A stretch of 64,000 nucleotides of DNA from Schwartzia succinivorans DSM 10502 (GTDB lineage: Bacteria; Bacillota; Negativicutes; Selenomonadales; Selenomonadaceae). Below the pieces are notes generated by a model. That model saw nothing but the letters and a program-made list of their open reading frames with translations, was not told the origin of the DNA and did no database searches. The DNA lies in NCBI RefSeq assembly GCF_900129225.1, contig NZ_FQUG01000002.1, positions 186,001 through 250,000 on the forward strand, written 5' to 3'. Positions 1 through 64,000 of the stretch are shown here, in pieces. Position 1 is the first letter of the stretch, and the number at the start of each line of letters is the position of its first letter. The position numbers and the translations under genes were made by a program.

Positions 1-2
1 TC

Positions 3-1526
3 TGCAGGAAAAATGCAAAGAAACGTTTTCAAAATGGAAATTTTCGCTCGGCACTTCGCTTTTTAGAAGAAGCGTATGCTATTGAGAAAAGTGAAGAAAT
101 GGCATATATCCGCGGCGTTTCTCTATGGAAAAATGAGCGACTGCAGGATGCCCTGGATATTGCAGCAGAATGGCTGGATGATTCTAAGCTCAGAGAAACC
201 TTAACCAAGGAGCAGCTTTACGCGTGGTGTGACCTTAGGGCACTCACTGCAGGACATGCAGACCATGAAAATACGGAAAAATATCTTCTTGAGCGCATTG
301 AAGCATCAAAGCCTTTGGCTTTGGAAACACAGACAGGAGCTTATGGCCAGTGGCTGTTGTCCTTCAACGCAAAGGATGTAAATGAAAAGGAGCTTTTTCA
401 AAAGCACTGTGGATATCAGAAGCTTTTTGATGGTATAACGCCTTTAAAGCCGAAGAACCGTAATCACGGTAAGCTGCGCATAGGTTATTTGTCGCCGAAC
501 CTTAATCATCACGTCATGGAGTATTTTGTCTGGCCATTTTTTGAGTGCTGCGACCGTGAAAAATTTGAAATTTACGGGTATAACACCGGGAAAATTGATG
601 ACAGGACAGAGACGCTCAAGAGCTTTGCGAAGGGCTGGCATAATCTTGAAGGAAAAACGGCATGGGAAATTGCTGAAACAGTCCGCAGGGATGAAATAGA
701 TGTTTTGGTTGAGCTTGGGGGACATACCTCAAAGAGCGGGCTTGCGGCATTTGCATACAAGCCTGCGCCTGTACAGATATCGGGGCTTGGATATATGGCG
801 ACCACGGGACTCACTGAGACAGATTATTTCATAACCGACGGATTTATTGACCCGCTCGGGATGAATGATGAATATTTTACTGAAAAGCTTTTGAGGTTGA
901 CAAGTCAGTTCTGCTATCGTCCAAGACCGAATCTGCCGGAGAGCAAAGGTGTGCCGTGCAAGGCTAACGGTTATGTAACCTTTGGGGTATTCAATAATTA
1001 TCTTAAAATTACAGATGAAATGCTCTGCGTGTGGAAAAAAATAATGGATATAGTTCCAAATTCCATAATGCTTTTCAAGAGTGAAAGCTATTCTGTGCCG
1101 GAAATGGTGTTGAAGTCGCTGGATCGTATGGAAAAGTTGGGAATGGATATAGGAAGAATTATATTGGAGGGTGCAAGCCCTGACTATATGGAGAGGTATC
1201 TCAACGTGGATATTGCCCTTGATACATATCCGTATCCGGGTGGAGCAACTACCTGTGACGCTCTTTGGATGGGCGTACCTGTTGTCACGAAATACGGTAC
1301 TCGTCACAGCAGCCGTTTTGCTTATGGGATTTTATCCGAGGTGGGGCTTTCTGAGCTGGCTTCCAAGGATGATGAGGGCTATGTTGAGCGTGCTGTTGGC
1401 CTGGCTAACGATGTGGAGCTTTTGGATGCGCTACACAAAAACATACGCGGAATGATGCAGAATTCAAATCTTATGAATGAGAAAACATATATGAAGGAGG
1501 TGGAAAAGCTGTATGAAGAAGTTTGA
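3..1526 (+). CDS. SPINDLY/OGT-like glycosyltransferase (GT41), 5' end outside window
   Basis: Likely cytoplasmic transfer of a sugar (GlcNAc in the family) from UDP-sugar to Ser/Thr of a protein. The frame is open to the left edge: codons 3-98 have no stop and read as TPR-like helix (NGNFRSALRFLEEAY), so the ATG at 99 is internal and the true start lies upstream. GT41 signatures counted from that ATG: LRIGYLSPN near 125, the ELGGHT block and KPAPVQ near 205-225, a MLFKS lysine segment near 325, and the nucleotide-binding YPYPGGATTC and GTRHSSR blocks near 380-405. It overlaps the next GT41 gene by 14 bases, so the two are probably co-translated. Family assignment is firm; acceptor and sugar are unknown. 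Confidence 0.88.
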   Translation, partial: CRKNAKKRFQNGNFRSALRFLEEAYAIEKSEEMAYIRGVSLWKNERLQDALDIAAEWLDDSKLRETLTKEQLYAWCDLRALTAGHADHENTEKYLLERIEASKPLALETQTGAYGQWLLSFNAKDVNEKELFQKHCGYQKLFDGITPLKPKNRNHGKLRIGYLSPNLNHHVMEYFVWPFFECCDREKFEIYGYNTGKIDDRTETLKSFAKGWHNLEGKTAWEIAETVRRDEIDVLVELGGHTSKSGLAAFAYKPAPVQISGLGYMATTGLTETDYFITDGFIDPLGMNDEYFTEKLLRLTSQFCYRPRPNLPESKGVPCKANGYVTFGVFNNYLKITDEMLCVWKKIMDIVPNSIMLFKSESYSVPEMVLKSLDRMEKLGMDIGRIILEGASPDYMERYLNVDIALDTYPYPGGATTCDALWMGVPVVTKYGTRHSSRFAYGILSEVGLSELASKDDEGYVERAVGLANDVELLDALHKNIRGMMQNSNLMNEKTYMKEVEKLYEEV

Positions 1527-2982
1527 TAAAGATGACGTGGAGAAAATCTATGCAAAGGCGAAGAAACTTCATGACGAAGGCAAATATGAAGAGGCTTTGG
1601 CGATCTTGCATGATATGCAAATAGATAACCTTCCGATGGAAAAACGTTGGGCGTTTTATGAAGCGAAAGGTATGTGCCAGATTGGCATAGATAAAATCCG
1701 TGAAGGAGTAGAAAATCTTAGAAATGCGTTGTTTTCACCTGAAGGCATGCCGCTTCTTTCCCAGCGCAGGATAGCCAGCAACTACTTTATTAATCTTCAT
1801 TACATCGATGGAATATCAGATAAGGATATGTTTGATGCCCATACTTTATACAATCAGATGTTTTTGAAAAATATAGCTTTTCCACACAAAAAGCAGGCAA
1901 AAATGAAGCTTCGGATAGGATATCTTTCTCCAAATCTAATGACACATATTGTGTTGAATTTTGCCATCCAGCTTTTTTCAGCTTATGACAGGGAACGCTT
2001 TGAGGTATACCTTTATCAGACAGGGGGGCGTCATGACGAGGTATCGGACTGGCTTATGAATATGACGGACGGCTGGCGGGACCTTTCAGGACTCAATGCT
2101 CATGAAGCAGCACAGAAAATATATGACGATGGAATAGATATTCTTTTTGATTTGGCAGGGCATACAGAGGGTGGCGCAACACTTCAGATATGTGCGTATA
2201 AGCCTGCGCCTGTACAGCTTTGCGGCATCGGCTGGTTCGATACCACGGGACTTTCTGCTATAGATTATTTTTTGAGTGACAATTACTGCGATCCACCGGA
2301 AAATGATGCGCTGTTCACGGAGAAACTTATCCGACTGCCGCACAGCCATTTTTGTTATACTCCTCCTGAAACAGTTTTAAAGTGCAAGGCTGAGTATCAT
2401 GTACATTCGCCCATTGTGTTTGGCAGCTTTAATAATTTCGACAAGATTACAGATGAAATGCTCCGCACATGGAAGCGTCTGCTGCAAATAGTGCCGGGGT
2501 CGAAGCTGCTGCTTAAAAATGTATACCGTACAATTGACCGCGTGGAGCGAATGAAGAAGCGTCTTTTGAATATGGGGTTTGAAAAAGAGCAGATTGATAT
2601 ACGCCCCGGGACTGCATCATATTTGGACGAATATATGGATATGGATATTGCCCTTGACACGTATCCTTACCCTGGAGGCGGTACTACCTGCGAGGCGCTC
2701 TATATGGGCGTTCCCGTGGTCACACGTTATGGGCAGCGGCACGGTTCACGTTTCGGGTATAGTCTGCTGAAGAATATGGGACTTGGAGAGCTTACGGCAT
2801 CATCGGAAGAAGAATATATACGAATTGCAGCTGCGCTGGCAGGAGACAGAGAGCTCCTGGAGGGGCTTCACGCATCGCTTCGCACTATGATGCAGAAATC
2901 TCCGTTGATGGACGCAAGAGGCTATGTGCGTGATGTTGAGGCCGCCTATGAAAAAATATGGAAAGAGTGGCTCAATTCTTGA
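1513..2982 (+). CDS. SPINDLY/OGT-like glycosyltransferase (GT41)
   Basis: Second of three GT41 paralogues. The N-terminal ~130 residues are helical and TPR-like (HDEGKYEEALAIL). The catalytic half starts at LRIGYLSPNLM near 135 and carries DLAGHTEGG and YKPAPVQ near 215-235, FGSFNNFDKITDEMLR near 305, LLLKN near 335, and YPYPGGGTTC and GQRHGSRFGYS near 385-415. The start overlaps the upstream stop by 14 bases and is preceded by GGAGGTGG within the upstream gene. It is presumably cytoplasmic and acts on protein Ser/Thr. An acceptor such as flagellin is inferred from the soluble nature of the whole cluster; no acceptor gene is in view. Confidence 0.9.
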   Translation: MKKFDKDDVEKIYAKAKKLHDEGKYEEALAILHDMQIDNLPMEKRWAFYEAKGMCQIGIDKIREGVENLRNALFSPEGMPLLSQRRIASNYFINLHYIDGISDKDMFDAHTLYNQMFLKNIAFPHKKQAKMKLRIGYLSPNLMTHIVLNFAIQLFSAYDRERFEVYLYQTGGRHDEVSDWLMNMTDGWRDLSGLNAHEAAQKIYDDGIDILFDLAGHTEGGATLQICAYKPAPVQLCGIGWFDTTGLSAIDYFLSDNYCDPPENDALFTEKLIRLPHSHFCYTPPETVLKCKAEYHVHSPIVFGSFNNFDKITDEMLRTWKRLLQIVPGSKLLLKNVYRTIDRVERMKKRLLNMGFEKEQIDIRPGTASYLDEYMDMDIALDTYPYPGGGTTCEALYMGVPVVTRYGQRHGSRFGYSLLKNMGLGELTASSEEEYIRIAAALAGDRELLEGLHASLRTMMQKSPLMDARGYVRDVEAAYEKIWKEWLNS

Positions 2983-2995
2983 ATGAAAGAAGGAA

Positions 2996-3028
2996 TTTAC
3001 AGCTTTTTATAGAATTTAATAATATTAT
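2996..3028 (+). promoter_or_regulatory. possible sigma-A promoter before the TPR gene
   Basis: TTTACA at 2996-3001, an 18-base spacer, then TAATAT (3020-3025) in a short AT-rich gap between the second GT41 gene and the TPR gene. Seen by eye only; AT-rich DNA gives such matches by chance. Confidence 0.3.
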
Positions 3029-3058
3029 AGATAAATTTGAAAGCTGGGAGGCTGCATC

Positions 3059-4141
3059 ATGGGAAAAGCATCTCGTCAAATGAAGAAAAAGCAAAAAAAT
3101 AAAGAGGAACAGGCGATAAATATGGCAAACAGGGAAACAGAGGAAAAGCTCAGAGAGCAGATGGAGCACGGTGAGTATGAAAAGGCAATAGAGACAATCG
3201 CCGAGCTTGTACAGGCAGGGGATGTAAAGCCGGAGTTCATGTATGATGCGGCGTACTCGTATTTCATGGCAGGAGATTATGACCGTTCGGCAAACTGGGT
3301 GACGAATACGTTAACGGCAGACCCGGGACATATTGATGCCCGTATCCTCTTGGCCAGACTCTGTATTTTGCAGGACCGCCCTGATGACGGACTTGCTGTT
3401 TTCGATTTCATACTTGAAAATTATGGGACGGCTCTTTCTGATGAGAAAAAGGAAGAAATTGAGGAAATCGTCGCCTTCTACGGGAGAAACGAAAAAGCAA
3501 AAATTGTTCGGGATTATCCGCATATCGCAAAATTCCTGCATCTTGACGGAGAAAAAGCAGAACCGGAGGATAAGGCAGCTGCTCTTCTCAGCAGCCTGAA
3601 GGCAAAGGTAGCCGAGGCAAGTGAAAAAGCGTCTCAGGTAAAGGAACAGGCTGCAGCTGTCAAGGATAAGGCTGTTGAAGCCGTTGCGGGTGCTGCGGAT
3701 GCCGCAGCAGATGCGGCAGCGAAGAAGCCTGCGGATATACTGCAGGCACTTCGTGCAAAGCTGGCTGAGGCAAAGGAAGAGGCAGGAGAGAAAATTGCCG
3801 GGGCGGTTTCTAAGCCTGCAGCAGAGCCAAAGGTTGCGACGCAGGATTCTGAGTCTCATACGGCTGCGGAGTTAATGCTCCGTGAGGTCGAAGCACAGAA
3901 TGCAGGGGCTGCACGCAAGATTGAGATGCTTAACTCCTTTGCGGGAGGACTTTATCTGGAGCGTGACCTTAAGGGCGCGGAGCTTCTGCTTTCGGAGGCT
4001 TTGAAGACGGATGCTCAGTCGGATTATACGCTTCGCAATATGGCGCTTTTGCAGCTTGAAATGGGAAACAGGGAAAGAGCGCTGAAATTTGCTTCCCTTA
4101 TGAAGCAGGCAGATTTTCTTCTGCTCCGAACACTAAGATAA
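3059..4141 (+). CDS. TPR protein with alanine-rich coiled-coil linker
   Basis: 360 residues, no signal peptide. Order: a highly basic N-terminus (MGKASRQMKKKQKNK); a TPR block at about 35-140 (GEYEKAIETIAEL, AGDYDRSANWV); an Ala/Lys/Glu-rich predicted coiled coil at about 175-265 with repeated AEASEKA/AAADAAA patterns; and a second TPR-like pair at the C-terminus (LERDLKGAELLLSEAL, GNRERALKFASLM). No catalytic motif is visible. The start is set by GGGAGG eight bases upstream. Lying between GT41 genes, it may be a scaffold or acceptor-presenting adaptor for the glycosyltransferases (inference). A hairpin follows at 4154-4178. Confidence 0.85.
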   Translation: MGKASRQMKKKQKNKEEQAINMANRETEEKLREQMEHGEYEKAIETIAELVQAGDVKPEFMYDAAYSYFMAGDYDRSANWVTNTLTADPGHIDARILLARLCILQDRPDDGLAVFDFILENYGTALSDEKKEEIEEIVAFYGRNEKAKIVRDYPHIAKFLHLDGEKAEPEDKAAALLSSLKAKVAEASEKASQVKEQAAAVKDKAVEAVAGAADAAADAAAKKPADILQALRAKLAEAKEEAGEKIAGAVSKPAAEPKVATQDSESHTAAELMLREVEAQNAGAARKIEMLNSFAGGLYLERDLKGAELLLSEALKTDAQSDYTLRNMALLQLEMGNRERALKFASLMKQADFLLLRTLR

Positions 4142-4153
4142 TAAAGATGAAGC

Positions 4154-4178
4154 TGCGGTAAAATGACATTTTACCGCA
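4154..4178 (+). terminator. hairpin, possible weak terminator
   Basis: Perfect 11-bp inverted repeat around a 3-base GAC loop (arms TGCGGTAAAAT and ATTTTACCGCA), 13 bases after the TPR gene stop. It is not followed by a clear T-run, so it may be an attenuator, RNA-processing hairpin or operator rather than a classical terminator. Confidence 0.45.
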
Positions 4179-4292
4179 TGTCTTCGTTACGCAGGTTTTG
4201 ATGAAATAATCAGAGCCTGCTTTCTCTATCTTAGGAACATGAAGGAAGACTTAGCGTACCAATTCATATTTCCAAGGGAAAAGGATGTTAGG

Positions 4293-5900
4293 ATGGATCC
4301 GCAGAAAAGGCAGATTCTGCTGCAAAATATAAAACTATACGATAGTGCGCTGGCTGCATGGGAAAAGAAAGACCTGGCTGAGGCGAGAAGGCTGCTTAAA
4401 GAAATGAAGGCGCAGACTGATGTGGGAACACTGCCGGCGTTTCTTTTGGAGGCGTATGTTGAGCGTGACAGTGGACGTCCTATCAGCGAGCTTGCGGTTT
4501 TGCAGCAGATTATTGCGCTTTTTGAAGGCCAGTCGGACCCGCTTTTATCTACAGCGTGGAGCCTTTTGGGGAGCACTCTTTCCTCAATTGGAGAAAATTC
4601 GCTGGCATTCAGTGCGTTTCGAAAAGCGGCGGAGACTGAGAGAGACTCTTCGCTGAAGTTGGTAGAGTACAGCAATGCGCTTTTTACCCTTAACCATCAG
4701 CCCAACATCCGTGCCATGACAATGCGCAGATATTACCGTGGGTATAGGTTGATGCTTCGAAATATTGAACCGATGAAGCGGTGCTGGTACGGTCATAAAA
4801 GACTGAGAGTGGGCTTTCTTTCCGGGGATTTCAGAACTCACCCAGTTGCGTGGTTTGTGTATGCGCTCCTTAGGTATATGAACCGTGAGAAATTTGAAGT
4901 TTTCTGCTATGCGGTCAAACAGGAAAATGATACCATTACCGAAAAGTTGAAGGCGTGCGCGGATAAATGGCGCGACATAGAAACAAAGGACTGGAAGTCA
5001 ATTGCCGATAAAATAAAGGGGGATGAGATAGATATACTCTTTGACCTTACAGGACATACAGAGACCAGCTGTCTCCCTGTTCTTGCGTATCAGCCTGCTC
5101 CTGTGCAGCTTACCGGCATTGGATACATGAACAGCAGCGGAATGGCAAATGTTGACGGATTTCTGTCGGATATTTACTGTTCGCCTAAGGAACGGGATGC
5201 TTTCTTTACGGAAACTATGCTGCGGCTTCCACATTCACATTTCTGCTATACAAAGCCCTATGCTTTTCCGGATATTGTACAGAAACCGCCATGTATGCGC
5301 GGCGGGCGCGTGACCTTCGGATGCTTCAATAATTTCTCCAAGATTACGGATGAAATGCTCAGGGCATGGAGTGAAATCCTGAGGCGTGTACCACGGTCAA
5401 GACTGCTTTTGAAGCAGAAGATATTTAATTCCGAGGAAGGAAGACAGTATGCAAGGGAGAGAATTGCACAGGCAGGAATCGACCTTGCATCAGTAGAATG
5501 CCGTGGCTTCAGTACAAATTATCTGGATGAATACAACGATATGGACATAGCACTGGATACATCACCATACACAGGCGGCCTGACAACATGTGAGACACTC
5601 TATATGGGAGTTCCTGTAGTTACACTGATAGGAAATCGCCACGGCGCACGGTTTGGCTACAGTATGCTCATGAATGTGGGCATAGGAGAGCTTGCTGCGG
5701 CGGATATGCGCTCTTATGTGGATATTGCCGTTGCATTGGCATCATCACCGGAATATCTCTTTATCCTGCATCAAAGACTCAGGGGAATGGTTCAGCAGAG
5801 TCCGTTGATGGATGGACCCGGTTATGCCCATGATGTTGGTAATCTTCTGCAGGAGTTTTATGAGGTGTGTCGAAGGAAAAGGACGGAGGTAAAGGAATGA
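4293..5900 (+). CDS. SPINDLY/OGT-like glycosyltransferase (GT41)
   Basis: Third GT41 paralogue, about 535 residues. A helical N-terminal region of about 165 residues is followed by the catalytic half: LRVGFLSGDFRTHPVAWF, FDLTGHTETS with YQPAPVQ, FGCFNNFSKITDEMLR, LLLKQK, and SPYTGGLTTC with GNRHGARFGYS. Two starts are possible. ATG 4239 has AGGA only two bases away. ATG 4293 has AAGGA at good spacing and is preferred, although the frame is open from 4239. The stop overlaps the next start as ATGA. Sequence divergence from the two upstream copies (for example LSGD instead of LSPN) suggests a different acceptor or donor (inference). Confidence 0.88.
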   Translation: MDPQKRQILLQNIKLYDSALAAWEKKDLAEARRLLKEMKAQTDVGTLPAFLLEAYVERDSGRPISELAVLQQIIALFEGQSDPLLSTAWSLLGSTLSSIGENSLAFSAFRKAAETERDSSLKLVEYSNALFTLNHQPNIRAMTMRRYYRGYRLMLRNIEPMKRCWYGHKRLRVGFLSGDFRTHPVAWFVYALLRYMNREKFEVFCYAVKQENDTITEKLKACADKWRDIETKDWKSIADKIKGDEIDILFDLTGHTETSCLPVLAYQPAPVQLTGIGYMNSSGMANVDGFLSDIYCSPKERDAFFTETMLRLPHSHFCYTKPYAFPDIVQKPPCMRGGRVTFGCFNNFSKITDEMLRAWSEILRRVPRSRLLLKQKIFNSEEGRQYARERIAQAGIDLASVECRGFSTNYLDEYNDMDIALDTSPYTGGLTTCETLYMGVPVVTLIGNRHGARFGYSMLMNVGIGELAAADMRSYVDIAVALASSPEYLFILHQRLRGMVQQSPLMDGPGYAHDVGNLLQEFYEVCRRKRTEVKE

Positions 5901-6718
5901 AAAAGAGGACGACATTCGGACTGATGAAATTTCTTGCATCCTCTGATGAACCTATTTCTTTTTTAGTAGTGGAAAGCCTTGAATATCTTCCTCTTATTCG
6001 AAGAGCATTTCCCAATGCTGAACTTGCTGCGGTGACGGAAAATGAGGATGCACCGAGGGAAAAAGAGTGGGAAGACCTTAATGTCTCATGGGAAATTCTC
6101 GATTATACGGCAGAACCACTGCCGTTTCCAAAGGAGAGTTTTGATTATATCCTATCAGAGCATCTTCTTGAGCTTGCGGGTAACCCACAGGACATAGCGG
6201 CAGGCTTCAGCAGATTTATTAAACCCATCGGGGCACTTTTGACAAGCTTTGAAAATATACGCTGGTGGAAAATATTGGACAATCTTAGGGATGGCCATTT
6301 TTACGCGCTGGCACACCGTCTTTTCGCAAGAGAGGATTTCAGGACGCTTCTTTATGCGTCATTTTACAAAGAGGTGTCATTTCTCCCTGAAACCAGTCCA
6401 GGACCTGACAAACTGTTGGACGAGCTTGAACGGGCAGGGTTTTCTGACAGAGAGGACATGAACACGGAAAACTGGCTTGTCATAGCACATCGTTCCATGC
6501 AGGAGGTTGCTTCACTGAAGGCACGCTATACGCCTAAAATACGTAGACAGCTTGTAACACTGCTGCGCCGCATTGAGTACGGTATAGATTTGAAGGAGAA
6601 TCGTGAAAGCCTGAAAAGGTTGTGTGAAACAGCGCATATTGACGAAGCGTATGTAAGAGCTTTCGTAGACCAGACCATCGTTTGGAAAGAACAGTTTGCG
6701 AAGAATATTCGGGAATAA
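5897..6718 (+). CDS. class I SAM-dependent methyltransferase-like protein
   Basis: About 273 residues. Start ATG 5897 overlaps the upstream stop (ATGA) and has GGAGGTAAAGGA before it, which beats an in-frame codon 30 bases earlier. The first ~130 residues show the Methyltransf_11 pattern: a degenerate glycine-poor motif I (FLVVESLEYL), an acidic beta-2 loop (AVTENED), then LPFPKESFDYILSEHLLE and the GFSRFIKPIGALLTS strand. The C-terminal half is helical and unassigned. Similar small methyltransferases are common beside flagellin-modification genes. The weak SAM glycine loop means it could be a non-catalytic relative. Confidence 0.7.
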   Translation: MKKRTTFGLMKFLASSDEPISFLVVESLEYLPLIRRAFPNAELAAVTENEDAPREKEWEDLNVSWEILDYTAEPLPFPKESFDYILSEHLLELAGNPQDIAAGFSRFIKPIGALLTSFENIRWWKILDNLRDGHFYALAHRLFAREDFRTLLYASFYKEVSFLPETSPGPDKLLDELERAGFSDREDMNTENWLVIAHRSMQEVASLKARYTPKIRRQLVTLLRRIEYGIDLKENRESLKRLCETAHIDEAYVRAFVDQTIVWKEQFAKNIRE

Positions 6719-6744
6719 ATCCCTGTTGAGCCGGAGATGAAAAT

Positions 6745-8088
6745 ATGACGGATAAATCGGTTGTCATTGTGATTCCAATTTATAAGGACAAATTATCGCC
6801 CACAGAGGTAATAGCGCTGAAACAGCTTAACAAAATTCTTGGAAAATATCCGCGTGTTTTCGTTGCGCCCCAATCCTTGGTGTTCGATTTTGGAAGTCTG
6901 GGAGAAGGTATTGGGGTTGAACGGTTTGAGGATCATTGGTTTCAGAGTGTTACCTCCTACAGCTGTCTTATGATGCAGAAGGATTTTTACGCACGGTTTT
7001 CTGCATATGAATATATGCTCTTGTATCAGCTGGATGTATTTGTATTTTCTGATCGTCTTAAAGAATTCTGTGATATGCGCTTTGATTATATTGGAGCTCC
7101 TATCGGAAGGTTTGCACCATTTTGGCACGCTATCGGGGCGAGGGTAGGAAATGGCGGTTTTTCCCTGAGAAGGATTCCTTCCGTGATTCGTGTTCTTGAT
7201 GACATTGACAGGATTATTGCAGATACTCCGTTTGTACATACTTTTATTCTCGCAGAGGATATTTTCTTTGCATACTGTGGGGTACGGGATGATATTGAAT
7301 TTAAAGTCGCGGATATTGACACAGCGTTCGGTTTTTCCGTTCAGGAGAATACACGTCATATCTTTAAAAAAATTCAAAGGGGATGGCGTCCGTTTGGATG
7401 TCATGGTTGGAGCCGCATAGAGCAGGATTTTTGGTGGCCTGTGATAGAAGAACATGGGTACACTATGCCGGGAAAAACTGGCGGTTTGCCTGTCTATACT
7501 CATGCGCTTTGCCATAATTACCTTTCTGGACGTAGGGTGATAGATTTGCAGCCGGTATGGGGATGGCTGCAAAGGGGAGAAAGTCTCCGCTTGACAGAAT
7601 TTTGGAATGAAGTACTTTCAAAATTTCCTGAAAGTCATGATGTGTGGGACGGAAGACTGGAGGAGCTTACCCTCTTGTGGTGTGCAGCCCTGGAGGGCGT
7701 GCTTCGTGGAAGATTCCCTAAAGATACTGACAGAGAGCCGATATTGGAGGCAGTTCGCAGAGCTATGCTTAAAGGTGAAGCGAAAAAATATCTGTGGGAA
7801 ATGTGGGACACGATGCTTCCTATACTTGGAAGGGAGCCTTATCCGGTGAAGGATGCAATAATAAAACTTGTGCTTGAGAAAAAGCTTGAGAAGTTCGTAA
7901 TGCTGGAGCAGGAGAAAATAGATAAGCTTCTGCGTGAAAAGGGGCAAATGCCCGAAAGGCAGTATAACATTGAGCGGCAGGTTCGCATGCAGGCAGGACA
8001 GAAGCTTTTTGAAAAGGCAATTGAGTGGAATATTTCCACGGAGAATGAACTTTGGAAAAAATACGGATCTGAAGTAATAAACCTTTGA
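6745..8088 (+). CDS. DUF5672 (glycosyltransferase-like) protein
   Basis: 447 residues, cytoplasmic. The N-terminal ~260 residues match the DUF5672 pattern as I know it: VVIVIPIYKDKLSPTEVIAL at the start, LYQLDVFVFSD (a possible DxD-like acidic site) near 90-105, FDYIGAPI, and the GNGGFSLRR block. The remaining ~190 residues are helical, charged and unassigned. DUF5672 proteins are widespread in surface-glycan clusters and are thought to be GT-A-type glycosyltransferases, but the activity is not established to my knowledge. RBS CCGGAG precedes the ATG. Confidence 0.75.
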   Translation: MTDKSVVIVIPIYKDKLSPTEVIALKQLNKILGKYPRVFVAPQSLVFDFGSLGEGIGVERFEDHWFQSVTSYSCLMMQKDFYARFSAYEYMLLYQLDVFVFSDRLKEFCDMRFDYIGAPIGRFAPFWHAIGARVGNGGFSLRRIPSVIRVLDDIDRIIADTPFVHTFILAEDIFFAYCGVRDDIEFKVADIDTAFGFSVQENTRHIFKKIQRGWRPFGCHGWSRIEQDFWWPVIEEHGYTMPGKTGGLPVYTHALCHNYLSGRRVIDLQPVWGWLQRGESLRLTEFWNEVLSKFPESHDVWDGRLEELTLLWCAALEGVLRGRFPKDTDREPILEAVRRAMLKGEAKKYLWEMWDTMLPILGREPYPVKDAIIKLVLEKKLEKFVMLEQEKIDKLLREKGQMPERQYNIERQVRMQAGQKLFEKAIEWNISTENELWKKYGSEVINL

Positions 8089-8122
8089 TTATAGGTAATT
8101 TTTAGGTGGAGGCAAGAATGAT

Positions 8123-9073
8123 ATGGAAAAAAAGATAAAGAAACCGAAGTTCTTAATAGTTTCACCACACCAGTTCTGGGGAGGACCAGTTGTTCTGCAT
8201 TTATTGTGCCGTATGTTAGCAGATTATGGCTATGAGTCTAAGGTTTTCTTACTGCGTCCTAATGTCAGATATCCTAAATCAAGACAGGAGTTTTTGCAGC
8301 AATATTTACCATTCATGAATAAAAGCTCAGAGCATAAGCTGGACATTCAGGAGGGTGCGGTCAAAGGGTGTGAACTTACTAACTGGCCATATGTTGATGA
8401 TGACACAATCGTGGTCTACCCTGAGGTCATTTTTGGGAATCCGCTGGCTGCCAAGCATGTTGTCAGATGGTTTCTGGGGGCTACAAGACTCAAAGGTGAT
8501 GCTGGAGAACAGCCTTATGGAAAAGATGACTTATTCATCTGCTATCGTGAAATATTTAATGACTATACGCTTAATCCGACTTGTCGGAAAGTGACATTGC
8601 GGCATTTTAACTATAATCTGTATAAGAGAACAAATTATGGTCATCGGGAAGGGAGTTGCTTCATAATTCGAAAGGGGCATATCCGTGCAGATTTGCCTGA
8701 AACAGTACCTGGAATTATAGTAGATAATCTGCCTGATGAGGAAAAAGTAAAAGTTATGAACCAATGCGAATACTGTTATTCTTTTGATACGCAAACATTT
8801 TATTCTGTTGTGGCTGCTGTTTGCGGTTGCGTATCTATAGTCGTTCCTGAGCCTGGGAAAAAAAGGGCAGATTATGTTGCCGGAAATGATAAGAGATTGG
8901 GGATAGCTTTCGGTACTTCGCCTGAGGAAATTGAGTTTGCTGAAAGGACACAGAAGGAATTAAGGGAATGGATAGATTCCTTTGATGTGAATAATCATGA
9001 AAATGTTCGTAAATTTCTTGCCTATTGCCGGGAACATTTTAAGGGGCGTATGGATTCTGGCATTGTTTGGTGA
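8123..9073 (+). CDS. putative GT-B-type glycosyltransferase
   Basis: 316 residues. The N-terminus has the GT4-like opening FLIVSPHQFWGGPVVLHLL followed by a helix and GYESKVFLL. The C-terminal half contains YCYSFDTQTFYSVVAAVCGCVSIVV, which resembles the donor-binding region of GT-B enzymes where a site is judged by a phosphate-contacting glycine/serine segment. No exact family is recognised; it could be a WsaF-like rhamnosyltransferase relative. The ATG at 8123 follows GGTGGAGG; an ATG five bases earlier is in another frame and stops quickly. Base composition turns more AT-rich here than in the preceding genes. Confidence 0.65.
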   Translation: MEKKIKKPKFLIVSPHQFWGGPVVLHLLCRMLADYGYESKVFLLRPNVRYPKSRQEFLQQYLPFMNKSSEHKLDIQEGAVKGCELTNWPYVDDDTIVVYPEVIFGNPLAAKHVVRWFLGATRLKGDAGEQPYGKDDLFICYREIFNDYTLNPTCRKVTLRHFNYNLYKRTNYGHREGSCFIIRKGHIRADLPETVPGIIVDNLPDEEKVKVMNQCEYCYSFDTQTFYSVVAAVCGCVSIVVPEPGKKRADYVAGNDKRLGIAFGTSPEEIEFAERTQKELREWIDSFDVNNHENVRKFLAYCREHFKGRMDSGIVW

Positions 9074-9150
9074 ACCAATATTGTGCTATAAACTTCTGTT
9101 GAGATTTTAGGGCTAAGAAAGTATATCTTGTTTTAATAGGTGAGGTTAAA

Positions 9151-10704
9151 ATGGCAGAGGAAAAAAGTATTGCGATAATTATATGGGTAAATGACAAAGA
9201 AGCAGGAATAAAGCAAAGAGAATACCTAAGAGCTTTGCATATTCCTGATGGGTATAGCGCAGAAATGGTTGAAGTTACAGATGCACTTTTTCGCACAGAG
9301 GCTTACGAAAAGGGTCGTAGCCAGACTGATGCGAAATACAAGGTATATCTTGACACAAAGGCAGTTATAATTAACGAAAATATTTTGGAAGATATTATTG
9401 GCATATTCAATGAGGATAATACAATAGGCGTGTTGGGGTTAATAGGCACGGAAAAAATTCCTACTCATGGAGTATGCACGTGGGCGAATAAAAGAATTGG
9501 TAAGGCGATAGACTATCAAGGGAAAAAGTTTGAAAAAGGAAACTTTGAAGCCGATTATAGAGAAGTAATGGCAGTTGATGGCTTTTGGATGGCGACTCAG
9601 TATGATTTGCCGTGGAGGACAGATTTATTTCATACGGATGTTTACTGGGATACTGCGCAGTGTACAGAATACAGAAATGCAGGATATAAGGTGGTTGTCC
9701 CGAAGCAGGATGATTACTGGTGTATAGCCGATTGGAATGAGCAAAAGAAGTATGACAAGGCAAGTCAGGAAATATTTTTGGATACATATTCGAAGGACAT
9801 TTTTCCGCTGGTATCTGTGATAATCCCGACTTACAATCGTCCTGAATATTTCAAAGAAGCGTTGGAGAGTGCTCTTGCTCAGACATACCGAAATATTGAA
9901 ATATTTATCACTGATAACAGTCACAATACGAAAACAAAAGAACTGATGGTTCAATACCTTGAAAAATATAGCAATATTATATATGAGCATCATCCGGATT
10001 TTGAATCAATGGATAATTGGAATCGGGCTCGGCAGTATAATAATCCTAAGGCACTGTATGTAAACTGGCTTATGGATGATGATCTTTTTGTTCCTGAAAA
10101 GATTGAGAAAATGGTGGATTGCTATGAGCAAAATGACGGCATTGCCCTTGTTACATCCTACCGGGAATTGATTGGAGCACACGGAGAGAGTTTTGATAAT
10201 CCGGAATGGAAGCCTGCATTCAACCAAACGACCCGTGCTGATGGTGAAGCTATGGGTAGGGAGATTTTTGTGTTAGGACAGAATTTTGTGGGTGAACCGA
10301 CAACTGTTCTTATAAAAAAAGAATATCTACATAATAATGATCTAGGATTTAGCGGAGAAGAGGGGAAATATTTTATTAGCGATTTTCCAACGTGGCTCGC
10401 TTGCTTGCAACATGGAGATTTATTCTATATAAGGGAACCTTTGAGTCTTTTTCGTATGCATGAGGGACAAAGCCAAAGGACTCCGCGGTCCATGCTTATA
10501 GGTGCAATTTGTTGGGGACTTGAAATTGAATATGCGTATAAAAATAAATTGTACCTTCATACCTTGGAAGATTTTGAAAAAGCATTAATATCCTGGATGA
10601 AAACTGTGATATTTGTATTCGTAACTGTGCGAGAAAAACAGTATGAATCTGATTCAATAGATGTGCTGAAGGCGCTACTGAGCAGGCTTGTGATAATGAA
10701 GTGA
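9151..10704 (+). CDS. two-domain glycosyltransferase: StrF-like domain plus GT2
   Basis: 517 residues. Residues ~5-215 are a Glyco_tranf_2_5 (StrF-like) domain closely resembling the stand-alone protein at 20313-20993: both have SDAKYKVYL/TDAKYKVYL, AVDG...ATQYD.PWR and the DT.QC.E...GY.VVVP stretch. Residues ~220-515 are a GT2 catalytic domain starting LVSVIIPTYNRPEYF with a DDD acidic triad (WLMDDDLF). The N-terminal copy lacks the HQD triplet present in the paralogue (DTK instead), so it may be non-catalytic and used for acceptor binding. RBS GGTGAGG. Confidence 0.82.
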   Translation: MAEEKSIAIIIWVNDKEAGIKQREYLRALHIPDGYSAEMVEVTDALFRTEAYEKGRSQTDAKYKVYLDTKAVIINENILEDIIGIFNEDNTIGVLGLIGTEKIPTHGVCTWANKRIGKAIDYQGKKFEKGNFEADYREVMAVDGFWMATQYDLPWRTDLFHTDVYWDTAQCTEYRNAGYKVVVPKQDDYWCIADWNEQKKYDKASQEIFLDTYSKDIFPLVSVIIPTYNRPEYFKEALESALAQTYRNIEIFITDNSHNTKTKELMVQYLEKYSNIIYEHHPDFESMDNWNRARQYNNPKALYVNWLMDDDLFVPEKIEKMVDCYEQNDGIALVTSYRELIGAHGESFDNPEWKPAFNQTTRADGEAMGREIFVLGQNFVGEPTTVLIKKEYLHNNDLGFSGEEGKYFISDFPTWLACLQHGDLFYIREPLSLFRMHEGQSQRTPRSMLIGAICWGLEIEYAYKNKLYLHTLEDFEKALISWMKTVIFVFVTVREKQYESDSIDVLKALLSRLVIMK

Positions 10705-10831
10705 TGAATGTTCTGCTATAGATGAAATTCAGGTATTCTGCACAATTGTAGTTCGTATAAATTTTGCCTGAGGGATATTATTTGTTGGTTATCGTATTTG
10801 GAAGGTTGTTTCAATATGAGGAGGGAATTTC

Positions 10832-12034
10832 TTGAAAAAGAAGCTTATGATTCTAGGTGGGTCAAGATATATTATTCCCGTTATTAAAACAGCGCAGGTA
10901 ATGGGGATGCATGTGATAACTTGCGATTATTTACCCGATAATATTGGGCATAAGTATTCTGATGAATATCATAACGTAAGTATTACGGACAAAGAAAAAG
11001 TTTTGGAACTGGCGAAGAGACTAACTATTGACGGAATTGTTTCATTCGCCACAGATCCAGGGGTGGTAACAGCTGCTTATGTTGCTGAAAAACTTGGGTT
11101 GCCGGGGTGTCCATACAAATCTGTAGAGATTTTACAAAATAAAGATAAATTCAGACATTTTTTGTCGGAGAATAAATTTAATGTTCCTTTGGCACATGGA
11201 TATAGTTCAAAAGAAGATGCTAAGTTGGGGATAAAACAATTTTCGTTTCCGGTTATCGTTAAACCAGTAGATTCAGCAGGGAGTAAAGGCGTATCGCGTG
11301 TGGATAATTATGAGGCATTGGATGCGGCGCTGAGTGAGGCTTTTGATCATTCCTTATCAGGGCGTGTAATCATTGAAGAGTTTTTGGAAAAGGTTGGATG
11401 CTCATCTGATACAGATTGTTTTTCTGTTGATAATAAGCTTGTCTTTGCAAGCTTTGACTGTCAGTACTTTGATGAAAATTCACTTAATCCATATACTCCG
11501 GCTGGATATAGTTGGCCATCGGATATGCCCATGTCAGCTCAAAGTGAGTTGCGAAGTGAACTACAGCGTTTGATTAAGTTATTACAGCTTGGAACTTCAA
11601 TTTATAATGTTGAAACGCGTTTTTGCACAGACGGAAAACCGTATATCATGGAAGTGTCGCCGCGTGGTGGTGGAAATAGGCTTTCTGAAATGTTGAAATA
11701 TGCTTGTGGGCAAGATTTGATTGAAGCTAATGTACGCGGCGCGTTAGGAATGCCAATTCAGGAGTTGCATGATCCGGTATATAAGGGCGCATGGGCGGAG
11801 TATATTATTCATAGCAATAAGCAGGGGATATTTGAGAAATTAATCATAGATGAAGAATTTGCACAAAAACATGTTATAGAATGTGATATATGGGTAGAAT
11901 CTGGTATGCAGATCGGAGATTTTTCAGGAGCAAATGCAGCAATCGGAACATTGGTGTTGAGTTTTAAAGGTATTGATGAGGCTCGTTCAGCTTTGCAAGA
12001 TATAAAACGGTATGTAAAGGTAGTTGTAGAGTGA
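10832..12034 (+). CDS. ATP-grasp family ligase
   Basis: 400 residues, starting at TTG with a strong GAGGAGGG nine bases upstream. The N-terminal pre-ATP-grasp Rossmann-like domain begins KKKLMILGGSRYIIPVIKTA. The ATP-grasp core is at about 110-310: FPVIVKPVDSAGSKGV (phosphate-binding loop), VIIEEFLE (adenine-contacting hinge), and the Mg-binding tail FIMEVSPRGGGNR (here YIMEVSPRGGGNR). The family makes carboxylate-amine/amide bonds through acyl phosphates. Beside two DegT-fold proteins, a plausible job is coupling an amino acid to an amino sugar (inference). The neighbour starts 13 bases after its stop. Confidence 0.82.
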   Translation: MKKKLMILGGSRYIIPVIKTAQVMGMHVITCDYLPDNIGHKYSDEYHNVSITDKEKVLELAKRLTIDGIVSFATDPGVVTAAYVAEKLGLPGCPYKSVEILQNKDKFRHFLSENKFNVPLAHGYSSKEDAKLGIKQFSFPVIVKPVDSAGSKGVSRVDNYEALDAALSEAFDHSLSGRVIIEEFLEKVGCSSDTDCFSVDNKLVFASFDCQYFDENSLNPYTPAGYSWPSDMPMSAQSELRSELQRLIKLLQLGTSIYNVETRFCTDGKPYIMEVSPRGGGNRLSEMLKYACGQDLIEANVRGALGMPIQELHDPVYKGAWAEYIIHSNKQGIFEKLIIDEEFAQKHVIECDIWVESGMQIGDFSGANAAIGTLVLSFKGIDEARSALQDIKRYVKVVVE

Positions 12035-12046
12035 GAGGTAGCTTGG

Positions 12047-13006
12047 ATGGAAAAAGAAATTGGCGGGTATATAGAATTAGACTCTTATAAGTTACCAATG
12101 TTGTATGAGGATGGAACATTACTAAATAGTGGTCGTTTTTGCCTTTGGTATTTAATAAGGGCAAAAGGCATAAAAAAATTGGTAATTCCTTGGTTTTGCT
12201 GCGATGCTGTCAGAAATATTTCTCTGCAGGCCGGAGTGAAACTTCGCTATTATCAAATAAATTTAAATTTCATGCCGGAATCTATAGAACTGGCGAGCGA
12301 TGAATGGTTATATATTGTTAATTATTATGGGCAGTTGACACAAAGCCAAATAATCAATTTTTCAAGGCAATATAGAAGAATTATTGTCGATAATGCGCAG
12401 GCGTATTTTGCTCAGCCGGTTAAAGACGTAGATACATTATATACCTGTCGGAAGTTTTTCGGAGTGCCTGATGGAGGTATTTTATATACTGATGCATTAT
12501 TGAATGAGAGGTTAGCTGCAGATATATCCTGGAATCGTATGAATCATTTACTTGGGCGATTTGAGGGAGCTGCATCCGAATTTTATGAAGAATATGTGGA
12601 AAATGATGAAGCGTTTAATCATTCAAGTATTAAATTAATGTCGAAATTGACTTTAAATCTATTGCACGGTATTGATTACGCCTGTATACAGGAAAAGCGA
12701 AGAGAAAATTTCGTTTTTTTGAATGAAGCGTTTGGAGAGATCAACAAATTACAGATACGTATTCCTGAAGGCCCGTTCGCATATCCTCTTTTCGTGAAAA
12801 ATGGGGGTAAAATCCGTAATAAATTAATAAAGGATAAGGTCTATATTCCTTGTTTATGGCCAAATGTAAAAGATGATGTGCCGAAAGATTTTCTGGAATA
12901 TGATTTTGCAGAGAATATATTGCCGTTGCCGGTAGATCAAAGATATAGCTTGGAAGACATGGAGTGTCTAAGAAGGAAAGTAAACCAATATATGAGTGGG
13001 AATTGA
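12047..13006 (+). CDS. short DegT/DnrJ-like PLP-fold protein
   Basis: 319 residues, clearly smaller and more diverged than the DegT enzyme at 14245. Visible DegT landmarks: IIVDNAQAYF (cofactor-contacting Asp before the active site), and TCRKFFGVPDGG, which aligns with HATKVFHSIEGG of the 14245 protein and so keeps the PLP-lysine position. The usual N-terminal sugar-binding segment is shortened (LLNSGRFCLWYL). It may be a true aminotransferase with an unusual substrate or a non-catalytic partner. AT-rich; RBS GAGAGG. Confidence 0.65.
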   Translation: MEKEIGGYIELDSYKLPMLYEDGTLLNSGRFCLWYLIRAKGIKKLVIPWFCCDAVRNISLQAGVKLRYYQINLNFMPESIELASDEWLYIVNYYGQLTQSQIINFSRQYRRIIVDNAQAYFAQPVKDVDTLYTCRKFFGVPDGGILYTDALLNERLAADISWNRMNHLLGRFEGAASEFYEEYVENDEAFNHSSIKLMSKLTLNLLHGIDYACIQEKRRENFVFLNEAFGEINKLQIRIPEGPFAYPLFVKNGGKIRNKLIKDKVYIPCLWPNVKDDVPKDFLEYDFAENILPLPVDQRYSLEDMECLRRKVNQYMSGN

Positions 13007-13059
13007 TGTATGAAAATTTTTATGCATTTACCCTGTTTATATAACGCATCACATCATTA

Positions 13060-13089
13060 TTGAAAGAATTGTGTAGTTAACCACATTAT
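13060..13089 (+). promoter_or_regulatory. possible promoter before the SDR gene
   Basis: TTGAAA at 13060-13065 and CATTAT at 13084-13089 with an 18-base spacer, in a 149-base gap ending in the AGGAGG of the next gene. Weak hexamers in AT-rich DNA; low confidence. Confidence 0.25.
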
Positions 13090-13155
13090 GTGAATGAAAA
13101 CTAAAAAAGAAAGATGCTTTATAAGTAAAATTAACAGATACGAGGAGGAAGCAAT

Positions 13156-14160
13156 ATGAAAAAAATTATTGTATTTGGCGCATCAGGAAATGTGGGTTCA
13201 TATATGGTAAAGTATATGAAAGAATATTTTAATGGGGACGAATATGAAGTAATTGCATCCGGGCGAAGAGAAACAAAGGTATTCGAGCAATTTGGGATTT
13301 CGTATGTTAGCGTGGATATAACAAATGCTAATGATTTTGAAAAACTACCGAAGGAAGATGTTTTCGCTGTCGTTCATTTGGCTGCGGTAATTCCTTCATA
13401 CATGAAAGAATATGATTCAGAACAATATTTAAAGGCCAATATAATGGGCACATATAATATTCTGGAATATTGTCGAAAAGTCCATGCGGATAGGATATTG
13501 TTTTCTACAACAGTGTTTGATATATCATTATTTGAAAAAAATGGGGAAGTACTTGACGATGATATGCCGGCAAATTTCAGTTATACAGGCGATCATGCGA
13601 TGTACGTTATTTCGAAAAATACAGCAATAGAGTTGTTGAAACATTACAAGGCTGAATATGGGTTAAAGACCTTTGTGTTCAGATTTCCAACAATATACGC
13701 ATATAGTCCGTTCCATTTTTATTATCCCAATGGGAAAAAGACCTTGCGACCGATTTATAGATTTATAGATGCAGCGCAAAAAGGCGATGATCTGGAATTG
13801 TGGGGAGACCCTAACTATGCTACGGATATGGTGCATGTTTATGATTGCAGTCAAATGTTTTGCAAGGCAATAGAGGCCAACATTGATGGAGGCTTGTATA
13901 ATGTGGGAACCGGTATGCCGGTAACATTACAGCAGAAGTTCGAGGCTATTATCAGGATTTTTTCGCCGGAAGGGAAAAAATCAAAGATTGTTTATAGACC
14001 TGAAAAAGAAAACACGGGTGGCTTCATTATGAATGTTGATAAAGCTAAGCGGGAATTGGGATATAATCCGGTCTACACGATTGAAAAGTTATTAGAGGAC
14101 TATAAAAAAGAAATGAAAATTAATCGGTTTAAGGAACTTAGATTGACTGATAAATCCTGA
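13156..14160 (+). CDS. NAD-dependent epimerase/dehydratase (extended SDR)
   Basis: 334 residues. Nucleotide-binding loop VFGASGNVGSYM at the N-terminus (GxxGxxG type), VVHLAAV near 78, the active-site YVISK (YxxxK) near 150, and a FRFPTIYAYSP stretch typical of nucleotide-sugar epimerases and dehydratases. The catalytic Ser/Thr is probably in LFSTTVFD. Start ATG with CGAGGAGGAAG upstream. Next to a DegT aminotransferase it probably makes the keto-sugar or epimer in an amino-sugar pathway; the precise reaction (4,6-dehydratase, 4-epimerase) cannot be read from sequence alone. Confidence 0.88.
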   Translation: MKKIIVFGASGNVGSYMVKYMKEYFNGDEYEVIASGRRETKVFEQFGISYVSVDITNANDFEKLPKEDVFAVVHLAAVIPSYMKEYDSEQYLKANIMGTYNILEYCRKVHADRILFSTTVFDISLFEKNGEVLDDDMPANFSYTGDHAMYVISKNTAIELLKHYKAEYGLKTFVFRFPTIYAYSPFHFYYPNGKKTLRPIYRFIDAAQKGDDLELWGDPNYATDMVHVYDCSQMFCKAIEANIDGGLYNVGTGMPVTLQQKFEAIIRIFSPEGKKSKIVYRPEKENTGGFIMNVDKAKRELGYNPVYTIEKLLEDYKKEMKINRFKELRLTDKS

Positions 14161-14244
14161 TAAATGTCTTGATTACAAAGGCTTTGTATTTGCTGATAAT
14201 ATAAAGCTTCTTATGGTTTAATCGTTTGAATTGAGGAGAATTTT

Positions 14245-15354
14245 ATGGGGGAAAAGATTTTCGTTACTCGTTCATCACTTCCACCTATGGACGAATATAT
14301 AAACGAGATAAAAAGTATTTGGGAAACGCATTGGCTTACCAATATGGGAGAAAAGCATAAGGCATTTCAGGATAAGCTCAGGGAGTATATGAAGGTTTCA
14401 AATATCGAACTTCTTGTTAATGGGCACATGGCTCTTGAGATGACTTTGCAGGCGATGAACCTTCATGGTGAAGTAATTACTACACCATTTACATTTGCAT
14501 CGACGACACATGCTATTGTCCGTAATGGTCTTGAACCGGTATTTTGCGACATAGATGCGAATGATTATACTATCGATGATACAAAAATCGAGAGCCTTAT
14601 TACGGACAGGACATGTGCCATTATGCCTGTTCATGTCTATGGGCATGTCTGTCATGTGGAAGCCATAGAAAAAATTGCTGAGAAGTATAGCCTAAAGGTT
14701 ATATACGATGCGGCACATACCTTTGGCGAAACCTACAAAGGCCGAAGTGTCGCAGACTATGGCGATGCTTCATGTTTGAGTTTTCATGCAACGAAGGTGT
14801 TTCATAGTATCGAGGGTGGTGCAGTCTGCTATCATGATAAAGAACTTGGTGAGGCAATTTACAATCTGAAAAATTTTGGAATTCGAGGTCCGGAAAGCAT
14901 AGAGGCTGTCGGGGCAAATGCCAAGATGAATGAATTCGCTGCAGCAATGGGGATATGCAATCTGCGGCATGTGGATGAGGAGATTGAAAAACGCAAGGCT
15001 GTGGCTGAACGGTATAGGGAGCATCTGGACGGTATTGAGGGAATTAAATTAAGCCCAATGCAGGACGGGCTTGTCAGTAATTATGCGTATTTCCCGGTCG
15101 TATTTGAAGAAAATGAATTTGGTGCCACTCGAAATGAAGTGTTTGATGCATTGGCGCGGGAGAATATAATGGCACGCAAATATTTCTATCCACTTACAAA
15201 TACTTTTGAGTGTTTCCATGGAAAATATGATGTGGATGATACACCTGTGGCACGGCATATTGCAAATCGTGTGTTGACTCTGCCGCTTTATGCGGACTTG
15301 AACCCTTCGGACGCAGAACGGATTTGTGATATCATAATAAAATTTCGTAAATAA
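14245..15354 (+). CDS. DegT/DnrJ/EryC1/StrS aminotransferase
   Basis: 369 residues, full length for the family. PLP-dependent transamination of a nucleotide-linked keto-sugar. Seen: VTRSSLPP N-terminus, LLVNGHMALEM (phosphate-binding region), VITTPFTFAST, VIYDAAHTFGE (Asp contacting the pyridine nitrogen), and SFHATKVFHSIEGG with the Schiff-base lysine, then NAKMNEFAAAMG. The SDR gene 84 bases upstream probably supplies the keto-sugar. The RBS is GAGGAG. Confidence 0.92.
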   Translation: MGEKIFVTRSSLPPMDEYINEIKSIWETHWLTNMGEKHKAFQDKLREYMKVSNIELLVNGHMALEMTLQAMNLHGEVITTPFTFASTTHAIVRNGLEPVFCDIDANDYTIDDTKIESLITDRTCAIMPVHVYGHVCHVEAIEKIAEKYSLKVIYDAAHTFGETYKGRSVADYGDASCLSFHATKVFHSIEGGAVCYHDKELGEAIYNLKNFGIRGPESIEAVGANAKMNEFAAAMGICNLRHVDEEIEKRKAVAERYREHLDGIEGIKLSPMQDGLVSNYAYFPVVFEENEFGATRNEVFDALARENIMARKYFYPLTNTFECFHGKYDVDDTPVARHIANRVLTLPLYADLNPSDAERICDIIIKFRK

Positions 15355-15402
15355 GGATCTGTTCGCAGCGTTAAAATTAAAGACAGAATAGAGGTGAGCT
15401 GA

Positions 15403-16323
15403 TTGAGGAGGATATTGATATGGGCACAGGGCTATGAAACTGTTTTTCTGTCTGAAGCCATAGAAATATTTGGCAGTCTGGTTCACGGATGCAGTATTGT
15501 CGGTGTCACAGGTGAGAATGAGCGTAAGAACATATACATGAATGGGGGAGCAATTCCATTTATACCGCTGGATAGGCTAAATGCACAGATGGCTGATTAT
15601 ATTATTGTCAGTGAAACTAAAATGCAGTATATCGAAGTGTCGAAAAAACTTCAGCAGAAAGGCTTTAGTGCAGATGTCATTATCCGGGATGTGACTATAT
15701 GCATTCCGGGCTTTACTTTTGAAAAATATTATACGTTGAGGGCATCAAGGCTTTCAATTATTTCGCTGAATTGCTTTGGCGGGGTAGTGTGCAATTTGTT
15801 TGGAATGGAGTTTTTGTCTCCTTTTATCAATATGTTCCTAAGTGAAGAAGATTTTTTGTCTATGCTTGAGCAAGATCCCAGACGTTCTTTGACAGGTCCT
15901 TTGAAGTTAGTTCGTACGGTGCATGAGGAAAATTTAGATATCATGTATCCTGTATATGACTTAAACGGAATTGAATTAAATATGAATCATTATGCTGATT
16001 TCAAAGAAGCAAAAAGCAAGTGGTATGAACGCATACAGCGGGTTAATTGGTACAATCTTTTAATAGTTATGTACACTGAGGATGAAGAGGTGCTTAAGCG
16101 ATTTGACCGGTTACCTTTTGGCAAAAAGGTATGTTTTGTGCCTTTCGAATCAGATTTGCCGTCGGCTTTTTCTTTTGACAGAAACAAACTTGGAATTGAT
16201 TTGCCGACATGGGATGTGGCAGATAGGATTGCGAACGGGTCGATACTCGTATACGATTTGTGGGATATGCTTCTCTATGGGAAAAAGACTTCTATTGAAA
16301 ATCGTGTCAGGAGGCTTTATTGA
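15403..16323 (+). CDS. DUF1919 protein with N-terminal Rossmann-like segment
   Basis: 306 residues starting at TTG (GAGGTG upstream). Residues 1-~105 form a small Rossmann-like module (RRILIWAQGYETVFL...CSIVGVTG...DYIIVS) of the kind found on many proteins further right in this island. Residues ~110-300 match DUF1919: LSIISLNCFGGVVCNLF, FLSPFINMFLSEEDFL, and the NWYNLLIVMYTEDEE / KKVCFVPF strands. DUF1919 proteins occur in exopolysaccharide and O-antigen clusters; the biochemical role is unknown to me. Confidence 0.75.
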   Translation: MRRILIWAQGYETVFLSEAIEIFGSLVHGCSIVGVTGENERKNIYMNGGAIPFIPLDRLNAQMADYIIVSETKMQYIEVSKKLQQKGFSADVIIRDVTICIPGFTFEKYYTLRASRLSIISLNCFGGVVCNLFGMEFLSPFINMFLSEEDFLSMLEQDPRRSLTGPLKLVRTVHEENLDIMYPVYDLNGIELNMNHYADFKEAKSKWYERIQRVNWYNLLIVMYTEDEEVLKRFDRLPFGKKVCFVPFESDLPSAFSFDRNKLGIDLPTWDVADRIANGSILVYDLWDMLLYGKKTSIENRVRRLY

Positions 16324-16401
16324 GTTATTTTCTGAGCTGTATGCTTAGATTTGTAGCTTTTTGCGAAATGGTAAAGTAATCATGAAAAGAGAAGAATTTA
16401 T

Positions 16402-17781
16402 ATGATAGAAATAAATAAGCAGAGATTTGTGTTTATACCTGATTTTGAAAATGATTTGGACACGTACAATAAAGTCTGTCATCAGTTCATTGAGAAATTC
16501 TTTGGAACAGATGCTTTGTTAATTATTGTTGTTGAGAATATAGGCGAGGTTTTTCAATATTATTGTTATTGGAGCGTAAAGGCTTTTGAGGCTTGTCAAA
16601 TCAGGTATGCACTGTTAGACAAATGGGGAGTCGAACTGGTGCAAAAAGTGGATTATCTTATCTCAGGAATTAGTTCTAAGAATGATGCTTTTATTGATGT
16701 GGCATACAAAAACAGAGTGGGAATAATTTCAGCGTGTAAAGATGATGTTTTTTCCGAATTTTATCCTTCCGTAGCAGTTGTACAGGTAAAGGCGCAGATT
16801 AAAAAAGTCCTAAATGAAAAAATATTTCAAACAATTCCTTTGGGCGAATATGAGTATATACTGTTTCATCAGGGAATGGGCGAAACATTGTGTTTTTTGT
16901 ATTGGATGAAAGTCTATACGCAACAGAATCATCAACCAATTGCAGTTATTTGTACACAGGAATCGCGAAAAGAACTTCTGGAGCTATGCCCGTTTGTTTC
17001 TTGCGTAATCACGGTAAGCTCGTTATTTTGGGATTATATCTCAGTTTATTACGGCGATGAATTTCATATCAAAAATTTCAATGGATTGTATTTCAGTAAT
17101 CAACTCCCTTGGTCAAGAAGCAGGAGTTCATGTATGGTTGATGCTGTAAAAAAATTTTTAAAATTGCCTCAGGATGCGCAACTTGAAAAATATGAAATTA
17201 CAATACCGCAGAGCGCAGAAAATAATGCGGATATATTATTTGAAAATATGCACTTGAGGAAAAAACGCACAGTGTTTATTGTTCATAATGGAATTAACTT
17301 TGGGGATGGAGAAAGAAATGACGCGTTCTGGAAACAGCTTGTAGATGTACTTAGAGAAAATAATTATGATGTGGTGTTTAATAATAAGGATGAGGTATAT
17401 GGCTGTCCAGGAATTTTCTGTTCAATTTATGACACGGTGAAATTTGCTGAGAAGTGCGAGAACGTAATAAGTGTTTCCACGGGGCTGACAGAGGTAATAT
17501 GCGCGCTTGCCCGTAAAAAAATGTTAGTTCAGTTTGTGTGGCCCGGTTCGTATGATCCTGTTTGGACAAGTGATGAAGAAAGATGGGAGTATACATTGAG
17601 GGACATTAAACTTCATGGTATGGATTTTGTTCATGGCGTTATAGATTTACATCGTGAATATGAAGATCAGGTGTTCAGTGAAAGTGTAGATAGTTTAGAT
17701 TATATACTGGATATGGAGCCTGAAAAAATAGAAGAGCTTGTGCAGACTTTGGTACAGAACATAAAGAATAAAAACGTATAA
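16402..17781 (+). CDS. putative GT-B (GT9-like) glycosyltransferase
   Basis: 459 residues. N-terminal half unassigned (starts RFVFIPDFENDLDTYNKV). The middle has a GT9-like strand-helix entry (YEYILFHQGMGETLCFLYWMKVY) comparable to the GDxxxxxP opening of heptosyltransferases. The C-terminal half has KRTVFIVHNGINFGDGER, CENVISVSTGLTEVICALARKKMLVQF and a PGSYDPVW loop, resembling the donor-site region. Homology to ADP-heptose:LPS heptosyltransferases is suggestive, not certain. No membrane segment. Confidence 0.6.
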   Translation: MIEINKQRFVFIPDFENDLDTYNKVCHQFIEKFFGTDALLIIVVENIGEVFQYYCYWSVKAFEACQIRYALLDKWGVELVQKVDYLISGISSKNDAFIDVAYKNRVGIISACKDDVFSEFYPSVAVVQVKAQIKKVLNEKIFQTIPLGEYEYILFHQGMGETLCFLYWMKVYTQQNHQPIAVICTQESRKELLELCPFVSCVITVSSLFWDYISVYYGDEFHIKNFNGLYFSNQLPWSRSRSSCMVDAVKKFLKLPQDAQLEKYEITIPQSAENNADILFENMHLRKKRTVFIVHNGINFGDGERNDAFWKQLVDVLRENNYDVVFNNKDEVYGCPGIFCSIYDTVKFAEKCENVISVSTGLTEVICALARKKMLVQFVWPGSYDPVWTSDEERWEYTLRDIKLHGMDFVHGVIDLHREYEDQVFSESVDSLDYILDMEPEKIEELVQTLVQNIKNKNV

Positions 17782-17810
17782 TTTGCTCAGTTATCGGCGG
17801 GGGGATTATT

Positions 17811-19928
17811 ATGCTCAATTACATTATTGTCCAGGCGGGTGGCCGCGGCAGCCGTCTTGAAATTTTAACGAGGAACAAACCCAAGGCACTTGTTCCGGTA
17901 AATAATCTTCCTATGATTTTCCATTTATTTCGAAAGTTCCCGGATAAAAAATTCATTATCATTGGGGATTATCAGCATGAGGTGCTTGAGAAATATCTTA
18001 AAGCATTTGCGGATGTGGACTATACTGTAGTTGTTTCAAAGGGACATAAGGGAACCTGTGCCGGACTTTCGAAGGCATTGGAGCATGTACCTGAGAAGGA
18101 ACGCTTCATGCTGATTTGGTGCGATCTTGTTCTTTCGGAGGAATATGAAATTCCTGAGTCTGATGCAGATATCATTGGCATATCAAAGGATTTTTCCTGT
18201 CGTTGGAAATATGAAAACGGGGAGTTTGCGGAGGAACGCAGCGATAAACAGGGCGTTGCAGGCCTGTTTGTATTCCGTGACAAGGACTCGCTGCTGCAGG
18301 GAGCAAAGCTGCCGGAGGAAGGAGAATTTGTCCGCTGGCTCCAGTTTCAGCATCACACATTTGAAGAAAGTCCTTTATCGGGGACAAAGGAATACGGCCT
18401 TTACAGTGAATGGAGCAAGCTTCCGCGTCTTCGCTGCCGCCCGTTCAACCGTTTAGATGTCAAAGGTGATAAGGTCTACAAATACGGAATAGATAAGCAG
18501 GGAAAAGATCTTGCCGTCCGTGAAATAAACTGGTACAGAACAATACAGGGAACACCATTTAAGAATATACCCCATATATTCAGCTATGATCCGCTTTGTA
18601 TGGAATGGATTGACGGCAAAAATATTTACGAATATTCCTTTATTCCTGATGAACAGAAGAAGGATATACTGCAGCAGATTATCGGATGCCTGAAGGAAGT
18701 ACACCGTCTGGGGACAATGCCTGCTGACAGAGACAGCTTTTATAACGCATATATCGGAAAGACCTTTGACAGGCTCAAAAAGGTACGGGAGCTTGTTCCG
18801 TTTGCCAATGATGAATATGTAACCATCAATGGGCGCAGATGCCGCAACATTTTTTATCACCGGGAAGAGGTAGAGCGTCTTACTATGCAATACTGCCCTA
18901 AGGAATTTCGTGTGATTCACGGAGACTGCACATTCAGCAATACAATGCTTCGCCATGATACTGAGCCTGTACTGATTGATCCACGGGGTTATTTCGGACA
19001 TACAGAGATCTTGGGTGACCCGGCGTACGATTGGGTTAAGCTTTATTATTCGCTTATTAGCAATTACGACCAGTTTAATCTTAAAAGATTCACGCTCGAA
19101 ATAAATGAAACTGACATCAAGCTTGAAACAGCATCCAATAACTGGGAAAACATGGAGAATGAATTCTTCCATCTTTTGGCCGGCGAAGTTACGCGCAGTC
19201 AGATGAAGCTTCTTTTGGCACTCACATGGCTGTCGCTCACGACCTATGCGTGGGAAGATTATGACTCCATATGCGGCGCGTTTTATCAGGGACTTTATTA
19301 TCTCGAAGAGGCCTTTGAGATGGAGAGCGCCTATGAACCGTATTTTGAAAAAAATATCCGTACAATTGATTCGGCGCTGCACTCTATCAGCCGTATCCAG
19401 ATGGAAGGGCTAATTGAGGACTGCGCGGAAACGCTGCGTGACGGACGTCATAAGATTATAGCGACTGGCCTGGGCAAAAATGTTCCTATATGTGAAAAGT
19501 TTGTGGGAACTATGCTTTCCCTTGGGCTCAATGCAGGCTTCCTTAATACGAATTCGGCGATTCATGGTGATATGGGTATGGTTCGTCCGGGGGATTTGGT
19601 CATTATACTTACCAAGAGCGGCGCAACGGAGGAATCCATTTATCTTGCAGAGTTGCTGAAAAAGCGCGAAGGGGTAAAGCTTTGGCTTTTAAGCTTCAAC
19701 CCGGAAAGCATATTGAGCGGTATGATTGAAAAGAAGCTGCTGATTCATTTGGAGGACGAAGGGGACTTGTGGAACATCATGCCGAATAATTCCACAACGC
19801 TGAATCTTATCGTGCTGCAGACTGTGGCAAATGAATTGGCGCGGAAGCTGAATCTTTCCTTGGAGGAGGATTTTAGACCGAATCATCCGGGCGGAGCTAT
19901 AGGAGCGAAGATGCGCTATGGGAAATGA
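17811..19928 (+). CDS. trifunctional nucleotidyltransferase - APH-type kinase - SIS isomerase
   Basis: 705 residues with three recognisable enzymes in one chain. Residues 1-~225: sugar-1-phosphate/choline-type nucleotidyltransferase (VQAGGRGSRLEILTRNKPKALVPVN). Residues ~230-510: aminoglycoside/choline-kinase fold (catalytic VIHGDCTFSNTM and Mg-binding VLIDPRG). Residues ~520-705: SIS sugar-phosphate isomerase (IIATGLGKN, IILTKSGATEE, ending NHPGGAIGAK, the KdsD/KpsF-type tail without CBS domains). With the overlapping HAD gene this covers isomerase, kinase, phosphatase and nucleotidyltransferase, the steps used to make an NDP-heptose; NDP-pentose or a LicA/LicC-like role are alternatives. 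RBS GGGGGG six bases before ATG. Confidence 0.88.
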   Translation: MLNYIIVQAGGRGSRLEILTRNKPKALVPVNNLPMIFHLFRKFPDKKFIIIGDYQHEVLEKYLKAFADVDYTVVVSKGHKGTCAGLSKALEHVPEKERFMLIWCDLVLSEEYEIPESDADIIGISKDFSCRWKYENGEFAEERSDKQGVAGLFVFRDKDSLLQGAKLPEEGEFVRWLQFQHHTFEESPLSGTKEYGLYSEWSKLPRLRCRPFNRLDVKGDKVYKYGIDKQGKDLAVREINWYRTIQGTPFKNIPHIFSYDPLCMEWIDGKNIYEYSFIPDEQKKDILQQIIGCLKEVHRLGTMPADRDSFYNAYIGKTFDRLKKVRELVPFANDEYVTINGRRCRNIFYHREEVERLTMQYCPKEFRVIHGDCTFSNTMLRHDTEPVLIDPRGYFGHTEILGDPAYDWVKLYYSLISNYDQFNLKRFTLEINETDIKLETASNNWENMENEFFHLLAGEVTRSQMKLLLALTWLSLTTYAWEDYDSICGAFYQGLYYLEEAFEMESAYEPYFEKNIRTIDSALHSISRIQMEGLIEDCAETLRDGRHKIIATGLGKNVPICEKFVGTMLSLGLNAGFLNTNSAIHGDMGMVRPGDLVIILTKSGATEESIYLAELLKKREGVKLWLLSFNPESILSGMIEKKLLIHLEDEGDLWNIMPNNSTTLNLIVLQTVANELARKLNLSLEEDFRPNHPGGAIGAKMRYGK

Positions 19929-20292
19929 ATTGCGGCTGACAGAGCTTGGACATACATGGCTTTTGGATATTGACGGAACTCTTTTGAAGCATAATGGGTA
20001 CAAAAACGGCGGAGATGAAGTACTTGAAGGTGTCGAAGAGTTTTTCAATTCTCTGCGTGAAGAGGACACAGTGGTTCTCCTTACGGCACGTTCTGAGGAT
20101 ATGCGGGAGGAGACAGAGAAATTCCTTCGAATGGCAGGAATCAGGTATGACCACATTATTTTCGGACTGCCTACCGGAGAGCGTATTCTGGTGAATGATG
20201 ACAAGCCCTCAGGAAGATGTATGGGATATGCTTTGAATAAAAGACGTGATGAGAAATTGAAGATTAACTGTGTGATTGATGCTGAGTTGTGA
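19918..20292 (+). CDS. small HAD-superfamily phosphatase
   Basis: 124 residues. HAD motif I is WLLDIDGTLL with both catalytic aspartates, motif II is VVLLTARSED (Thr), then the HIIFGLPTGERILVNDDK region carrying the motif III lysine/motif IV aspartates. It is short and capless, like the BcbF/GmhB-type sugar-phosphate phosphatases found in capsule loci. It overlaps the trifunctional gene by 11 bases, implying tight co-expression and a step in the same activation pathway, removal of the terminal phosphate before nucleotidyl transfer (inference). Confidence 0.82.
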   Translation: MGNELRLTELGHTWLLDIDGTLLKHNGYKNGGDEVLEGVEEFFNSLREEDTVVLLTARSEDMREETEKFLRMAGIRYDHIIFGLPTGERILVNDDKPSGRCMGYALNKRRDEKLKINCVIDAEL

Positions 20293-20312
20293 AGAGGAAA
20301 GTTGTCAACGAG

Positions 20313-20993
20313 ATGGACGAGAATAAAATTTGTTTTATCACCTGTGTGAATGATGAAGAATGGTACAGCGAGTGTCTGCTGTATCTGAAGCATCTGGATA
20401 TTCCGGATGGCATGCAGGCGGAATATATCGGAATCCGTGGTGCGGCGTCCATGGCGGCAGGATATAACCGGGCTATGCAGCAGTCTGATGCGAAATATAA
20501 GGTATATCTTCATCAGGATACGCTGCTGGTGAAAAAGGATTTCGTATCCGGGATAAAGAGTATATTTCAGGATGAATTAATTGGCGCAATAGGAGTCATA
20601 GGCTGCAAGAATCTCCCTGCCAGCGGAATATGGTGGGATGGCATGCGTACATTTGGCCGTGTGCTCCATGCCTGTGAGGCAGAGAGCATCGTGGACAGCG
20701 AGCTGCAGGAGCCGCGGGGGGAATACACACCTGTTGAGGCGGTGGACGGCCTTTTGATTGCTACACAGTACGATATACCGTGGAGAGAAGATATTTTTAC
20801 AGGCTGGCATCTTTATGATACCTCTCAGTGCAAGGAGTTTGCACGGCGGGGATATCGGGTAGTAGTGCCGAACCAGACAGATGGCTTTTGGTGCATACAT
20901 TGTCCTAAGGAAAAACCACTGGCACCGGAGTACAAAGGATATCAGAAAGCGTTTTTAGATGAATATGGGAACGAGCTTCAGCCTGAGGTATGA
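20313..20993 (+). CDS. StrF-like glycosyltransferase (Glyco_tranf_2_5)
   Basis: About 226 residues. A GTG at 20289 in frame has no RBS; ATG 20313 has AGAGGAAAG upstream and gives the normal start MDENKICFITCVNDE. Key features: GAASMAAGYNRAM, YLHQDTLL with the HQD triplet that stands in the position of the GT2 DxD, VEAVDGLLIATQYD and YDTSQCKEF. Single-domain relative of the N-terminal half of the 9151-10704 protein. The stop overlaps the next possible start. It probably transfers a sugar in the same glycan pathway; donor unknown. Confidence 0.8.
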   Translation: MDENKICFITCVNDEEWYSECLLYLKHLDIPDGMQAEYIGIRGAASMAAGYNRAMQQSDAKYKVYLHQDTLLVKKDFVSGIKSIFQDELIGAIGVIGCKNLPASGIWWDGMRTFGRVLHACEAESIVDSELQEPRGEYTPVEAVDGLLIATQYDIPWREDIFTGWHLYDTSQCKEFARRGYRVVVPNQTDGFWCIHCPKEKPLAPEYKGYQKAFLDEYGNELQPEV

Positions 20994-21016
20994 AAAACGG
21001 CAGAGGAGGAAAAATT

Positions 21017-22078
21017 GTGAAACAGATGACGAGTATCATCATATTGAGCTTTAATACACTTTCGTTTACAAAGCTTTGTATAGAAAGCATCCGCCGTCAT
21101 ACCACGAAGGGACTTTATGAAATCATTGTAGTGGATAATAATTCACATGACGGCTCTGCAGAATGGCTTGAAGGGCAGGCGGATATACGGCTCATCAAAA
21201 ATGACTGGAATGCCGGATTCTCCGCAGGATGCAATCAGGGACTGGCTATTGCCGAGGGAAGTGAGCTGCTTCTTCTGAACAGTGATACAATCGCAACACC
21301 ACACTGGCTTTCGAATCTGTGCAAGGCACTTTACAGCAGTCCTTCTGTCGGCGCGGTGGGATGTATGACGAATTTCTGTATTAACGGGCAGCAGATGGAG
21401 GGCCCTTATCAGGATATAGATGGGTTGGAGAAATTTACCCGGGAATTTAATAAAAGCGACTCATCGAAATGGATACGCAAGCTTTTGCTTATAGGCTTCT
21501 GTTTCCTGTTCAAGCGGGAGGTTTATGAAAAGATTGGCCCGCTTGATGAAAGCTTTACTCCGGGAAACTTTGAAGATGATGATTATTCCCTGCGTATCTG
21601 GCAGGCAGGTTATGAGATACTTTTGTGCAAGGATACGTACATTCATCATTTTGGAAATGTGTCATTTCTCTCAGGGAAATCACATGCTGATGTTGAAAAA
21701 AATGCTGAAAAGTATAATGCTCTTATCGACAGGCATGCGCAGATTTTTAGAAACAAATGGACAAACCTTGGAAATTATAAATTTATGGAGCCTGATGAGC
21801 TTGTGCCTAGCCTTAGAAGCCGCCCAGTGCCGACTTTCGATGCAGTACTCGCGGCAATGCAACGGGGCAACCATGCTTTTCGTCAGAAGAAATGGGCACG
21901 TGCCCTTGATGAATACAGTAAAGTATTGTCGATGCAGCCTGAAAATAAAAAAGCGATAATTAACGCGGCGCTCGTTGCGCGAAAGCTGGGCGATGAAGAA
22001 ACCGCAAGGGCATTGGCAGTCTCGGGAAACGTTGAAAGGGAAGTATTTGAAATAGGCGAGATTGTTGAAGCTGTGTAG
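21017..22078 (+). CDS. GT2 glycosyltransferase with C-terminal TPR-like tail
   Basis: About 353 residues. GTG 21017 has GAGGAGG seven bases upstream; an ATG at 20990 overlaps the previous stop but has no RBS. Rhamnosyltransferase-type GT2: TSIIILSFNTLSFTKLCI, VVDNNSHDGS, NAGFSAGCNQGL, LLLNSDTIA (DxD) and GNFEDDDYSLR. The last ~90 residues (HAFRQKKWARALDEYSKVLSMQPENKKAI) are a TPR pair, recalling the TPR regions of the GT41 enzymes and possibly used for protein-acceptor contact (inference). Confidence 0.88.
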   Translation: MKQMTSIIILSFNTLSFTKLCIESIRRHTTKGLYEIIVVDNNSHDGSAEWLEGQADIRLIKNDWNAGFSAGCNQGLAIAEGSELLLLNSDTIATPHWLSNLCKALYSSPSVGAVGCMTNFCINGQQMEGPYQDIDGLEKFTREFNKSDSSKWIRKLLLIGFCFLFKREVYEKIGPLDESFTPGNFEDDDYSLRIWQAGYEILLCKDTYIHHFGNVSFLSGKSHADVEKNAEKYNALIDRHAQIFRNKWTNLGNYKFMEPDELVPSLRSRPVPTFDAVLAAMQRGNHAFRQKKWARALDEYSKVLSMQPENKKAIINAALVARKLGDEETARALAVSGNVEREVFEIGEIVEAV

Positions 22079-22131
22079 AGGGCTAAGATCAGACTAAAAC
22101 AGCGCAATATAGTGAAAAGGAAACGGAAGTT

Positions 22132-23928
22132 ATGGTTAAAGTCATTGCAATATCTATGGTCAAAAACGAAGCGGACGTAATCGAGAGCTTTGTCCGCCAT
22201 ACATTGAGTTTTGCGGATGAAATGCTGATTGCTGAGCACAGCAGTACGGATAAGACCATGGAAATTCTGCGAAAGCTGCAGGAAGAAGGGCTTCCCATAA
22301 CCGTACGGCGGATCTATACAGCGGGTTTTGTCCAGTTTGAGACTATGAACACGCTTTTACGTGAAGCGGCAGTTGATAAAGAAGCAGATATAGTTTTGCC
22401 TCTTGATGCTGATGAATTTCTTGTGAATACGGTGACAGAAGAACCACTCCGGGATATCGTTCGTAAGCTTGATTCGAATAAATTGTACAGGCTGCGGATG
22501 CGTGTCTGTGAACCGGCAGAACCCTATAAAGATGAAGATTGTTTTATGCTGTCGCGCACGCTGCGCTGTGGAACCGGGTATGCACAAGGGCAGAAGGTCA
22601 TCATAGGAGGCGCATTATACAGAAAATATCCATTTCAGCTTGCACAGGGCAATCATTACTGTTTCTGGATTTCTGAAGCTGGGGAAGAGAAGGTTGCCTG
22701 GAGCAACTTGGAACATATTTATTTAGCCCATTTTTTATGGCGCAGCAATGAGCAGTATCTTTGCAAAATCCGCACACTGCGTTTGAACTCGGTTGCGAAT
22801 TATTCACTTCATACTCCGACGGCGCTTTTGATGTCCAGGTATCAAAAAATTGCAGCAGGGAATGGAGAGGGCTGTACCTTTGAAGGTCCATATGAAATCG
22901 TTGATTTTAATGGCGTAGTTACACCTCAGACGTTGCGTTACAGTAAAAATGTACGTCCTGATCCTGAACAGCGCCTTTTTGAAGTTGGAATACAGATTGC
23001 AGCAGCGCATGCTGAAGCACGGGTACTAGCCAGACATCGTATAGTTACGTCGGTTGTGCCATATAATGGAGATGATGCTGCATTGCGCGCATCTTTGCAG
23101 ACGATTTATGAACAGCTATACCCGTATAAAGAAGCATTCGTTTTGTCCTTTTGCGAACCTGACGATAGGTCACGGAGCATTATAAATGAGTTTAATGCGC
23201 TGCCACCATATGGGGATTCAAGCGTGGTGCGCCCTGAAAAAATGAAAGTCACGCTTATTTCGGCAGAAAACGGAAATATTTTTACATGTCTTTCAGATAA
23301 GGCATCGGGAGACTATGTGCAGTGGCTTCTTCCGGGGGATACGCTGGCTCCGGATAAGCTTACAAGGATGGTTGCAAGCATTGAATTTGCGGATTATCCG
23401 TTTGACTTCATATTTACGAACGGAGACGAAAAATTTGAAAATTGGCTGCCGTGGGGAAATCTTCCCGCTGACCGTGAATTTTTGATGGCAGATCGTATTG
23501 AGATTTGGAAATACTGCCTTAAACAAGGGAAATATCCCGCTGCAGGTCTTGCCGGAGCACTGTTCCGTCGTGAAATTATGGAATCGAGAAACTGGCTTGA
23601 AAGCGGATTCCTTGACGGGCGGTCATTACAGCTTACGATATGGCGTATGCTTTGCACACCGGCAAAAGGAGATGGAGCTCTTACCCAAGCTGCTGTGATA
23701 CAGAAAATGTACAGCACATCATCGCGAAAAAAAATAAACATCATCGATTGGATCTGGCATCAGATTGAGTGGTACTGTCTGCTTGATGAGGATAAGGCGC
23801 TGCTTGATAAGGAAGACTGGGTGCGTTCACGCAAATGGTTAAAGGAGAATTCTTCTATTGTGGAATCTCACGATGGAGTGCCGGCTGCTTTATGGGAGCA
23901 GTATCAGGAGATATTGTGGAAAATTTGA
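22132..23928 (+). CDS. GT2-family glycosyltransferase with second GT-A-like half
   Basis: 598 residues. Residues 1-~290 match Glyco_tranf_2_4: VIAISMVKNEADVIESFV, AEHSSTDKT, and IVLPLDADEFL as metal-binding DxD, followed by a His-rich region (GNHYCFW, HIYLAHFLWR). Residues ~300-590 look like a second, degenerate GT2 fold (HRIVTSVVPYNGDDAALRASL..., DYVQWLLPGDTLAPDKL). The second half lacks a clear DxD and may be structural. A strong terminator follows 22 bases after the stop, so this is the last gene of the left transcription unit. Confidence 0.8.
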   Translation: MVKVIAISMVKNEADVIESFVRHTLSFADEMLIAEHSSTDKTMEILRKLQEEGLPITVRRIYTAGFVQFETMNTLLREAAVDKEADIVLPLDADEFLVNTVTEEPLRDIVRKLDSNKLYRLRMRVCEPAEPYKDEDCFMLSRTLRCGTGYAQGQKVIIGGALYRKYPFQLAQGNHYCFWISEAGEEKVAWSNLEHIYLAHFLWRSNEQYLCKIRTLRLNSVANYSLHTPTALLMSRYQKIAAGNGEGCTFEGPYEIVDFNGVVTPQTLRYSKNVRPDPEQRLFEVGIQIAAAHAEARVLARHRIVTSVVPYNGDDAALRASLQTIYEQLYPYKEAFVLSFCEPDDRSRSIINEFNALPPYGDSSVVRPEKMKVTLISAENGNIFTCLSDKASGDYVQWLLPGDTLAPDKLTRMVASIEFADYPFDFIFTNGDEKFENWLPWGNLPADREFLMADRIEIWKYCLKQGKYPAAGLAGALFRREIMESRNWLESGFLDGRSLQLTIWRMLCTPAKGDGALTQAAVIQKMYSTSSRKKINIIDWIWHQIEWYCLLDEDKALLDKEDWVRSRKWLKENSSIVESHDGVPAALWEQYQEILWKI

Positions 23929-23950
23929 AACAATAACAAGTATTTTGCTT

Positions 23951-23992
23951 AACATCAGGGAGAATGATATATGTGCTCTTTGATGTTTTTTT
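23951..23992 (+). terminator. Rho-independent terminator
   Basis: 12-bp stem (AACATCAGGGAG with CTCTTTGATGTT, two G-U pairs), 13-base loop, then seven Ts directly after the stem. It closes the transcription unit ending at 23928 and separates it from the promoter region of the next gene. Confidence 0.88.
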
Positions 23993-24056
23993 GTATTTGT
24001 GCAGGGATTTACAGCTTTATGTCGAAATTATAATCGTGTGTAAGAATTTTGTACCT

Positions 24057-24083
24057 TTAATTTTGTTTTTCTTTTGTCGATAA
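24057..24083 (+). promoter_or_regulatory. sigma-28-like (flagellar) promoter candidate
   Basis: TTAA at 24057-24060, exactly 15 bases, then GTCGATAA at 24076-24083: one mismatch per box to the commonly quoted TAAA-N15-GCCGATAA. It lies between the strong terminator and the start at 24127, where a promoter is needed. If real, it would link the glycan genes to the flagellar regulon; not demonstrated. Confidence 0.42.
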
Positions 24084-24126
24084 AATAATAGACATCTACA
24101 GCCTATAAAGGATTGGAGCGAATAAA

Positions 24127-25404
24127 ATGCTATCAAGGAAGACACGCAGTCAGATAATTGAACTCATTGAAACTGTGCGTGGGGGCCTTGTGTGCCAAAA
24201 TACGAAGGAAAGAGCCGCAATGCTTGACGAGTGCATTGCGGCTTTGTCTGTATCTGAAGATGTATGCGGAACAGAACTTCCTGCTGAGAGGTTCGAACAG
24301 TACAAAGACACGATGGATACCGTAAAAACGGCAATGCTGCAGCTTAAAGCAGATCCTGAGGCAGAAGAAATAGTAACTCTCAGCCTGCAGCTGATGGGTT
24401 GGCTGCTTGAGCAGCTTAAGAATGAGCCTGTCAAAAAGGAAATTGTGTTTTTGCCGTATAAGGCATCCATGTGGGATAGCCTTGAAAGCATTTGGAAAGC
24501 CGCCTATGAGGACAAGGAGCATTGCAACACATATGTTATACCGATTCCATATGCAGAATTAGTCCAAGATGCACAAGGACAGCTGGCCTTGCACTCATGG
24601 CATTGCGATATAAACGAAATGCCGGACTATGTTCCGGTCATAGACAATGAGACGGTTAATCTCGAAGAAATGCATCCAGATGTTATTTATATCCATAATC
24701 CTTACGATAATACGAACTATGTCACATCCGTAGATTTGCGATATTATTCATCGGAGCTTAAAAAGTATACCGATAAGCTCATATATGTCCCTTATTTTGT
24801 TGTGGTGGGAGGGCAGCTGGATCCTGATTTTGCAACGAAGCCCGGTGTTATAAATGCTGACCATGTCATCGTTCAGGATGAAAATATCAAAGAGCAGTAC
24901 GAGAAATATTATCCCGGAGGCAATCCGCCGAAAGGAAAGTTCCTTGCGCTTGGTTCCCCGAAGTTTGATAAGGTAATGACCTCCAAACGTGAAGATTATA
25001 CGCTACCGAAGGAATGGCAGGAAATAGTTAAGGATAAAAAGATAGTTCTGTACAACACAAGTGTAGGAACAGCTTTGAGACATACTGAAAAAATTTGTGA
25101 CAAACTACGCTTTGTGTTTGATGTTTTCAAGGGAAGAAATGATGCAGCTCTGTGGTGGCGTCCGCATCCGCTTATGGAATCTACACTGCGTTCAATGAGA
25201 CCGGAAGTGCTTGAAGAATATGAGGCACTTAAAAATCAGTACATTAAAGAAGGCTGGGGAATATACGACGATACAGCAGACTTGGATAGGGCAATTATCT
25301 GCTCGGATGCATATTATGGAGATATAAGCAGTGTAGTAGAGCTGTATAAAAAAACGAAGAAGCCTATAATGATTCAGAATATGGAATTGGTGGGTATCCG
25401 CTGA
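24127..25404 (+). CDS. CDP-glycerol glycerophosphotransferase (TagF)-like protein
   Basis: 425 residues. The N-terminal ~110 residues are a helical region without recognised motifs. The rest follows the Glyphos_transf pattern: FLPYKASMWDSL, VIYIHNPYDN, YVPYFVVVGG, VIVQDENIKEQY, GSPKFDKV, VLYNTSVGTALRH, WWRPHPLME and the C-terminal YGDISSVVELYKKTKKPIM (the donor-site DISSV element). The family transfers polyol phosphates such as glycerol-phosphate from CDP-donors. This fits the CDP-pentitol gene set at 45180-47694 as a possible donor source (inference). First gene after the putative sigma-28-like promoter. Confidence 0.82.
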   Translation: MLSRKTRSQIIELIETVRGGLVCQNTKERAAMLDECIAALSVSEDVCGTELPAERFEQYKDTMDTVKTAMLQLKADPEAEEIVTLSLQLMGWLLEQLKNEPVKKEIVFLPYKASMWDSLESIWKAAYEDKEHCNTYVIPIPYAELVQDAQGQLALHSWHCDINEMPDYVPVIDNETVNLEEMHPDVIYIHNPYDNTNYVTSVDLRYYSSELKKYTDKLIYVPYFVVVGGQLDPDFATKPGVINADHVIVQDENIKEQYEKYYPGGNPPKGKFLALGSPKFDKVMTSKREDYTLPKEWQEIVKDKKIVLYNTSVGTALRHTEKICDKLRFVFDVFKGRNDAALWWRPHPLMESTLRSMRPEVLEEYEALKNQYIKEGWGIYDDTADLDRAIICSDAYYGDISSVVELYKKTKKPIMIQNMELVGIR

Positions 25405-25451
25405 TGGAGATTGGATCTATGTATTAATTATTTTAATAAGGCGTTGGTACG

Positions 25452-26699
25452 ATGATGAATTATAAAAATTTGAAAATTGCAGTTGCAGGTATGGGGTATG
25501 TTGGACTGTCTTTGGCAGTATTGATATCACAACATCATGATGTCATTGCGGTTGATGTTGATAAAGATAAAGTTGATAAGGTAAATAGAAAAGAGTCCCC
25601 TATTAAGGATGAGTACATAGAGCGGTACCTCAAGGAGAAAAACCTTCGATTGACTGCAAAAATAGCCAGAGATAGTGCATATAAGGATACAGATTATGTG
25701 ATAATTGCTACGCCTACAAATTATGATTCCGTAACGCAGCATTTTGATTGCCTATCGGTAGAGCGTGTTATTGAGCAGGTGCTAAAAGATAGTAAAACGG
25801 CTGTCATAGTTATAAAGAGTACTGTACCTGTCGGATATACGGATAGTATTAGGCAAAAATTTAATACTGATAGGATTATTTTTTCACCGGAATTTCTGCG
25901 AGAGTCGAAGGCATTATATGATAACCTATATCCATCACGTATTATTATTGGCTGTAATCTGCAATGCAAAGAAGCAGCCAATACTTTTGCAAGACTTTTG
26001 CAGGATGGGGCATTAAAGGAAAATGTGGATGTTTTGCTTATGGGATTTGCTGAGGCAGAAGCTGTAAAGCTTTTTGCTAATACGTACTTGGCACTCAGAG
26101 TGTCGTATTTTAATGAATTGGATACATATGCTGAAATGAAGGGGTTGGACACGGCTTCCATTATAAGAGGTATTGGCCTGGATCCTCGTATTGGTATGCA
26201 CTATAATAATCCTTCATTTGGATATGGGGGATATTGTTTGCCCAAAGATACTAAGCAGCTATTAGCTAATTATTCGGATGTTCCTCAAAATATGATAGGC
26301 GCCATAGTGGAAAGCAACAGAACCAGAAAGGATTTTATAGCTGATCAAGTGTTGAAAAAAGTCGGTTACTATGATTATTATAGTCATGGCGAATATAACC
26401 GTGGCACAGAGAAGAAATGCATCATTGGTGTTTATAGGCTCACTATGAAGAGTAACTCCGATAATTTTCGCCAGTCAGCCATTCAAGGGGTTATGAAGCG
26501 CATCAAGGCGAAAGGGGCGACAATTGTTATTTATGAGCCTTCATTAAATGCAAATACAACATTCTTTGGTAGCAAAGTTATAGGTGATATAAATGAATTT
26601 AAAAATATGTGTCAATGCATCATAGCCAACAGATTTGATGAATGTTTGAGCGATGTGAGAGAAAAGGTTTATACCAGGGATATATTTGAAAGAGATTGA
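25452..26699 (+). CDS. ugd: UDP-glucose 6-dehydrogenase
   Basis: 415 residues, normal length. Oxidises UDP-glucose to UDP-glucuronate with two NAD+. NAD-binding loop [53 protein letters not shown], and the catalytic cysteine in [15 protein letters not shown] near 260. The C-terminal UDP-binding domain ends [14 protein letters not shown]. It heads the AT-rich cassette; a decayed copy of its last ~40 codons lies at 31680-31784 in the same orientation. Confidence 0.95.
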
Positions 26700-26872
26700 G
26701 ATGATTTTGTGGAATCTATGATTTGATTAGAAATTATGATTATAAAGAGAGGGTTTGTTAAGATAAAGTATTTGGGGTTCAGCAGTGAACGAAGTAATGC
26801 GATTATTATGTTGCGTAGCAGTGCTGTGGATATTATGTAAATGTAGGGTTAACTATCAAATGGAGGAGTTAG

Positions 26873-27961
26873 ATGGCGCATCATTGGTTTTCTTGCCCCG
26901 TTGTGATCGGAGAATTCTTTTTCTTTGTGCTTAGTGGTTGGTCGATTATTTTTAAATTACATATACCTAGCAAAAAGGTATATATTGAGTGCTTGTTACC
27001 GCTCGAAGTAAGCATGCTCGGGGAAACGGATTATGTATCATTAGTGAAAAACGATAAAAAGATTATATTATTTCCTCATTTGGGTTTTATGATTGTTGAA
27101 TATGATTTGGAAAGTCATACATTTGAAATGATTGATATTTCGGATAAGATTAATAAATTTGGAAATGGGCCATTATACAATTATGTGTATAAATATAAAA
27201 ATCGCATCATAGCCCAAGGTTTGCAAACAACGACATTAATTTCATATGATATAAAAAATGGGAAATACTCATATATTGATATATCACAATCATATTATAG
27301 TAAATATGGAAGAGAGTTAGAGAAAGATTCTTTTACAGCAGGCGTTATTGTAGGAAATAATATATATATTGCTCTAAAAGAGAAAAATCAGTTGTTGAAA
27401 ATAAATATAGATGACTGGGAAGTTGAACTAATAACTATCGGTCATGATGGAGAAAACTGGAATTCAGTTGCACTGCATAATGACAAGATATATCTTTCAT
27501 CAGCATATAAATTAGAATTGGTGGAGTATAGCATAAAAGATAAGTCGGTTAATTATTTGCAATTATATCAGAATGTCGATTGGTTGCCGGGACAGAATAA
27601 GAGAGGATGGGCATTCTCAAAGATTTTATTGGTTAATAATTTATTGCGGTGCTTCCCGTTTTATGCTGATTCTCTAGTTGAGATTGACTTGGAATCGGGG
27701 ATGATTAGTAGCTTTAAATATTCATTGGGTATGGATGGGACATTTTGTGAGGCGTATTATGATTCAGGTAAAATATGGTCATTTGTTCGTCAAGTGGATG
27801 AAGATTATATTCTGTTGTTTAATGAAGAGAGTAAGGAGCGAATCAGGATTAACTTTTCAACAGATATTTCGAATACTTTGTATAGGTTGTATATGGAAGC
27901 AAAAAAAATACCTTACGAAAGTTGTTTATATAATATTAATCATTTTATAGAGAGTGTATGA
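26873..27961 (+). CDS. unknown protein, probable beta-propeller
   Basis: 362 residues, strongly AT-rich. No named family recognised. The chain shows repeated strand-turn-strand units in which a polar IxYD/VEYD-type strand recurs (MIVEYDLESHTFEMIDI, LISYDIKNGKYSYIDI, LLKINIDDWEVELITI, LVEYSIKDKSVNYLQL, LVEIDLESGMISSF), as in a six- or seven-bladed propeller. No signal peptide; a hydrophobic stretch at residues ~9-28 could be a first strand or a single membrane anchor. The RBS GGAGGAG fixes the start. It may bind glycan or protein in the cassette (inference). Confidence 0.7.
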   Translation: MAHHWFSCPVVIGEFFFFVLSGWSIIFKLHIPSKKVYIECLLPLEVSMLGETDYVSLVKNDKKIILFPHLGFMIVEYDLESHTFEMIDISDKINKFGNGPLYNYVYKYKNRIIAQGLQTTTLISYDIKNGKYSYIDISQSYYSKYGRELEKDSFTAGVIVGNNIYIALKEKNQLLKINIDDWEVELITIGHDGENWNSVALHNDKIYLSSAYKLELVEYSIKDKSVNYLQLYQNVDWLPGQNKRGWAFSKILLVNNLLRCFPFYADSLVEIDLESGMISSFKYSLGMDGTFCEAYYDSGKIWSFVRQVDEDYILLFNEESKERIRINFSTDISNTLYRLYMEAKKIPYESCLYNINHFIESV

Positions 27962-27990
27962 ATAGTATATCTTAGCTTTGGAGGAAATTT

Positions 27991-28980
27991 ATGAAAACGA
28001 TTTTATATGGATGCGGAAGGAATTTGGAAAAATTTTTTGCAGAATATACTTTAGGACATGATGTGGTTGCGATAGTAGACAGAAATGAAGATAAACACGG
28101 GATATATAAGGGAATAAATGTTATTGGATTAGAACAGTTGAGTAAGCTTGAATTTGATAAGTTGTTAGTTACCATAGATGATTACACAGTTTGTTTGAAT
28201 GATTTAGCGAAGCTGAATATTCCGAATGAGAAGATTAATATTCCTTATCGGGGCGGGCATATGTGGAAAGATGTAAAAATTGTGCCACTCTACGGGGGGG
28301 GGTTAAAGTGCGATTTTGATGGGGTTAAATTCCTTGTAAAAAATAAAAGTGATTTAGGCGTTATGAATAGTATATTTGTTTATAATTCATGGGATTTTTA
28401 CATAAATAAAAAATGTACTGTAATAGATATAGGCATGAATATTGGTCTGGCTAGTTTGTTTTTTGCAAATATGAATATTGTGGATGAGGTGTATGGCTAT
28501 GAACCATTTCCTATGACCTATGAAGATGCATTGAATAATTTTAAATTAAATCCTACGATAAGTCGTAAAATACAAGCGTTAAATTATGGACTGTCTGATA
28601 TAGATTCTACCCTGACGTGCTTATATAATCCTGAGTATACGACAAATATGCGTACTGATAATGAGAAAAGGAAACATGGTTTTAATGAAATAAGTGTAAA
28701 CATTCAATTAAAGGATTCGTATGAAGTTTTAAAAGATATATTAAACACTGATAAAATTACGGTTCTGAAACTGGATTGTGAGGGTGCTGAGTATTCTATC
28801 ATGCGTCGTTTGGATGAAAGTGGATTGTTAGCAAAAATTGATATGATTTTGGCAGAAACGCATGATGGGAAAGAGAATATGTTAAAAGAAATACTAAAGG
28901 ATAATAATTTTATATACTTTGATAATTATGCAGGAGATTATGAACAGTTAGGTTTCTTGTATGCAGTAAAAAATAGATGA
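27991..28980 (+). CDS. FkbM-family methyltransferase with Rossmann module and G9 tract
   Basis: 329 residues. Residues 1-~85 are the island's Rossmann-like module (TILYGCGRNLEKFF...VVAIVDRNEDKHG). Residues ~115-325 are an FkbM-type O-methyltransferase: VIDIGMNIGLASLFFA (SAM loop), YGYEPFPMTYEDAL, VLKLDCEGAEY and LAETHDG. Codons 102-104 are three Gly codons GGG forming a run of nine G at 28294-28302, between the two domains. Loss of one G gives TAA at once and gain of one gives TGA five codons on, so slippage would leave only the Rossmann module. Phase-variable sugar methylation is the likely consequence. Confidence 0.88.
   Translation: MKTILYGCGRNLEKFFAEYTLGHDVVAIVDRNEDKHGIYKGINVIGLEQLSKLEFDKLLVTIDDYTVCLNDLAKLNIPNEKINIPYRGGHMWKDVKIVPLYGGGLKCDFDGVKFLVKNKSDLGVMNSIFVYNSWDFYINKKCTVIDIGMNIGLASLFFANMNIVDEVYGYEPFPMTYEDALNNFKLNPTISRKIQALNYGLSDIDSTLTCLYNPEYTTNMRTDNEKRKHGFNEISVNIQLKDSYEVLKDILNTDKITVLKLDCEGAEYSIMRRLDESGLLAKIDMILAETHDGKENMLKEILKDNNFIYFDNYAGDYEQLGFLYAVKNR
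28294..28302 (+). repeat. poly-G (G9) tract inside coding sequence
   Basis: Nine consecutive G in an otherwise AT-rich gene; the next longest G or C runs I see in the window are six. Located at the interdomain junction of the FkbM methyltransferase, where either single-base slip truncates the protein. Classic layout of a contingency (slipped-strand) locus. Confidence 0.92.
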
Positions 28981-29018
28981 TAGAAAATACAAGGTGTGCA
29001 CTTTGGAGATGAAATTAA

Positions 29019-30143
29019 ATGAAACTATTAACCGAGGAACAGTTGTTAGGTGTTGTCAAAGGGAAAAAAGTATATATTTATGGTGCGGGAGCAGTTGCTG
29101 ATTTACTTATTAAGAGATTAAAACGCTATGGTGTGGCTATATACATAATTATGGATTCTATAGGAGAATATAGTGAACGGTTGAAAACTAAAGTCAGTAG
29201 ATTTACTGATATTTCTACTCAGATAAATAAAACAGATGTTGTTATAGTGGCTGCAACAGAAAAGGACCACGATGATATAGAAAAGATTTTGAAGGAACAT
29301 GAAATAATCAATTATCATACAATTTCTGACAGATTGTATGTTGTCATGGAGCGCTTGGTTAATAAAAGATTCAAGCTGCAAACACATATAGTTGAACATT
29401 GTAATCTGAAATGTAAAGGTTGTTATCATTTTTCGTCTCTTGCAAAAGAAGAATATTTAGATTTAAAAGAATATGAAAGAGACATAAAACAATTAAGTAT
29501 ATTGTTTGAAGGAAATATAGAGGAAATTCTATTATTGGGAGGAGAACCATTACTTCATCCAGAGGTTGAACAATTCTTTTATATAACAAGGAAGTTTTTA
29601 AAAAAAGGAAAGATAAGGATTCTTACAAATGGTTTATTACTTTTTAAGATGAGTGATGCGTTTTGGGAATCTATTAAAATTACCAATTCAGAGTTATGGG
29701 TAACAAAATATCCAGTGAACTTTGATTACGATAAGGCTGTAGAATATGCTAACACTAGAGGGGTTAAGCTGAGTTTTTTTACTGAAGAACCTGTTAGAAC
29801 TTTGGGACATCAACCTTTGGATTTGGCTGGGAAACGTGATTATATTAATAATTTTCTAGGGTGTTATCGTGCTAATAATTGTATTGATTTGAAGCACGGA
29901 AAGGTTTTTTCGTGTATTATCCCAGCAGAGATAAAACCGTTTTCTGAGTATTTCAATACGGATTTTGAGATAGGGCCTGATGATTATGTAGATATATATG
30001 CTGTCAATTCAGCAGAAGAGTTATTAGAAAAAATGGAAAGACCAATGCCATTTTGTAGGTACTGTAATAGAGACCAAATAGATAGATTTGGAGCGATACC
30101 GTGGAGTCAGACAGAGTATAAAATAGAGGAATGGACTGTATGA
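29019..30143 (+). CDS. radical SAM protein with N-terminal Rossmann module
   Basis: 374 residues. Residues ~15-100: Rossmann-like module (KKVYIYGAGAVADLLIKRL...DVVIVAATEKDHDD). Radical SAM core from ~118: EHCNLKCKGCYHF gives CxxxCxxC at Cys128, 132 and 135; LLGGEPLLHP (GGE motif) and ILTNGLLL follow. The C-terminal region has further cysteines (CYRANNC, VFSCII, FCRYC) suggesting a SPASM/twitch auxiliary [4Fe-4S] cluster. Such enzymes modify peptides or sugars by radical chemistry; here the neighbours argue for a sugar or glycopeptide substrate (inference). AT-rich. Confidence 0.85.
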   Translation: MKLLTEEQLLGVVKGKKVYIYGAGAVADLLIKRLKRYGVAIYIIMDSIGEYSERLKTKVSRFTDISTQINKTDVVIVAATEKDHDDIEKILKEHEIINYHTISDRLYVVMERLVNKRFKLQTHIVEHCNLKCKGCYHFSSLAKEEYLDLKEYERDIKQLSILFEGNIEEILLLGGEPLLHPEVEQFFYITRKFLKKGKIRILTNGLLLFKMSDAFWESIKITNSELWVTKYPVNFDYDKAVEYANTRGVKLSFFTEEPVRTLGHQPLDLAGKRDYINNFLGCYRANNCIDLKHGKVFSCIIPAEIKPFSEYFNTDFEIGPDDYVDIYAVNSAEELLEKMERPMPFCRYCNRDQIDRFGAIPWSQTEYKIEEWTV

Positions 30144-30217
30144 TTGTTAACAAAAGGGATATTCGTCTTTTATATGATATTGCTTTGTTAACAATGTAGA
30201 TTGCTGATGGAAAGAAG

Positions 30218-31468
30218 ATGGGCATTATGTATAAAGAATATTTTTTACCGGAACAATGGATATTCCCGTTTGAAGATATACCTCGAGGGAAGAAAATTGT
30301 TTTGTGGGGAGCTGGTATAGTCGGAAAACAATATTATGCCCAGTTACAAACAACAAAATGGGCCGAACAAATTTTATGGGTAGATAAAAACTGGAAACGA
30401 TTTAGGTCTATATATGGAGAAAAATGTTTGGTCAATTCTCCTTCAGAAATTGACAAAGATGATTTCGATTATATTGTTATTAGTGTTTCCAGCTCAATGT
30501 GCGCAATTGATATTCGAAATGAAATCATTTCGATGGGGATACCGGCTGATAAAATTGTTTGGTTCCCGTCGCAATCTAAGGTTTTGATGTCAAGTAATCC
30601 ATATATAAATAGATTAATTGAACCGGCATATAGAGAATTTGAAGAAGTTATCAAATGGCAACCAGATAGTAGTCAGGCCACATTTTGGTATGAAAAGATT
30701 ACTGATAAAGAAAACTTTGTTGTGCCACGTCTGGTTGTTGTTTTAACTACTAGGTGTTCATTGAGATGTAATGGATGTAATAATTTAATGCCACTGGTGC
30801 AAAGATATACAGATTTTCCTTGCGAGAAAGTATTATTTTGGATAAATAATTTTTTAAATGCAGCAGATGGTTGTGTAACATTGGAATTGTTAGGTGGAGA
30901 GCCTTTTCTATATAAAGACTTGAATAAAGTTTTAGTAGCATTAATTCAAGAGAAAAAAATACTTAGGGTAGAAATAACAACTAATGGGACTATTGTTCCC
31001 CAAAACGAATTACTTGAACTATTACGTTCACCGAAGTGTTTTATTAAGGTTTCTAAGTATCCGGGTATTAAAAGAACAGAAAAATTCATAGAAACAATTA
31101 AGGAATTTGATATATCACATTTGGTTATAGATGATGTAGATTGGATAGATCCTGGCCCACCAATCAGTCATGGTAAGTCATCTCATAAACTTAAGTACGA
31201 GTATACCAAATGTGGCGCGTCGTATACTTGTAAAACATTGTTAGGAGGGAAAATATATCCTTGTGCGAGAGGGGCTAGCCTCTTTCACTTAGGATATATA
31301 CAAGAATCTACTGCAGAATGTATAGATATAGAGAATAATGATAACTTAAGGGAGAGGATGAGAGATTTTTTCTTAAAAGATACAAGTGTTGTATGTGATT
31401 ATTGTACGATTACTGATTCATGGAGATGCATACAGGCGGGTGTTCAGTGTGAAACACGGGACTGTTAA
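30218..31468 (+). CDS. radical SAM protein with N-terminal Rossmann module (second copy)
   Basis: 416 residues. Rossmann-like module at ~22-115 (KKIVLWGAGIVGKQYYAQL...WVDKN...YIVISVSS). Core from ~170: TTRCSLRCNGCNN gives CxxxCxxC at Cys180, 184 and 187; LLGGEPFLYKD and ITTNGTIVP follow. The C-terminal cysteines (KCGASYTC, IYPCARG, VCDYC, RCIQAGVQC) suggest auxiliary Fe-S clusters. Same architecture as the gene 75 bases upstream, so the pair may act in sequence or as a complex. ATG 30218 or ATG 30227 could be the start. The 354-base gap after it holds a ugd remnant. Confidence 0.84.
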   Translation: MGIMYKEYFLPEQWIFPFEDIPRGKKIVLWGAGIVGKQYYAQLQTTKWAEQILWVDKNWKRFRSIYGEKCLVNSPSEIDKDDFDYIVISVSSSMCAIDIRNEIISMGIPADKIVWFPSQSKVLMSSNPYINRLIEPAYREFEEVIKWQPDSSQATFWYEKITDKENFVVPRLVVVLTTRCSLRCNGCNNLMPLVQRYTDFPCEKVLFWINNFLNAADGCVTLELLGGEPFLYKDLNKVLVALIQEKKILRVEITTNGTIVPQNELLELLRSPKCFIKVSKYPGIKRTEKFIETIKEFDISHLVIDDVDWIDPGPPISHGKSSHKLKYEYTKCGASYTCKTLLGGKIYPCARGASLFHLGYIQESTAECIDIENNDNLRERMRDFFLKDTSVVCDYCTITDSWRCIQAGVQCETRDC

Positions 31469-31679
31469 GAAAACTCTGTAAATGTGGTCTTTTATTTTGA
31501 TCAAAATTTTTATTATACTACTCATTTTAGGAAATAATTGCTGATTCGCTTTAGATTTTCACCTGGTTTTTATTGGAAGAGGTCTTTTCATTGTGTCATC
31601 AAATGTTGCAAAATAAAGAACTTTTGTTAGTTGGAAAATACTCTGCTGCAAATTTAACCTGAGTATTACTGAAAGATAA

Positions 31680-31784
31680 TGCGGCGTCTCTGTAATTAAT
31701 GATTTAGAATATTTTAAGGAATAGTCGGATAGAAATCAAGATGAATTGGATGCGGTGAGAGATAAAATATATACTCGTTATTTG
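31680..31784 (+). pseudogene. remnant of a ugd 3' end
   Basis: From 31692 the frame reads VINDLEYFKE, a stop at 31722, then SDRNQDELDAVRDKIYTR. This matches the C-terminus of UDP-glucose dehydrogenases (intact copy here: VIGDINEFK...[18 protein letters not shown]) with about five residues deleted and the reading frame broken. It lies in the 354-base gap 31469-31822, where I see no other feature apart from the RBS of the next gene. Same orientation as intact ugd 5 kb upstream. Confidence 0.72.
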
Positions 31785-31822
31785 TTAAACAAGGTAATAT
31801 GGCAGATATGTGAGGTGATGTT

Positions 31823-33010
31823 GTGCCATTAGTATCAGTTATTATACCTACATATGATAGGAGTCAGGTTATTGGGGATACTATTCAGAGTGTATTAAAT
31901 CAAACTTTTCAAGATTTTGAGATTATAGTTGTTGATGATGGTTCTATTGACTTTACTAAAGAAGTTGTAGAACAATTCAAGTCAGATAAAATAAGGTATA
32001 TTTTTCAGGAAAATCAGGGAGCTCAGGTCGCTAGGAACAATGGGATGTCAATGACAACGGGTAAATATATTGCTTTTTTGGATTCAGATGATGTTTGGCT
32101 ACCTAGTTTCTTGGAAGAATTGTTGCAAGGTTTTTCGGATAAGGAAGTTGGTTGTGTATATTGTGCGAAAGCTATAAAAAAGAAAAATGGAGATATTTTC
32201 CCTGTAGAAAAACGATATTTGTCGGGCTGGGTGTATAAAGAAGCGCTGGAACAAAAATATATTGCTTCGCCATCATTCATGTTAGTTAGCAGAGAGTGTG
32301 TGAATAAGGTGGGTAACTGGGATGTCGCATTCTCGGCGTGTCAGGATGATGATTTTTGTTTGCGCATAGCTAAATACTACAAGGTAAAATATATACCCAA
32401 AGTATTGGCTTTGTATTGTGAGGATTATGTCGGTAGCGATAATAGAATCTGTAAATCATCCAGGAAATTGGCACATGGTGGGTGGCTGTTGTGTGAAAAG
32501 TTCAAGGAAGATATTATAAAGTTTTGTGGGCTCAAGGTGCTTGTTTTACATTATTTGGATTGTGCAAGATGCTTTTATGATGCGGGGATGTCTCATGATG
32601 CTCAGAAGGCAATAGATAGTGCTATTTCGTGTTATGGGTCTAAGGAAAAATTGGTGTATGAATTTGAACATGAGATAGCCGACTTTATGGTTGGGGAAGA
32701 TGTGTTTTGCTACGGTGCTGGGGATATTGGGGCGCTAGTTGCAGATTATATGAATAAACGGGGATATAGGTTTAAGGCATTTATTGTATCAAAAAATAAT
32801 TTACAAACAACCTATTTGGGATATCCGGTGGTACCGATAAATGATATAAAAAAGAAAAATTGCAAAATTGTTATTTCTACGACAGAAACATATCATGAAG
32901 AAATTGAAGACAATATAAAAATTCAACTAGGAGATGTTCCTATATATAAAATGGGAAAAGATTTAATTGATTATTTGCGAATAGGCTTTGGCGTGTTGGG
33001 GGATGACTAA
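31823..33010 (+). CDS. GT2 glycosyltransferase with C-terminal Rossmann module
   Basis: 395 residues from a GTG start (GAGGTGATG upstream). Residues 1-~230: GT2 (LVSVIIPTYDRSQVIGDTI, VVDDGSIDFT, ARNNGMSMTTGKYIAFLDSDDVW with DxD, ACQDDDFCLR). Residues ~285-390: the recurring Rossmann-like module, this time at the C-terminus (DVFCYGAGDIGALVADYM...KAFIVSK...KIVISTTETYHEE). The module and catalytic domain are joined by a helical linker. Donor and acceptor unknown. Confidence 0.88.
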   Translation: MPLVSVIIPTYDRSQVIGDTIQSVLNQTFQDFEIIVVDDGSIDFTKEVVEQFKSDKIRYIFQENQGAQVARNNGMSMTTGKYIAFLDSDDVWLPSFLEELLQGFSDKEVGCVYCAKAIKKKNGDIFPVEKRYLSGWVYKEALEQKYIASPSFMLVSRECVNKVGNWDVAFSACQDDDFCLRIAKYYKVKYIPKVLALYCEDYVGSDNRICKSSRKLAHGGWLLCEKFKEDIIKFCGLKVLVLHYLDCARCFYDAGMSHDAQKAIDSAISCYGSKEKLVYEFEHEIADFMVGEDVFCYGAGDIGALVADYMNKRGYRFKAFIVSKNNLQTTYLGYPVVPINDIKKKNCKIVISTTETYHEEIEDNIKIQLGDVPIYKMGKDLIDYLRIGFGVLGDD

Positions 33011-33011
33011 T

Positions 33012-33443
33012 ATGATTAGAGAAATAAGAAATAAAGATGCATTGTTAGCAATAATTATTCCGCATACATATCACAAGCCAGGAATTTCATTTTTGACATC
33101 AAATGAATTATCTCAGCAGATGGCATATATGCAACATCCTAAAGGACATGAAATAGCAGCGCACGTCCATAATCCGGTGCACAGAAGTGTGGTGTATACT
33201 CGTGAAACGCTGGTTGTGCGCAAAGGAAAATTAAGAGTTGATTTTTACGATGACAATGGAAATTATATTGAAAGCCATGTCATAGAAACTGGAGATGTGA
33301 TTCTTTTGGTAAGCGGCGGACATGGTTTTAAGGTATTGGAAGATACAGAGATGATAGAGATTAAACAGGGACCTTATACCGGTGAAGGGGATAAGACAAG
33401 ATTTCCCTCTGTTAGTGAAGCGGAAATAGTTATGCGGGAGTAG
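33012..33443 (+). CDS. cupin-domain protein (WxcM/WbuC-like surroundings)
   Basis: About 143 residues. TTG 32988 and ATG 33003 are in frame, but ATG 33012 has GGGG nine bases upstream and begins the conserved MIREIRNKDALLAIIIP. Beta-barrel cupin pattern: EIAAHVHNPVHR (metal-binding His pair), VRKGKLRVDFYDDNG, ETGDVILLVSGGHGF and IEIKQGPYTG. Small cupins of this type sit beside DegT aminotransferases in O-antigen loci, as here (the next gene starts 5 bases after its stop). It may isomerise or bind a sugar nucleotide; not established. Confidence 0.75.
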   Translation: MIREIRNKDALLAIIIPHTYHKPGISFLTSNELSQQMAYMQHPKGHEIAAHVHNPVHRSVVYTRETLVVRKGKLRVDFYDDNGNYIESHVIETGDVILLVSGGHGFKVLEDTEMIEIKQGPYTGEGDKTRFPSVSEAEIVMRE

Positions 33444-33447
33444 ATTT

Positions 33448-34569
33448 ATGAGAAAAATATTTGTGAACGAGCCTGTTTTGGATGGCAATGAGCGGAAGTA
33501 TCTAAATGAGTGTATTGATACAAACTGGATTTCCTTTGAAGGTCCATTTGTGAAAAAATTCGAGCAAGGCATGGCTGAGCTAACTAATAGAAAATATGCT
33601 GTGGCAGTGTCCAATGGATCGGTGGCACTGGATACTGCCGTCTTGGCATTGAAGATTGGTGAAGGTGATGAGGTAATTATGCCTACCTTCACCATTATAT
33701 CTTGTGCAGCGCCATTGGTGCGGGTGGGGGCAAAGCCTGTATTGGTGGATTCAGATCCATATACATGGAATATGAAGGTTGAGGATATTGAGTCAAATAT
33801 AACTTCAAAGACAAAAGCAATAATGGTAGTCCATATCTATGGATTGCCGGTAGATATGGATCCTGTGCTTGAATTAGCCAAGAAATACAATTTATATATC
33901 ATAGAAGATGCAGCTGAAATGCATGGACAAACCTATAAAGGTCGTCCATGTGGTAGCTTTGGCGATATTAGTACGTTTAGTTTTTATCCAAATAAGCATA
34001 TTACCTGTGGTGAAGGTGGCATGGTTCTCACAAATTATGAAGTATTGGCGGAAAGATGTGCGTCAATTCGCAATTTGTTTTTCAGCTCGAAAAAGAGGTA
34101 TATACATGAAGAGTTAGGCTATAACTTTCGCATGACCAATTTACAAGCAGCTATTGGTCTTGCTCAACTGGAAAAACTTGATAGGACTGTGGCTAAGAAA
34201 AGGCATATAGGTGCTCTGTATAATAAGTTACTTAAAGATATAGGTGGTTTACAAATACCAGTGGAGAAGACAGATTACGCTGACAATATCTATTGGGTAT
34301 ATGGTGTTGTGCTGGATGATGATTTGCCAATTGATGCAGATGAATTCATAAAACGGTTAGGTGAGGAAGGTATTGGTTGCAGAGGTTTTTTCTGGGGAAT
34401 GCATGAACAACCGGTGTTTAAGGAAATGAATTTATTTGAAGAAGAACGTTATCCAGTGGCAGAGAACTTGGCTAGACGCGGTTTTTATATTCCTAGTGGT
34501 GTGAATCTGAACGATGATGATCAGGAATATGTGGTGGAAAAGATTAAATTAATTTTGAATCAGTTGTGA
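33448..34569 (+). CDS. DegT/DnrJ/EryC1/StrS aminotransferase
   Basis: 373 residues, perosamine-synthase-like. PLP enzyme transferring an amino group to a nucleotide-bound keto-sugar. Seen: VSNGSVALDTAVLAL, DEVIMPTFTIIS, YIIEDAAEMHGQ (Asp), FSFYPNKHITCGEGG with the Schiff-base lysine, and YNFRMTNLQAAIGLAQL. Second full-length DegT enzyme of the window (the other is at 14245), more similar in layout to GDP-perosamine synthases. Tightly packed between the cupin and the NoeA-like genes. Confidence 0.92.
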   Translation: MRKIFVNEPVLDGNERKYLNECIDTNWISFEGPFVKKFEQGMAELTNRKYAVAVSNGSVALDTAVLALKIGEGDEVIMPTFTIISCAAPLVRVGAKPVLVDSDPYTWNMKVEDIESNITSKTKAIMVVHIYGLPVDMDPVLELAKKYNLYIIEDAAEMHGQTYKGRPCGSFGDISTFSFYPNKHITCGEGGMVLTNYEVLAERCASIRNLFFSSKKRYIHEELGYNFRMTNLQAAIGLAQLEKLDRTVAKKRHIGALYNKLLKDIGGLQIPVEKTDYADNIYWVYGVVLDDDLPIDADEFIKRLGEEGIGCRGFFWGMHEQPVFKEMNLFEEERYPVAENLARRGFYIPSGVNLNDDDQEYVVEKIKLILNQL

Positions 34570-34573
34570 TGGG

Positions 34574-35959
34574 GTGAACATGATGCCAGATTTAGCTAAA
34601 GAAAAAATAGAAGAAAATCAAATTGAGTATAATTTAAATTCTTGCTTTGATGAATATGGCAGAGTGTTTAAATATAATAATAACTTTTTTCGTGGCATAT
34701 ATGATCACAGTGTTTCAGTTGTGGAAGATTATTTTTCTAGTGGGTTAATGGGGAGGCTGACTAAAGAAAAGATTATACCTGAAACAAGGATTTCTGATTA
34801 TTACAGTGAAAATTTTCCTTTAATATTAGCGCATGAAACTATAACGCCTGTGTTATATCCTTCTGAATGGACTTTTGATATGTTAAAAAAAGCCAGCCTG
34901 ATGACTTTGCGATTGATGGAGATATTGCTAGAGTACGGTTATGTATTAAAGGATGCACATTATTGGAATATCCTATATAAGGATAATGAACCGGTTTGGT
35001 GTGATATAACCAGCTTTAAGAAAGCAAATAAAATTCCTTATCATACATTTTTGGAATTTGTGACGCATCAATTTCAGATAGTGGAACTGTTTGCTTTATC
35101 TCCGGATTTAGGCCGTGAGAGATTAGCCAGACGTATGGATTTTGGTATGTCATATAATTTTATATATAAGTATGGCATACTGAGAAAAGGATATTGTTTT
35201 CAGAGAGCGGAAAAATGTAGGCGAATACTAGAAAAAATTGCAGTATCAGGCAACAAAAGATACTACAAAAAAATAATAGAGTGGTTCGCAGCAAGATTAA
35301 GTGCGCTTGAATTAAGTAGTGGAAGTACCCAATGGAGAGACTATCAGAGTGGTTTTAGAGATAAACATAAACAAATAGTGATTAATTCCGAAAATGCAAG
35401 ATTATTTAAAATAGCCGATTTACTAAGAAAATATAAAATTAGCGCATCTTTGGAGTTAGGAGGTAACCAAGGCGTTTTTTCGCAAATTTTGCTTGAATCA
35501 GGTCAGGTGATTAGCGCTTTTTGTTCCGATTTTGATGAGTCGGCAGTGAATACGTTATATAAAATCGTCAGAGATAATGAGGATGCTAGGGGGAGCCTTT
35601 ACCCAATCTACTATGATTTTATGAATGAAGCATATGATGAATACAATGTTAATCATTTGGTTAATCGCTTAAAAAATGATGTGGTTGTGGCTTTGGCAAT
35701 GACGCATCATTTAATTCTTAGCCAACATATAAACATGGATATAATGTTTGAACGATTAGCGGGATTGACCACTAGATATATTGTAGTTGAGTTTATGCCA
35801 TTGGGTCTTTGGGGAGGCGGAGATGATATGCCCCTGGTTCCGGATTGGTATAATGTAGATACATTTAAAAAATGTATGGCGAAGCAGTTTAATATTTTAG
35901 AGAGTCATGTGCTTGAAAAAAATAGGATTGTATTTATCGGCGAGAAGAATAGTAAATAA
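34574..35959 (+). CDS. NoeA-like SAM-dependent methyltransferase with kinase-like N-terminal region
   Basis: 461 residues; start GTG 34574, or ATG 34580/34583 in frame. Residues ~1-250 contain YVLKDAHYWNILYKDNEPVWCDITSF, resembling a kinase catalytic loop (D-x-x-x-x-N) and a metal-binding Asp, but without an obvious ATP lysine motif. Residues ~290-455 are a class I methyltransferase: ASLELGGNQGVFSQIL (SAM loop), CSDFDESAV, VVALAMTHHLIL, YIVVEFMPLG. The arrangement recalls the nodulation protein NoeA, from memory. Probably methylates a sugar in the glycan. Confidence 0.75.
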   Translation: MNMMPDLAKEKIEENQIEYNLNSCFDEYGRVFKYNNNFFRGIYDHSVSVVEDYFSSGLMGRLTKEKIIPETRISDYYSENFPLILAHETITPVLYPSEWTFDMLKKASLMTLRLMEILLEYGYVLKDAHYWNILYKDNEPVWCDITSFKKANKIPYHTFLEFVTHQFQIVELFALSPDLGRERLARRMDFGMSYNFIYKYGILRKGYCFQRAEKCRRILEKIAVSGNKRYYKKIIEWFAARLSALELSSGSTQWRDYQSGFRDKHKQIVINSENARLFKIADLLRKYKISASLELGGNQGVFSQILLESGQVISAFCSDFDESAVNTLYKIVRDNEDARGSLYPIYYDFMNEAYDEYNVNHLVNRLKNDVVVALAMTHHLILSQHINMDIMFERLAGLTTRYIVVEFMPLGLWGGGDDMPLVPDWYNVDTFKKCMAKQFNILESHVLEKNRIVFIGEKNSK

Positions 35960-35982
35960 GTTTGTTTATACGGGGTATTGTT

Positions 35983-37485
35983 ATGAGATTAGGAATAGTT
36001 CTTACGACAAAACCATATGCTGGCGGGGCATTTACTTACGCCGCATTTATGTTGGAGGCTATAAGTGATGAAAGTACTTATGTAAGTGACATCAGAGCGT
36101 ATTACACAGATGAGCTGTGGGAAAAGTATCTTCAGCGGTATAAAGATATACATGGCGAACAGTTATCTGGGAATTACTTTAGAGATATAGAAATGTTGAA
36201 TAAAAGTAATTGCGACGTGATATTGTTGTCCGATCAGATGAATTGGAGCAAGGATATTTCTATTCCAACAATTACACCCATACATGATTTAATGCATATA
36301 TATGAGCGCGGGAATGGTTTCCCTGAAATTGAAGATGAGGATTGTTTTGTTCGCAGACAATGGCTTTATACGGATATTTATTCATATTCCGCCGGGATTT
36401 TAACAGACAGCGAACTGGGAAGGAAACACGTGTTGGATCAGTATGGCAGAACTAAAGCTGACAGGGTGTACGTGCTTCCGTTTTCTGTGCCATTTTATTT
36501 GGATGACAAGTATGAACAAGGTGAATATCCTGTTAGAGAAAAATATATGTTTTATCCTGCACAGTTTTGGAAGCATAAAAATCATGAAATACTGGTTAGA
36601 GCGGTATCACTGTTAAGACAAAGAGGTATTTTTGTTAAGTTTGTCTTTGTTGGCAGTGATAAGGGGAATTTGAAAAATATTAATGAACTTATCCATGCGG
36701 AGGGTGTAGAGGATAATATAGAGATATTGGGTTTTGTGCCTGATAGTGAAATGTATATGCTCTATAAAAATGCCAGGGCCATGGTTATGCCATCAATATT
36801 TGGACCGACAAATATTCCACCATTAGAAGCTATGTATACGGGGTGTCCTGTAGCTGTGTCAGATAAATATGCCATGCCAGAACAGATTGGAGACGCTGGT
36901 CTGACATTTAACCCGTATGATGTTGAAGAAGCCGCAACGGTTCTTGAGCAGTTATGGGTGGATGATGAATTGTGCCGAAGATTGTCGGAGGCAGGGATTA
37001 AGCGGGTAAAAAGATACTCAATAGAAAATTTTTCTGTTAGATTGCTGCAATGCGTTGCTGATGTTTATAACAAAGGAGTTACGTCAAAGAATAAAATACG
37101 GGAACTGCTCAGTAAATTGACTCATAAAGACAGTATATATATATATGGGGCAGGAGAATATGCAAGATATATTTATGCATTGTTGAATTATTATGGAGTA
37201 AATATCAAAGGATTTGTTGTTTCAAAACAGTTGGGAAACAGTAAGTTTTTGGGGCATAGCATATGCGAGATAGAATCTTTGAGAAATGCGAAGGATATTA
37301 CAATTTTGTTGGGGTTGCATCCTAAAAATTTTGAAACAGTTAAAGGAACAATACGGTTGCATAATATAGCAGATAATTGTGTAGTGGAATTTTCGGAGGA
37401 GTATTTTCAGTTATTGTGGAATTTTTTGGCGACAGTACGCGGGAAAGCATGTCTAGAAATGATAAATCATTTGGGGCGTTTTTGA
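35983..37485 (+). CDS. GT4 glycosyltransferase with C-terminal Rossmann module
   Basis: About 500 residues; the in-frame TTG at 35962 lacks an RBS and ATG 35983 has CGGGG upstream. GT-B glycosyltransferase: N-terminal LGIVLTTKPYAGGAFTYA, PTITPIHDLMHIY, YMFYPAQFWKHKNHEILVRA, VFVGSDKG, EILGFVPDSEMYMLY, and AMVMPSIFGPTNIPPLEAM (the EX7E-type donor site). Residues ~385-490 are the recurring module (SIYIYGAGEYARYIYALL...KGFVVSK...ITILLGLHPKNF). The gap to the next gene holds a GT2 remnant. Confidence 0.88.
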   Translation: MRLGIVLTTKPYAGGAFTYAAFMLEAISDESTYVSDIRAYYTDELWEKYLQRYKDIHGEQLSGNYFRDIEMLNKSNCDVILLSDQMNWSKDISIPTITPIHDLMHIYERGNGFPEIEDEDCFVRRQWLYTDIYSYSAGILTDSELGRKHVLDQYGRTKADRVYVLPFSVPFYLDDKYEQGEYPVREKYMFYPAQFWKHKNHEILVRAVSLLRQRGIFVKFVFVGSDKGNLKNINELIHAEGVEDNIEILGFVPDSEMYMLYKNARAMVMPSIFGPTNIPPLEAMYTGCPVAVSDKYAMPEQIGDAGLTFNPYDVEEAATVLEQLWVDDELCRRLSEAGIKRVKRYSIENFSVRLLQCVADVYNKGVTSKNKIRELLSKLTHKDSIYIYGAGEYARYIYALLNYYGVNIKGFVVSKQLGNSKFLGHSICEIESLRNAKDITILLGLHPKNFETVKGTIRLHNIADNCVVEFSEEYFQLLWNFLATVRGKACLEMINHLGRF

Positions 37486-37515
37486 ACAGTTTAGGTTGGG
37501 CGCCAATGTATTATA

Positions 37516-37776
37516 AAAATATCAGTGGTTACGGTGTGTTTTAATACAGTAACCATTCAGGGACTATAAGAAGTTCAGTAAATCAAAACAATAATAATAG
37601 AGTATATCATCATTGAGGATGGAGTCACGGGTAGAACACTTGATGTTATAAGAAAATATGAGTCATATCACTGTTATTGGATTAGTTAACCTAATAAAAG
37701 TGCTTATAATGTAATAGATAATGTGAGTTAACAAGTAACCGGAGAGCAGATTGAATTTATGAATAATGATTACTGG
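37516..37776 (+). pseudogene. decayed 5' part of a GT2 glycosyltransferase gene
   Basis: From 37516 the frame reads KISVVTVCFNTVTI; after frameshifts, 37597-37776 reads EYIII...TLDVIRKYE...YWIS, a stop, PNKSAYNVIDN, a second stop, then TGEQIEFMNNDYW. The last 59 codons align without gaps to the intact GT2 at 39030 (EYIIIDG...IIRKYE...YWVSEPDKGIYD...TGDLIEFLNSDDW). Two in-frame stops and at least one frameshift make it dead. Nothing else is seen in the 346-base gap 37486-37831. Confidence 0.87.
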
Positions 37777-37840
37777 ATTAAGATGTGCGAATGTGTAAAA
37801 TAATTCTTTAAAAATGAATGCTATGTGAAAGGTGTATAAG

Positions 37841-38923
37841 ATGAATATTCCATACCATCAAATAATACTTCAAGAACTGGATAAGATTGATTTAAAAAAG
37901 AAAATAGTGATATATCCTTTTGGAGAGCAAGGAAGGCTTACTAAAAACATTTTAAATGGGTTATACGGTATACAGGAATTTATGATTGTGGACAATTATT
38001 TATCAGAGTCGGAGGAGCGTATAAAATCATTAGAGGATCTTGCCAAAGAAAATTTAGAGGATGTCTTGATTTTAATCGCAAGTGATAGACGTGATATTCA
38101 TGAGGAATTACTACGGAGGCTTTGCGAGATTGTACCGTCGTCAGAGTATAAGGAGTTATTTACTGAATTCACTGGTGAACATGTAAAATATAATCATGGA
38201 TGCAGTCGGGCATTATTTTATAAGATTGATTTAACTGGGATAGAAGAAAATAATATGCAATACAGTCCTTCAAAAACGAAATCTGTATTTTTTTTGCCAT
38301 ACATTTATACGGATTTCATCCAGCAGTTAATATTTATTACAGATGATTACTTTGAAGTGAAAAATTTAAACTATGTATTCAATGAATTTAAAGATGGCGT
38401 GATTCGTGACGAAATTTCTGCCGAAGGAATTTGTATTGATGTTGGAGCAAATATAGGAAATCATACGCTATTTATGGCGAATGAAGTAAATGCGAAAAAA
38501 ATTATTGCTTTTGAGCCTATATATGAAACGTTTAGAATATTAAAAAAGAATATTCGAATCAATGGTTTGGAAGAAAAAGTAATACCTCATAATGTTGGTT
38601 GCGCAGATGTTAAAGGAAATGCGGCATTGGAAAAATATGACTATGAAAATATTGGTGGAACTGGATTGGTACTGAATGACGGCTCTATTCCTTTAATTAC
38701 GTTAGATGATTTTGATTTTGGCGAGGAAGTAAAATTTATAAAAATCGATGTTGAAGGGATGGAACTGTGTGTACTAAAAGGGAGTTCCGAGTTAATTAGA
38801 AAATATCATCCATACATTATGGTCGAATCCTTTTCAAAACAGTCGCGGCAAGTTAAGAATTATTTAAATTCGTTCGGGTATTCATGTGTACAGCTTGATG
38901 ATTCAAATTACTTGTTTTATTAA
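37841..38923 (+). CDS. FkbM-family methyltransferase with N-terminal Rossmann-like module
   Basis: About 360 residues; ATG 37841 (AAAGG eight bases upstream) is preferred over in-frame GTG 37832. Residues ~18-95 are a diverged version of the recurring module (KKIVIYPFGEQGRLTKNIL...FMIVDN...ILIASDRRDIHEE). Residues ~195-360: FkbM methyltransferase with CIDVGANIGNHTLFMA (SAM loop), IIAFEPIYETFRILKKN, VKFIKIDVEGMEL and YIMVESF. A T8 run occurs near 38288. Second FkbM enzyme of the island; the other is at 27991. Confidence 0.87.
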   Translation: MNIPYHQIILQELDKIDLKKKIVIYPFGEQGRLTKNILNGLYGIQEFMIVDNYLSESEERIKSLEDLAKENLEDVLILIASDRRDIHEELLRRLCEIVPSSEYKELFTEFTGEHVKYNHGCSRALFYKIDLTGIEENNMQYSPSKTKSVFFLPYIYTDFIQQLIFITDDYFEVKNLNYVFNEFKDGVIRDEISAEGICIDVGANIGNHTLFMANEVNAKKIIAFEPIYETFRILKKNIRINGLEEKVIPHNVGCADVKGNAALEKYDYENIGGTGLVLNDGSIPLITLDDFDFGEEVKFIKIDVEGMELCVLKGSSELIRKYHPYIMVESFSKQSRQVKNYLNSFGYSCVQLDDSNYLFY

Positions 38924-38942
38924 GTGAGTTGTTTACATGTTA

Positions 38943-38951
38943 TGATATAAT
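38943..38951 (+). promoter_or_regulatory. possible extended -10 promoter
   Basis: TGATATAAT: a TG dinucleotide one base before a perfect TATAAT (38946-38951), 20 bases after the FkbM stop and 78 bases before the next start. No convincing -35 element at normal spacing, as allowed for extended -10 promoters. Confidence 0.35.
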
Positions 38952-39029
38952 GCGAGATTTAACTCGTAAGGTGGGAATATGAAGTGACGTATAAGTGGTT
39001 GTTTTTCCAGTGAATAGAGGATTTGTATT

Positions 39030-40127
39030 ATGCCCAAAATTTCCATTATTACGGTTTGCTACAATAGTGCAGCAACTATTGAGAAAACAATAAACAGTGT
39101 AATTTCACAAGACTATAGCAACGTAGAATACATCATTATAGATGGCAATTCAAGTGATGAAACACAAAATATTATCAGAAAATATGAAGATAAAATTGCA
39201 TATTGGGTAAGCGAACCTGATAAAGGGATTTATGATGCGATGAATAAGGGGATGCAGCATGCAACCGGTGACCTTATAGAATTTCTAAACAGCGATGACT
39301 GGTTTGAAGATGGTGCTTTAAAGAACGTAGCTGATGCATGGCATCGAGAAAAAGCAGATGTGTATTTTGGTGATTATTATTTCGTGTTCGTGGATGGAAC
39401 ACGGGAACATAAACATGTATCGATGGGAGATTGTGAAAAGTTGCCGTATGAGATGAAACTAAATCATCAGGCAATATTCATCAAGAGGGACGTGATATTG
39501 AGGTATCCTTTTAATCTTGCTTATCGAATAGCGGCAGATTACGATCAACTTCAAAGATTGTATTACGAAAAGGCAGCGTTTGCCTATATAGGGGGTGCTC
39601 CGCTTGTTTGTTTTATGAAAGATGGGGGGATTACCGATTCTCAGGTTAACCGTACTAAAACTGAAGATTTGAGGGTTATTCGTAAAAATGCACGAATGTA
39701 TAACAATAGTTCTCCTGAGATATGTGCGATACGATGGCATTTGTTGCAATTAATTGTTATATCGCTTTGGGAAAACAGGGTTTGTCCGAGTATTAAAAAG
39801 TGCGTAAATGGCAAATCGTTTGTTTTGTTTGGAGCAGGAGAAGTAGGGCGCGGTGTAATTGGATTTTTACGTACGCACGGAGCGAATGTCATAGCTGTTC
39901 TCGACAATGATAAAAATAAAAATGGCATGTTGCTGGGGAATGTCAGGATAACTCATCCATCTTTTTATCAGAGAAAATATGGCGAAATTGTATTGATTAC
40001 AAATTACCGTTATCAAAATGAAATTAGAACTCAGTTGATGGAAAGAGGATTAGTTGATGGAAAGGATTTTTATTCCTATGAAATGTGGGTAAAATGGTTG
40101 ATTCGTATGATTTTTTGGGGGAGTTAA
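39030..40127 (+). CDS. GT2 glycosyltransferase with C-terminal Rossmann module
   Basis: 365 residues. GT2 catalytic domain at 1-~245: KISIITVCYNSAATIEKTI, IIIDGNSSDET, SEPDKGIYDAMNKG (a signature of the WcaA/PglI-like group), EFLNSDDW with the metal-binding DD. Residues ~265-360: recurring module (KSFVLFGAGEVGRGVIGFL...VIAVLDNDKNKNG...IVLITNYRYQNE). The decayed gene at 37516-37776 is a relative of its N-terminal domain. RBS AGAGGA. Confidence 0.9.
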   Translation: MPKISIITVCYNSAATIEKTINSVISQDYSNVEYIIIDGNSSDETQNIIRKYEDKIAYWVSEPDKGIYDAMNKGMQHATGDLIEFLNSDDWFEDGALKNVADAWHREKADVYFGDYYFVFVDGTREHKHVSMGDCEKLPYEMKLNHQAIFIKRDVILRYPFNLAYRIAADYDQLQRLYYEKAAFAYIGGAPLVCFMKDGGITDSQVNRTKTEDLRVIRKNARMYNNSSPEICAIRWHLLQLIVISLWENRVCPSIKKCVNGKSFVLFGAGEVGRGVIGFLRTHGANVIAVLDNDKNKNGMLLGNVRITHPSFYQRKYGEIVLITNYRYQNEIRTQLMERGLVDGKDFYSYEMWVKWLIRMIFWGS

Positions 40128-40131
40128 GTTT

Positions 40132-41556
40132 ATGGATGAGACATATCGTTGGCTATTCCCATTTGAATATATCGAGCGTGGTTCGCGTGTTTTGATTTAC
40201 GGGGCAGGAAACCTGGGGCAGGCTTATCTTAAACAGTTGATGATGACCGGGTATGCAAATGTTGTTGGGGTTGTTGACCGATTTGCGGATAAGGTTCCCC
40301 CCATGGTTGTGCCGGTATACAAGCCTGATCAAATAAATTCGTTAGAGTTCGATTTCGTGGCTGTGGCACTGCGAGGAAAAGTTGGCTACAGTGAGATTCA
40401 CCGAATTCTTTTGGAGCAGGGGGTGCAGGAGGATAGGATTATTTTCATTTCCGAACGCATAAATGAACCAAGCTCAGTTTTTTTAGAAAGTCAATCATCT
40501 GCTGATGCAATACAGGTGTACGCTTATACGAACAATGCTCCTTCTGTTGCTTGCTATTTGCTAGGAGGGTTGGGGGACTTTATTATTCAAAAAAGATTTA
40601 TCATGGCGTTATGTGAAATTCTGCCCAAAATTAAGGTGGATATTTTTGTTGTGCACAATACAGAATTCTTGGAACTGCTATATAGAGATATGCCTGAAAT
40701 TCATAGCATCATTATGAATACCGGTAAGGAATTTGAACGATTGCAAAGCAGATATGCAGCATCTTTTGAGATATGCGGAGGCGGATTCTTAAAGATTGTG
40801 AATCTGAAAAATGAATTGTTTCCTTCAGACGTGCAGCAAAAATTTAATCGCTTACGCGAAATCATCGAAGAAGAAGATTATGACAAATATCGGGCAATGG
40901 GATTGATGTATGCGCGACGGATACGACAAGGGCTTAATTGTTTTACTGGATTTAGTTATAATGGGATTTTTCCAATCAGAGATTGGCATGTTCCAATTAC
41001 ATTGAATGAGCCGGATAATGTGGTTTCAGTTCTGTGCGATAAGCATTATATTACGGTAAATGGTGGAAATGGTGATGCGAAGGATGGAAGTCTTATTGCA
41101 AAGACGTGGTCTGGTGAGAATTTTGAAAGATTTATTCAGCTCTTCAGTGAAGAAAATCCGGATGTGTCAGTGGTACAGGTAGGCGCTGCTGGTAATTTAC
41201 GTTTTGAGAAAGCCGCATATCATTTTATGGGGACATCATTTGATACAGTGGGGCATATTTTAAAAAATGCACTTTTTCATGTTGATATTGAAGGAGGAAT
41301 GGTACATTTTGCAACACAGCTGGGGACAAAGTGTATTGTTCTGTTTGGTCCAACGCCTGTTTGCTATTATGGATATGAGACCAATGTCAATTTGTTGGCG
41401 GGAAAATGTCATGGATGTTATGGATACTATACGGATATTAATCGCTGTGCAAAAGAAGAGAAGAGACCGTCGTGTATGACTGCCATTACACCTGAAATGG
41501 TTTTTGAAGCAGCTAAACGGCTTGTGAACCGGGCAGTTAAAGCGGGGAAGCATTAA
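40132..41556 (+). CDS. GT9 (heptosyltransferase-like) enzyme with N-terminal Rossmann module and four-Cys finger
   Basis: 474 residues. Residues ~15-120: recurring module (SRVLIYGAGNLGQAYLKQL...VVGVVDRFADK...FVAVALRGK). Residues ~135-470: GT9 (YLLGGLGDFIIQKRFIMAL, KTWSGENFERFIQLF, VDIEGGMVHFATQLGTKCIVLFGPT). After the GT9 donor loop comes a cysteine cluster CxxC-x9-C-x8-C (KCHGCYGYY...NRCAKEEKRPSC), placed like the iron finger of autotransporter heptosyltransferases. RBS GGGGGAG; the stop overlaps the next start (TAATG). Confidence 0.86.
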   Translation: MDETYRWLFPFEYIERGSRVLIYGAGNLGQAYLKQLMMTGYANVVGVVDRFADKVPPMVVPVYKPDQINSLEFDFVAVALRGKVGYSEIHRILLEQGVQEDRIIFISERINEPSSVFLESQSSADAIQVYAYTNNAPSVACYLLGGLGDFIIQKRFIMALCEILPKIKVDIFVVHNTEFLELLYRDMPEIHSIIMNTGKEFERLQSRYAASFEICGGGFLKIVNLKNELFPSDVQQKFNRLREIIEEEDYDKYRAMGLMYARRIRQGLNCFTGFSYNGIFPIRDWHVPITLNEPDNVVSVLCDKHYITVNGGNGDAKDGSLIAKTWSGENFERFIQLFSEENPDVSVVQVGAAGNLRFEKAAYHFMGTSFDTVGHILKNALFHVDIEGGMVHFATQLGTKCIVLFGPTPVCYYGYETNVNLLAGKCHGCYGYYTDINRCAKEEKRPSCMTAITPEMVFEAAKRLVNRAVKAGKH

Positions 41557-42938
41557 TGAATATTTTATTATTTGGTACCGGAGACTACTATCAGCGGTAT
41601 AAAGCATGGTTTTCTTCTGCAAGTGTTTTGGCTCTTTTGGACAACGATGCTTCAAAATGGGGAACTCGGATTGATGGGCATATTGTACTTTCTCCGCAGG
41701 AAGTAATAAAGCTTTCTTATGATCGTATTTTTATATTGAGTGCGTATTACGATGAAATGGAAGAACAACTGCTTTCTTTAGGCGTTCCGATGGAAAAGAT
41801 TTCAACACAGTTTGACTTGCGGATAGGGATGCATGGGATTATTGAAAGGCCGATAATACGGTATAATTCCAAGGAAAAAGGAAAGAAAGTGTATTTCTTT
41901 TTTTTTGATTTGCATAGGAATGGTGCGAGTGTTGTGTTTTCGTACGCTGTTATGCTTATGCAAAAATATTATCCTGTATGCGTTGTTGCGCTTGAGGATG
42001 GTCCTTTGAGAGAGTATATAACAGACATGGGAATTGAAGTTATTATTGATCCTAATGTTCAGCTTGAAACATTATCTCAGTCACCCTATGAAAAGAATGC
42101 ATTATTGTTTTTTTGCAATACGTTTAATTTTTTCCATCTTTTACAGAAACGTAATACGAAGATTCCTGTTGTTTGGTGGTTGCATGATCCTGAATTTTAC
42201 TATCACAGCATAGGAAAGGCGGCATTTGATTTAATTCCAAGAGAGAATCTATACTCATATGCTGTAAGCCCGGCAGCAGCGGACGCCTTTAAAAAATATT
42301 GTGATGGTGTTTTCGTTGGAGATTTGCCTTATGGGATTCCTGATGAAGTGAGGGGGAGAAGCCTTGCCAACAATAAGGAAATGAACCCTGTGGTGTTTGC
42401 GCTTGTCGGACATATACAACATCATAAAGCACAGGATGTTTATCTGCAGGCAGTGAAATTATTATCGGAGTGCGCAAAAAAGAATTCGCTTTTTTTAGTT
42501 GTTGGAAACGACAATACACTCTTTGCAAAGAATTTAAAAGAAATGGTCAAAGGAATAGATAATGTCGTTTTTACGGGAGAAGTATCTCTTCAGCAACTTT
42601 CTGATTTGTACGCAAAAACAATAGATGTTTTGGTATGTCCGTCAAGGACGGATTCTTTACCAACTGTCGCGGCTGAAGCAATGATGCATAATGTTCCATG
42701 CATTGTGTCGGATAAAACAGGAACGGCATCACATATTCATAATAGTGTGGACGGTTGGGTAGTTCCATGTGAAGATGTGGAAGCATTGTGCCGGAATATG
42801 GAAGAAATTATAATGCATCCGGAGCAATTAAAAAAAGTTGGAGAAAAAGCACGCAAAGTTTATGAAAGAGATTTTTCTATTGAAGTTTTTGAAAAACGCC
42901 TAAAACAAGTTTTAAGTAAATATTTGCCAAATATATAA
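41556..42938 (+). CDS. GT4 glycosyltransferase with N-terminal Rossmann module
   Basis: 460 residues. Residues 1-~95: recurring module (NILLFGTGDYYQRYKAWF...VLALLDNDASKWG...RIFILSAYYDEME). Residues ~110-455: GT4 (KVYFFFFDLHRNGASVVF with the N-terminal acceptor-side loop, VVWWLHDPEFYY, FALVGHIQHHKAQDVYLQAV, VVFTGEVSLQQLSDLY, VLVCPSRTDSLPTVAAEAM as the EX7E-like donor site). A T9 run at 41898-41906 lies in the Phe-rich strand and could also slip. Starts on the last base of the upstream stop. Confidence 0.88.
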   Translation: MNILLFGTGDYYQRYKAWFSSASVLALLDNDASKWGTRIDGHIVLSPQEVIKLSYDRIFILSAYYDEMEEQLLSLGVPMEKISTQFDLRIGMHGIIERPIIRYNSKEKGKKVYFFFFDLHRNGASVVFSYAVMLMQKYYPVCVVALEDGPLREYITDMGIEVIIDPNVQLETLSQSPYEKNALLFFCNTFNFFHLLQKRNTKIPVVWWLHDPEFYYHSIGKAAFDLIPRENLYSYAVSPAAADAFKKYCDGVFVGDLPYGIPDEVRGRSLANNKEMNPVVFALVGHIQHHKAQDVYLQAVKLLSECAKKNSLFLVVGNDNTLFAKNLKEMVKGIDNVVFTGEVSLQQLSDLYAKTIDVLVCPSRTDSLPTVAAEAMMHNVPCIVSDKTGTASHIHNSVDGWVVPCEDVEALCRNMEEIIMHPEQLKKVGEKARKVYERDFSIEVFEKRLKQVLSKYLPNI

Positions 42939-42982
42939 TTCATGTAGAGAAATCGTGATTGATTTAGTTCGGAGTTTAAAAT

Positions 42983-45097
42983 ATGACTGAAGCGATATCG
43001 GTTTATAAAGTTTTTGAAAATAATTTTTTAGACTCGAAAGAGAAAAAGCTTGTGATCTATGGATTAGGGCCAGGGACGCAAGAGATTCTTAGCCATGAAA
43101 CGGGATTTAATATTCTTGGCCTTATGGACGGATTCCGTGAAGATGGAGAGTGCTTTGGGTATCCTGTTCTTTCAGAGGCGAGGGCAGCGGAGCTTCAGCC
43201 TGATATTATTGTTATTGTTGCAAGGAAAAATTCAACGCGCATCATCGCTAAGCGTATAGAGAGTTTTTGCAGGCAAAACGGGATTGCATTGTATGATTTG
43301 GACGGGCAGGATATGCTCGTTGCGGATTCTGTGGTGGAGCTTCAGCACCCGTATTTTCAAATGAGTGCTGATGAGCTTTGGAATGCGATTGAGTCGCATG
43401 ATGTTGTGAGTTTTGATATTTTTGATACGCTTTTGATGCGCAGGATGCTTTACCCTGAGGATGTGTTCGCTCTTTTGGAGCAGACGAGCGGGATTGAGAA
43501 TTTTTCCAAGGCGCGACAGGAGGCAGAGCGGAGATTGTACCGGGAGGGCGAGCAGCCCACGCTCCAGGATATTTATCGGGAAGTGCAAAAAGCGCTTTTA
43601 CTGGATGAGGTGAAAGTTGGCGAGCTTTACCGTCAGGAAATCGAAACAGAAAAGAAAGTGCTGATTCCCCGCAAGGACATGGTTGGTTTGATGAAGCGTG
43701 CTGTTGATGAGGGTAAAACAGTATGGCTGATTTCAGATATGTATTATCCGGCGGATATGCTCAGGGAATTTTTGTCAAACTGTGGTATTGACGGTTTCCA
43801 TAAGATATTTGTTTCCTGTGATTACGGCGAAGGAAAGACACAGGGATTATATAGGATGATTCAGAAAGAGACAGGCGTGGATTCATGGTTGCATATCGGA
43901 GACAGTCCTGAGGCAGATGAAGTGGCCGCTTTGACGGCAGGTTTGGATGTAGTCATGATTAAGAGCGCGTTGGAAATGGTGGAAATCTCAACGTGGGATT
44001 ATCTGCTGAGACTGCAGTTGAATCTTGCGGAACGAACGGTCTTAGGTGGAATACTGGCGGAGGGGTTCAATTCTCCTTTTGCGTTGTATCAGTCGGAGGG
44101 ACGCGCCGAGATAAGGAAAGCATTTGAATTGGGAAGAATCATTTTTGCACCTGTTCTCATGGGCGTCTTCTTTTGGGTAATGGATAAATGCACAGGAGTA
44201 AATAATGTAATCCTTTGGGGAGCTCGGGACGGGTATTTGTTTTATCGCATGCATCGGATTTATCAAAAGTACATACAACAGAAAAAACTGCCAAGACCCA
44301 TTTATTTTTATACGTCGCGCATGGCCGCAATGGCTGGCTATCCAACATGTCGGGAAGATATTATTTATATGGCAGGAATTGGTTTTTCAGGGACACCGGA
44401 GGAGATGCTTCTGCTGCGTTTCGGATTGAGCCGGGATGAAGTTTTGCCGAGAAAAGAAGGCGAGACTATAGAAGAATATGTTTTGCGACATGAAGCATTT
44501 ATACTGAAAAAAGCACGGCTGGCGAGGGAACGATTCAAAAAATATTGGAATTCTTTGCGGATAACCGAAGAGCAAAGGATCGTTTTTTTTGATTTGGTTT
44601 CATCAGGCTCCTGTCACATGTGTGCAGAAAAATTTATCGAAAGAAAAATTGACGGGCTGTATTTGACCCATATTTTGGAGGATTATGAGCGAAAGAAAGA
44701 GCTTCATTGTGAAGCTTATATGGAAGAGGATTATTTAATGCAGCTTAAGTCGTATGTGTCGTCGAATTATGAGCCGCTGGAGACCATCGTTATGTCGACG
44801 GAGCCTTCGCTGGAAGGGTATTCCAAAGAGGGGCATGCAGTGTTTGCGGGAGAAAAGCGAACTGAAAAGGATTTTGAGTATCTGAGCAAGGTCCAAAGCG
44901 GTGTTCTGAGGGCTTTTGAAGAATTTTGCATGCTATGGGGAGATGGAAAGGCTGAGATACGCCCGCAATTTGCGGAGTCAATGTACGGACTGTTGCGAAA
45001 AAAAAATACGCGTATAAAAACACGACATTTGGCAGAGCAGACGGTGACGGATGATTTTACAAAGAGGGATTTTGTCATGAAGGATATGTTTGACTGA
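42983..45097 (+). CDS. COG5610-type HAD-superfamily protein with N-terminal Rossmann module
   Basis: 704 residues. Residues ~18-105: recurring module (KKLVIYGLGPGTQEILSH...ILGLMDGFREDG...IIVIVARKNSTR). Residues ~140-330: HAD domain with motif I VVSFDIFDTLLMRR (DxFDT), motif II VWLISDMYYP and motif III/IV WLHIGDSPEADEV. Residues ~350-700 are a large C-terminal region seen in capsule-locus HAD proteins of this type (VILWGARDGYLFYRM, FFDLVSSGSCHMC). It may dephosphorylate a glycan intermediate or act as a transferase; not established. An A9 run at 44998-45006 is near the 3' end. Confidence 0.8.
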   Translation: MTEAISVYKVFENNFLDSKEKKLVIYGLGPGTQEILSHETGFNILGLMDGFREDGECFGYPVLSEARAAELQPDIIVIVARKNSTRIIAKRIESFCRQNGIALYDLDGQDMLVADSVVELQHPYFQMSADELWNAIESHDVVSFDIFDTLLMRRMLYPEDVFALLEQTSGIENFSKARQEAERRLYREGEQPTLQDIYREVQKALLLDEVKVGELYRQEIETEKKVLIPRKDMVGLMKRAVDEGKTVWLISDMYYPADMLREFLSNCGIDGFHKIFVSCDYGEGKTQGLYRMIQKETGVDSWLHIGDSPEADEVAALTAGLDVVMIKSALEMVEISTWDYLLRLQLNLAERTVLGGILAEGFNSPFALYQSEGRAEIRKAFELGRIIFAPVLMGVFFWVMDKCTGVNNVILWGARDGYLFYRMHRIYQKYIQQKKLPRPIYFYTSRMAAMAGYPTCREDIIYMAGIGFSGTPEEMLLLRFGLSRDEVLPRKEGETIEEYVLRHEAFILKKARLARERFKKYWNSLRITEEQRIVFFDLVSSGSCHMCAEKFIERKIDGLYLTHILEDYERKKELHCEAYMEEDYLMQLKSYVSSNYEPLETIVMSTEPSLEGYSKEGHAVFAGEKRTEKDFEYLSKVQSGVLRAFEEFCMLWGDGKAEIRPQFAESMYGLLRKKNTRIKTRHLAEQTVTDDFTKRDFVMKDMFD

Positions 45098-45179
45098 TTA
45101 AGGAATAAAGGGGAACAGCAATCTTGCCTTGGAGTGAAGTGATTGCTCCGGGGTGTTTTGTTTGGAGTGAAGCTGATTT

Positions 45180-45869
45180 ATGAATATAGTATTGCTTTTG
45201 GCCGGAGGAGCCGGCTCGCGTATGGGTAGTGTGATTCCTAAGCAGTTTCTGCAGGTTGCCGGCGAGCCGGTCATAGTGCATACGATGCGTGTGCTGGAGA
45301 ACAATCGGGATATAGATAAGATTGTGGCAGTTTGTATTGACGGCTGGGAGAAAAAACTGCGCGGTTATGCGGATAAAGCAGGAATAAGTAAGCTATTTAA
45401 TGTAGTTTCCGGTGGAGAAAACAGATATAAGTCTACCAGGCATGGGATGGAGTCCCTTGATGTAAATGATGATGATGTTATTGTCGTGCATGATGCCGCC
45501 CGCCCAATGGTTACAGATGAGTCTTTGTCAGATGTAATTTGCGTGTGCCGCGAGCATGGGAATTCTATGGCAGTGATAGACTGCGTTGATACGATGTATG
45601 CCCGGGAGGATGGTGGCACCTCGCAGGTCTTGGAACGCAGCATGATGGTGCGTGGACAGACTCCGGAGGCTGTTACAGGAAAGCGGATGCGGGATATGTA
45701 CAGGGCAGCGGACAAAAAGAAAATTCATGATGATTCGATATCGGCGCTTCAAGTTGCACTCGGATGGAAGGTCTATTTTGCAAAAGGTTCAGAGCAAAAT
45801 ATTAAAATGACGCGTCCGACGGACTTGAAATTCTTTGAGATGTGGCTTGTAGCACAAAAGAGAGCGTAA
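45180..45869 (+). CDS. IspD/TarI-family cytidylyltransferase
   Basis: 229 residues. Forms CDP-alditol or CDP-sugar from CTP and a polyol/sugar phosphate. Signature LLAGGAGSRMGSVIPKQFLQV (nucleotide loop and catalytic lysine), GGENRYKSTRHG, VVHDAARPMV and the C-terminal GSEQNIKMTRPTDLKF. Closer in feel to TarI/AbpA-type polyol cytidylyltransferases than housekeeping IspD because of the neighbours: a ribulose-phosphate-epimerase-like gene and a zinc dehydrogenase follow directly. The 82-base gap upstream contains two copies of TTGGAGTGAAG, the second serving as RBS. Confidence 0.85.
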   Translation: MNIVLLLAGGAGSRMGSVIPKQFLQVAGEPVIVHTMRVLENNRDIDKIVAVCIDGWEKKLRGYADKAGISKLFNVVSGGENRYKSTRHGMESLDVNDDDVIVVHDAARPMVTDESLSDVICVCREHGNSMAVIDCVDTMYAREDGGTSQVLERSMMVRGQTPEAVTGKRMRDMYRAADKKKIHDDSISALQVALGWKVYFAKGSEQNIKMTRPTDLKFFEMWLVAQKRA

Positions 45870-45952
45870 AGGAAGGATTCGGAGCAGTATCCGTCGAATA
45901 GTAAAGAGATAGATATTGTGTGACAGCGTATATGTCAATGGAGGCGGAGCAA

Positions 45953-46615
45953 GTGGATGTAGAGTATAATGCATCAATGATGTGTGCTGATTATGGCAGT
46001 TTGAAAAATGAGGTCATGGCGCTTGAAGCCGCGGATATAGATTCTTTTCATATTGATATTATGGATGGGCGTTTTGTTCCGAATTTTGCTATGTCGCTTA
46101 ATGACCTCGAGTGTATCGGACGTCTTACGAAGAAGCCTATGGACGTTCACCTTATGGTTGAACATCCGAACAATACTGTTGATTTGTTCTTAAGAGGGAT
46201 GCGTAAGGGGGATACTGTTTATATTCATCCTGAGGCAGAGTATCATCCTTCGACGACACTGCAGAAAATAATTGATGCAGGTATGATTCCGGGGATAGCC
46301 ATAAATCCGGGGACAAGTGTGGAGCTTGTCTATGAGATGCTCAGAATAGTGAAAAAAGTGCTTATTATGTCTGTGAATCCCGGCAATGCAGGTCAGATGT
46401 ATCTTCCTTATGTTGGGAAGAAAGTTACGAAGCTTTTGGCGCTCAAGGATGAGATGGATTTTGAGGTGTATTGGGACGGGGCCTGTGGGGCAGAAAAAAT
46501 AAAGGAGTTTGCTCCCAAAGGCGTTCGTGGCTTTATTTTAGGGACGACACTGCTATTTGGAAAAGACAGGTCATATAAAGAAATTATGGAAGATATTCGC
46601 AACATGAGGTTCTGA
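45953..46615 (+). CDS. ribulose-phosphate 3-epimerase-like protein
   Basis: About 220 residues, TIM barrel. The frame is open from GTG 45920, but GTG 45953 has GGAGGCGGAG directly before it and gives the normal family start (VDVEYNASMMCADYG). Metal ligands and catalytic residues of Rpe are in place: FHIDIMDGRFVPNF (His and Asp), DVHLMVEHP (His), AINPGTS, IMSVNPGNAGQ and YWDGACG (catalytic Asp; the usual DGG is DGA). Probably interconverts ribulose-5-P and xylulose-5-P, or a relative, to feed the flanking cytidylyltransferase and dehydrogenase (inference). Confidence 0.85.
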   Translation: MDVEYNASMMCADYGSLKNEVMALEAADIDSFHIDIMDGRFVPNFAMSLNDLECIGRLTKKPMDVHLMVEHPNNTVDLFLRGMRKGDTVYIHPEAEYHPSTTLQKIIDAGMIPGIAINPGTSVELVYEMLRIVKKVLIMSVNPGNAGQMYLPYVGKKVTKLLALKDEMDFEVYWDGACGAEKIKEFAPKGVRGFILGTTLLFGKDRSYKEIMEDIRNMRF

Positions 46616-47694
46616 TGAAGAAGGGCAGAGAAACAGAGATGGCTCAAGGGGAAATGATGCAGGCGCTGAGGCTCAATGGAATAGGCGATTTACGTTATGA
46701 AAGTGTTCCATTGCCGAAAAGGCAGTCGGATGAAGTGCTTTTGTGGGTGCGTGCCTGCGGTGTATGCGGCAGCGATATTCCACGCGTGTTTACGAAGGGA
46801 ACGTATCATTTCCCTACGATTATTGGGCATGAGTTTGCAGGTGAGGTTATCGACGCGGATGATTTGTCGCTTATTGGAAAGGGTGCTGCGGTGTTTCCCC
46901 TGATTCCATGCAGAGAGTGCTCAGCGTGCAATGAAGGGCAGTATGCGCAGTGCGCGAATTATGATTATTACGGCTCCCGATGTGATGGAGCTATGAGCCA
47001 GTACATTGCAGTGAAAAAGGAAAATCTTGTACTTATCCCTGAGGGTGTTTCATATATGGCGGCGGCTATGTGCGAGCCTGCGGCGGTTTCCCTGCACGCG
47101 TTCAGAAAAGCGGATGTGTATGAAAACGATACTGTAGTCATTTTTGGCGTTGGCCCTATAGGGCTTCTTTTTGCAAGCTGGGTACGAGAGGCGGATGCGA
47201 AGCATGTTGTGCTTGTGGCACGCAGCGAAGAACGGGCAGATTTTGCAAGGAAGCTTGGATTTATTGACGTTGTTGACAGCAGCGTAACGGATGTGGAGGA
47301 GTATGTGTCCAAGCTTACCGGAGGTGCCGGTGCCGATGTTTGTGTAGAAGGGACAGGAAGCAGTGATGCGTTGGAGCTGTGCCTTAAATGTACCGGAAAT
47401 TTCGGACGTGTGGTGACTATGGGAAACCCGGTCGGCGACATAACGCTTTCTCAGGATGCCTATTGGAAAATTCTCCGTAAGGAACTAAAGCTCGTAGGAA
47501 CGTGGAACAGTAGTTTTTCTGAGAAGCAGAACGATTGGGAGGATGTGCTCGAGGCGATGAAGGACAGGGTTATTGATCCTGAGGCACTTATTACGCATGT
47601 GTTTGGTCTTAAAGATTATGAAAAAGCATTTCAGATTATGCATGAAAAGACAGAACCGTACTGCAAGGTGATGTTCACGATGGATGAAAGATGA
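46615..47694 (+). CDS. zinc-dependent medium-chain dehydrogenase (polyol-phosphate type)
   Basis: 359 residues. The ATG overlaps the upstream TGA; ATG 46639 and 46654 are later in-frame options. MDR zinc enzyme: ACGVCGSDIPR (catalytic Cys), GHEFAGEV (His and Glu), a structural-zinc loop with four cysteines PCRECSACNEGQYAQC, NAD-binding VIFGVGPIGLLFASWV and CTGNFGRVVTMGNP. The layout resembles galactitol-1-phosphate 5-dehydrogenase and TarJ. With the two genes before it, it probably reduces a pentulose (phosphate or CDP-linked) to a pentitol, giving a CDP-pentitol donor (inference). Confidence 0.87.
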   Translation: MKKGRETEMAQGEMMQALRLNGIGDLRYESVPLPKRQSDEVLLWVRACGVCGSDIPRVFTKGTYHFPTIIGHEFAGEVIDADDLSLIGKGAAVFPLIPCRECSACNEGQYAQCANYDYYGSRCDGAMSQYIAVKKENLVLIPEGVSYMAAAMCEPAAVSLHAFRKADVYENDTVVIFGVGPIGLLFASWVREADAKHVVLVARSEERADFARKLGFIDVVDSSVTDVEEYVSKLTGGAGADVCVEGTGSSDALELCLKCTGNFGRVVTMGNPVGDITLSQDAYWKILRKELKLVGTWNSSFSEKQNDWEDVLEAMKDRVIDPEALITHVFGLKDYEKAFQIMHEKTEPYCKVMFTMDER

Positions 47695-47727
47695 GTTTAT
47701 TTTCATAGACAGATTGGATGTGAGACG

Positions 47728-48309
47728 ATGCTTGGAAGTCTTTTTTCAAAGGCCGGGAAGATATTCGGCAAAACTGAGGAAGAGAAGGAAGCTGTAGCGG
47801 AAGACGGGCAGGAAGCTGCTGCGAAGGAAACCGCAGAGAGACCGGGGGATATTACGTATATGAAAGCATACAGGATTCATGAAGACGATGGGAGCTTTAC
47901 CTTTGATGATCAGCCTCCGCGCAGAAACTGCGTGTATGATGTGGTTAATTTGAAGCTTCCCCAGGGCGCGGCGATTTTGGATTTTGGCGGTGCTCCTGAT
48001 ATTTTGAAAAGAATTCGTCTGGAGAATAATGAATATACTCATCTTGAGACACGGGACAGCGAGCCTGTGCTGGTGGCGGAGGCTGTGAAAAATGGAATTG
48101 GTATTCCGACGACCAGATATACAAAGCTTGAGTATATCCCACTTCAGGAGGATATACGGTGTGATTTTGAGGAGCTTTGCAAGAAAAATGCGCCGGATAA
48201 TATTTATCATGTGACGTATTCTGAGGGACGGTATCGTCTCACTGATATGTACGGCAGTAAGATTATTACGAAGCAGGAAGCTATGCAGTATCAGGCTGAG
48301 TGGACCTGA
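47728..48309 (+). CDS. unknown 193-residue protein
   Basis: No family recognised. N-terminal ~45 residues are Lys/Glu/Ala-rich (LFSKAGKIFGKTEEEKEAV). The rest is a compact alpha/beta segment with PQGAAILDFGGAPDILKRI, which superficially resembles a methyltransferase glycine loop, but the downstream SAM-fold landmarks are missing and the protein is too short. Soluble, no signal peptide. It lies between the CDP-pentitol genes and GT8, and its coding end overlaps the untranslated leader of the GT8 gene. Real by codon pattern, spacing and position in the operon. Confidence 0.7.
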   Translation: MLGSLFSKAGKIFGKTEEEKEAVAEDGQEAAAKETAERPGDITYMKAYRIHEDDGSFTFDDQPPRRNCVYDVVNLKLPQGAAILDFGGAPDILKRIRLENNEYTHLETRDSEPVLVAEAVKNGIGIPTTRYTKLEYIPLQEDIRCDFEELCKKNAPDNIYHVTYSEGRYRLTDMYGSKIITKQEAMQYQAEWT

Positions 48310-48335
48310 GGGTGATTTTACAGAAGGAGAGACCG

Positions 48336-49568
48336 ATGGACAGGATTCATGTCTGCTATGCAATATATGATAAAAAAGGAACCTTCAGCAAATATACCGG
48401 CTCAAGCATGACTTCTCTGTTGGAGAATACAGATTCGCCGGTGACGCTGCACCTACTTCATGATGCGACATTGACTGAGGATAATCGGGAAAAATTTGAG
48501 GCTTTGACGGCCAAGTATGGGCAGGAAATCTTATTTTATGATATGGAGACACTCTGCGGTGAAGTACTGAGTGGTATACTGGAAATTCTGCCTGACGCTA
48601 TTGTGACAAGGTTCAGTCAGGCAGCGCTTTATCGTCTGTTGGCAGGGATAGTGCTTCCACAATCCGTCCATAAGCTGATTTATCTGGATGCGGATACTAT
48701 TGTACATATGGATATTGCAAGACTTTGGAATGAAGAGGTCGGAGAAAATGGGCTGGCGGCGATTGATGAGATTTCTGCAACTCAGGGAAATCCTGCGCCT
48801 CAGCCATTGGTCGAAGCAGGGGAGATTCCAAGGAACAGATATTTTAACTCCGGTGTAATGCTTATTGATTTGGATAAATGGCGTGAGCATCCTGAGTTTT
48901 TGACGAATGGACTCAAGATGCTTACGGAGCACCCGAAATGCTTCTGTTTTGATCAGGATATTTTGAATTATGCTTTTGCAAAGGGGTATAGAAAGCTTTC
49001 CGGATATTATGACGTGTTTGTGAGCACCGACAGAAGGCTTGGAAATGCGATTCGTTCTGCAATTTATCATTATGCAGGAAATGCTATGGATCCTTTTGAT
49101 ATTAGTGATAATCACAATCGACTGTACGCGGAATATTTCACGAAAAGTCCATGGTGTTCGCCTGACTTTGTGATGAAGCTGTTTGAAGAAATGCATAACG
49201 CATCTGATGACAGTCGCGTTCGTGCAAGGGATTATTTTTCTGTTGCAGCAGGGAAACGAAGAATATTTTGCGGAAGTCAGGAAACGCGGGAACAGGTTAT
49301 GAGATGTTTTTCCCCTAATGGTGGAGAGGAATATAAGGTTATCATTGATGAAGAAGGGAATTTAGCTGTTTTGCCGCTTCTGAATATGATGAAAGAAAAC
49401 CGTGGAGCATTGTTTGTTTTTTTTATAGATGTATATGACAGCCTAAAAGAGCATTTTCAGAAGGCAGATTTTGAAGAAATGCGGGATTATGTCGACGGCT
49501 TTCAGCTGATGAAGGAACAGGAAGGCGGAAGGAAGCTGTGGGGCGGAGACCTTTTTGACAGCATATAA
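48336..49568 (+). CDS. GT8 family glycosyltransferase
   Basis: About 410 residues. The open frame begins at GTG 48300, but ATG 48336 has AAGGAGAG upstream and gives the standard start (DRIHVCYAIYDKK). GT8 landmarks: YTGSSMTSLLENTDSPVTLHLL, ALYRLLAG, LIYLDADTIVHMDI (DxD metal site), RYFNSGVMLIDL and CFDQDILNYAF. Retaining transfer of Glc/Gal-type sugars from UDP-donors is usual for the family. The last ~110 residues are extra and unassigned. Confidence 0.9.
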   Translation: MDRIHVCYAIYDKKGTFSKYTGSSMTSLLENTDSPVTLHLLHDATLTEDNREKFEALTAKYGQEILFYDMETLCGEVLSGILEILPDAIVTRFSQAALYRLLAGIVLPQSVHKLIYLDADTIVHMDIARLWNEEVGENGLAAIDEISATQGNPAPQPLVEAGEIPRNRYFNSGVMLIDLDKWREHPEFLTNGLKMLTEHPKCFCFDQDILNYAFAKGYRKLSGYYDVFVSTDRRLGNAIRSAIYHYAGNAMDPFDISDNHNRLYAEYFTKSPWCSPDFVMKLFEEMHNASDDSRVRARDYFSVAAGKRRIFCGSQETREQVMRCFSPNGGEEYKVIIDEEGNLAVLPLLNMMKENRGALFVFFIDVYDSLKEHFQKADFEEMRDYVDGFQLMKEQEGGRKLWGGDLFDSI

Positions 49569-49585
49569 ATATATGGGGTGCAATA

Positions 49586-50818
49586 ATGGGCGGTTTTCGT
49601 TATCCTGTGGAGTATTTCAGCTGCAAGGATTTTGATAAAAAACCTGAGGACATTCAGCAGATGTTGATGTGCATGGCAGACTGGGGGCGTAAGCTTTCAG
49701 GGCCTGTACGGGGTGAGACAGGGATTGATGGTGTCCGGCTGGATTTTAACAATGGTGTCCGTGTAGAGGTGACTGAGGGACCGTGGCATGTGACTATCGG
49801 TGATTATGATTCAGGTATGGTATTCTATGATGCTGATGTGTCTGAGAAGCTGATTGTCTCCATGGAAAAGTATTATATACATTGGCATATCCGCATATCC
49901 TACGAGGGAAATCTCGTTTTTGAGCATGTATTTGATATGCGTGATCAGAAGGTGCGGCTTATTTTTCAGAGCTGGCTTTTAGGGGATATGCAGTCATTTC
50001 TTTCGTATGTGCCCTACGTCCGTGATTATTATGGAGCAGATGTTTATTATTGGATTCCTGATTCGATGAAGGAAGCAGCACAGCATATTCTGAAGGATGT
50101 TCCTCTGCGTGAGGATTTTGATGAGGATACCTATGCGACATTTTATTTTAATGCTGGCTTGGATATCCCCTGTCTGATGCCGATTGACGGCAGACAGGTT
50201 CCAATGACACAGACGGGCCAGATTATTATGAATCTGCCGTCTGAAGCACCGAAGCTTCCGTGGCCTAAGGGAGAGCGCAAAATCAAGGAGCCCTATGTGT
50301 GTATCGGGGTACAGGCTTCTTCTGTCGGGAAGGGCTGGCTGTATCCGCACGGATGGGACGAGGTTACGGAGTATTTGAAATCGCTGGGATATCGTGTGCT
50401 GTGCATTGATAAGGAAAAAGTGATGGATGACCGCGGGTATAGGCTTGAGATGCCGGAGGGAGCAGAGGATTATACAGGGGATTTGCCGTTAATTGAACGT
50501 TTGGATATGCTGACATATGCAGATTTCTTCATAGGGCTGGCAAGCGGTCTTTCATGGCTGGCGTATACAGCGGACTGCCCGGTGGTTATGATTGGAGGTT
50601 TTTCTGCGTATTGGACCGAGTTTCCGAATCCTTACAGAGTATATAACAGGCTTGTCTGCAATGCCTGTTACAATGACGTTCGTGTTAACTGGCAGGGGAA
50701 TATGTGCCCGAAGCAGCAGGCGGGTACAGATAAGATTTTCGAGTGTTCGAAAAAAATCTCGCCGCGCATGGTGCTAGATGCCATTGAGCGTTTGCGAAGG
50801 GATAAAGGACTTGTTTGA
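49586..50818 (+). CDS. autotransporter-type O-heptosyltransferase (TibC/Aah-like), copy 1
   Basis: 410 residues. Matches the bacterial autotransporter heptosyltransferase family: an N-terminal beta-rich region (GETGIDGVRLDFNNGVRV, WHVTIGDYDSG, VFEHVFDMRDQKV), then a GT9-like part (YVCIGVQASSVGKGWLYPHGW, IGLASGLSWLAYTADCPVVMI, YRVYNRLVCNACYND). Four cysteines form CxxC-x12-C-x12-C at about 358, 361, 374 and 387, the position of the iron finger in TibC. In that family ADP-heptose is transferred to Ser of strand-loop-strand autotransporter repeats. Acceptor not in window. Confidence 0.86.
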   Translation: MGGFRYPVEYFSCKDFDKKPEDIQQMLMCMADWGRKLSGPVRGETGIDGVRLDFNNGVRVEVTEGPWHVTIGDYDSGMVFYDADVSEKLIVSMEKYYIHWHIRISYEGNLVFEHVFDMRDQKVRLIFQSWLLGDMQSFLSYVPYVRDYYGADVYYWIPDSMKEAAQHILKDVPLREDFDEDTYATFYFNAGLDIPCLMPIDGRQVPMTQTGQIIMNLPSEAPKLPWPKGERKIKEPYVCIGVQASSVGKGWLYPHGWDEVTEYLKSLGYRVLCIDKEKVMDDRGYRLEMPEGAEDYTGDLPLIERLDMLTYADFFIGLASGLSWLAYTADCPVVMIGGFSAYWTEFPNPYRVYNRLVCNACYNDVRVNWQGNMCPKQQAGTDKIFECSKKISPRMVLDAIERLRRDKGLV

Positions 50819-50843
50819 TGAAGCTTCCTTTGGAGGTAGAACC

Positions 50844-52067
50844 ATGGGTAAATACCCGTATAGAATACAATATTTTGTCTGCAAGGAGTTTGCGGAGAAC
50901 GAAAAGAATGTGCCGGGGCTTTTGAAGGCACTGCAGGAGCTTGATTCCTTTACCGGCGAGGTGACCGGAGAAACAGGTATTGATGGGCTTCGGCTTGATT
51001 TCAACTGCGGGCTCAGGCTCATTGTGCCTGAAGGGGATTTCCATGTTCGCATTGGAGATTATGATTCTGAGGAAATTCTTTTTGAGCAGGATGTATCAGA
51101 GGTCTGCCTTATATCATGGGAGAAATATTACATCCGCTGGTCGGTGGAGGTATTTCTTGATGGAAAGCTTGTGCTGGCGCATGTATTTGATTCCCATAAT
51201 CAACGTGTGCATTTTGACTGCAACGATGCCGCGATGGGAGATTTTTTGGCGTTTCTTCCGTATATAAAGAAATATCGGGAGGAATATAATGCTGATGTCA
51301 CCTGCAGCGTGCCGAAATATCTTAGTGAGCTTGCGCTTAAATTGGATACAGGTATGAAGCTTTCGGATAAATGGGATGAAAATCTGTATGCAGTCTATTA
51401 TATGCATATGGGCTTTAATTTCCCAAGTGCGCTGCCTATCCCTGCCGACAGCCGTTCCCTTACGATGTACGGGCAGCTTCTGACAGGGCTTTCCATGCCG
51501 GAGCTTTTGCGGTATACTCCGACAGAAGAAAGAACGATTCGGGAGCCTTATGTCTGTATCGCGGTGCAGGCTTCAACCCCCAACAAAGGGTGGCTTTGGC
51601 CCCAAGGTTGGGATATACTCGTGGATTATCTTAAAAAGCTTGGATATAGAGTGCTTTGTATTGACCGTGACAAAAGGCAGGAACGTGATGGTTATGTGAC
51701 GGAAATGCCGAAGGGTGCGGAGGATTTTACGGGGGATTTGCCGCTGGTTCAGCGTGCGGAGCTTTTGGCACACGCGGATTTTTTCGTAGGGCTTTCCAGC
51801 GGACTTGCCTGGCTTGCACATTCTGCAGATTGTCCTGTTGTTATGATTGCAGGTTTTACCAGGGACTGGTATGAGTTTCATACACCCTACCGTGTTTATA
51901 ACAGACTTGCGTGCAACGGATGCGCAAACGATGATTTTGCGGAATTTATTTTTGATATCTGCCCAAGGCATAAGGGCGATAAAGAACGGGAGCTTGAGTG
52001 TCAGAAAAAAATCTCGCCGCGCATGGTGACAGATGTCATTGAGCGTCTCAGAAAAGACAAGGGATAA
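50844..52067 (+). CDS. autotransporter-type O-heptosyltransferase (TibC/Aah-like), copy 2
   Basis: 407 residues from ATG 50844 (GGAGG upstream; the frame is open from 50778 inside the previous gene). Clear tandem paralogue of the preceding gene: GETGIDGLRLDFNCGLRL, FHVRIGDYDSE, FEQDVSEVCLISWEKYYI, YVCIAVQASTPNKGWLWPQGW, VGLSSGLAWLAHSADCPVVMI. Cysteine finger CNGC-x12-C-x12-C with identical spacing. The two copies may glycosylate different acceptors or form mixed oligomers like the dodecameric family members. A terminator-like hairpin follows. Confidence 0.86.
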   Translation: MGKYPYRIQYFVCKEFAENEKNVPGLLKALQELDSFTGEVTGETGIDGLRLDFNCGLRLIVPEGDFHVRIGDYDSEEILFEQDVSEVCLISWEKYYIRWSVEVFLDGKLVLAHVFDSHNQRVHFDCNDAAMGDFLAFLPYIKKYREEYNADVTCSVPKYLSELALKLDTGMKLSDKWDENLYAVYYMHMGFNFPSALPIPADSRSLTMYGQLLTGLSMPELLRYTPTEERTIREPYVCIAVQASTPNKGWLWPQGWDILVDYLKKLGYRVLCIDRDKRQERDGYVTEMPKGAEDFTGDLPLVQRAELLAHADFFVGLSSGLAWLAHSADCPVVMIAGFTRDWYEFHTPYRVYNRLACNGCANDDFAEFIFDICPRHKGDKERELECQKKISPRMVTDVIERLRKDKG

Positions 52068-52077
52068 AAATTACAGC

Positions 52078-52111
52078 AAATGCCTGCGGAGTGTTGGCTC
52101 TGCAGGCGTTT
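52078..52111 (+). terminator. terminator-like hairpin ending the glycan island
   Basis: Arms AAATGCCTGC and GCAGGCGTTT around a 14-base loop, 11 bases after the second heptosyltransferase. The T-run is short (TTTATT), so efficiency is uncertain. It marks the boundary to the amino-sugar operon. Confidence 0.55.
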
Positions 52112-52183
52112 ATTATGAAAAGGCATTACTTTCATGAAATTTTTATAAATATGAAGGAAAATGTTTCGTGTATGGAGAAGTAA

Positions 52184-52208
52184 TATACTATTGGTATTTT
52201 AAAACAAT
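52184..52208 (+). promoter_or_regulatory. possible promoter -10 and operator of the nanE operon
   Basis: TATACT (52184-52189) is followed at once by the imperfect palindrome ATTGGTATTTTAAAACAAT (52190-52208), where transcription would start, 12 bases before the nanE ATG. ATTGGT half-sites recall GntR-type NagR/DasR operators, but symmetry is partial and no good -35 is seen. Confidence 0.33.
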
Positions 52209-52220
52209 GGGAGTGTAATA

Positions 52221-52892
52221 ATGCATCCTTTTTTTGAACAGGTGAAAGGGAAGCTCATAGTATCCTGCCAGGCTCTTGCTGATGAGCCGCTTCACAGCGC
52301 CTTTATCATGGGGCGTATGGCTCTTGCGGCAAAGGAGGGCGGCGCGGCGGCTATCCGTGCACAGGGTACAGATGATATAAAAGAAATAAAAAAGGTGACG
52401 GGGCTTCCCGTTATAGGACTTATAAAGAGAAATTACGCGGATTCGGAGATTTACATTACTTCGACAATGCGTGAGGTGGAGGAGCTTCTTTCAACACCAT
52501 GTGAGATGATAGCCCTCGATATGACAGACCGCCTGCGCCCCAATGGAGAAAAGGTTGAAACCCTCATTGAAAAAATCCATGAGGCAGGTCGGCTCGTTTT
52601 GGCGGATATTTCGACATATGAAGAGGGAAAAGCTGCGGAGAAATTCGGCGTGGATGCGGTTTCAACGACGCTTTCCGGCTATACTTCATATTCACCTCAG
52701 ATTGAGGGGCCTGACTATGCGCTGGCGGCACGGCTTTCGTCAGACCTTTTGGTTCCGGCCTTCGGCGAGGGACGGATACATACGCCTGAGGATTTGAAGC
52801 GTATGATGGAGCTGGGAGTCTGGAGTGCGATTGTAGGCTCTGCAATTACAAGGCCTCAGCTTATTACCAAGGATTTTGCGCGTGTGCTTTGA
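52221..52892 (+). CDS. nanE: N-acetylmannosamine-6-phosphate 2-epimerase
   Basis: 223 residues, normal length, TIM barrel. Converts ManNAc-6-P to GlcNAc-6-P in sialic acid/ManNAc catabolism. Diagnostic segments: KLIVSCQALADEPLHS, GAAAIRAQG, PVIGLIKRNY (catalytic lysine), IALDMTDRLRPNG, VLADISTYEEG, AVSTTLSGYT and PAFGEGRIHTPEDL. First gene of a close-packed unit with the ROK kinase, nagB, nagA and IIA. No nanA lyase or sialic-acid transporter is in the window. Confidence 0.94.
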   Translation: MHPFFEQVKGKLIVSCQALADEPLHSAFIMGRMALAAKEGGAAAIRAQGTDDIKEIKKVTGLPVIGLIKRNYADSEIYITSTMREVEELLSTPCEMIALDMTDRLRPNGEKVETLIEKIHEAGRLVLADISTYEEGKAAEKFGVDAVSTTLSGYTSYSPQIEGPDYALAARLSSDLLVPAFGEGRIHTPEDLKRMMELGVWSAIVGSAITRPQLITKDFARVL

Positions 52893-52937
52893 CGCATCGC
52901 GATACATGAAGTATGTGAAATACAGAGGAGAAAGAGA

Positions 52938-53231
52938 ATGGACCCGAACGAACAAAAGGAACGGATGGAGGAAATTCTTCTCACGGCAACAAACGAACGC
53001 AAGAAAATTCAGGAGGTCAAGCTCCCCGGAGAACCGGATTACAAAGCGGGACGGCTTCGTATCGGCTCGGATTTCGATGACGCGGTGGGCGGACTTCTTG
53101 GAAAGTTTAAGGATGATATCGCGAAGGTTGAGGAGAAGGAAAAGCAGATAAAGGAAGACCCGAAGGCGGATACGACACATCTTCCGCCGCCTGTTCCGCC
53201 ACATAAGCTTCCGTCGAACTGGGAGGCGTGA
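52938..53231 (+). CDS. small hypothetical protein
   Basis: 97 residues, charged and soluble (starts MDPNEQKERMEEILL), with a helical middle (GLLGKFKDDIAKVEEKEKQIKED) and a proline-rich tail (LPPPVPPHKLP). No known domain. Good RBS GAGGAGAAAG, and its stop overlaps the start of the ROK kinase, so it is translated as part of the nan/nag operon. Role unknown. Confidence 0.72.
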   Translation: MDPNEQKERMEEILLTATNERKKIQEVKLPGEPDYKAGRLRIGSDFDDAVGGLLGKFKDDIAKVEEKEKQIKEDPKADTTHLPPPVPPHKLPSNWEA

Positions 53232-54124
53232 GTGTGGCACTGTATGCGCTTTTTGATATTGGCGGAACTGCAATAAAATACGGAGTGTCCGACGCGGAAG
53301 GTCATTTTGTAAAAAATGACACTGTAAATAATCCCGCAAAAGAAAAAGGTATTCGGGGAATGCTGGATGTCCTCGAACGGCTGCTTCTTGATATGAAGGC
53401 AGAATTTGATATATGCGGTACGGGAGTTTCGACGGCAGGAGTCGTTGACGCTGAAAAAGGCGAAATCCTGTTTGCGTCGGATAATATACCGGGATACACA
53501 GGCACGAAGCCTAAAAGCTTTCTCGAGGCTGCTGCAGGTATTCCCTGTGTGGTTGAAAATGACGTAAACTGCGCAGGACTTGGCGAGGCGTGGCTGGGAG
53601 CAGGACGGGGGGCATCGCCTCTCGTGTGCATGACTCTCGGCACAGGTGTCGGAGGATGTGTTATCGCAAATGGAAAGCTTTTGCACGGCGCGTCAAATTT
53701 CGCAGGCGAGGTGGGGTATCTTCCTATGCCCGGAGGAACACTGGAGGAGCTTGCATCAACGTCGGCACTTGTACGCCGTGTTTCTGACGGAAAAGGGCTG
53801 AACGTGCAGGACATCGACGGTAAAAAGGTTTTTGAATGGGCACAGAATGGTGACAGGGTGTGTCTTGAAGCCATTGATGAAATGCTGGACGCACTGGCGC
53901 AGGGTGTATGGATGACTGCCTGCGTTGTGAATCCCGAAGCTTTTGTCATAGGCGGAGGAATTTCCGCGCAGAAGGATTTTCTGGAGCCGAGGCTTAGAGA
54001 AAAGCTTTCAGGAATTATGCTGCCGCATGTGTTCGAAAACACAAGGGTTTCATTTGCTGAATTAGGCAATAATGCAGGAATGTTGGGGGCGCTCCGTTGT
54101 ATATTAAATAATGAGAGTGTATAA
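53228..54124 (+). CDS. ROK-family sugar kinase, zinc motif absent
   Basis: 298 residues; GTG 53228 overlaps the upstream stop (GTGA), and GTG 53234 with GGAGG at better spacing is equally possible. ATP-dependent hexose kinase: LFDIGGTAIKYGV (phosphate loop), VVENDVNCAGLGE (catalytic Asp in END), MTLGTGVGGCVI. Where most ROK proteins have EIGH and the CxCGxxGCxE zinc site, this one reads GEVGYLPMPGGTLEE, so His and all zinc cysteines are lost. Between nanE and nagB, ManNAc or GlcNAc kinase is the likeliest role (inference). Confidence 0.85.
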   Translation: MSVALYALFDIGGTAIKYGVSDAEGHFVKNDTVNNPAKEKGIRGMLDVLERLLLDMKAEFDICGTGVSTAGVVDAEKGEILFASDNIPGYTGTKPKSFLEAAAGIPCVVENDVNCAGLGEAWLGAGRGASPLVCMTLGTGVGGCVIANGKLLHGASNFAGEVGYLPMPGGTLEELASTSALVRRVSDGKGLNVQDIDGKKVFEWAQNGDRVCLEAIDEMLDALAQGVWMTACVVNPEAFVIGGGISAQKDFLEPRLREKLSGIMLPHVFENTRVSFAELGNNAGMLGALRCILNNESV

Positions 54125-54166
54125 TATAAAAAACGAAAGAAAAATCTTTCTTTAGGAGGAAGAAGA

Positions 54167-54910
54167 ATGAAGGTAAGGATCAATGACTCATACGAAGAAC
54201 TGAGTGAAGCGGCTGCCGAATTCGTGATCAACCATATCGCGTACAAGCCGAACAGTGTTCTCGGTCTGGCCGCAGGCGGTACTCCGCTTCTTCTTTACAA
54301 ACTCCTTGGGGATGCCTGCAAAGAGGGACGGGTTGATTTTTCCCGCGTGCGGACATTCAATCTTGATGAATATATCGGGCTTCCGACGGACCATCCGCAG
54401 AGCTATCGCTATTTCATGCAGAAAAATCTTTTTGACCATATCAATATACGTGATGAAAATATCATGTCGCCTGACGGAATGGCAGACGATATAGCGCTGG
54501 AATGCGGGCGCTACCGCGCGGCTATAGAGGCGGTAGGCGGAATTGACCTGATGATTCTCGGAATCGGTCCCAATGCTCATATAGGCTTCAATGAGCCGGG
54601 CAACTGCTTTGTTCCGGATACTCACGTGGTAGAGCTGAGCGAAGCAACACGACAGGCGAATGCCCGATTCTTTACGAAACCTGAGGAACCTCCCCACTGG
54701 GCTATAAGCGTGGGAGTACGCGAGATAATGTTTTCACAGAATATCCTGCTTCTTGCCAGCGGAGCAGGTAAAACGCAGGCACTTTGGCAGGCTGTGCGCG
54801 GAGATATAACGCCTGAGGCACCTGCATCTATCCTGAGACTTCACCGCAATGTGCTGCTTCTTGCTGACCATGCGGCGGCGGCGCGTCTCGGAGATAAAGA
54901 AGACGAATGA
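54167..54910 (+). CDS. nagB: glucosamine-6-phosphate deaminase
   Basis: 247 residues, Firmicute-sized. Converts GlcN-6-P to Fru-6-P plus ammonia. LGLAAGGTPLLLY, RTFNLDEYIGL with catalytic-region Asp, SYRYFMQKNLFDHI, ILGIGPNAHIGFNEPG (active-site His; Asn in place of Asp two residues before it, as in other Firmicute NagB), and GVREIMFSQNILLLASG. RBS AGGAGGAAG. It precedes nagA by 12 bases. Confidence 0.94.
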   Translation: MKVRINDSYEELSEAAAEFVINHIAYKPNSVLGLAAGGTPLLLYKLLGDACKEGRVDFSRVRTFNLDEYIGLPTDHPQSYRYFMQKNLFDHINIRDENIMSPDGMADDIALECGRYRAAIEAVGGIDLMILGIGPNAHIGFNEPGNCFVPDTHVVELSEATRQANARFFTKPEEPPHWAISVGVREIMFSQNILLLASGAGKTQALWQAVRGDITPEAPASILRLHRNVLLLADHAAAARLGDKEDE

Positions 54911-54922
54911 CGGGAGGATACA

Positions 54923-56113
54923 ATGAAAGCAATCATCAACGGGCGGCTTATACTGCCGGATGAGCACGGAGAATTTCAGATTGTTGACCATCAGGCGCTG
55001 CTCTACGACCAGTATATTGCGCGTATCGTACCTGAAATGGGCCTTCGTGGGGAAGAAAGGGACAACCTTGAATCTGTAATTGATGCCCGTGGCGGATATG
55101 TTTCTCCGGGATTCATAAACGTGCATCTGCACGGCTGTGTAGGCTGCGATACAATGGACGAAACGGTGGATTCGCTTCGCGCCATTGCAAAATATCAGGC
55201 ATCAACAGGTGTTACGGCAATGCTTCCCACAACAATGACCTATGATTTCCCACGGATATACCGTGCCTTTAATCATATTCGGGAGGTCATGGGAGAGTCT
55301 GCAGAGGATGGTGCCCGCGTGCTGGGTGCCCATATGGAGGGGCCTTTTATCAGCATGGAACGTCGGGGGGCTCAGGCACCTGAGCATATCGCACCTGCGG
55401 ATTTTTCGCTGATTGAGGAGTACAAGGACGTCATACGTATTATCACAATCGCTCCCGAGGAGCTAAAAGGCGACTATGGATTTGTGGAGGAATGTCAGAA
55501 ATACGGAATAGTAATTTCTCTCGGTCACAGCTCCGCTGATTACAATACGGCAAGGCGTGCGATACTGCAGTACGGCATAGACCATGTCACACATCTTTTC
55601 AACGGAATGGTACCGTTCCATCACAGGACGCCGGGACTTGTGGGCGCGGCCCTTGATACACCTGTTGACTGTGAGATAATCGCGGATAACATTCATCTTC
55701 ATCCCATGACGCAGCGGCTGGTGTGGCGTATGAAGCAGGGACATCACATAATACTTATCACAGATTCCATGCGTGCCTGCGGGCTTGGCGACGGAGAATC
55801 GGAGCTTGGCGGACAGGTAGTCCGTGTTTCGGGGCAGGTGGCAACGCTTGCTGACGGAACAATCGCTGGAAGTGTTCTTACACTTGATCGCGCTGTTGCG
55901 AATTTTGCCGCGAATACAGGCGCGGGTATCGCAATGACTGTTTCATACGCAACAAAGGTTCCTGCTCAGGGACTGGGGGTTTATGACCAGATGGGTTCAC
56001 TTACACCCGGAAAACGCGCGGATATTACAGTATTTGATGGAGCAGTGCGTGTACAGGCTACCATCGTCGGAGGAAAACTCGTCTACTCGGCAGACGGAAA
56101 AGGAGAACATTGA
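54923..56113 (+). CDS. nagA: N-acetylglucosamine-6-phosphate deacetylase
   Basis: 396 residues. Metal-dependent amidohydrolase giving GlcN-6-P and acetate. FINVHLHGCVGCDTMD (HxH site), GAHMEGPFIS (metal-binding Glu), VISLGHSSADY (His), DHVTHLFNGM (His), HHIILITDSMRACG (catalytic Asp), and the C-terminal GSLTPGKRADITVFD strand. Overlaps the next start by one base. Confidence 0.94.
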   Translation: MKAIINGRLILPDEHGEFQIVDHQALLYDQYIARIVPEMGLRGEERDNLESVIDARGGYVSPGFINVHLHGCVGCDTMDETVDSLRAIAKYQASTGVTAMLPTTMTYDFPRIYRAFNHIREVMGESAEDGARVLGAHMEGPFISMERRGAQAPEHIAPADFSLIEEYKDVIRIITIAPEELKGDYGFVEECQKYGIVISLGHSSADYNTARRAILQYGIDHVTHLFNGMVPFHHRTPGLVGAALDTPVDCEIIADNIHLHPMTQRLVWRMKQGHHIILITDSMRACGLGDGESELGGQVVRVSGQVATLADGTIAGSVLTLDRAVANFAANTGAGIAMTVSYATKVPAQGLGVYDQMGSLTPGKRADITVFDGAVRVQATIVGGKLVYSADGKGEH

Positions 56114-56583
56114 TGTTTGGTTTTGGCAGTAAAAAGCTTGTGCTCTCGGCACCTGTCGAGGGGAAAATCGTGGATATCACAGAGGTTGAGGATCCTGTTT
56201 TCGCAGGAAAAATGATGGGTGACGGCTTTGCGGTAGAACCGGCGGAGGGCGTAAATACAGTCTGTGCTCCCTGCGATGCGAAGGTAATGCTTGTTCCTGA
56301 TACAATGCATGCCGTCGCATTGGAAAAGAATGGCGTTGAGCTTCTTCTCCATGTCGGAATTGACACCGTTTCAATGCGTGGAAAGGGGTTTGAAGCATTA
56401 GTCAAGGCCGGTGATAAAGTAGATGCCGGGCAGCCGCTTCTAAAGTTTGACAGTAATAAAATTGCTGAGGCAGGCAAAAGCTCCATCACCATGCTGGTAG
56501 TCACAAATCAGGATGATGCGGTTGAAAGCGCAGAAAAAAATCTTGTAAATTCCGAGGAAGTCATGACACTTACCTTAAAATAA
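56113..56583 (+). CDS. PTS glucose-type EIIA domain protein
   Basis: 157 residues, stand-alone EIIA of the Glc family. MMGDGFAVEPAEG, VCAPCDAKV, and ELLLHVGIDTVSMRGKGF with the phosphorylated histidine; LLKFDSNKIAEAGK follows. It accepts phosphate from HPr and passes it to an EIIB. No EIIBC is adjacent, so it may serve a GlcNAc/Glc permease encoded elsewhere, or regulate. Last gene of the operon, before a strong terminator. Confidence 0.92.
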   Translation: MFGFGSKKLVLSAPVEGKIVDITEVEDPVFAGKMMGDGFAVEPAEGVNTVCAPCDAKVMLVPDTMHAVALEKNGVELLLHVGIDTVSMRGKGFEALVKAGDKVDAGQPLLKFDSNKIAEAGKSSITMLVVTNQDDAVESAEKNLVNSEEVMTLTLK

Positions 56584-56597
56584 AATCTTTGTTGAGG

Positions 56598-56638
56598 AAC
56601 TGCGAAAGGGTAATTTGCCTTTTCGCAGTTATTTTTTT
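56598..56638 (+). terminator. Rho-independent terminator
   Basis: Arms AACTGCGAAAGG and CCTTTTCGCAGTT (56618-56630) around a short loop, followed by A and seven Ts, 14 bases after the EIIA stop. It ends the nanE-nagBA-EIIA unit. Confidence 0.92.
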
Positions 56639-56641
56639 GCA

Positions 56642-56684
56642 TTTACACAGTTTTTGCAGTACAATATACAACTGTCAAGACAGT
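56642..56684 (+). promoter_or_regulatory. promoter with TGTC-AA-GACA palindrome (NiaR-type operator candidate)
   Basis: TTTACA (56642-56647), 17-base spacer, TATACA (56665-56670), immediately followed by the perfect palindrome ACTGTCAAGACAGT (56671-56684), which covers the expected start site. A TGTC..GACA core is what I remember for NiaR niacin repressor sites, and the downstream gene is NiaP-like. Confidence 0.6.
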
Positions 56685-56706
56685 AAAAACAAAAGGAGAA
56701 GATTTT

Positions 56707-58041
56707 ATGATTTTGGAACGACTGGAAAACCTTCCGACAGGACGGTTTCATTACAAGCTTTTGGCAGTGACGGGACTTGGATGGCTTTTTGATTCCATGG
56801 ATACGGGACTCATCGCGTTTGTTCTTCCTATGCTGGCGAAGGAGTGGAATCTTACGCCGGGACAGATGGGGTGGATTGGAAGCATCGGACTCATAGGAAT
56901 GGCGCTGGGTGCTATTCTCGCAGGAACGCTCGCGGACCGTATCGGCCGCAGGAAGGTATTTACCATAACGGTGCTGATGTACAGTATTGCCACTGGAATG
57001 TGCGCGCTGGCATGGAATTATGAATCACTTCTGTTTTTCAGATTCATTGTAGGCTTTGGGCTCGGCGGAGAGCTTCCTGTTGCGGTGACGCTCATGTCCG
57101 AGTATGCGCCATCAAAGCTTCGCGGACGATTTATTGTTCTTCTCGAAAGCTTCTGGGGTGTCGGCTGGCTGTGCGCTGCATGCATCGCATTTCTTTTGAT
57201 TCCACAATTTGGTTGGAAGATTGCCTTCTGGATTGGAACAATTCCTGCGCTTTATGTTTTCCTCATCCGTCTCCATATGCCCGAATCGGTTCGTTATCTT
57301 ATAACAAAGGGACGTATTGAAGAAGCGAAGGAAATAGTTGTTTCTCTTGAAAAAAAGCTTGGAGTTGAAGTCAAACCCTTCGAAGGAAAACTCACCGCGG
57401 TTGAGCTTGGCACTGAAACCGCAGAAAAGCCGTCGTTCTCGGCACTCTGGAGCGAACCATACCGTGTCCGCACAGTGATGCTCTGGCTCGCGTGGTTCGG
57501 TATTGTGTTCAGCTATTACGGAATATTTATGTGGCTGCCGAGTCTTGTTTTTCAGCAGGGCTTTGCGGTAGTAAAATCCTTCGAGTATGTTCTTATCATG
57601 ACAATTGCGCAGCTTCCGGGATATTATGCCGCGGCATGGCTTGTGGATATTATCGGACGCAGATATACTCTTTCGCTGTTTCTTTTGATGTCAGGCGTGT
57701 GCAGCTTCTTTTTCGGACACGCAGGCTCGGCGCAGACGCTTCTTATATGGGGCGCGCTGATGTCCTTCTTTAACCTTGGCGCATGGGGAGTTATTTATAC
57801 GTATACGCCTGAGCAGTACCCGACAAAAATCCGCGCTCTCGGAAGCGGCTGGGCAGCAGGCTTTGGTCGTATTGGCGGTATGATTGCGCCTGCCTTTGTG
57901 GGATCAATGCTTGCGGCAGGCGTGGGAATGGGTCCTGTGTTTGTTGTATTCGCTTCAGTATTCGTCATAGTCTCCGCCGTAGTTCTTGGACTCGGTATCG
58001 AAAGCCGCCAGAAATCCCTGGAAGCAATCAGTGGAGAGTGA
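56707..58041 (+). CDS. niaP: MFS transporter, probable niacin permease NiaP
   Basis: 444 residues, 12 predicted membrane segments; the first clearly polytopic membrane protein in the window. Inner-membrane uptake of nicotinate/nicotinamide is the assigned role of the close family. Landmarks: GLGWLFDSMDTGLIAF, the loop-2 motif GTLADRIGRRKVF, GFGLGGELPVAVTLMSE, LLESFWGVGWL and PESVRYL, strongly reminiscent of Bacillus NiaP. The operator-like palindrome in its promoter supports NAD-metabolism control. Aromatic-acid or sugar transport is the alternative. Confidence 0.82.
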   Translation: MILERLENLPTGRFHYKLLAVTGLGWLFDSMDTGLIAFVLPMLAKEWNLTPGQMGWIGSIGLIGMALGAILAGTLADRIGRRKVFTITVLMYSIATGMCALAWNYESLLFFRFIVGFGLGGELPVAVTLMSEYAPSKLRGRFIVLLESFWGVGWLCAACIAFLLIPQFGWKIAFWIGTIPALYVFLIRLHMPESVRYLITKGRIEEAKEIVVSLEKKLGVEVKPFEGKLTAVELGTETAEKPSFSALWSEPYRVRTVMLWLAWFGIVFSYYGIFMWLPSLVFQQGFAVVKSFEYVLIMTIAQLPGYYAAAWLVDIIGRRYTLSLFLLMSGVCSFFFGHAGSAQTLLIWGALMSFFNLGAWGVIYTYTPEQYPTKIRALGSGWAAGFGRIGGMIAPAFVGSMLAAGVGMGPVFVVFASVFVIVSAVVLGLGIESRQKSLEAISGE

Positions 58042-58076
58042 GATAATAAAATGCTTGAATATATAAAGTAAATATA

Positions 58077-58104
58077 TTGAGTTTATCTTTATATATGATA
58101 GAAT
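58077..58104 (+). promoter_or_regulatory. promoter of the toxin-antitoxin pair
   Basis: TTGAGT (58077-58082), 16-base spacer, TAGAAT (58099-58104), 25 bases before the antitoxin ATG and within an AT-rich, partly self-complementary stretch that could hold an autoregulatory site. Confidence 0.42.
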
Positions 58105-58129
58105 ATAGACAGAGAAAGAGGTGGTCTAT

Positions 58130-58393
58130 ATGGCACAGGCAGTAAGTGTAAATTTTAAACTTGATTCGGATGTAAAAAAACGTATGGAAGAAGTGTGTGC
58201 GGAGATGGGACTGTCAATGAGCGCCGCTTTTACTATTTTTGCCAAAACGGTGGGCAGGGAAAGAAGAATTCCCTTCGTAGTGTCTGCTGATCCCTTTTAT
58301 TCCGAAGCTAATATTCGTTACTTAGAGAAAAAGATGAGAGATTACAAAGCAGGAAGTTTGATGGTTGCTGAGCATGAACTGATAGAGGAATGA
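58130..58393 (+). CDS. RelB/DinJ-family antitoxin
   Basis: About 87 residues; ATG 58130 has AGAGGTGG upstream (an in-frame GTG lies nine bases earlier). N-terminal ribbon-helix-helix: AVSVNFKLDSDVKKRMEEVCAEMGLSMSAAFTIF, the DinJ pattern, followed by a toxin-binding tail. It binds DNA for autoregulation and neutralises the toxin. The stop overlaps the toxin start (ATGA). Confidence 0.88.
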   Translation: MAQAVSVNFKLDSDVKKRMEEVCAEMGLSMSAAFTIFAKTVGRERRIPFVVSADPFYSEANIRYLEKKMRDYKAGSLMVAEHELIEE

Positions 58394-58662
58394 CCGTGCA
58401 GATAAAACATTTGGAATGGGACGTTGATGCGTGGGATGATTATTTGTATTGGCAAACGCAGGATAAAAAGACTCTCAAGCGGATTAATACTTTGATAAAG
58501 GACATACTTCGGCATCCTTTTGAGGGGATAGGAAAGCCGGAACCATTGCGGGGAAATCTGACAGGATTTTGGAGCCGTAGGATTGATGACACGAACAGAA
58601 TCGTTTATGCGGCAGAAGATGATATAATCATCATTTTTGCCTGCCGTAATCACTACAACTGA
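58390..58662 (+). CDS. YoeB/Txe-family toxin
   Basis: 90 residues. Ribosome-dependent mRNA interferase of the RelE superfamily. WDDYLYWQTQDKKTLKRINTLI, HPFEGIGKPEPLRGNLTGFWSRRID, and NRIVYAAEDD with a C-terminal CRNHYN, close to the CRYHY ending of YoeB; the catalytic Glu, Arg and His-Tyr positions appear kept. YoeB is usually paired with YefM, whereas here the antitoxin is DinJ/RelB type. Confidence 0.9.
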   Translation: MTVQIKHLEWDVDAWDDYLYWQTQDKKTLKRINTLIKDILRHPFEGIGKPEPLRGNLTGFWSRRIDDTNRIVYAAEDDIIIIFACRNHYN

Positions 58663-58690
58663 GCTGAAGAAAACAGGCAGGCGGGCGAAC

Positions 58691-58719
58691 TTGCGCATGC
58701 TGCCGAAAAAAGGTAAAAT
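58691..58719 (+). promoter_or_regulatory. possible promoter of the SCIFF gene
   Basis: TTGCGC (58691-58696), 17-base spacer, TAAAAT (58714-58719), in the 109-base gap before the SCIFF ATG. The -35 is poor; the position is appropriate. Confidence 0.33.
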
Positions 58720-58771
58720 AGAGTAGATTCTACCAGATGTTTACTTCATCTCAGAAGAAGGAGGTAAGAAC

Positions 58772-58909
58772 ATGAAACACATTAAGACGGTCAACAAACC
58801 GACGCTTCAGGCTTCGGTTGGTAAAGGCGGCTGCGGCGAGTGCCAGGCATCCTGCCAGTCGGCATGCAAGACTTCCTGCACGGTAGGAAATCAGGTTTGC
58901 GAGAAGTAA
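58772..58909 (+). CDS. scfA: SCIFF peptide precursor (six cysteines in forty-five)
   Basis: 45 codons starting MKHIKTVNKPTL, with six cysteines (GCGECQASC, SACKTSC, VCEK) packed in the C-terminal half: exactly the SCIFF ranthipeptide pattern. RBS GAAGGAGG eight bases upstream. The peptide is the substrate of the radical SAM maturase encoded 75 bases downstream, which forms Cys thioether cross-links. Ranthipeptides have been linked to quorum sensing and metabolic control in Clostridia. A terminator hairpin between the two genes should make peptide transcripts exceed maturase transcripts. Confidence 0.96.
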   Translation: MKHIKTVNKPTLQASVGKGGCGECQASCQSACKTSCTVGNQVCEK

Positions 58910-58920
58910 GACAGGTCGGG

Positions 58921-58956
58921 AAAAGGAGTGCTGCTTTTCGGCGGTGCTCCTTTTTT
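58921..58956 (+). terminator. intergenic terminator/attenuator between SCIFF and its maturase
   Basis: AAAAGGAG pairs with CTCCTTTT, extended inward by six more pairs (three G-U) to a TTTTCG loop, and followed by a T-run (58951-58956). It lies 11 bases after the peptide stop and is expected to cause partial termination. Confidence 0.82.
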
Positions 58957-58984
58957 GTGTTAGTAATTTTTTCGTTAGGAGATT

Positions 58985-60379
58985 ATGATGAAGGACAGGA
59001 TTCACAAGTTCGAACAGAATGGGACGTACATTCTGCTTGATATAAACAGCGGCGCGGTGCATGTCATCGACAAGATGATTTACGATATGATGGATACCTT
59101 TGACGGCACGAATGATAATGAGGTTTTGAAGGCGCTCGACGGCAAGTACCCGAAGGAAGACCTGACGGAGGCGTTGGAGGAGCTTCATGAGCTGATGAAA
59201 ATGCAGCAGCTTTTCGCTCCGGATATAGATATTCCGCCAACCTTTGCGCAGACGGGTATTGTAAAATCCCTCTGCCTTATGATTGCGCAGGACTGCAACC
59301 TCCGCTGCAAGTACTGCTTCGGCGACGGCGGCAGCTACGGACAGGAGCGCGCTGTTATGTCGCCGGAAACGGGTAAAAAGGCTGTTGATTTTCTCATTGA
59401 AAAGAGCGGTCCGAGAAAGCACTGCGAGATGGATTTCTTCGGCGGTGAGCCTCTCATGAACATGAAAACGGTTAAGGCGGTTACGGAGTATGTACACCAG
59501 CGCGAAAAGGAAACTGGCAAGAAGATAAAGCTCACCCTTACGACAAACGGAATGCTGCTTAATGACGACAATATCAAGTGGCTGAACGAAAACGATTTCT
59601 CCCTGGTGCTGTCCCTTGACGGCCGCAAGGAGGTTCATGACGCAATGCGTCCTGATGTGGGCGGAAACGGAACCTACGACCGTGTTGTGAAGAATTTCAA
59701 AAAATGTCTCGACAGCCGCAAGGGCGGAAATTATGATTACCGCGGCGTTTACACATTCCTGCGCGGAACGTACACTAAGAACAGCATGGACTTTACGGAG
59801 GATGTGCTTTCCATGAATGACGCGGGCTTTGACATTCTCTCCATGGAGCCTGTAGTGTTAAAGGACAGTCCTCTTGGTTTCACGGAGGAAGACCTTCCGC
59901 GAATCAATGAGGAATATGACCGCCTTACAGAGGCATACATGAAGCGTCACCGCGAGGGAAAGGGCTTTTTCTTCTTCCATTTCAACATGGATCTTTCCAA
60001 CGGGCCTTGTGTTGCGAAGCGTCTTTCGGGCTGCGGAGCAGGCCACGAGTATTTTGCAGTGGCAGAAAACGGAGACCTCTATCCGTGCCATCAGTTTGTA
60101 GGAAGGGAGAAATACCGTCTCGGCTCTCTTGATGAAGGAGTCACAAGCAAAGACCTTCCACAGTATTTCCGCGAAAGCCACGTGCTGAACAAACCGAAAT
60201 GCCGCGACTGCTGGGCAAGATTTTACTGCAGCGGCGGCTGTCACGCGAATGCGGATTTGTTCCACGGCGATATCCGTCAGCCGTATGAGGTGGGCTGCGA
60301 GATTCAGAAAAAACGCCTCGAATGTGCGATTCTTGTACAGGCACTTTTGAAGCTTGAAAAAGAAAACAACGAAGGTTAA
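58985..60379 (+). CDS. scfB: SCIFF radical SAM maturase
   Basis: 464 residues, usual size. N-terminal peptide-recognition (RRE-like) region HKFEQNGTYILLDINSGAVHVID. Radical SAM core with CxxxCxxC in AQDCNLRCKYCFGDGG near 104-111, FFGGEPLMN and TTNGMLL. C-terminal SPASM region with many cysteines (GPCVAKRLSGC, LYPCHQF, KPKCRDCWARFYCSGGC, VGCEIQ) for two auxiliary [4Fe-4S] clusters. It installs thioether cross-links in the SCIFF peptide. ATG 58985 or 58988. A strong terminator follows. Confidence 0.95.
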   Translation: MMKDRIHKFEQNGTYILLDINSGAVHVIDKMIYDMMDTFDGTNDNEVLKALDGKYPKEDLTEALEELHELMKMQQLFAPDIDIPPTFAQTGIVKSLCLMIAQDCNLRCKYCFGDGGSYGQERAVMSPETGKKAVDFLIEKSGPRKHCEMDFFGGEPLMNMKTVKAVTEYVHQREKETGKKIKLTLTTNGMLLNDDNIKWLNENDFSLVLSLDGRKEVHDAMRPDVGGNGTYDRVVKNFKKCLDSRKGGNYDYRGVYTFLRGTYTKNSMDFTEDVLSMNDAGFDILSMEPVVLKDSPLGFTEEDLPRINEEYDRLTEAYMKRHREGKGFFFFHFNMDLSNGPCVAKRLSGCGAGHEYFAVAENGDLYPCHQFVGREKYRLGSLDEGVTSKDLPQYFRESHVLNKPKCRDCWARFYCSGGCHANADLFHGDIRQPYEVGCEIQKKRLECAILVQALLKLEKENNEG

Positions 60380-60423
60380 AACGGAATTCCCGGGATTCGG
60401 ATTAAAAATCTCCCGATGCTTTG

Positions 60424-60461
60424 AAAACAGGCTTATAGCGAAAGCTTTTGCCTGTTTTTTT
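60424..60461 (+). terminator. Rho-independent terminator
   Basis: AAAACAGGC (60424-60432) pairs with GCCTGTTTT (60450-60458), with an inner AGC-gaaa-GCT mini-hairpin, and seven Ts at the 3' side. Ends the SCIFF unit. Confidence 0.88.
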
Positions 60462-60485
60462 GCGCTGTTTTTGGGCCAAAAGAAT

Positions 60486-60515
60486 TTGACAATAGGCGCT
60501 TTTCTATTATATTAT
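60486..60515 (+). promoter_or_regulatory. sigma-A promoter of the glycolytic operon
   Basis: Perfect TTGACA at 60486-60491; TATATT at 60508-60513 (16-base spacer) or TATTAT at 60510-60515 (18-base spacer). 74 bases before the gapA ATG. The best sigma-A match in the window. Confidence 0.72.
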
Positions 60516-60588
60516 AGGGAAAGAGATTATTTTCGGATAAATAAGAAAACAATACTTAAATCTAACGTTGTCTAGGAGGATACTTATT

Positions 60589-61596
60589 ATGGCAGTAAAA
60601 GTAGCAATCAACGGATTCGGACGCATCGGACGCTTGGCGTTCCGTCACATGTTTGATGAACCGGGGTATGAGGTTGTTGCCGTTAATGACCCGGCAGAAC
60701 CGAAGCTTCTTGCGCATCTTCTGAAATATGATTCCACGCAGGGCATGTACAAGTATGAGACAAGCGCTGACGAAGACCATCTCATCGTAAACGGAAAGAA
60801 GATTGCACGCTATGGTGAGCGCGATGCAGCTAATATTCCCTGGGGAAAGCATGATGTAGATGTCGTTCTCGAGTGCACGGGCTTCTACACCTCCAAGGAA
60901 AAGGCTCAGAAGCATATTGATGCCGGCGCGAAGAAGGTTGTTATCTCTGCTCCTGCAGGCAAGGACCTTCCGACGGTTGTTTACAACGTCAACCATGAGA
61001 TCCTGAAGGCAAGCGATACGATTATTTCCGCGGCTTCCTGCACAACGAACTGCCTTGCTCCGATGGCTAAGGCTCTTCACAAGCTGGCTCCGATTCAGAG
61101 CGGTATCATGACGACGATTCATGCTTACACGGGTGACCAGGTTACTCTGGATGCTTCACAGCGCAAAGGCGATTTCCGCCGCTCCCGTGCTGCAGCTCTT
61201 AACATTGTTCCGACTTCCTCCGGCGCAGCAAAGGCAATCGGTCTTGTTGTTCCTGAGCTTCAGGGCAAGCTCATCGGCGCTGCACAGCGTGTTCCGACGC
61301 CGACGGGTTCCTCCACTATGCTCATGGCAGTTGTAAAGGGCAAGGTCACTGTCGAGGAAATCAATGCAGCAATGAAGGCAGCTTCCAACGAGTCCTTCGG
61401 CTACAACGAAGAGCTGATCGTATCCTCCGACATCATCGGAAGCACGTACGGCTCCCTCTTCGATGCTACACAGACAATGGTAACACCGATTAACGACGAG
61501 CTGACACAGGTTCAGGTCGTTGCATGGTATGATAACGAAGCAGGCTACACGAATCAGATGGTTCGCACCATCAAATACTTCGAAAGCCTGAAGTAA
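60589..61596 (+). CDS. gapA: glyceraldehyde-3-phosphate dehydrogenase, type I
   Basis: 335 residues. NAD-dependent glycolytic oxidation of G3[13 protein letters not shown] (NAD loop), [11 protein letters not shown] with catalytic Cys, HAYTGDQ with catalytic His, VPTPTGS, and [15 protein letters not shown] 60589 follows AGGAGGA and is preferred to the open-frame TTG 21 bases earlier. Codon use is strongly biased, as for a highly expressed gene. No CggR-type regulator is adjacent. Confidence 0.96.
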
Positions 61597-61622
61597 TTAA
61601 AATTTTTGAGCTAAGATCCTGC

Positions 61623-61663
61623 GAGGTCCGGCCATAGCGAGGGCCGGGCCTCTTTTCTTTTTT
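61623..61663 (+). terminator. intercistronic terminator after gapA
   Basis: GAGGTCCGGCC (61623-61633) pairs with GGCCGGGCCTC (61642-61652, one G-U), followed by TTTTCTTTTTT. Probably partial termination, so gapA is made in excess over pgk-tpiA-gpmI. Confidence 0.82.
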
Positions 61664-61691
61664 GCGTTACACACATAAGGAGGCAGATTTC

Positions 61692-62882
61692 ATGAAAAAA
61701 ACACTGGAAGACATTGATGTAAAGGGAAAGAAAGTCTTTGTCCGTGCGGATTTTAACGTACCCCTTGATGAAAATCAAAATATCACCAACGACAAACGTA
61801 TCCGTGCAACGCTTCCGACTATCGAATATCTTCTTGAGCATGGCGCGGCGGTTATTCTTGCCAGCCATCTCGGACGTCCTAAAGGACAGGTTAAGCCGGA
61901 GCTTTCCACAAAGCCGGTTGCGGCACGTCTTTCAGAGCTGTTGAAGCGCCCTGTGGCCTTTGCTGAGGATTGTGTGGGGGCACCTGCGGAGGCGGCTGCG
62001 GAAAAGCTGCAGCCGGGAGATGTGCTCCTTCTTGAAAATCTCCGCTTCCATGCTGAAGAAGAAAAGAACGACCCTGAATTCGCGAAGCAGCTTGCGAAGC
62101 TTGCGGATATTGTAGTCGATGATGCCTTCGGATGTGCTCACCGCGGACATGCTTCCAATCAGGGAATTACGAAATACAAGGAAACTGTAGCTGGATTCCT
62201 TATCGGAAAAGAGCTGCAGTTCATAGGAAAAGCTCTTGAAGCACCTGAGCGTCCGTTCGTTGCGATTCTTGGCGGTGCGAAGGTCTCGGACAAAATCAAT
62301 GTTATCTCCAACATGATTGAAAAGGTTGACTCCATCATAATCGGCGGCGGTATGGCAAATACCTTCCTGGCTGCTGAGGGCAAGGCAGTAGGAAAATCCC
62401 TTACCGAGCCTGACAAATATGACCTCGCAAAAGAGCTTCTTGCGAAAGCAAAGGCAAAGAATGTAAAGATGGTTCTGCCTGTAGATGTTGTTGTTGCGGA
62501 TGATTTCAAGGCTGATGCTGCAAAGAAGGTAGTTTCCGCAGATGGCATAGAAGATGGTTGGCAGGCACTTGACGCAGGTCCTGAGACAATGAGGCTTTAT
62601 AAGGAAGCCCTCAAGGGAGCAAAGACTATCGTCTGGAACGGGCCTATGGGCGTGTTCGAATTTGATGCTTTCGCTAAGGGTACCGAGGCCGTTGCAGAGG
62701 CTGTAGCTGAGGCGACTGAAAAGGGTGCTGTAAGCATCGTCGGAGGCGGTGACTCCATTGCCGCTCTCAAAAAGACAGGGCTTTCGGATAAAATCAGCCA
62801 TATTTCCACGGGCGGCGGCGCAACGCTTGAATATCTCGAGGGTAAGGAGCTGCCGGGTATAGCTGCTATTGCGGATAAATGA
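61692..62882 (+). CDS. pgk: phosphoglycerate kinase
   Basis: 396 residues. KVFVRADFNVPLDENQN, LASHLGRPKG, LLLENLRFHAEEEKN, DDAFGCAHRGHAS, AILGGAKVSDKI, WNGPMGVFEF and the C-terminal VGGGDSIAALKK are all canonical. ATG 61692 has AAGGAGG upstream; in-frame codons before it are the end of the gapA terminator region. Transfers phosphate from 1,3-bisphosphoglycerate to ADP. Confidence 0.96.
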   Translation: MKKTLEDIDVKGKKVFVRADFNVPLDENQNITNDKRIRATLPTIEYLLEHGAAVILASHLGRPKGQVKPELSTKPVAARLSELLKRPVAFAEDCVGAPAEAAAEKLQPGDVLLLENLRFHAEEEKNDPEFAKQLAKLADIVVDDAFGCAHRGHASNQGITKYKETVAGFLIGKELQFIGKALEAPERPFVAILGGAKVSDKINVISNMIEKVDSIIIGGGMANTFLAAEGKAVGKSLTEPDKYDLAKELLAKAKAKNVKMVLPVDVVVADDFKADAAKKVVSADGIEDGWQALDAGPETMRLYKEALKGAKTIVWNGPMGVFEFDAFAKGTEAVAEAVAEATEKGAVSIVGGGDSIAALKKTGLSDKISHISTGGGATLEYLEGKELPGIAAIADK

Positions 62883-62894
62883 GGAGGATGCATC

Positions 62895-63650
62895 ATGCGT
62901 AAACCAATCATTGCCGGCAACTGGAAGATGAATAATACCATCGCAGAGGGCATGAAGCTTGTTAACGGGCTGACCTCTCTTGTGAAGGGTATCAAGGACA
63001 CAGAGATTGTTATCTGCCCGCCTGCTACGGCGCTTGCAGTAGTGACGACGGCACTTCACGGGAAAAATATCGCTGTGGGTGCACAGAACGTGCACTGGGA
63101 GGAAAGCGGAGCCTACACCGGTGAAATTGCCCCGGCCATGCTGGCGGAGCTTGGTGTAAAATATGCCATCATCGGACATTCGGAACGGAGACAGTACTTC
63201 GGTGAGACTGATGAAACGGTCAATAAACGTGCCCGTGCCGCACACCGTGCAGGCATCACTCCGATTATCTGCGTTGGTGAGCCGCTGGAAACCCGTGAAA
63301 AGGGGACATATAAGCGCTACGTTTCCCGTCAGGTCAGGCTTGCCCTTGCTGACAGGAAGCCGCAGTGTGTTGCGAAATTTGTCATTGCCTATGAACCGAT
63401 TTGGGCAATAGGAACAGGCAAGACAGCAACCTTCGAGCAGGCACAGGAGGTCTGTGAGCATATCCGTAAGACTATTGCAAAGCTGTATGATAAAAAGACG
63501 GCTGATTCCGTGCGTATTTTATACGGAGGCAGCGTGAAGCCTGAAACAATCAAAGGTCTCATGGAAAAACCTGACGTGGATGGCGCGCTGGTGGGAGGAG
63601 CCGCACTCAAAGCAAAGGATTTCAGCGAGATTGTGAAATTTAACCGCTGA
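62895..63650 (+). CDS. tpiA: triosephosphate isomerase
   Basis: 251 residues. [14 protein letters not shown] (active-site Lys), [12 protein letters not shown] (His), [16 protein letters not shown] (catalytic Glu), and the phosphate-binding [10 protein letters not shown] and [19 protein letters not shown]. Interconverts DHAP and G3P; 12 bases after pgk. Confidence 0.96.
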
Positions 63651-63663
63651 TCGGAGGATATCT

Positions 63664-64000
63664 ATGGCAAAACTCAAAAATGCACCCGTGATGCTTGTCA
63701 TCATGGACGGCTGGGGCAACGGTGAACCGCAGGACAAAAACAATGCTGTGGTTCAGGGGAATACCCCGGTCATTGACAGGCTCATGAAGGAATGTCCCGT
63801 CACCAGACTTTTCTGTTCGGGAGAGGCGGTAGGCCTTCCTGATGGACAGATGGGAAACTCCGAGGTCGGTCACACGAATATCGGAGCAGGCCGTGTCGTT
63901 TATCAGGAGCTGACACGTATCACGAAGGCAATCCGTGAGGGTGAATTTTTCAAAAATGAGGCGTTTAATGCCGTTATTGATGAAACTAAGAAGAATGACG
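63664..64000 (+). CDS. gpmI: 2,3-bisphosphoglycerate-independent phosphoglycerate mutase, 3' end outside window
   Basis: First 112 codons only. [20 protein letters not shown] (metal-binding Asp), [26 protein letters not shown], and [22 protein letters not shown] with the phosphorylated serine. Manganese-dependent interconversion of 3- and 2-phosphoglycerate. RBS CGGAGG; 13 bases after tpiA. Confidence 0.94.

Follow-up and report, generated by a model that had tools for sequence, protein, structure and literature searches.

The window, a 64,000-nucleotide stretch of the genome of the rumen-type bacterium Schwartzia succinivorans DSM 10502 (2.66 Mb in 20 contigs), carries on its forward strand an open reading frame at 17811-19928 that stays open in a single frame for 705 codons from its ATG and encodes a protein of 705 residues. 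An N-terminal nucleotidyltransferase domain of the MobA/MurU/LicC-like kind (residues 1-215; 17811-18455) is followed by an APH-type kinase domain (residues 216-510; 18456-19340) and a SIS sugar-phosphate isomerase domain that we classify as KdsD-type (residues 511-705; 19341-19925). A small HAD-fold phosphatase of 124 residues (19918-20292, same strand) begins in another frame and overlaps the fusion by 11 bases. The first-pass annotation had described three catalytic signatures in one chain and a phosphatase frame sharing 11 bases with it, and the reading-frame check, Pfam and an alignment of 29 full-length fusions bear this description out. Curated Pfam cut-offs are passed by NTP_transf_3 at residues 6-108 (E 1.9e-10), in a domain that NTP_transferase also matches, by APH at residues 264-414 (E 7e-08) and by SIS at residues 547-672 (E 7.4e-11). 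Because 29 full-length fusions could be aligned, the other 28 being 50-73% identical to that of the window with invariant catalytic motifs, and because the genome_contigs collection contains relatives in 267 of its stretches, the fusion is not a product of chance.

Within the nucleotidyltransferase domain, alignment columns Q8, G10, G11, G13, R15, K25 and D105 show no change. In an AlphaFold2 model built from the 29 full-length fusions (mean pLDDT 85.9), this domain superimposes on MurU 4y7t (VIA Z 19.8, rmsd 2.8, 193 residues aligned) and on LicC (VIA Z 19.0, rmsd 2.8, 201 aligned), and GDP-mannose pyrophosphorylases likewise resemble it; the MurU model NF045761 scored the fusion at 24 bits, below its cut-off of 250. 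The kinase domain bears the motifs HGDCTFSN (370-377) and DPRG (390-393), of which H370, G371, D372, N377 and D390 are present in every row (90 bacterial, 7 phage) of a wider nucleotidyltransferase-kinase alignment, with A replacing the P of DPRG in five of the 90 bacterial rows. We regard these domains and residues as firm. The phosphatase frame contains the signatures DIDGT, LLTAR and NDD, has Pfam matches below the cut-offs (Acid_phosphat_B 8e-06, Hydrolase_6 1.8e-05, HAD_PNKP 3e-04), finds no match in NCBIfam at 0.001 and does not classify as a GmhB-type HAD-IIIA phosphatase. The earlier proposal of a self-contained sugar-activation machine with four predicted activities is supported.

Immediately upstream, at 16402-17781 on the same strand, lies a gene for a GT9-like glycosyltransferase of the heptosyltransferase fold. 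PF01075 did not match it even at E up to 1 and no Pfam family was found for it, so that its identity as a GT9 enzyme rests on fold and profile: its model (pLDDT 86.3) has WaaF 1psw (4e-08), 3tov, WaaC and TibC as top Foldseek matches and aligns with 3tov over 263 residues (VIA Z 16.4, rmsd 4.2), and its family matches a GT9 set by hhalign (94%, 1e-07). Three GT41 (OGT-like) genes at 99-2982 and 4239-5900 suggest protein O-glycosylation in the same island, and the TibC-like enzymes noted previously at 49586-52067 are real, matching TibC_1st and Glyco_transf_9. Consecutive genes at 45180-47694 encode an IspD/TarI-like cytidylyltransferase, a ribulose-phosphate 3-epimerase and a zinc alcohol dehydrogenase, adjoined by a frame of 704 residues with no Pfam match; read as TarI/TarJ genes, these may form a CDP-ribitol set fed by the same ribulose-5-phosphate.

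The best 80 of the 267 stretches, together with the window, formed a set of 81 loci. Of these, 34 have the SIS domain fused and 40 have it as a neighbouring gene of its own; 6 lack it and 1 has a broken copy. The cassette is widespread and forms a single unit, with SIS fused or adjacent in most loci. Of the 67 loci that leave over 1.5 kb of space, 54 have a homologue of the HAD phosphatase downstream, in most cases overlapping by a few bases. A member of the GT9-like family is the first gene upstream (position -1) in 32 of 67 loci and the first gene downstream (+1) in 14 of 58, whereas positions -2 to -6 yield 11 family members among 217 genes. These matches were compared by position within loci; the profile behind them started from the gene at 16402-17781 and was iterated over reading frames of the same loci, so it may have drifted. 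We consider the linkage of these genes firm. Small frames lie just 5' of the cassette at several loci (for example L096:2886-3221), one of them with a DUF4254 match. At L022:1144-2679 (minus strand), a single frame holds APH and HAD matches and an overlapping frame holds most of the nucleotidyltransferase, which, if not a frameshift, would be another order of fusion.

Loci without SIS make up 6 of 21 from diderm bacteria and none of 58 from monoderms (Clostridia and Bacilli), the remaining locus coming from an archaeal MAG; we assigned these groups from taxonomic class, and some labels may be wrong because many loci are MAGs. On a tree of 97 nucleotidyltransferase-kinase rows (90 bacterial, 6 of these without the start of the nucleotidyltransferase, and 7 phage; identical sequences entered once; FastTree only), the fused label changes 11 times, the split label 11 times and the absent label 5 times, so that both fusion and SIS loss look recurrent. 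Copies without SIS, which share 42-44% identity with the window, group in a separate clade. An order-wide search found a match at 1e-20 in 24 of 189 genomes, and the one same-genus genome among those listed, which is 63% complete, gave none at that threshold.

A genome-wide search for replacement isomerases in 13 genomes with SIS-less modules found exactly one other SIS match in each, of KdsD size and 28-35% identical. Stretches were then taken from these 13 genomes and from G096, and an NCBIfam run covered 9 of the 13 (all but G156, G174, G176 and G191), and all 9 proteins passed the TIGR00393 (KpsF/GutQ) cut-off; in 11 monoderm genomes given the same search, the SIS matches were all of the module type. 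One SIS protein of KdsD size per SIS-less genome fits arabinose-5-phosphate as a shared intermediate, with the caveat that all these genomes are diderm and a KdsD would be expected in them anyway.

The nearest PDB entries to the SIS domain of the fusion, by sequence and by fold, are the arabinose-5-phosphate isomerases 5uqi, 3etn and 2xhz, and the model aligns with 2xhz at Z 22.1 (rmsd 2.6, 174 residues), with 3etn at Z 21.6 (rmsd 2.8, 190 residues) and with 5uqi, which contains arabinose-5-phosphate, at Z 21.3 (rmsd 2.8, 187 residues). GmhA chains reach a VIA Z of about 19, trailing KdsD by no more than about 4 Z units, so the fold alone cannot choose between the two. The SIS domain carries K556 (after GxGK), H585 (of HGD), E650 and H692 (of HPGG), the KdsD-type active-site residues, which presumably have catalytic roles in KdsD-type isomerases; the same four align in four split bacterial SIS proteins, four phage SIS proteins and the KdsD of this genome, and the alignment does not find them in its two GmhA-like proteins. 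The KpsF/GutQ model TIGR00393 scores the domain at 85 bits, under the curated cut-off of 203.7, over profile positions 2-153 of 268 only, and no GmhA model is among the NCBIfam matches of the fusion. Judged by these residues, the domain is most likely an arabinose-5-phosphate isomerase. The first-pass annotation had left an arabinose-5-phosphate route open on the strength of the KdsD-like ending, and KdsD-type residues, PDB relatives and phage RB69 (discussed below) now favour it.

These observations bear on the proposal that the locus makes NDP-heptose, in which sedoheptulose-7-phosphate would be isomerised, phosphorylated, dephosphorylated and activated for GT9- or TibC-type heptosyltransferases. 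Such a pathway needs the same four activities, a GT9-like gene often precedes the cassette, GmhA chains fit the SIS fold at the score given above and HddC matches the fusion weakly (30.8 bits, cut-off 300). However, known NDP-heptose sets (GmhA, HldE or HddA, GmhB, HddC) share this four-activity logic while drawing their isomerase, kinase and phosphatase from other families; the kinase here is an APH protein by Pfam and does not classify as a PfkB or GHMP heptose kinase. The search for separate heptose genes that the first-pass annotation had suggested returned two sets, the genetic half of what it had said would count against heptose. At 184-203 kb of one contig (C14) lie two rfaE-I-type kinases, an rfaE-II adenylyltransferase, GmhB, HldD and three GT9s, with the GmhA-like gene of this ADP-heptose set on C10, and at 239-242 kb of C14 lies a GDP-heptose set of a GmhA-like protein, an HddC-GmhB fusion and HddA. 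We consider the presence of these other heptose genes firm, with names that rest on gene context and best match because both GmhA-like proteins score under the TIGR00441 cut-off, and HddA, HddC and one rfaE-I match fall below the cut-offs of their own equivalog models. The accessible portions of two papers further describe phages with the same cassette as carrying arabinose rather than heptose (PMC6024577, PMC13390438). Given the separate heptose genes and the KdsD-type residues, we set heptose aside as the sugar of the cassette and consider this reading highly unlikely; a heptose supply to the TibC-like enzymes finds no support in a genome with its own ADP- and GDP-heptose sets.

The cassette extends to phages, and we regard this homology as firm. 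A tblastn search found homologues of the nucleotidyltransferase-kinase portion in 352 phage records, with coverage of at least 80% in 340; phrog_4098 covers residues 5-503, spanning both domains, at 2.7e-58, and phrog_5670 matches SIS at 2.9e-31. Cyanophage S-SRM01, whose homologue is 34% identical over 98%, has SIS, nucleotidyltransferase-kinase and HAD genes adjacent to one another among glycan genes, and SIS, nucleotidyltransferase-kinase and a small HAD-like frame occur in that order in RB69, CHI14, EcS1, Minot and PspYZU05. Across eight phage records with the nucleotidyltransferase-kinase, a SIS search was positive in six and found none in Tenacibaculum phage PTm1 and Enterococcus phage 9183, two exceptions to the pattern of a SIS held elsewhere when the module lacks one; no member of the GT9-like family was found in the eight stretches. 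Among the phages tried, the bacterial HAD is clearly homologous to that of S-SRM01 (1.8e-51), weakly similar to that of Enterococcus phage 9183 (1e-09) and not significantly similar to RB69p051 (E 0.27).

In RB69, p055 (SIS), p053 and p052 (nucleotidyltransferase and APH) and p051 (small HAD) form one gene run with the same domain kinds as the fusion and its HAD partner. Its SIS matches a profile of the bacterial module SIS at 1.2e-31, and the nucleotidyltransferase-kinase of its relatives matches most of the length of the corresponding part of the window. RB69 differs in its separate genes, an identity of about 25%, a HAD that is not clearly orthologous to the bacterial one and DNA as the final acceptor. 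RB69 p051 (NC_004928 27708-28094) is labelled 'phosphoheptose isomerase', yet it is a small HAD with DVDD, LYTAR and DDK, and this PHROG label for phrog_1238 and RB69p051 looks like a misannotation. Co-migration in HPAEC cannot tell D- from L-arabinose. With that reservation, the sugar of RB69 DNA co-migrates with D-arabinose, and in 2018 its authors proposed synthesis of UDP-arabinose (PMC6024577); p051 is tabulated in a later paper with a polynucleotide-kinase phosphatase domain (PMC8056088), and in 2026 the arabinose donor pathway of phages with arabinosylated DNA was still called uncharacterised and its precursor unclear (PMC13390438), as far as the accessible sections of these papers go.

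The sugar cannot be read from the fold, and the same logic might serve to activate another aldose, such as xylose, ribose, a deoxypentose or a hexose. The separate clade of SIS-less copies would suit this alternative, as would Shewanella phage Thanatos, which carries a deoxypentose. TH1_060 of that phage is homologous (53%) to the RB69 nucleotidyltransferase-kinase, and an in vitro assay with xylose-1-phosphate identified no function for it (PMC12838424). We nevertheless consider another aldose unlikely, since the KdsD-type SIS and the arabinose of RB69 indicate arabinose-5-phosphate.

We therefore favour arabinose, on the grounds of the KdsD-type SIS, the linked cassette, the KdsD of SIS-less genomes and the homology to phages with arabinosylated DNA, and propose, with a probability of about 0.7, that the fusion and its HAD partner form a self-contained synthase of NDP-D-arabinose from ribulose-5-phosphate. 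The SIS domain would convert D-ribulose-5-phosphate to D-arabinose-5-phosphate, the small HAD would strip off the 5-phosphate, either ahead of the kinase reaction or following it, the APH domain would phosphorylate the anomeric C1 and the MobA-like domain would add a nucleotide to yield NDP-D-arabinose. The upstream GT9-like protein, judging by the position of its gene, probably uses this product and would pass arabinose to a surface glycan. How the enzymes act at every step and whether the HAD precedes the kinase are inferences, and so are the choice of nucleotide, a D-configured sugar in the bacterium and the acceptor that receives it.

The combination of a MurU-like nucleotidyltransferase fold with an APH kinase and a HAD phosphatase recalls the MupP-AmgK-MurU route, in which a HAD phosphatase, an anomeric kinase of APH fold and a MobA-like nucleotidyltransferase act. 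The enzyme kinds would be the same, with a nucleotidyltransferase fold that matches MurU; MupP-AmgK-MurU differs in lacking a SIS, in its MurNAc substrate and in its separate genes. The likeness of the same fold to LicC admits a further alternative, in which the SIS feeds arabinose-5-phosphate only to Kdo or a related acid and the nucleotidyltransferase-kinase serves choline or ethanolamine, as LicA-LicC do. By eye, genes resembling KdsA, KdsC or a CMP-sugar synthetase lie near the cassette at three loci from rabbit-gut Oscillospiraceae MAGs (L104, L105, L108). KdsA-like genes appear at few loci, however, the Kdo operon of this genome (C13 at 117 kb) has its own separate KdsD, and the SIS is fused to the nucleotidyltransferase-kinase in 34 of 81 loci and accompanies it in six of eight phage records, leaving this alternative very improbable.

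The fusion itself has been in print before. Butyrivibrio proteoclasticus P18 protein SFQ39577.1 has the same three domains as that of the window, and we take it to be, very probably, our relative L039 from the same strain, which is 67-68% identical to the window. The Butyrivibrio fusion was presented in 2018 as a homologue of the RB69 proteins with a C-terminal SIS (PMC6024577); the accessible text of that paper assigns it no firm function and does not discuss the HAD or the GT9-like neighbour. Beyond the RB69 work, the literature searched yielded no paper on the fusion or on bacterial synthesis of NDP-D-arabinose from arabinose-5-phosphate, and no bacterial glycan with this sugar was found there for these groups.

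Taken more broadly, our findings raise the prospect of a portable pathway from ribulose-5-phosphate to NDP-D-arabinose, to which we assign roughly even odds. At its most compact it would consist of a phosphatase and a single chain carrying three enzymes. Bacteria of the gut and rumen would combine it with GT9-like arabinosyltransferases, a large group so far unrecognised, to build surface glycans, phages would share the cassette for DNA arabinosylation, and the isomerase could be dropped where a KdsD exists. A one-chain bacterial homologue that holds all of the predicted activities but one offers a convenient protein for determining substrate, order of steps and nucleotide, and the analysis draws attention to a group of GT9-like transferases missed by Pfam. 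Our proposal also predicts that many Lachnospiraceae, Oscillospiraceae and Selenomonadaceae of the rumen and gut carry D-arabinose in their surface glycans.

Follow-up and report, generated by a model that had tools for sequence, protein, structure and literature searches.

A run of nine Gs inside an FkbM methyltransferase gene of Schwartzia succinivorans is, judged from its sequence and setting, very probably a contingency locus that toggles a methyltransferase, most likely one for the flagellin glycan, with a gene on contig C14 as a second putative switch. Slipped-strand mispairing at the tract would alter its length by single Gs. Lengths divisible by three would give the complete Rossmann–FkbM methyltransferase (ON, the state in the assembly). 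Any other length would lead to a stop just after the tract and leave a Rossmann fragment of about 100 residues alone (OFF). ON cells would methylate the flagellin glycan of the surrounding cluster and OFF cells would not, so that cells would vary from one to the next. The C14 gene would be an independent switch of like design, OFF in the assembly, that varies the modification of a surface polysaccharide.

The tract, its gene and the flagellin cluster

The gene was analysed within a window of 64,000 nucleotides. Its features are as follows.

27980–27984, forward strand: GGAGG ribosome-binding site, assigned from the sequence
27991–28980, forward strand: Rossmann–FkbM methyltransferase gene, 329 amino acids, open (ON) with nine Gs
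27991–28251, forward strand: N-terminal Rossmann-like domain, residues 1–87 of the AlphaFold model, the bulk of the predicted OFF product
28252–28377, forward strand: interdomain linker of low confidence, residues 88–129 of the AlphaFold model, which houses the tract
28294–28302, forward strand: G9 tract, codons 102–104 (Gly-Gly-Gly), the proposed slippage site
28304–28306, forward strand: TAA that closes the frame at 3k+2 Gs (e.g. 8)
28317–28319, forward strand: TGA that closes the frame at 3k+1 Gs (e.g. 10)
28378–28977, forward strand: FkbM methyltransferase domain, residues 130–329, from profiles and the AlphaFold model

With nine Gs in frame, the tract lies within the range by which poly-G phase variation is recognized (an in-frame homopolymer of at least 7–8 G or C). 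Frame calculation shows that a change of one base closes the frame and removes the functional domain. The G8 version ends in TAA directly after the tract and yields 104 residues, the G10 version ends in TGA five codons past it and yields 109, compared with 329 for the open frame. The predicted OFF product is thus a Rossmann fragment of about 100 residues, whose stability and function are putative. Re-initiation at Met-125 may yield another candidate OFF-state product; inspection of the sequence around this codon revealed no strong ribosome site.

Membership in the FkbM family is supported by two profiles, both scoring above their curated cut-offs: PF05050 (E=2e-10, residues 146–300, 41.5 bits, cut-off 22.7) and TIGR01444 (E=3e-21, residues 143–291, 76.3 bits, cut-off 37.7). 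The AlphaFold model, built with 31 sequences, has a mean pLDDT of 77.8, falling to about 40 in the linker. Its methyltransferase half has the fold of SAM-dependent enzymes, as it matches PDB 2py6 and many other class I methyltransferases. The top structural match, 2py6 (E=4e-11), is an FkbM methyltransferase of Methylobacillus flagellatus. The alignment runs across both domains, whereas identity is only 14% and the TM score about 0.4 over the whole chain. No solved structure was matched to the protein by sequence. Because the model places the low-confidence linker at residues 88–129, the tract would lie in a hinge. Therefore changes by whole codons should be harmless, while one-base changes should remove the enzyme.

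The earlier note had described this locus from the letters alone, and its description holds throughout. The tract is exactly where it was placed, and both stops follow as predicted. No other G or C run longer than six occurs in the window, the FkbM assignment is borne out by both profiles, and the proposed position between Rossmann part and methyltransferase agrees with the modelled linker.

The gene belongs to a large cluster, which also contains an FkbM gene that serves as an internal control:

99–52067, forward strand: one-strand glycosylation cluster with GT41, GT2, GT1/4, GT8 and GT9/TibC-like genes, aminotransferases and CDP-ribitol-type genes
37832–38923, forward strand: the cluster's other FkbM gene, which has no G tract

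An IspD-like cytidylyltransferase is also found in the window part of the cluster. Flagellin and FliD genes head the cluster on the same strand, directly upstream of the window and 39 kb upstream of the methyltransferase gene; they are followed by glycosyltransferase genes that run into the window. A glycosyltransferase cluster adjoining flagellin has the layout of a flagellin glycosylation island. With flagellin and FliD at the head of this one-strand glycosylation cluster, the flagellin glycan is, from gene position, the likeliest putative acceptor, and the enzyme probably transfers methyl groups to sugars on the flagellum. The earlier note had proposed switched O-methylation of the surface glycan in general; the likely target is narrowed here to the flagellin glycan, with O-methylation as the putative reaction. 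Two radical SAM proteins (29019–30143 and 30218–31468) adjoin the methyltransferase. Both have N-terminal Rossmann-like parts, and a module of the same kind recurs in both glycan loci, that of the window and that of C14.

Long G runs in the genome

All G7 sites and all sites of eight or more Gs in the genome (2.66 Mb, 20 contigs) were examined as individual loci. There are 20 runs of G7, five of G8, three of G9 and none longer. These counts match a geometric tail, with 2.3 G9 runs expected, and a surplus of G9 runs by length alone was therefore rejected. Shuffles of the window likewise gave 5.4 expected G7 matches, with three seen. GGG makes up 22% of the glycine codons, and among nine Gly-Gly-Gly sites in the window only the one at the G9 tract is written entirely in GGG (p of about 0.01 per site). 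The G7 runs were considered as switches and rejected. They are regarded as background because they occur in frame in ordinary genes, among them those for FliF, an LptF-type permease and an RpoD-like protein (names assigned by sequence inspection), or outside genes.

The non-random signal is which genes bear the tracts, rather than how long the tracts are. FkbM genes hold two of the three G9 runs, and the third is in a repeat-like non-coding stretch (contig C7). The genome has six FkbM genes above the profile cut-off. Given the first G9, simple arithmetic yields a chance of about 0.0024 that one of the other two falls on the coding strand of an FkbM gene. The gene concerned is:

L038:10444–11582 (G000 C14:246443–247581): second Rossmann–FkbM gene with a G9 tract, closed frame

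Its tract is placed as in the window gene, after the Rossmann part. The frame is OFF: 99 residues are followed by an intact methyltransferase in another frame, and the homologues of this gene are mostly single frames of about 350–400 amino acids. It resides in a polysaccharide locus apart from the window cluster, together with genes for an initiating sugar transferase, an AMP-ligase, a carrier protein and SGNH-like proteins.

Of the five G8 runs, two are in autotransporter-like proteins, one is in a phage tail fibre and the remaining two are in promoter-like spacers. The autotransporter-like proteins (1219 and 2279 amino acids; L282:460–4116 and L283:4688–11524, the latter on the reverse strand) carry the G8 in frame in their N-terminal part. 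By eye, their C-terminal ends are typical of outer-membrane barrels; a Pfam search gave no match for either protein. The tail-fibre gene (L005:2401–3600, G000 C15) is of prophage type and also has its G8 in frame. The tract is absent from all four of its relatives on viral contigs.

Tracts in homologues and in a promoter-like element

The comparison material comprised one assembly per species. We searched 151 genomes of the family Selenomonadaceae with the methyltransferase half of the C14 gene and took the 30 best loci regardless of G runs. Tracts of G8–G10 within the gene or at its start are present in 10 of 29 non-self homologues and in 0 of 30 nucleotide-sugar dehydrogenase controls (Fisher p=3e-4); the other 19 fused homologues lack a tract. 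When only tracts within the gene are listed, there are nine (L077, L078, L080, L081, L085, L090, L094, L096 and L097), the tenth being L089, where the tract sits only in the preceding gene. Whether nine or ten are set against 0 of 30, the conclusion is unchanged. For runs of at least nine Gs, the G9 counts of the genomes themselves predict 0.08 in 23 such genes, and six were seen. Among the best TIGR01444 matches, mostly stand-alone FkbM genes, tracts occur in 4 of 29, a weak excess, and the difference in tract frequency between stand-alone and Rossmann-fused genes is not significant (p=0.12).

Both states are represented among the 15 tract genes (window, C14 and relatives including L138 of the Lachnospiraceae), with seven ON and eight OFF. 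In each OFF gene one adjacent class of tract length restores the long frame; L096 is doubtful, as a further stop was flagged. Similar runs in a second gene and in relatives, about half of them OFF, make a random on/off switch very likely. The ON/OFF switching claimed in the earlier note thus gains comparative support, from the OFF paralogue on C14 and the recurrent ON and OFF tracts of the family, while slippage itself is what we infer.

The tract occupies differing glycine codons: a Rossmann loop in L078, the linker in the window gene and C14, the SAM motif in L081 and L097, and a more C-terminal site in L080. This argues for repeated origin and against one inherited tract, so that, by their sequences, the tracts of the Rossmann–FkbM class look as if they arose repeatedly. 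A close homologue of the window protein was found neither in 60 relatives nor in 398 genomes of the phylum (E<=1e-12) nor in genome_contigs.

One relative contains tandem FkbM paralogues (L085:1–3720) with identical G9 tracts and flanks, both closed, which represent a recent duplication. In Lachnospiraceae, G9 runs occur in or beside Rossmann–FkbM genes (L138:2000–2008; L191:956–964 and 1910–1918), one of them with a closed frame. Most records returned by a scan with a conserved alignment (A2) came from other phyla and families; those with G tracts were confined to Lachnospiraceae and Selenomonadaceae. Long G tracts were also noticed by eye near the N-terminus of TonB-dependent-receptor-like proteins of relatives (L062; L065, G13; L070, G11), some of which have closed frames.

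A recurrent promoter-like element with a G run in its −35/−10 spacer is widespread in the family. It has the form TGTCTTGC-G(7–11)-ACA-N7-TATAAT and was located at:

L003:3009–3045 (G000 C14:139708)
L006:3034–3070 (G000 C16:65733)
L050–L056, L106–L135 and L284–L302

Among 121 family genomes, 41 contain its 13-base core, with about 80 occurrences in all, compared with four of the reversed control. In 200 genomes of the class, the 16-base form with G8 is seen only in Selenomonadaceae and one other family, and its control matches none. The −10 box most often lies exactly 10 bases past the tract (34 distinct sites), so that the spacing between −35 and −10 follows from tract length. Genes downstream of the element, named by eye, encode exported, capsule, O-acyltransferase and flagellin-like proteins. 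The element supports, at the level of sequence, a wide use of putative poly-G slippage in the lineage. Such slippage probably constitutes a lineage-wide contingency system of Selenomonadaceae, which would include FkbM genes, some of the autotransporter-like and TonB-receptor-like tracts, and a dedicated promoter element.

Alternative explanations and known systems

The tracts might be a product of chance, neighbouring glycines in a flexible linker simply using GGG, without switching at a useful rate. The geometric fit of the 20/5/3 counts, the share of GGG among glycine codons and the G7 runs in ordinary in-frame housekeeping genes agree with this. It leaves unexplained why two of three G9 runs fall in FkbM genes and one of these genes is OFF, why tracts mark 10 of 29 homologues and none of the 30 controls, and why ON and OFF are about equally frequent; we regard chance as unlikely. 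Homopolymers are prone to sequencing error, and most of the relatives are draft or metagenome assemblies, where miscalls might pass for some OFF frames. In that case the OFF copies would be artefacts of sequencing or assembly, as perhaps would the exact tract length in the window. Such errors would not pile long G runs into one gene class while sparing all controls, and the tracts themselves are anomalous, beyond their frames. Miscalling is thus a very improbable account.

The remaining alternatives accept the tracts and read the closed frames differently. G runs are able to cause slippage of polymerase or ribosome, and a closed frame might still give some product. Under programmed ribosomal frameshifting or transcriptional slippage both products would always be made, without a heritable switch. 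The position, length and frame of the tract vary from gene to gene, which DNA slippage fits better, and we give this explanation little weight. Frames closed in the assembly would also be expected if the C14 gene and the remaining OFF genes were pseudogenes in ordinary decay. This is hardly probable in view of the tract being the sole defect seen: outside it, seven of eight OFF genes (L096 being the doubtful one) keep both frames intact, and one of the adjacent length classes opens the frame fully. A contingency locus remains the preferred reading.

Records of poly-G phase variation come mostly from Gram-negative pathogens such as Campylobacter, Helicobacter and Neisseria. A search of open-access full text for phase variation in Selenomonas, Veillonella or Negativicutes, and for homopolymeric tracts in gut commensals, yielded no report from this lineage. 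By analogy, the closest counterpart of the proposed window switch is the set of Campylobacter poly-G genes, where coding tracts of 7–13 Gs lie in surface and glycan genes and single-base changes close the frame (PMC6321876). The PhasomeIt catalogue of Campylobacter includes SAM-dependent methyltransferases, autotransporters and radical SAM enzymes with G(8–10), and in C. jejuni NCTC 11168 tracts of at least eight were reported variable; the word FkbM is absent from this catalogue (PMC6321876). Campylobacter differs in that it belongs to another phylum and has far more long tracts than this genome. Length variation is known there, whereas the tracts described here come from assemblies alone.

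In Neisseria, according to work cited in PMC5084427, poly-G in glycan genes such as lgt switches translation, and a run of G or C within the promoter spacer of porA and opc tunes transcription. These genes encode glycosyltransferases and porins, not FkbM genes, and the Selenomonadaceae promoter-like element differs in having its own conserved sequence. The flagellin glycosylation islands of Geobacillus resemble the present cluster in that FkbM methyltransferases lie inside a flagellin-linked cluster; poly-G switching of the methyltransferase is not described in the excerpted text (PMC5109656).

That tracts recur at differing glycine codons within a single class of genes suggests that switching evolved repeatedly; selection for switching is presumed. 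If the switches operate as proposed, members of a common oral and gut lineage would switch the methylation of their flagellar and surface glycans at random, which would probably affect phage adsorption and immune recognition.
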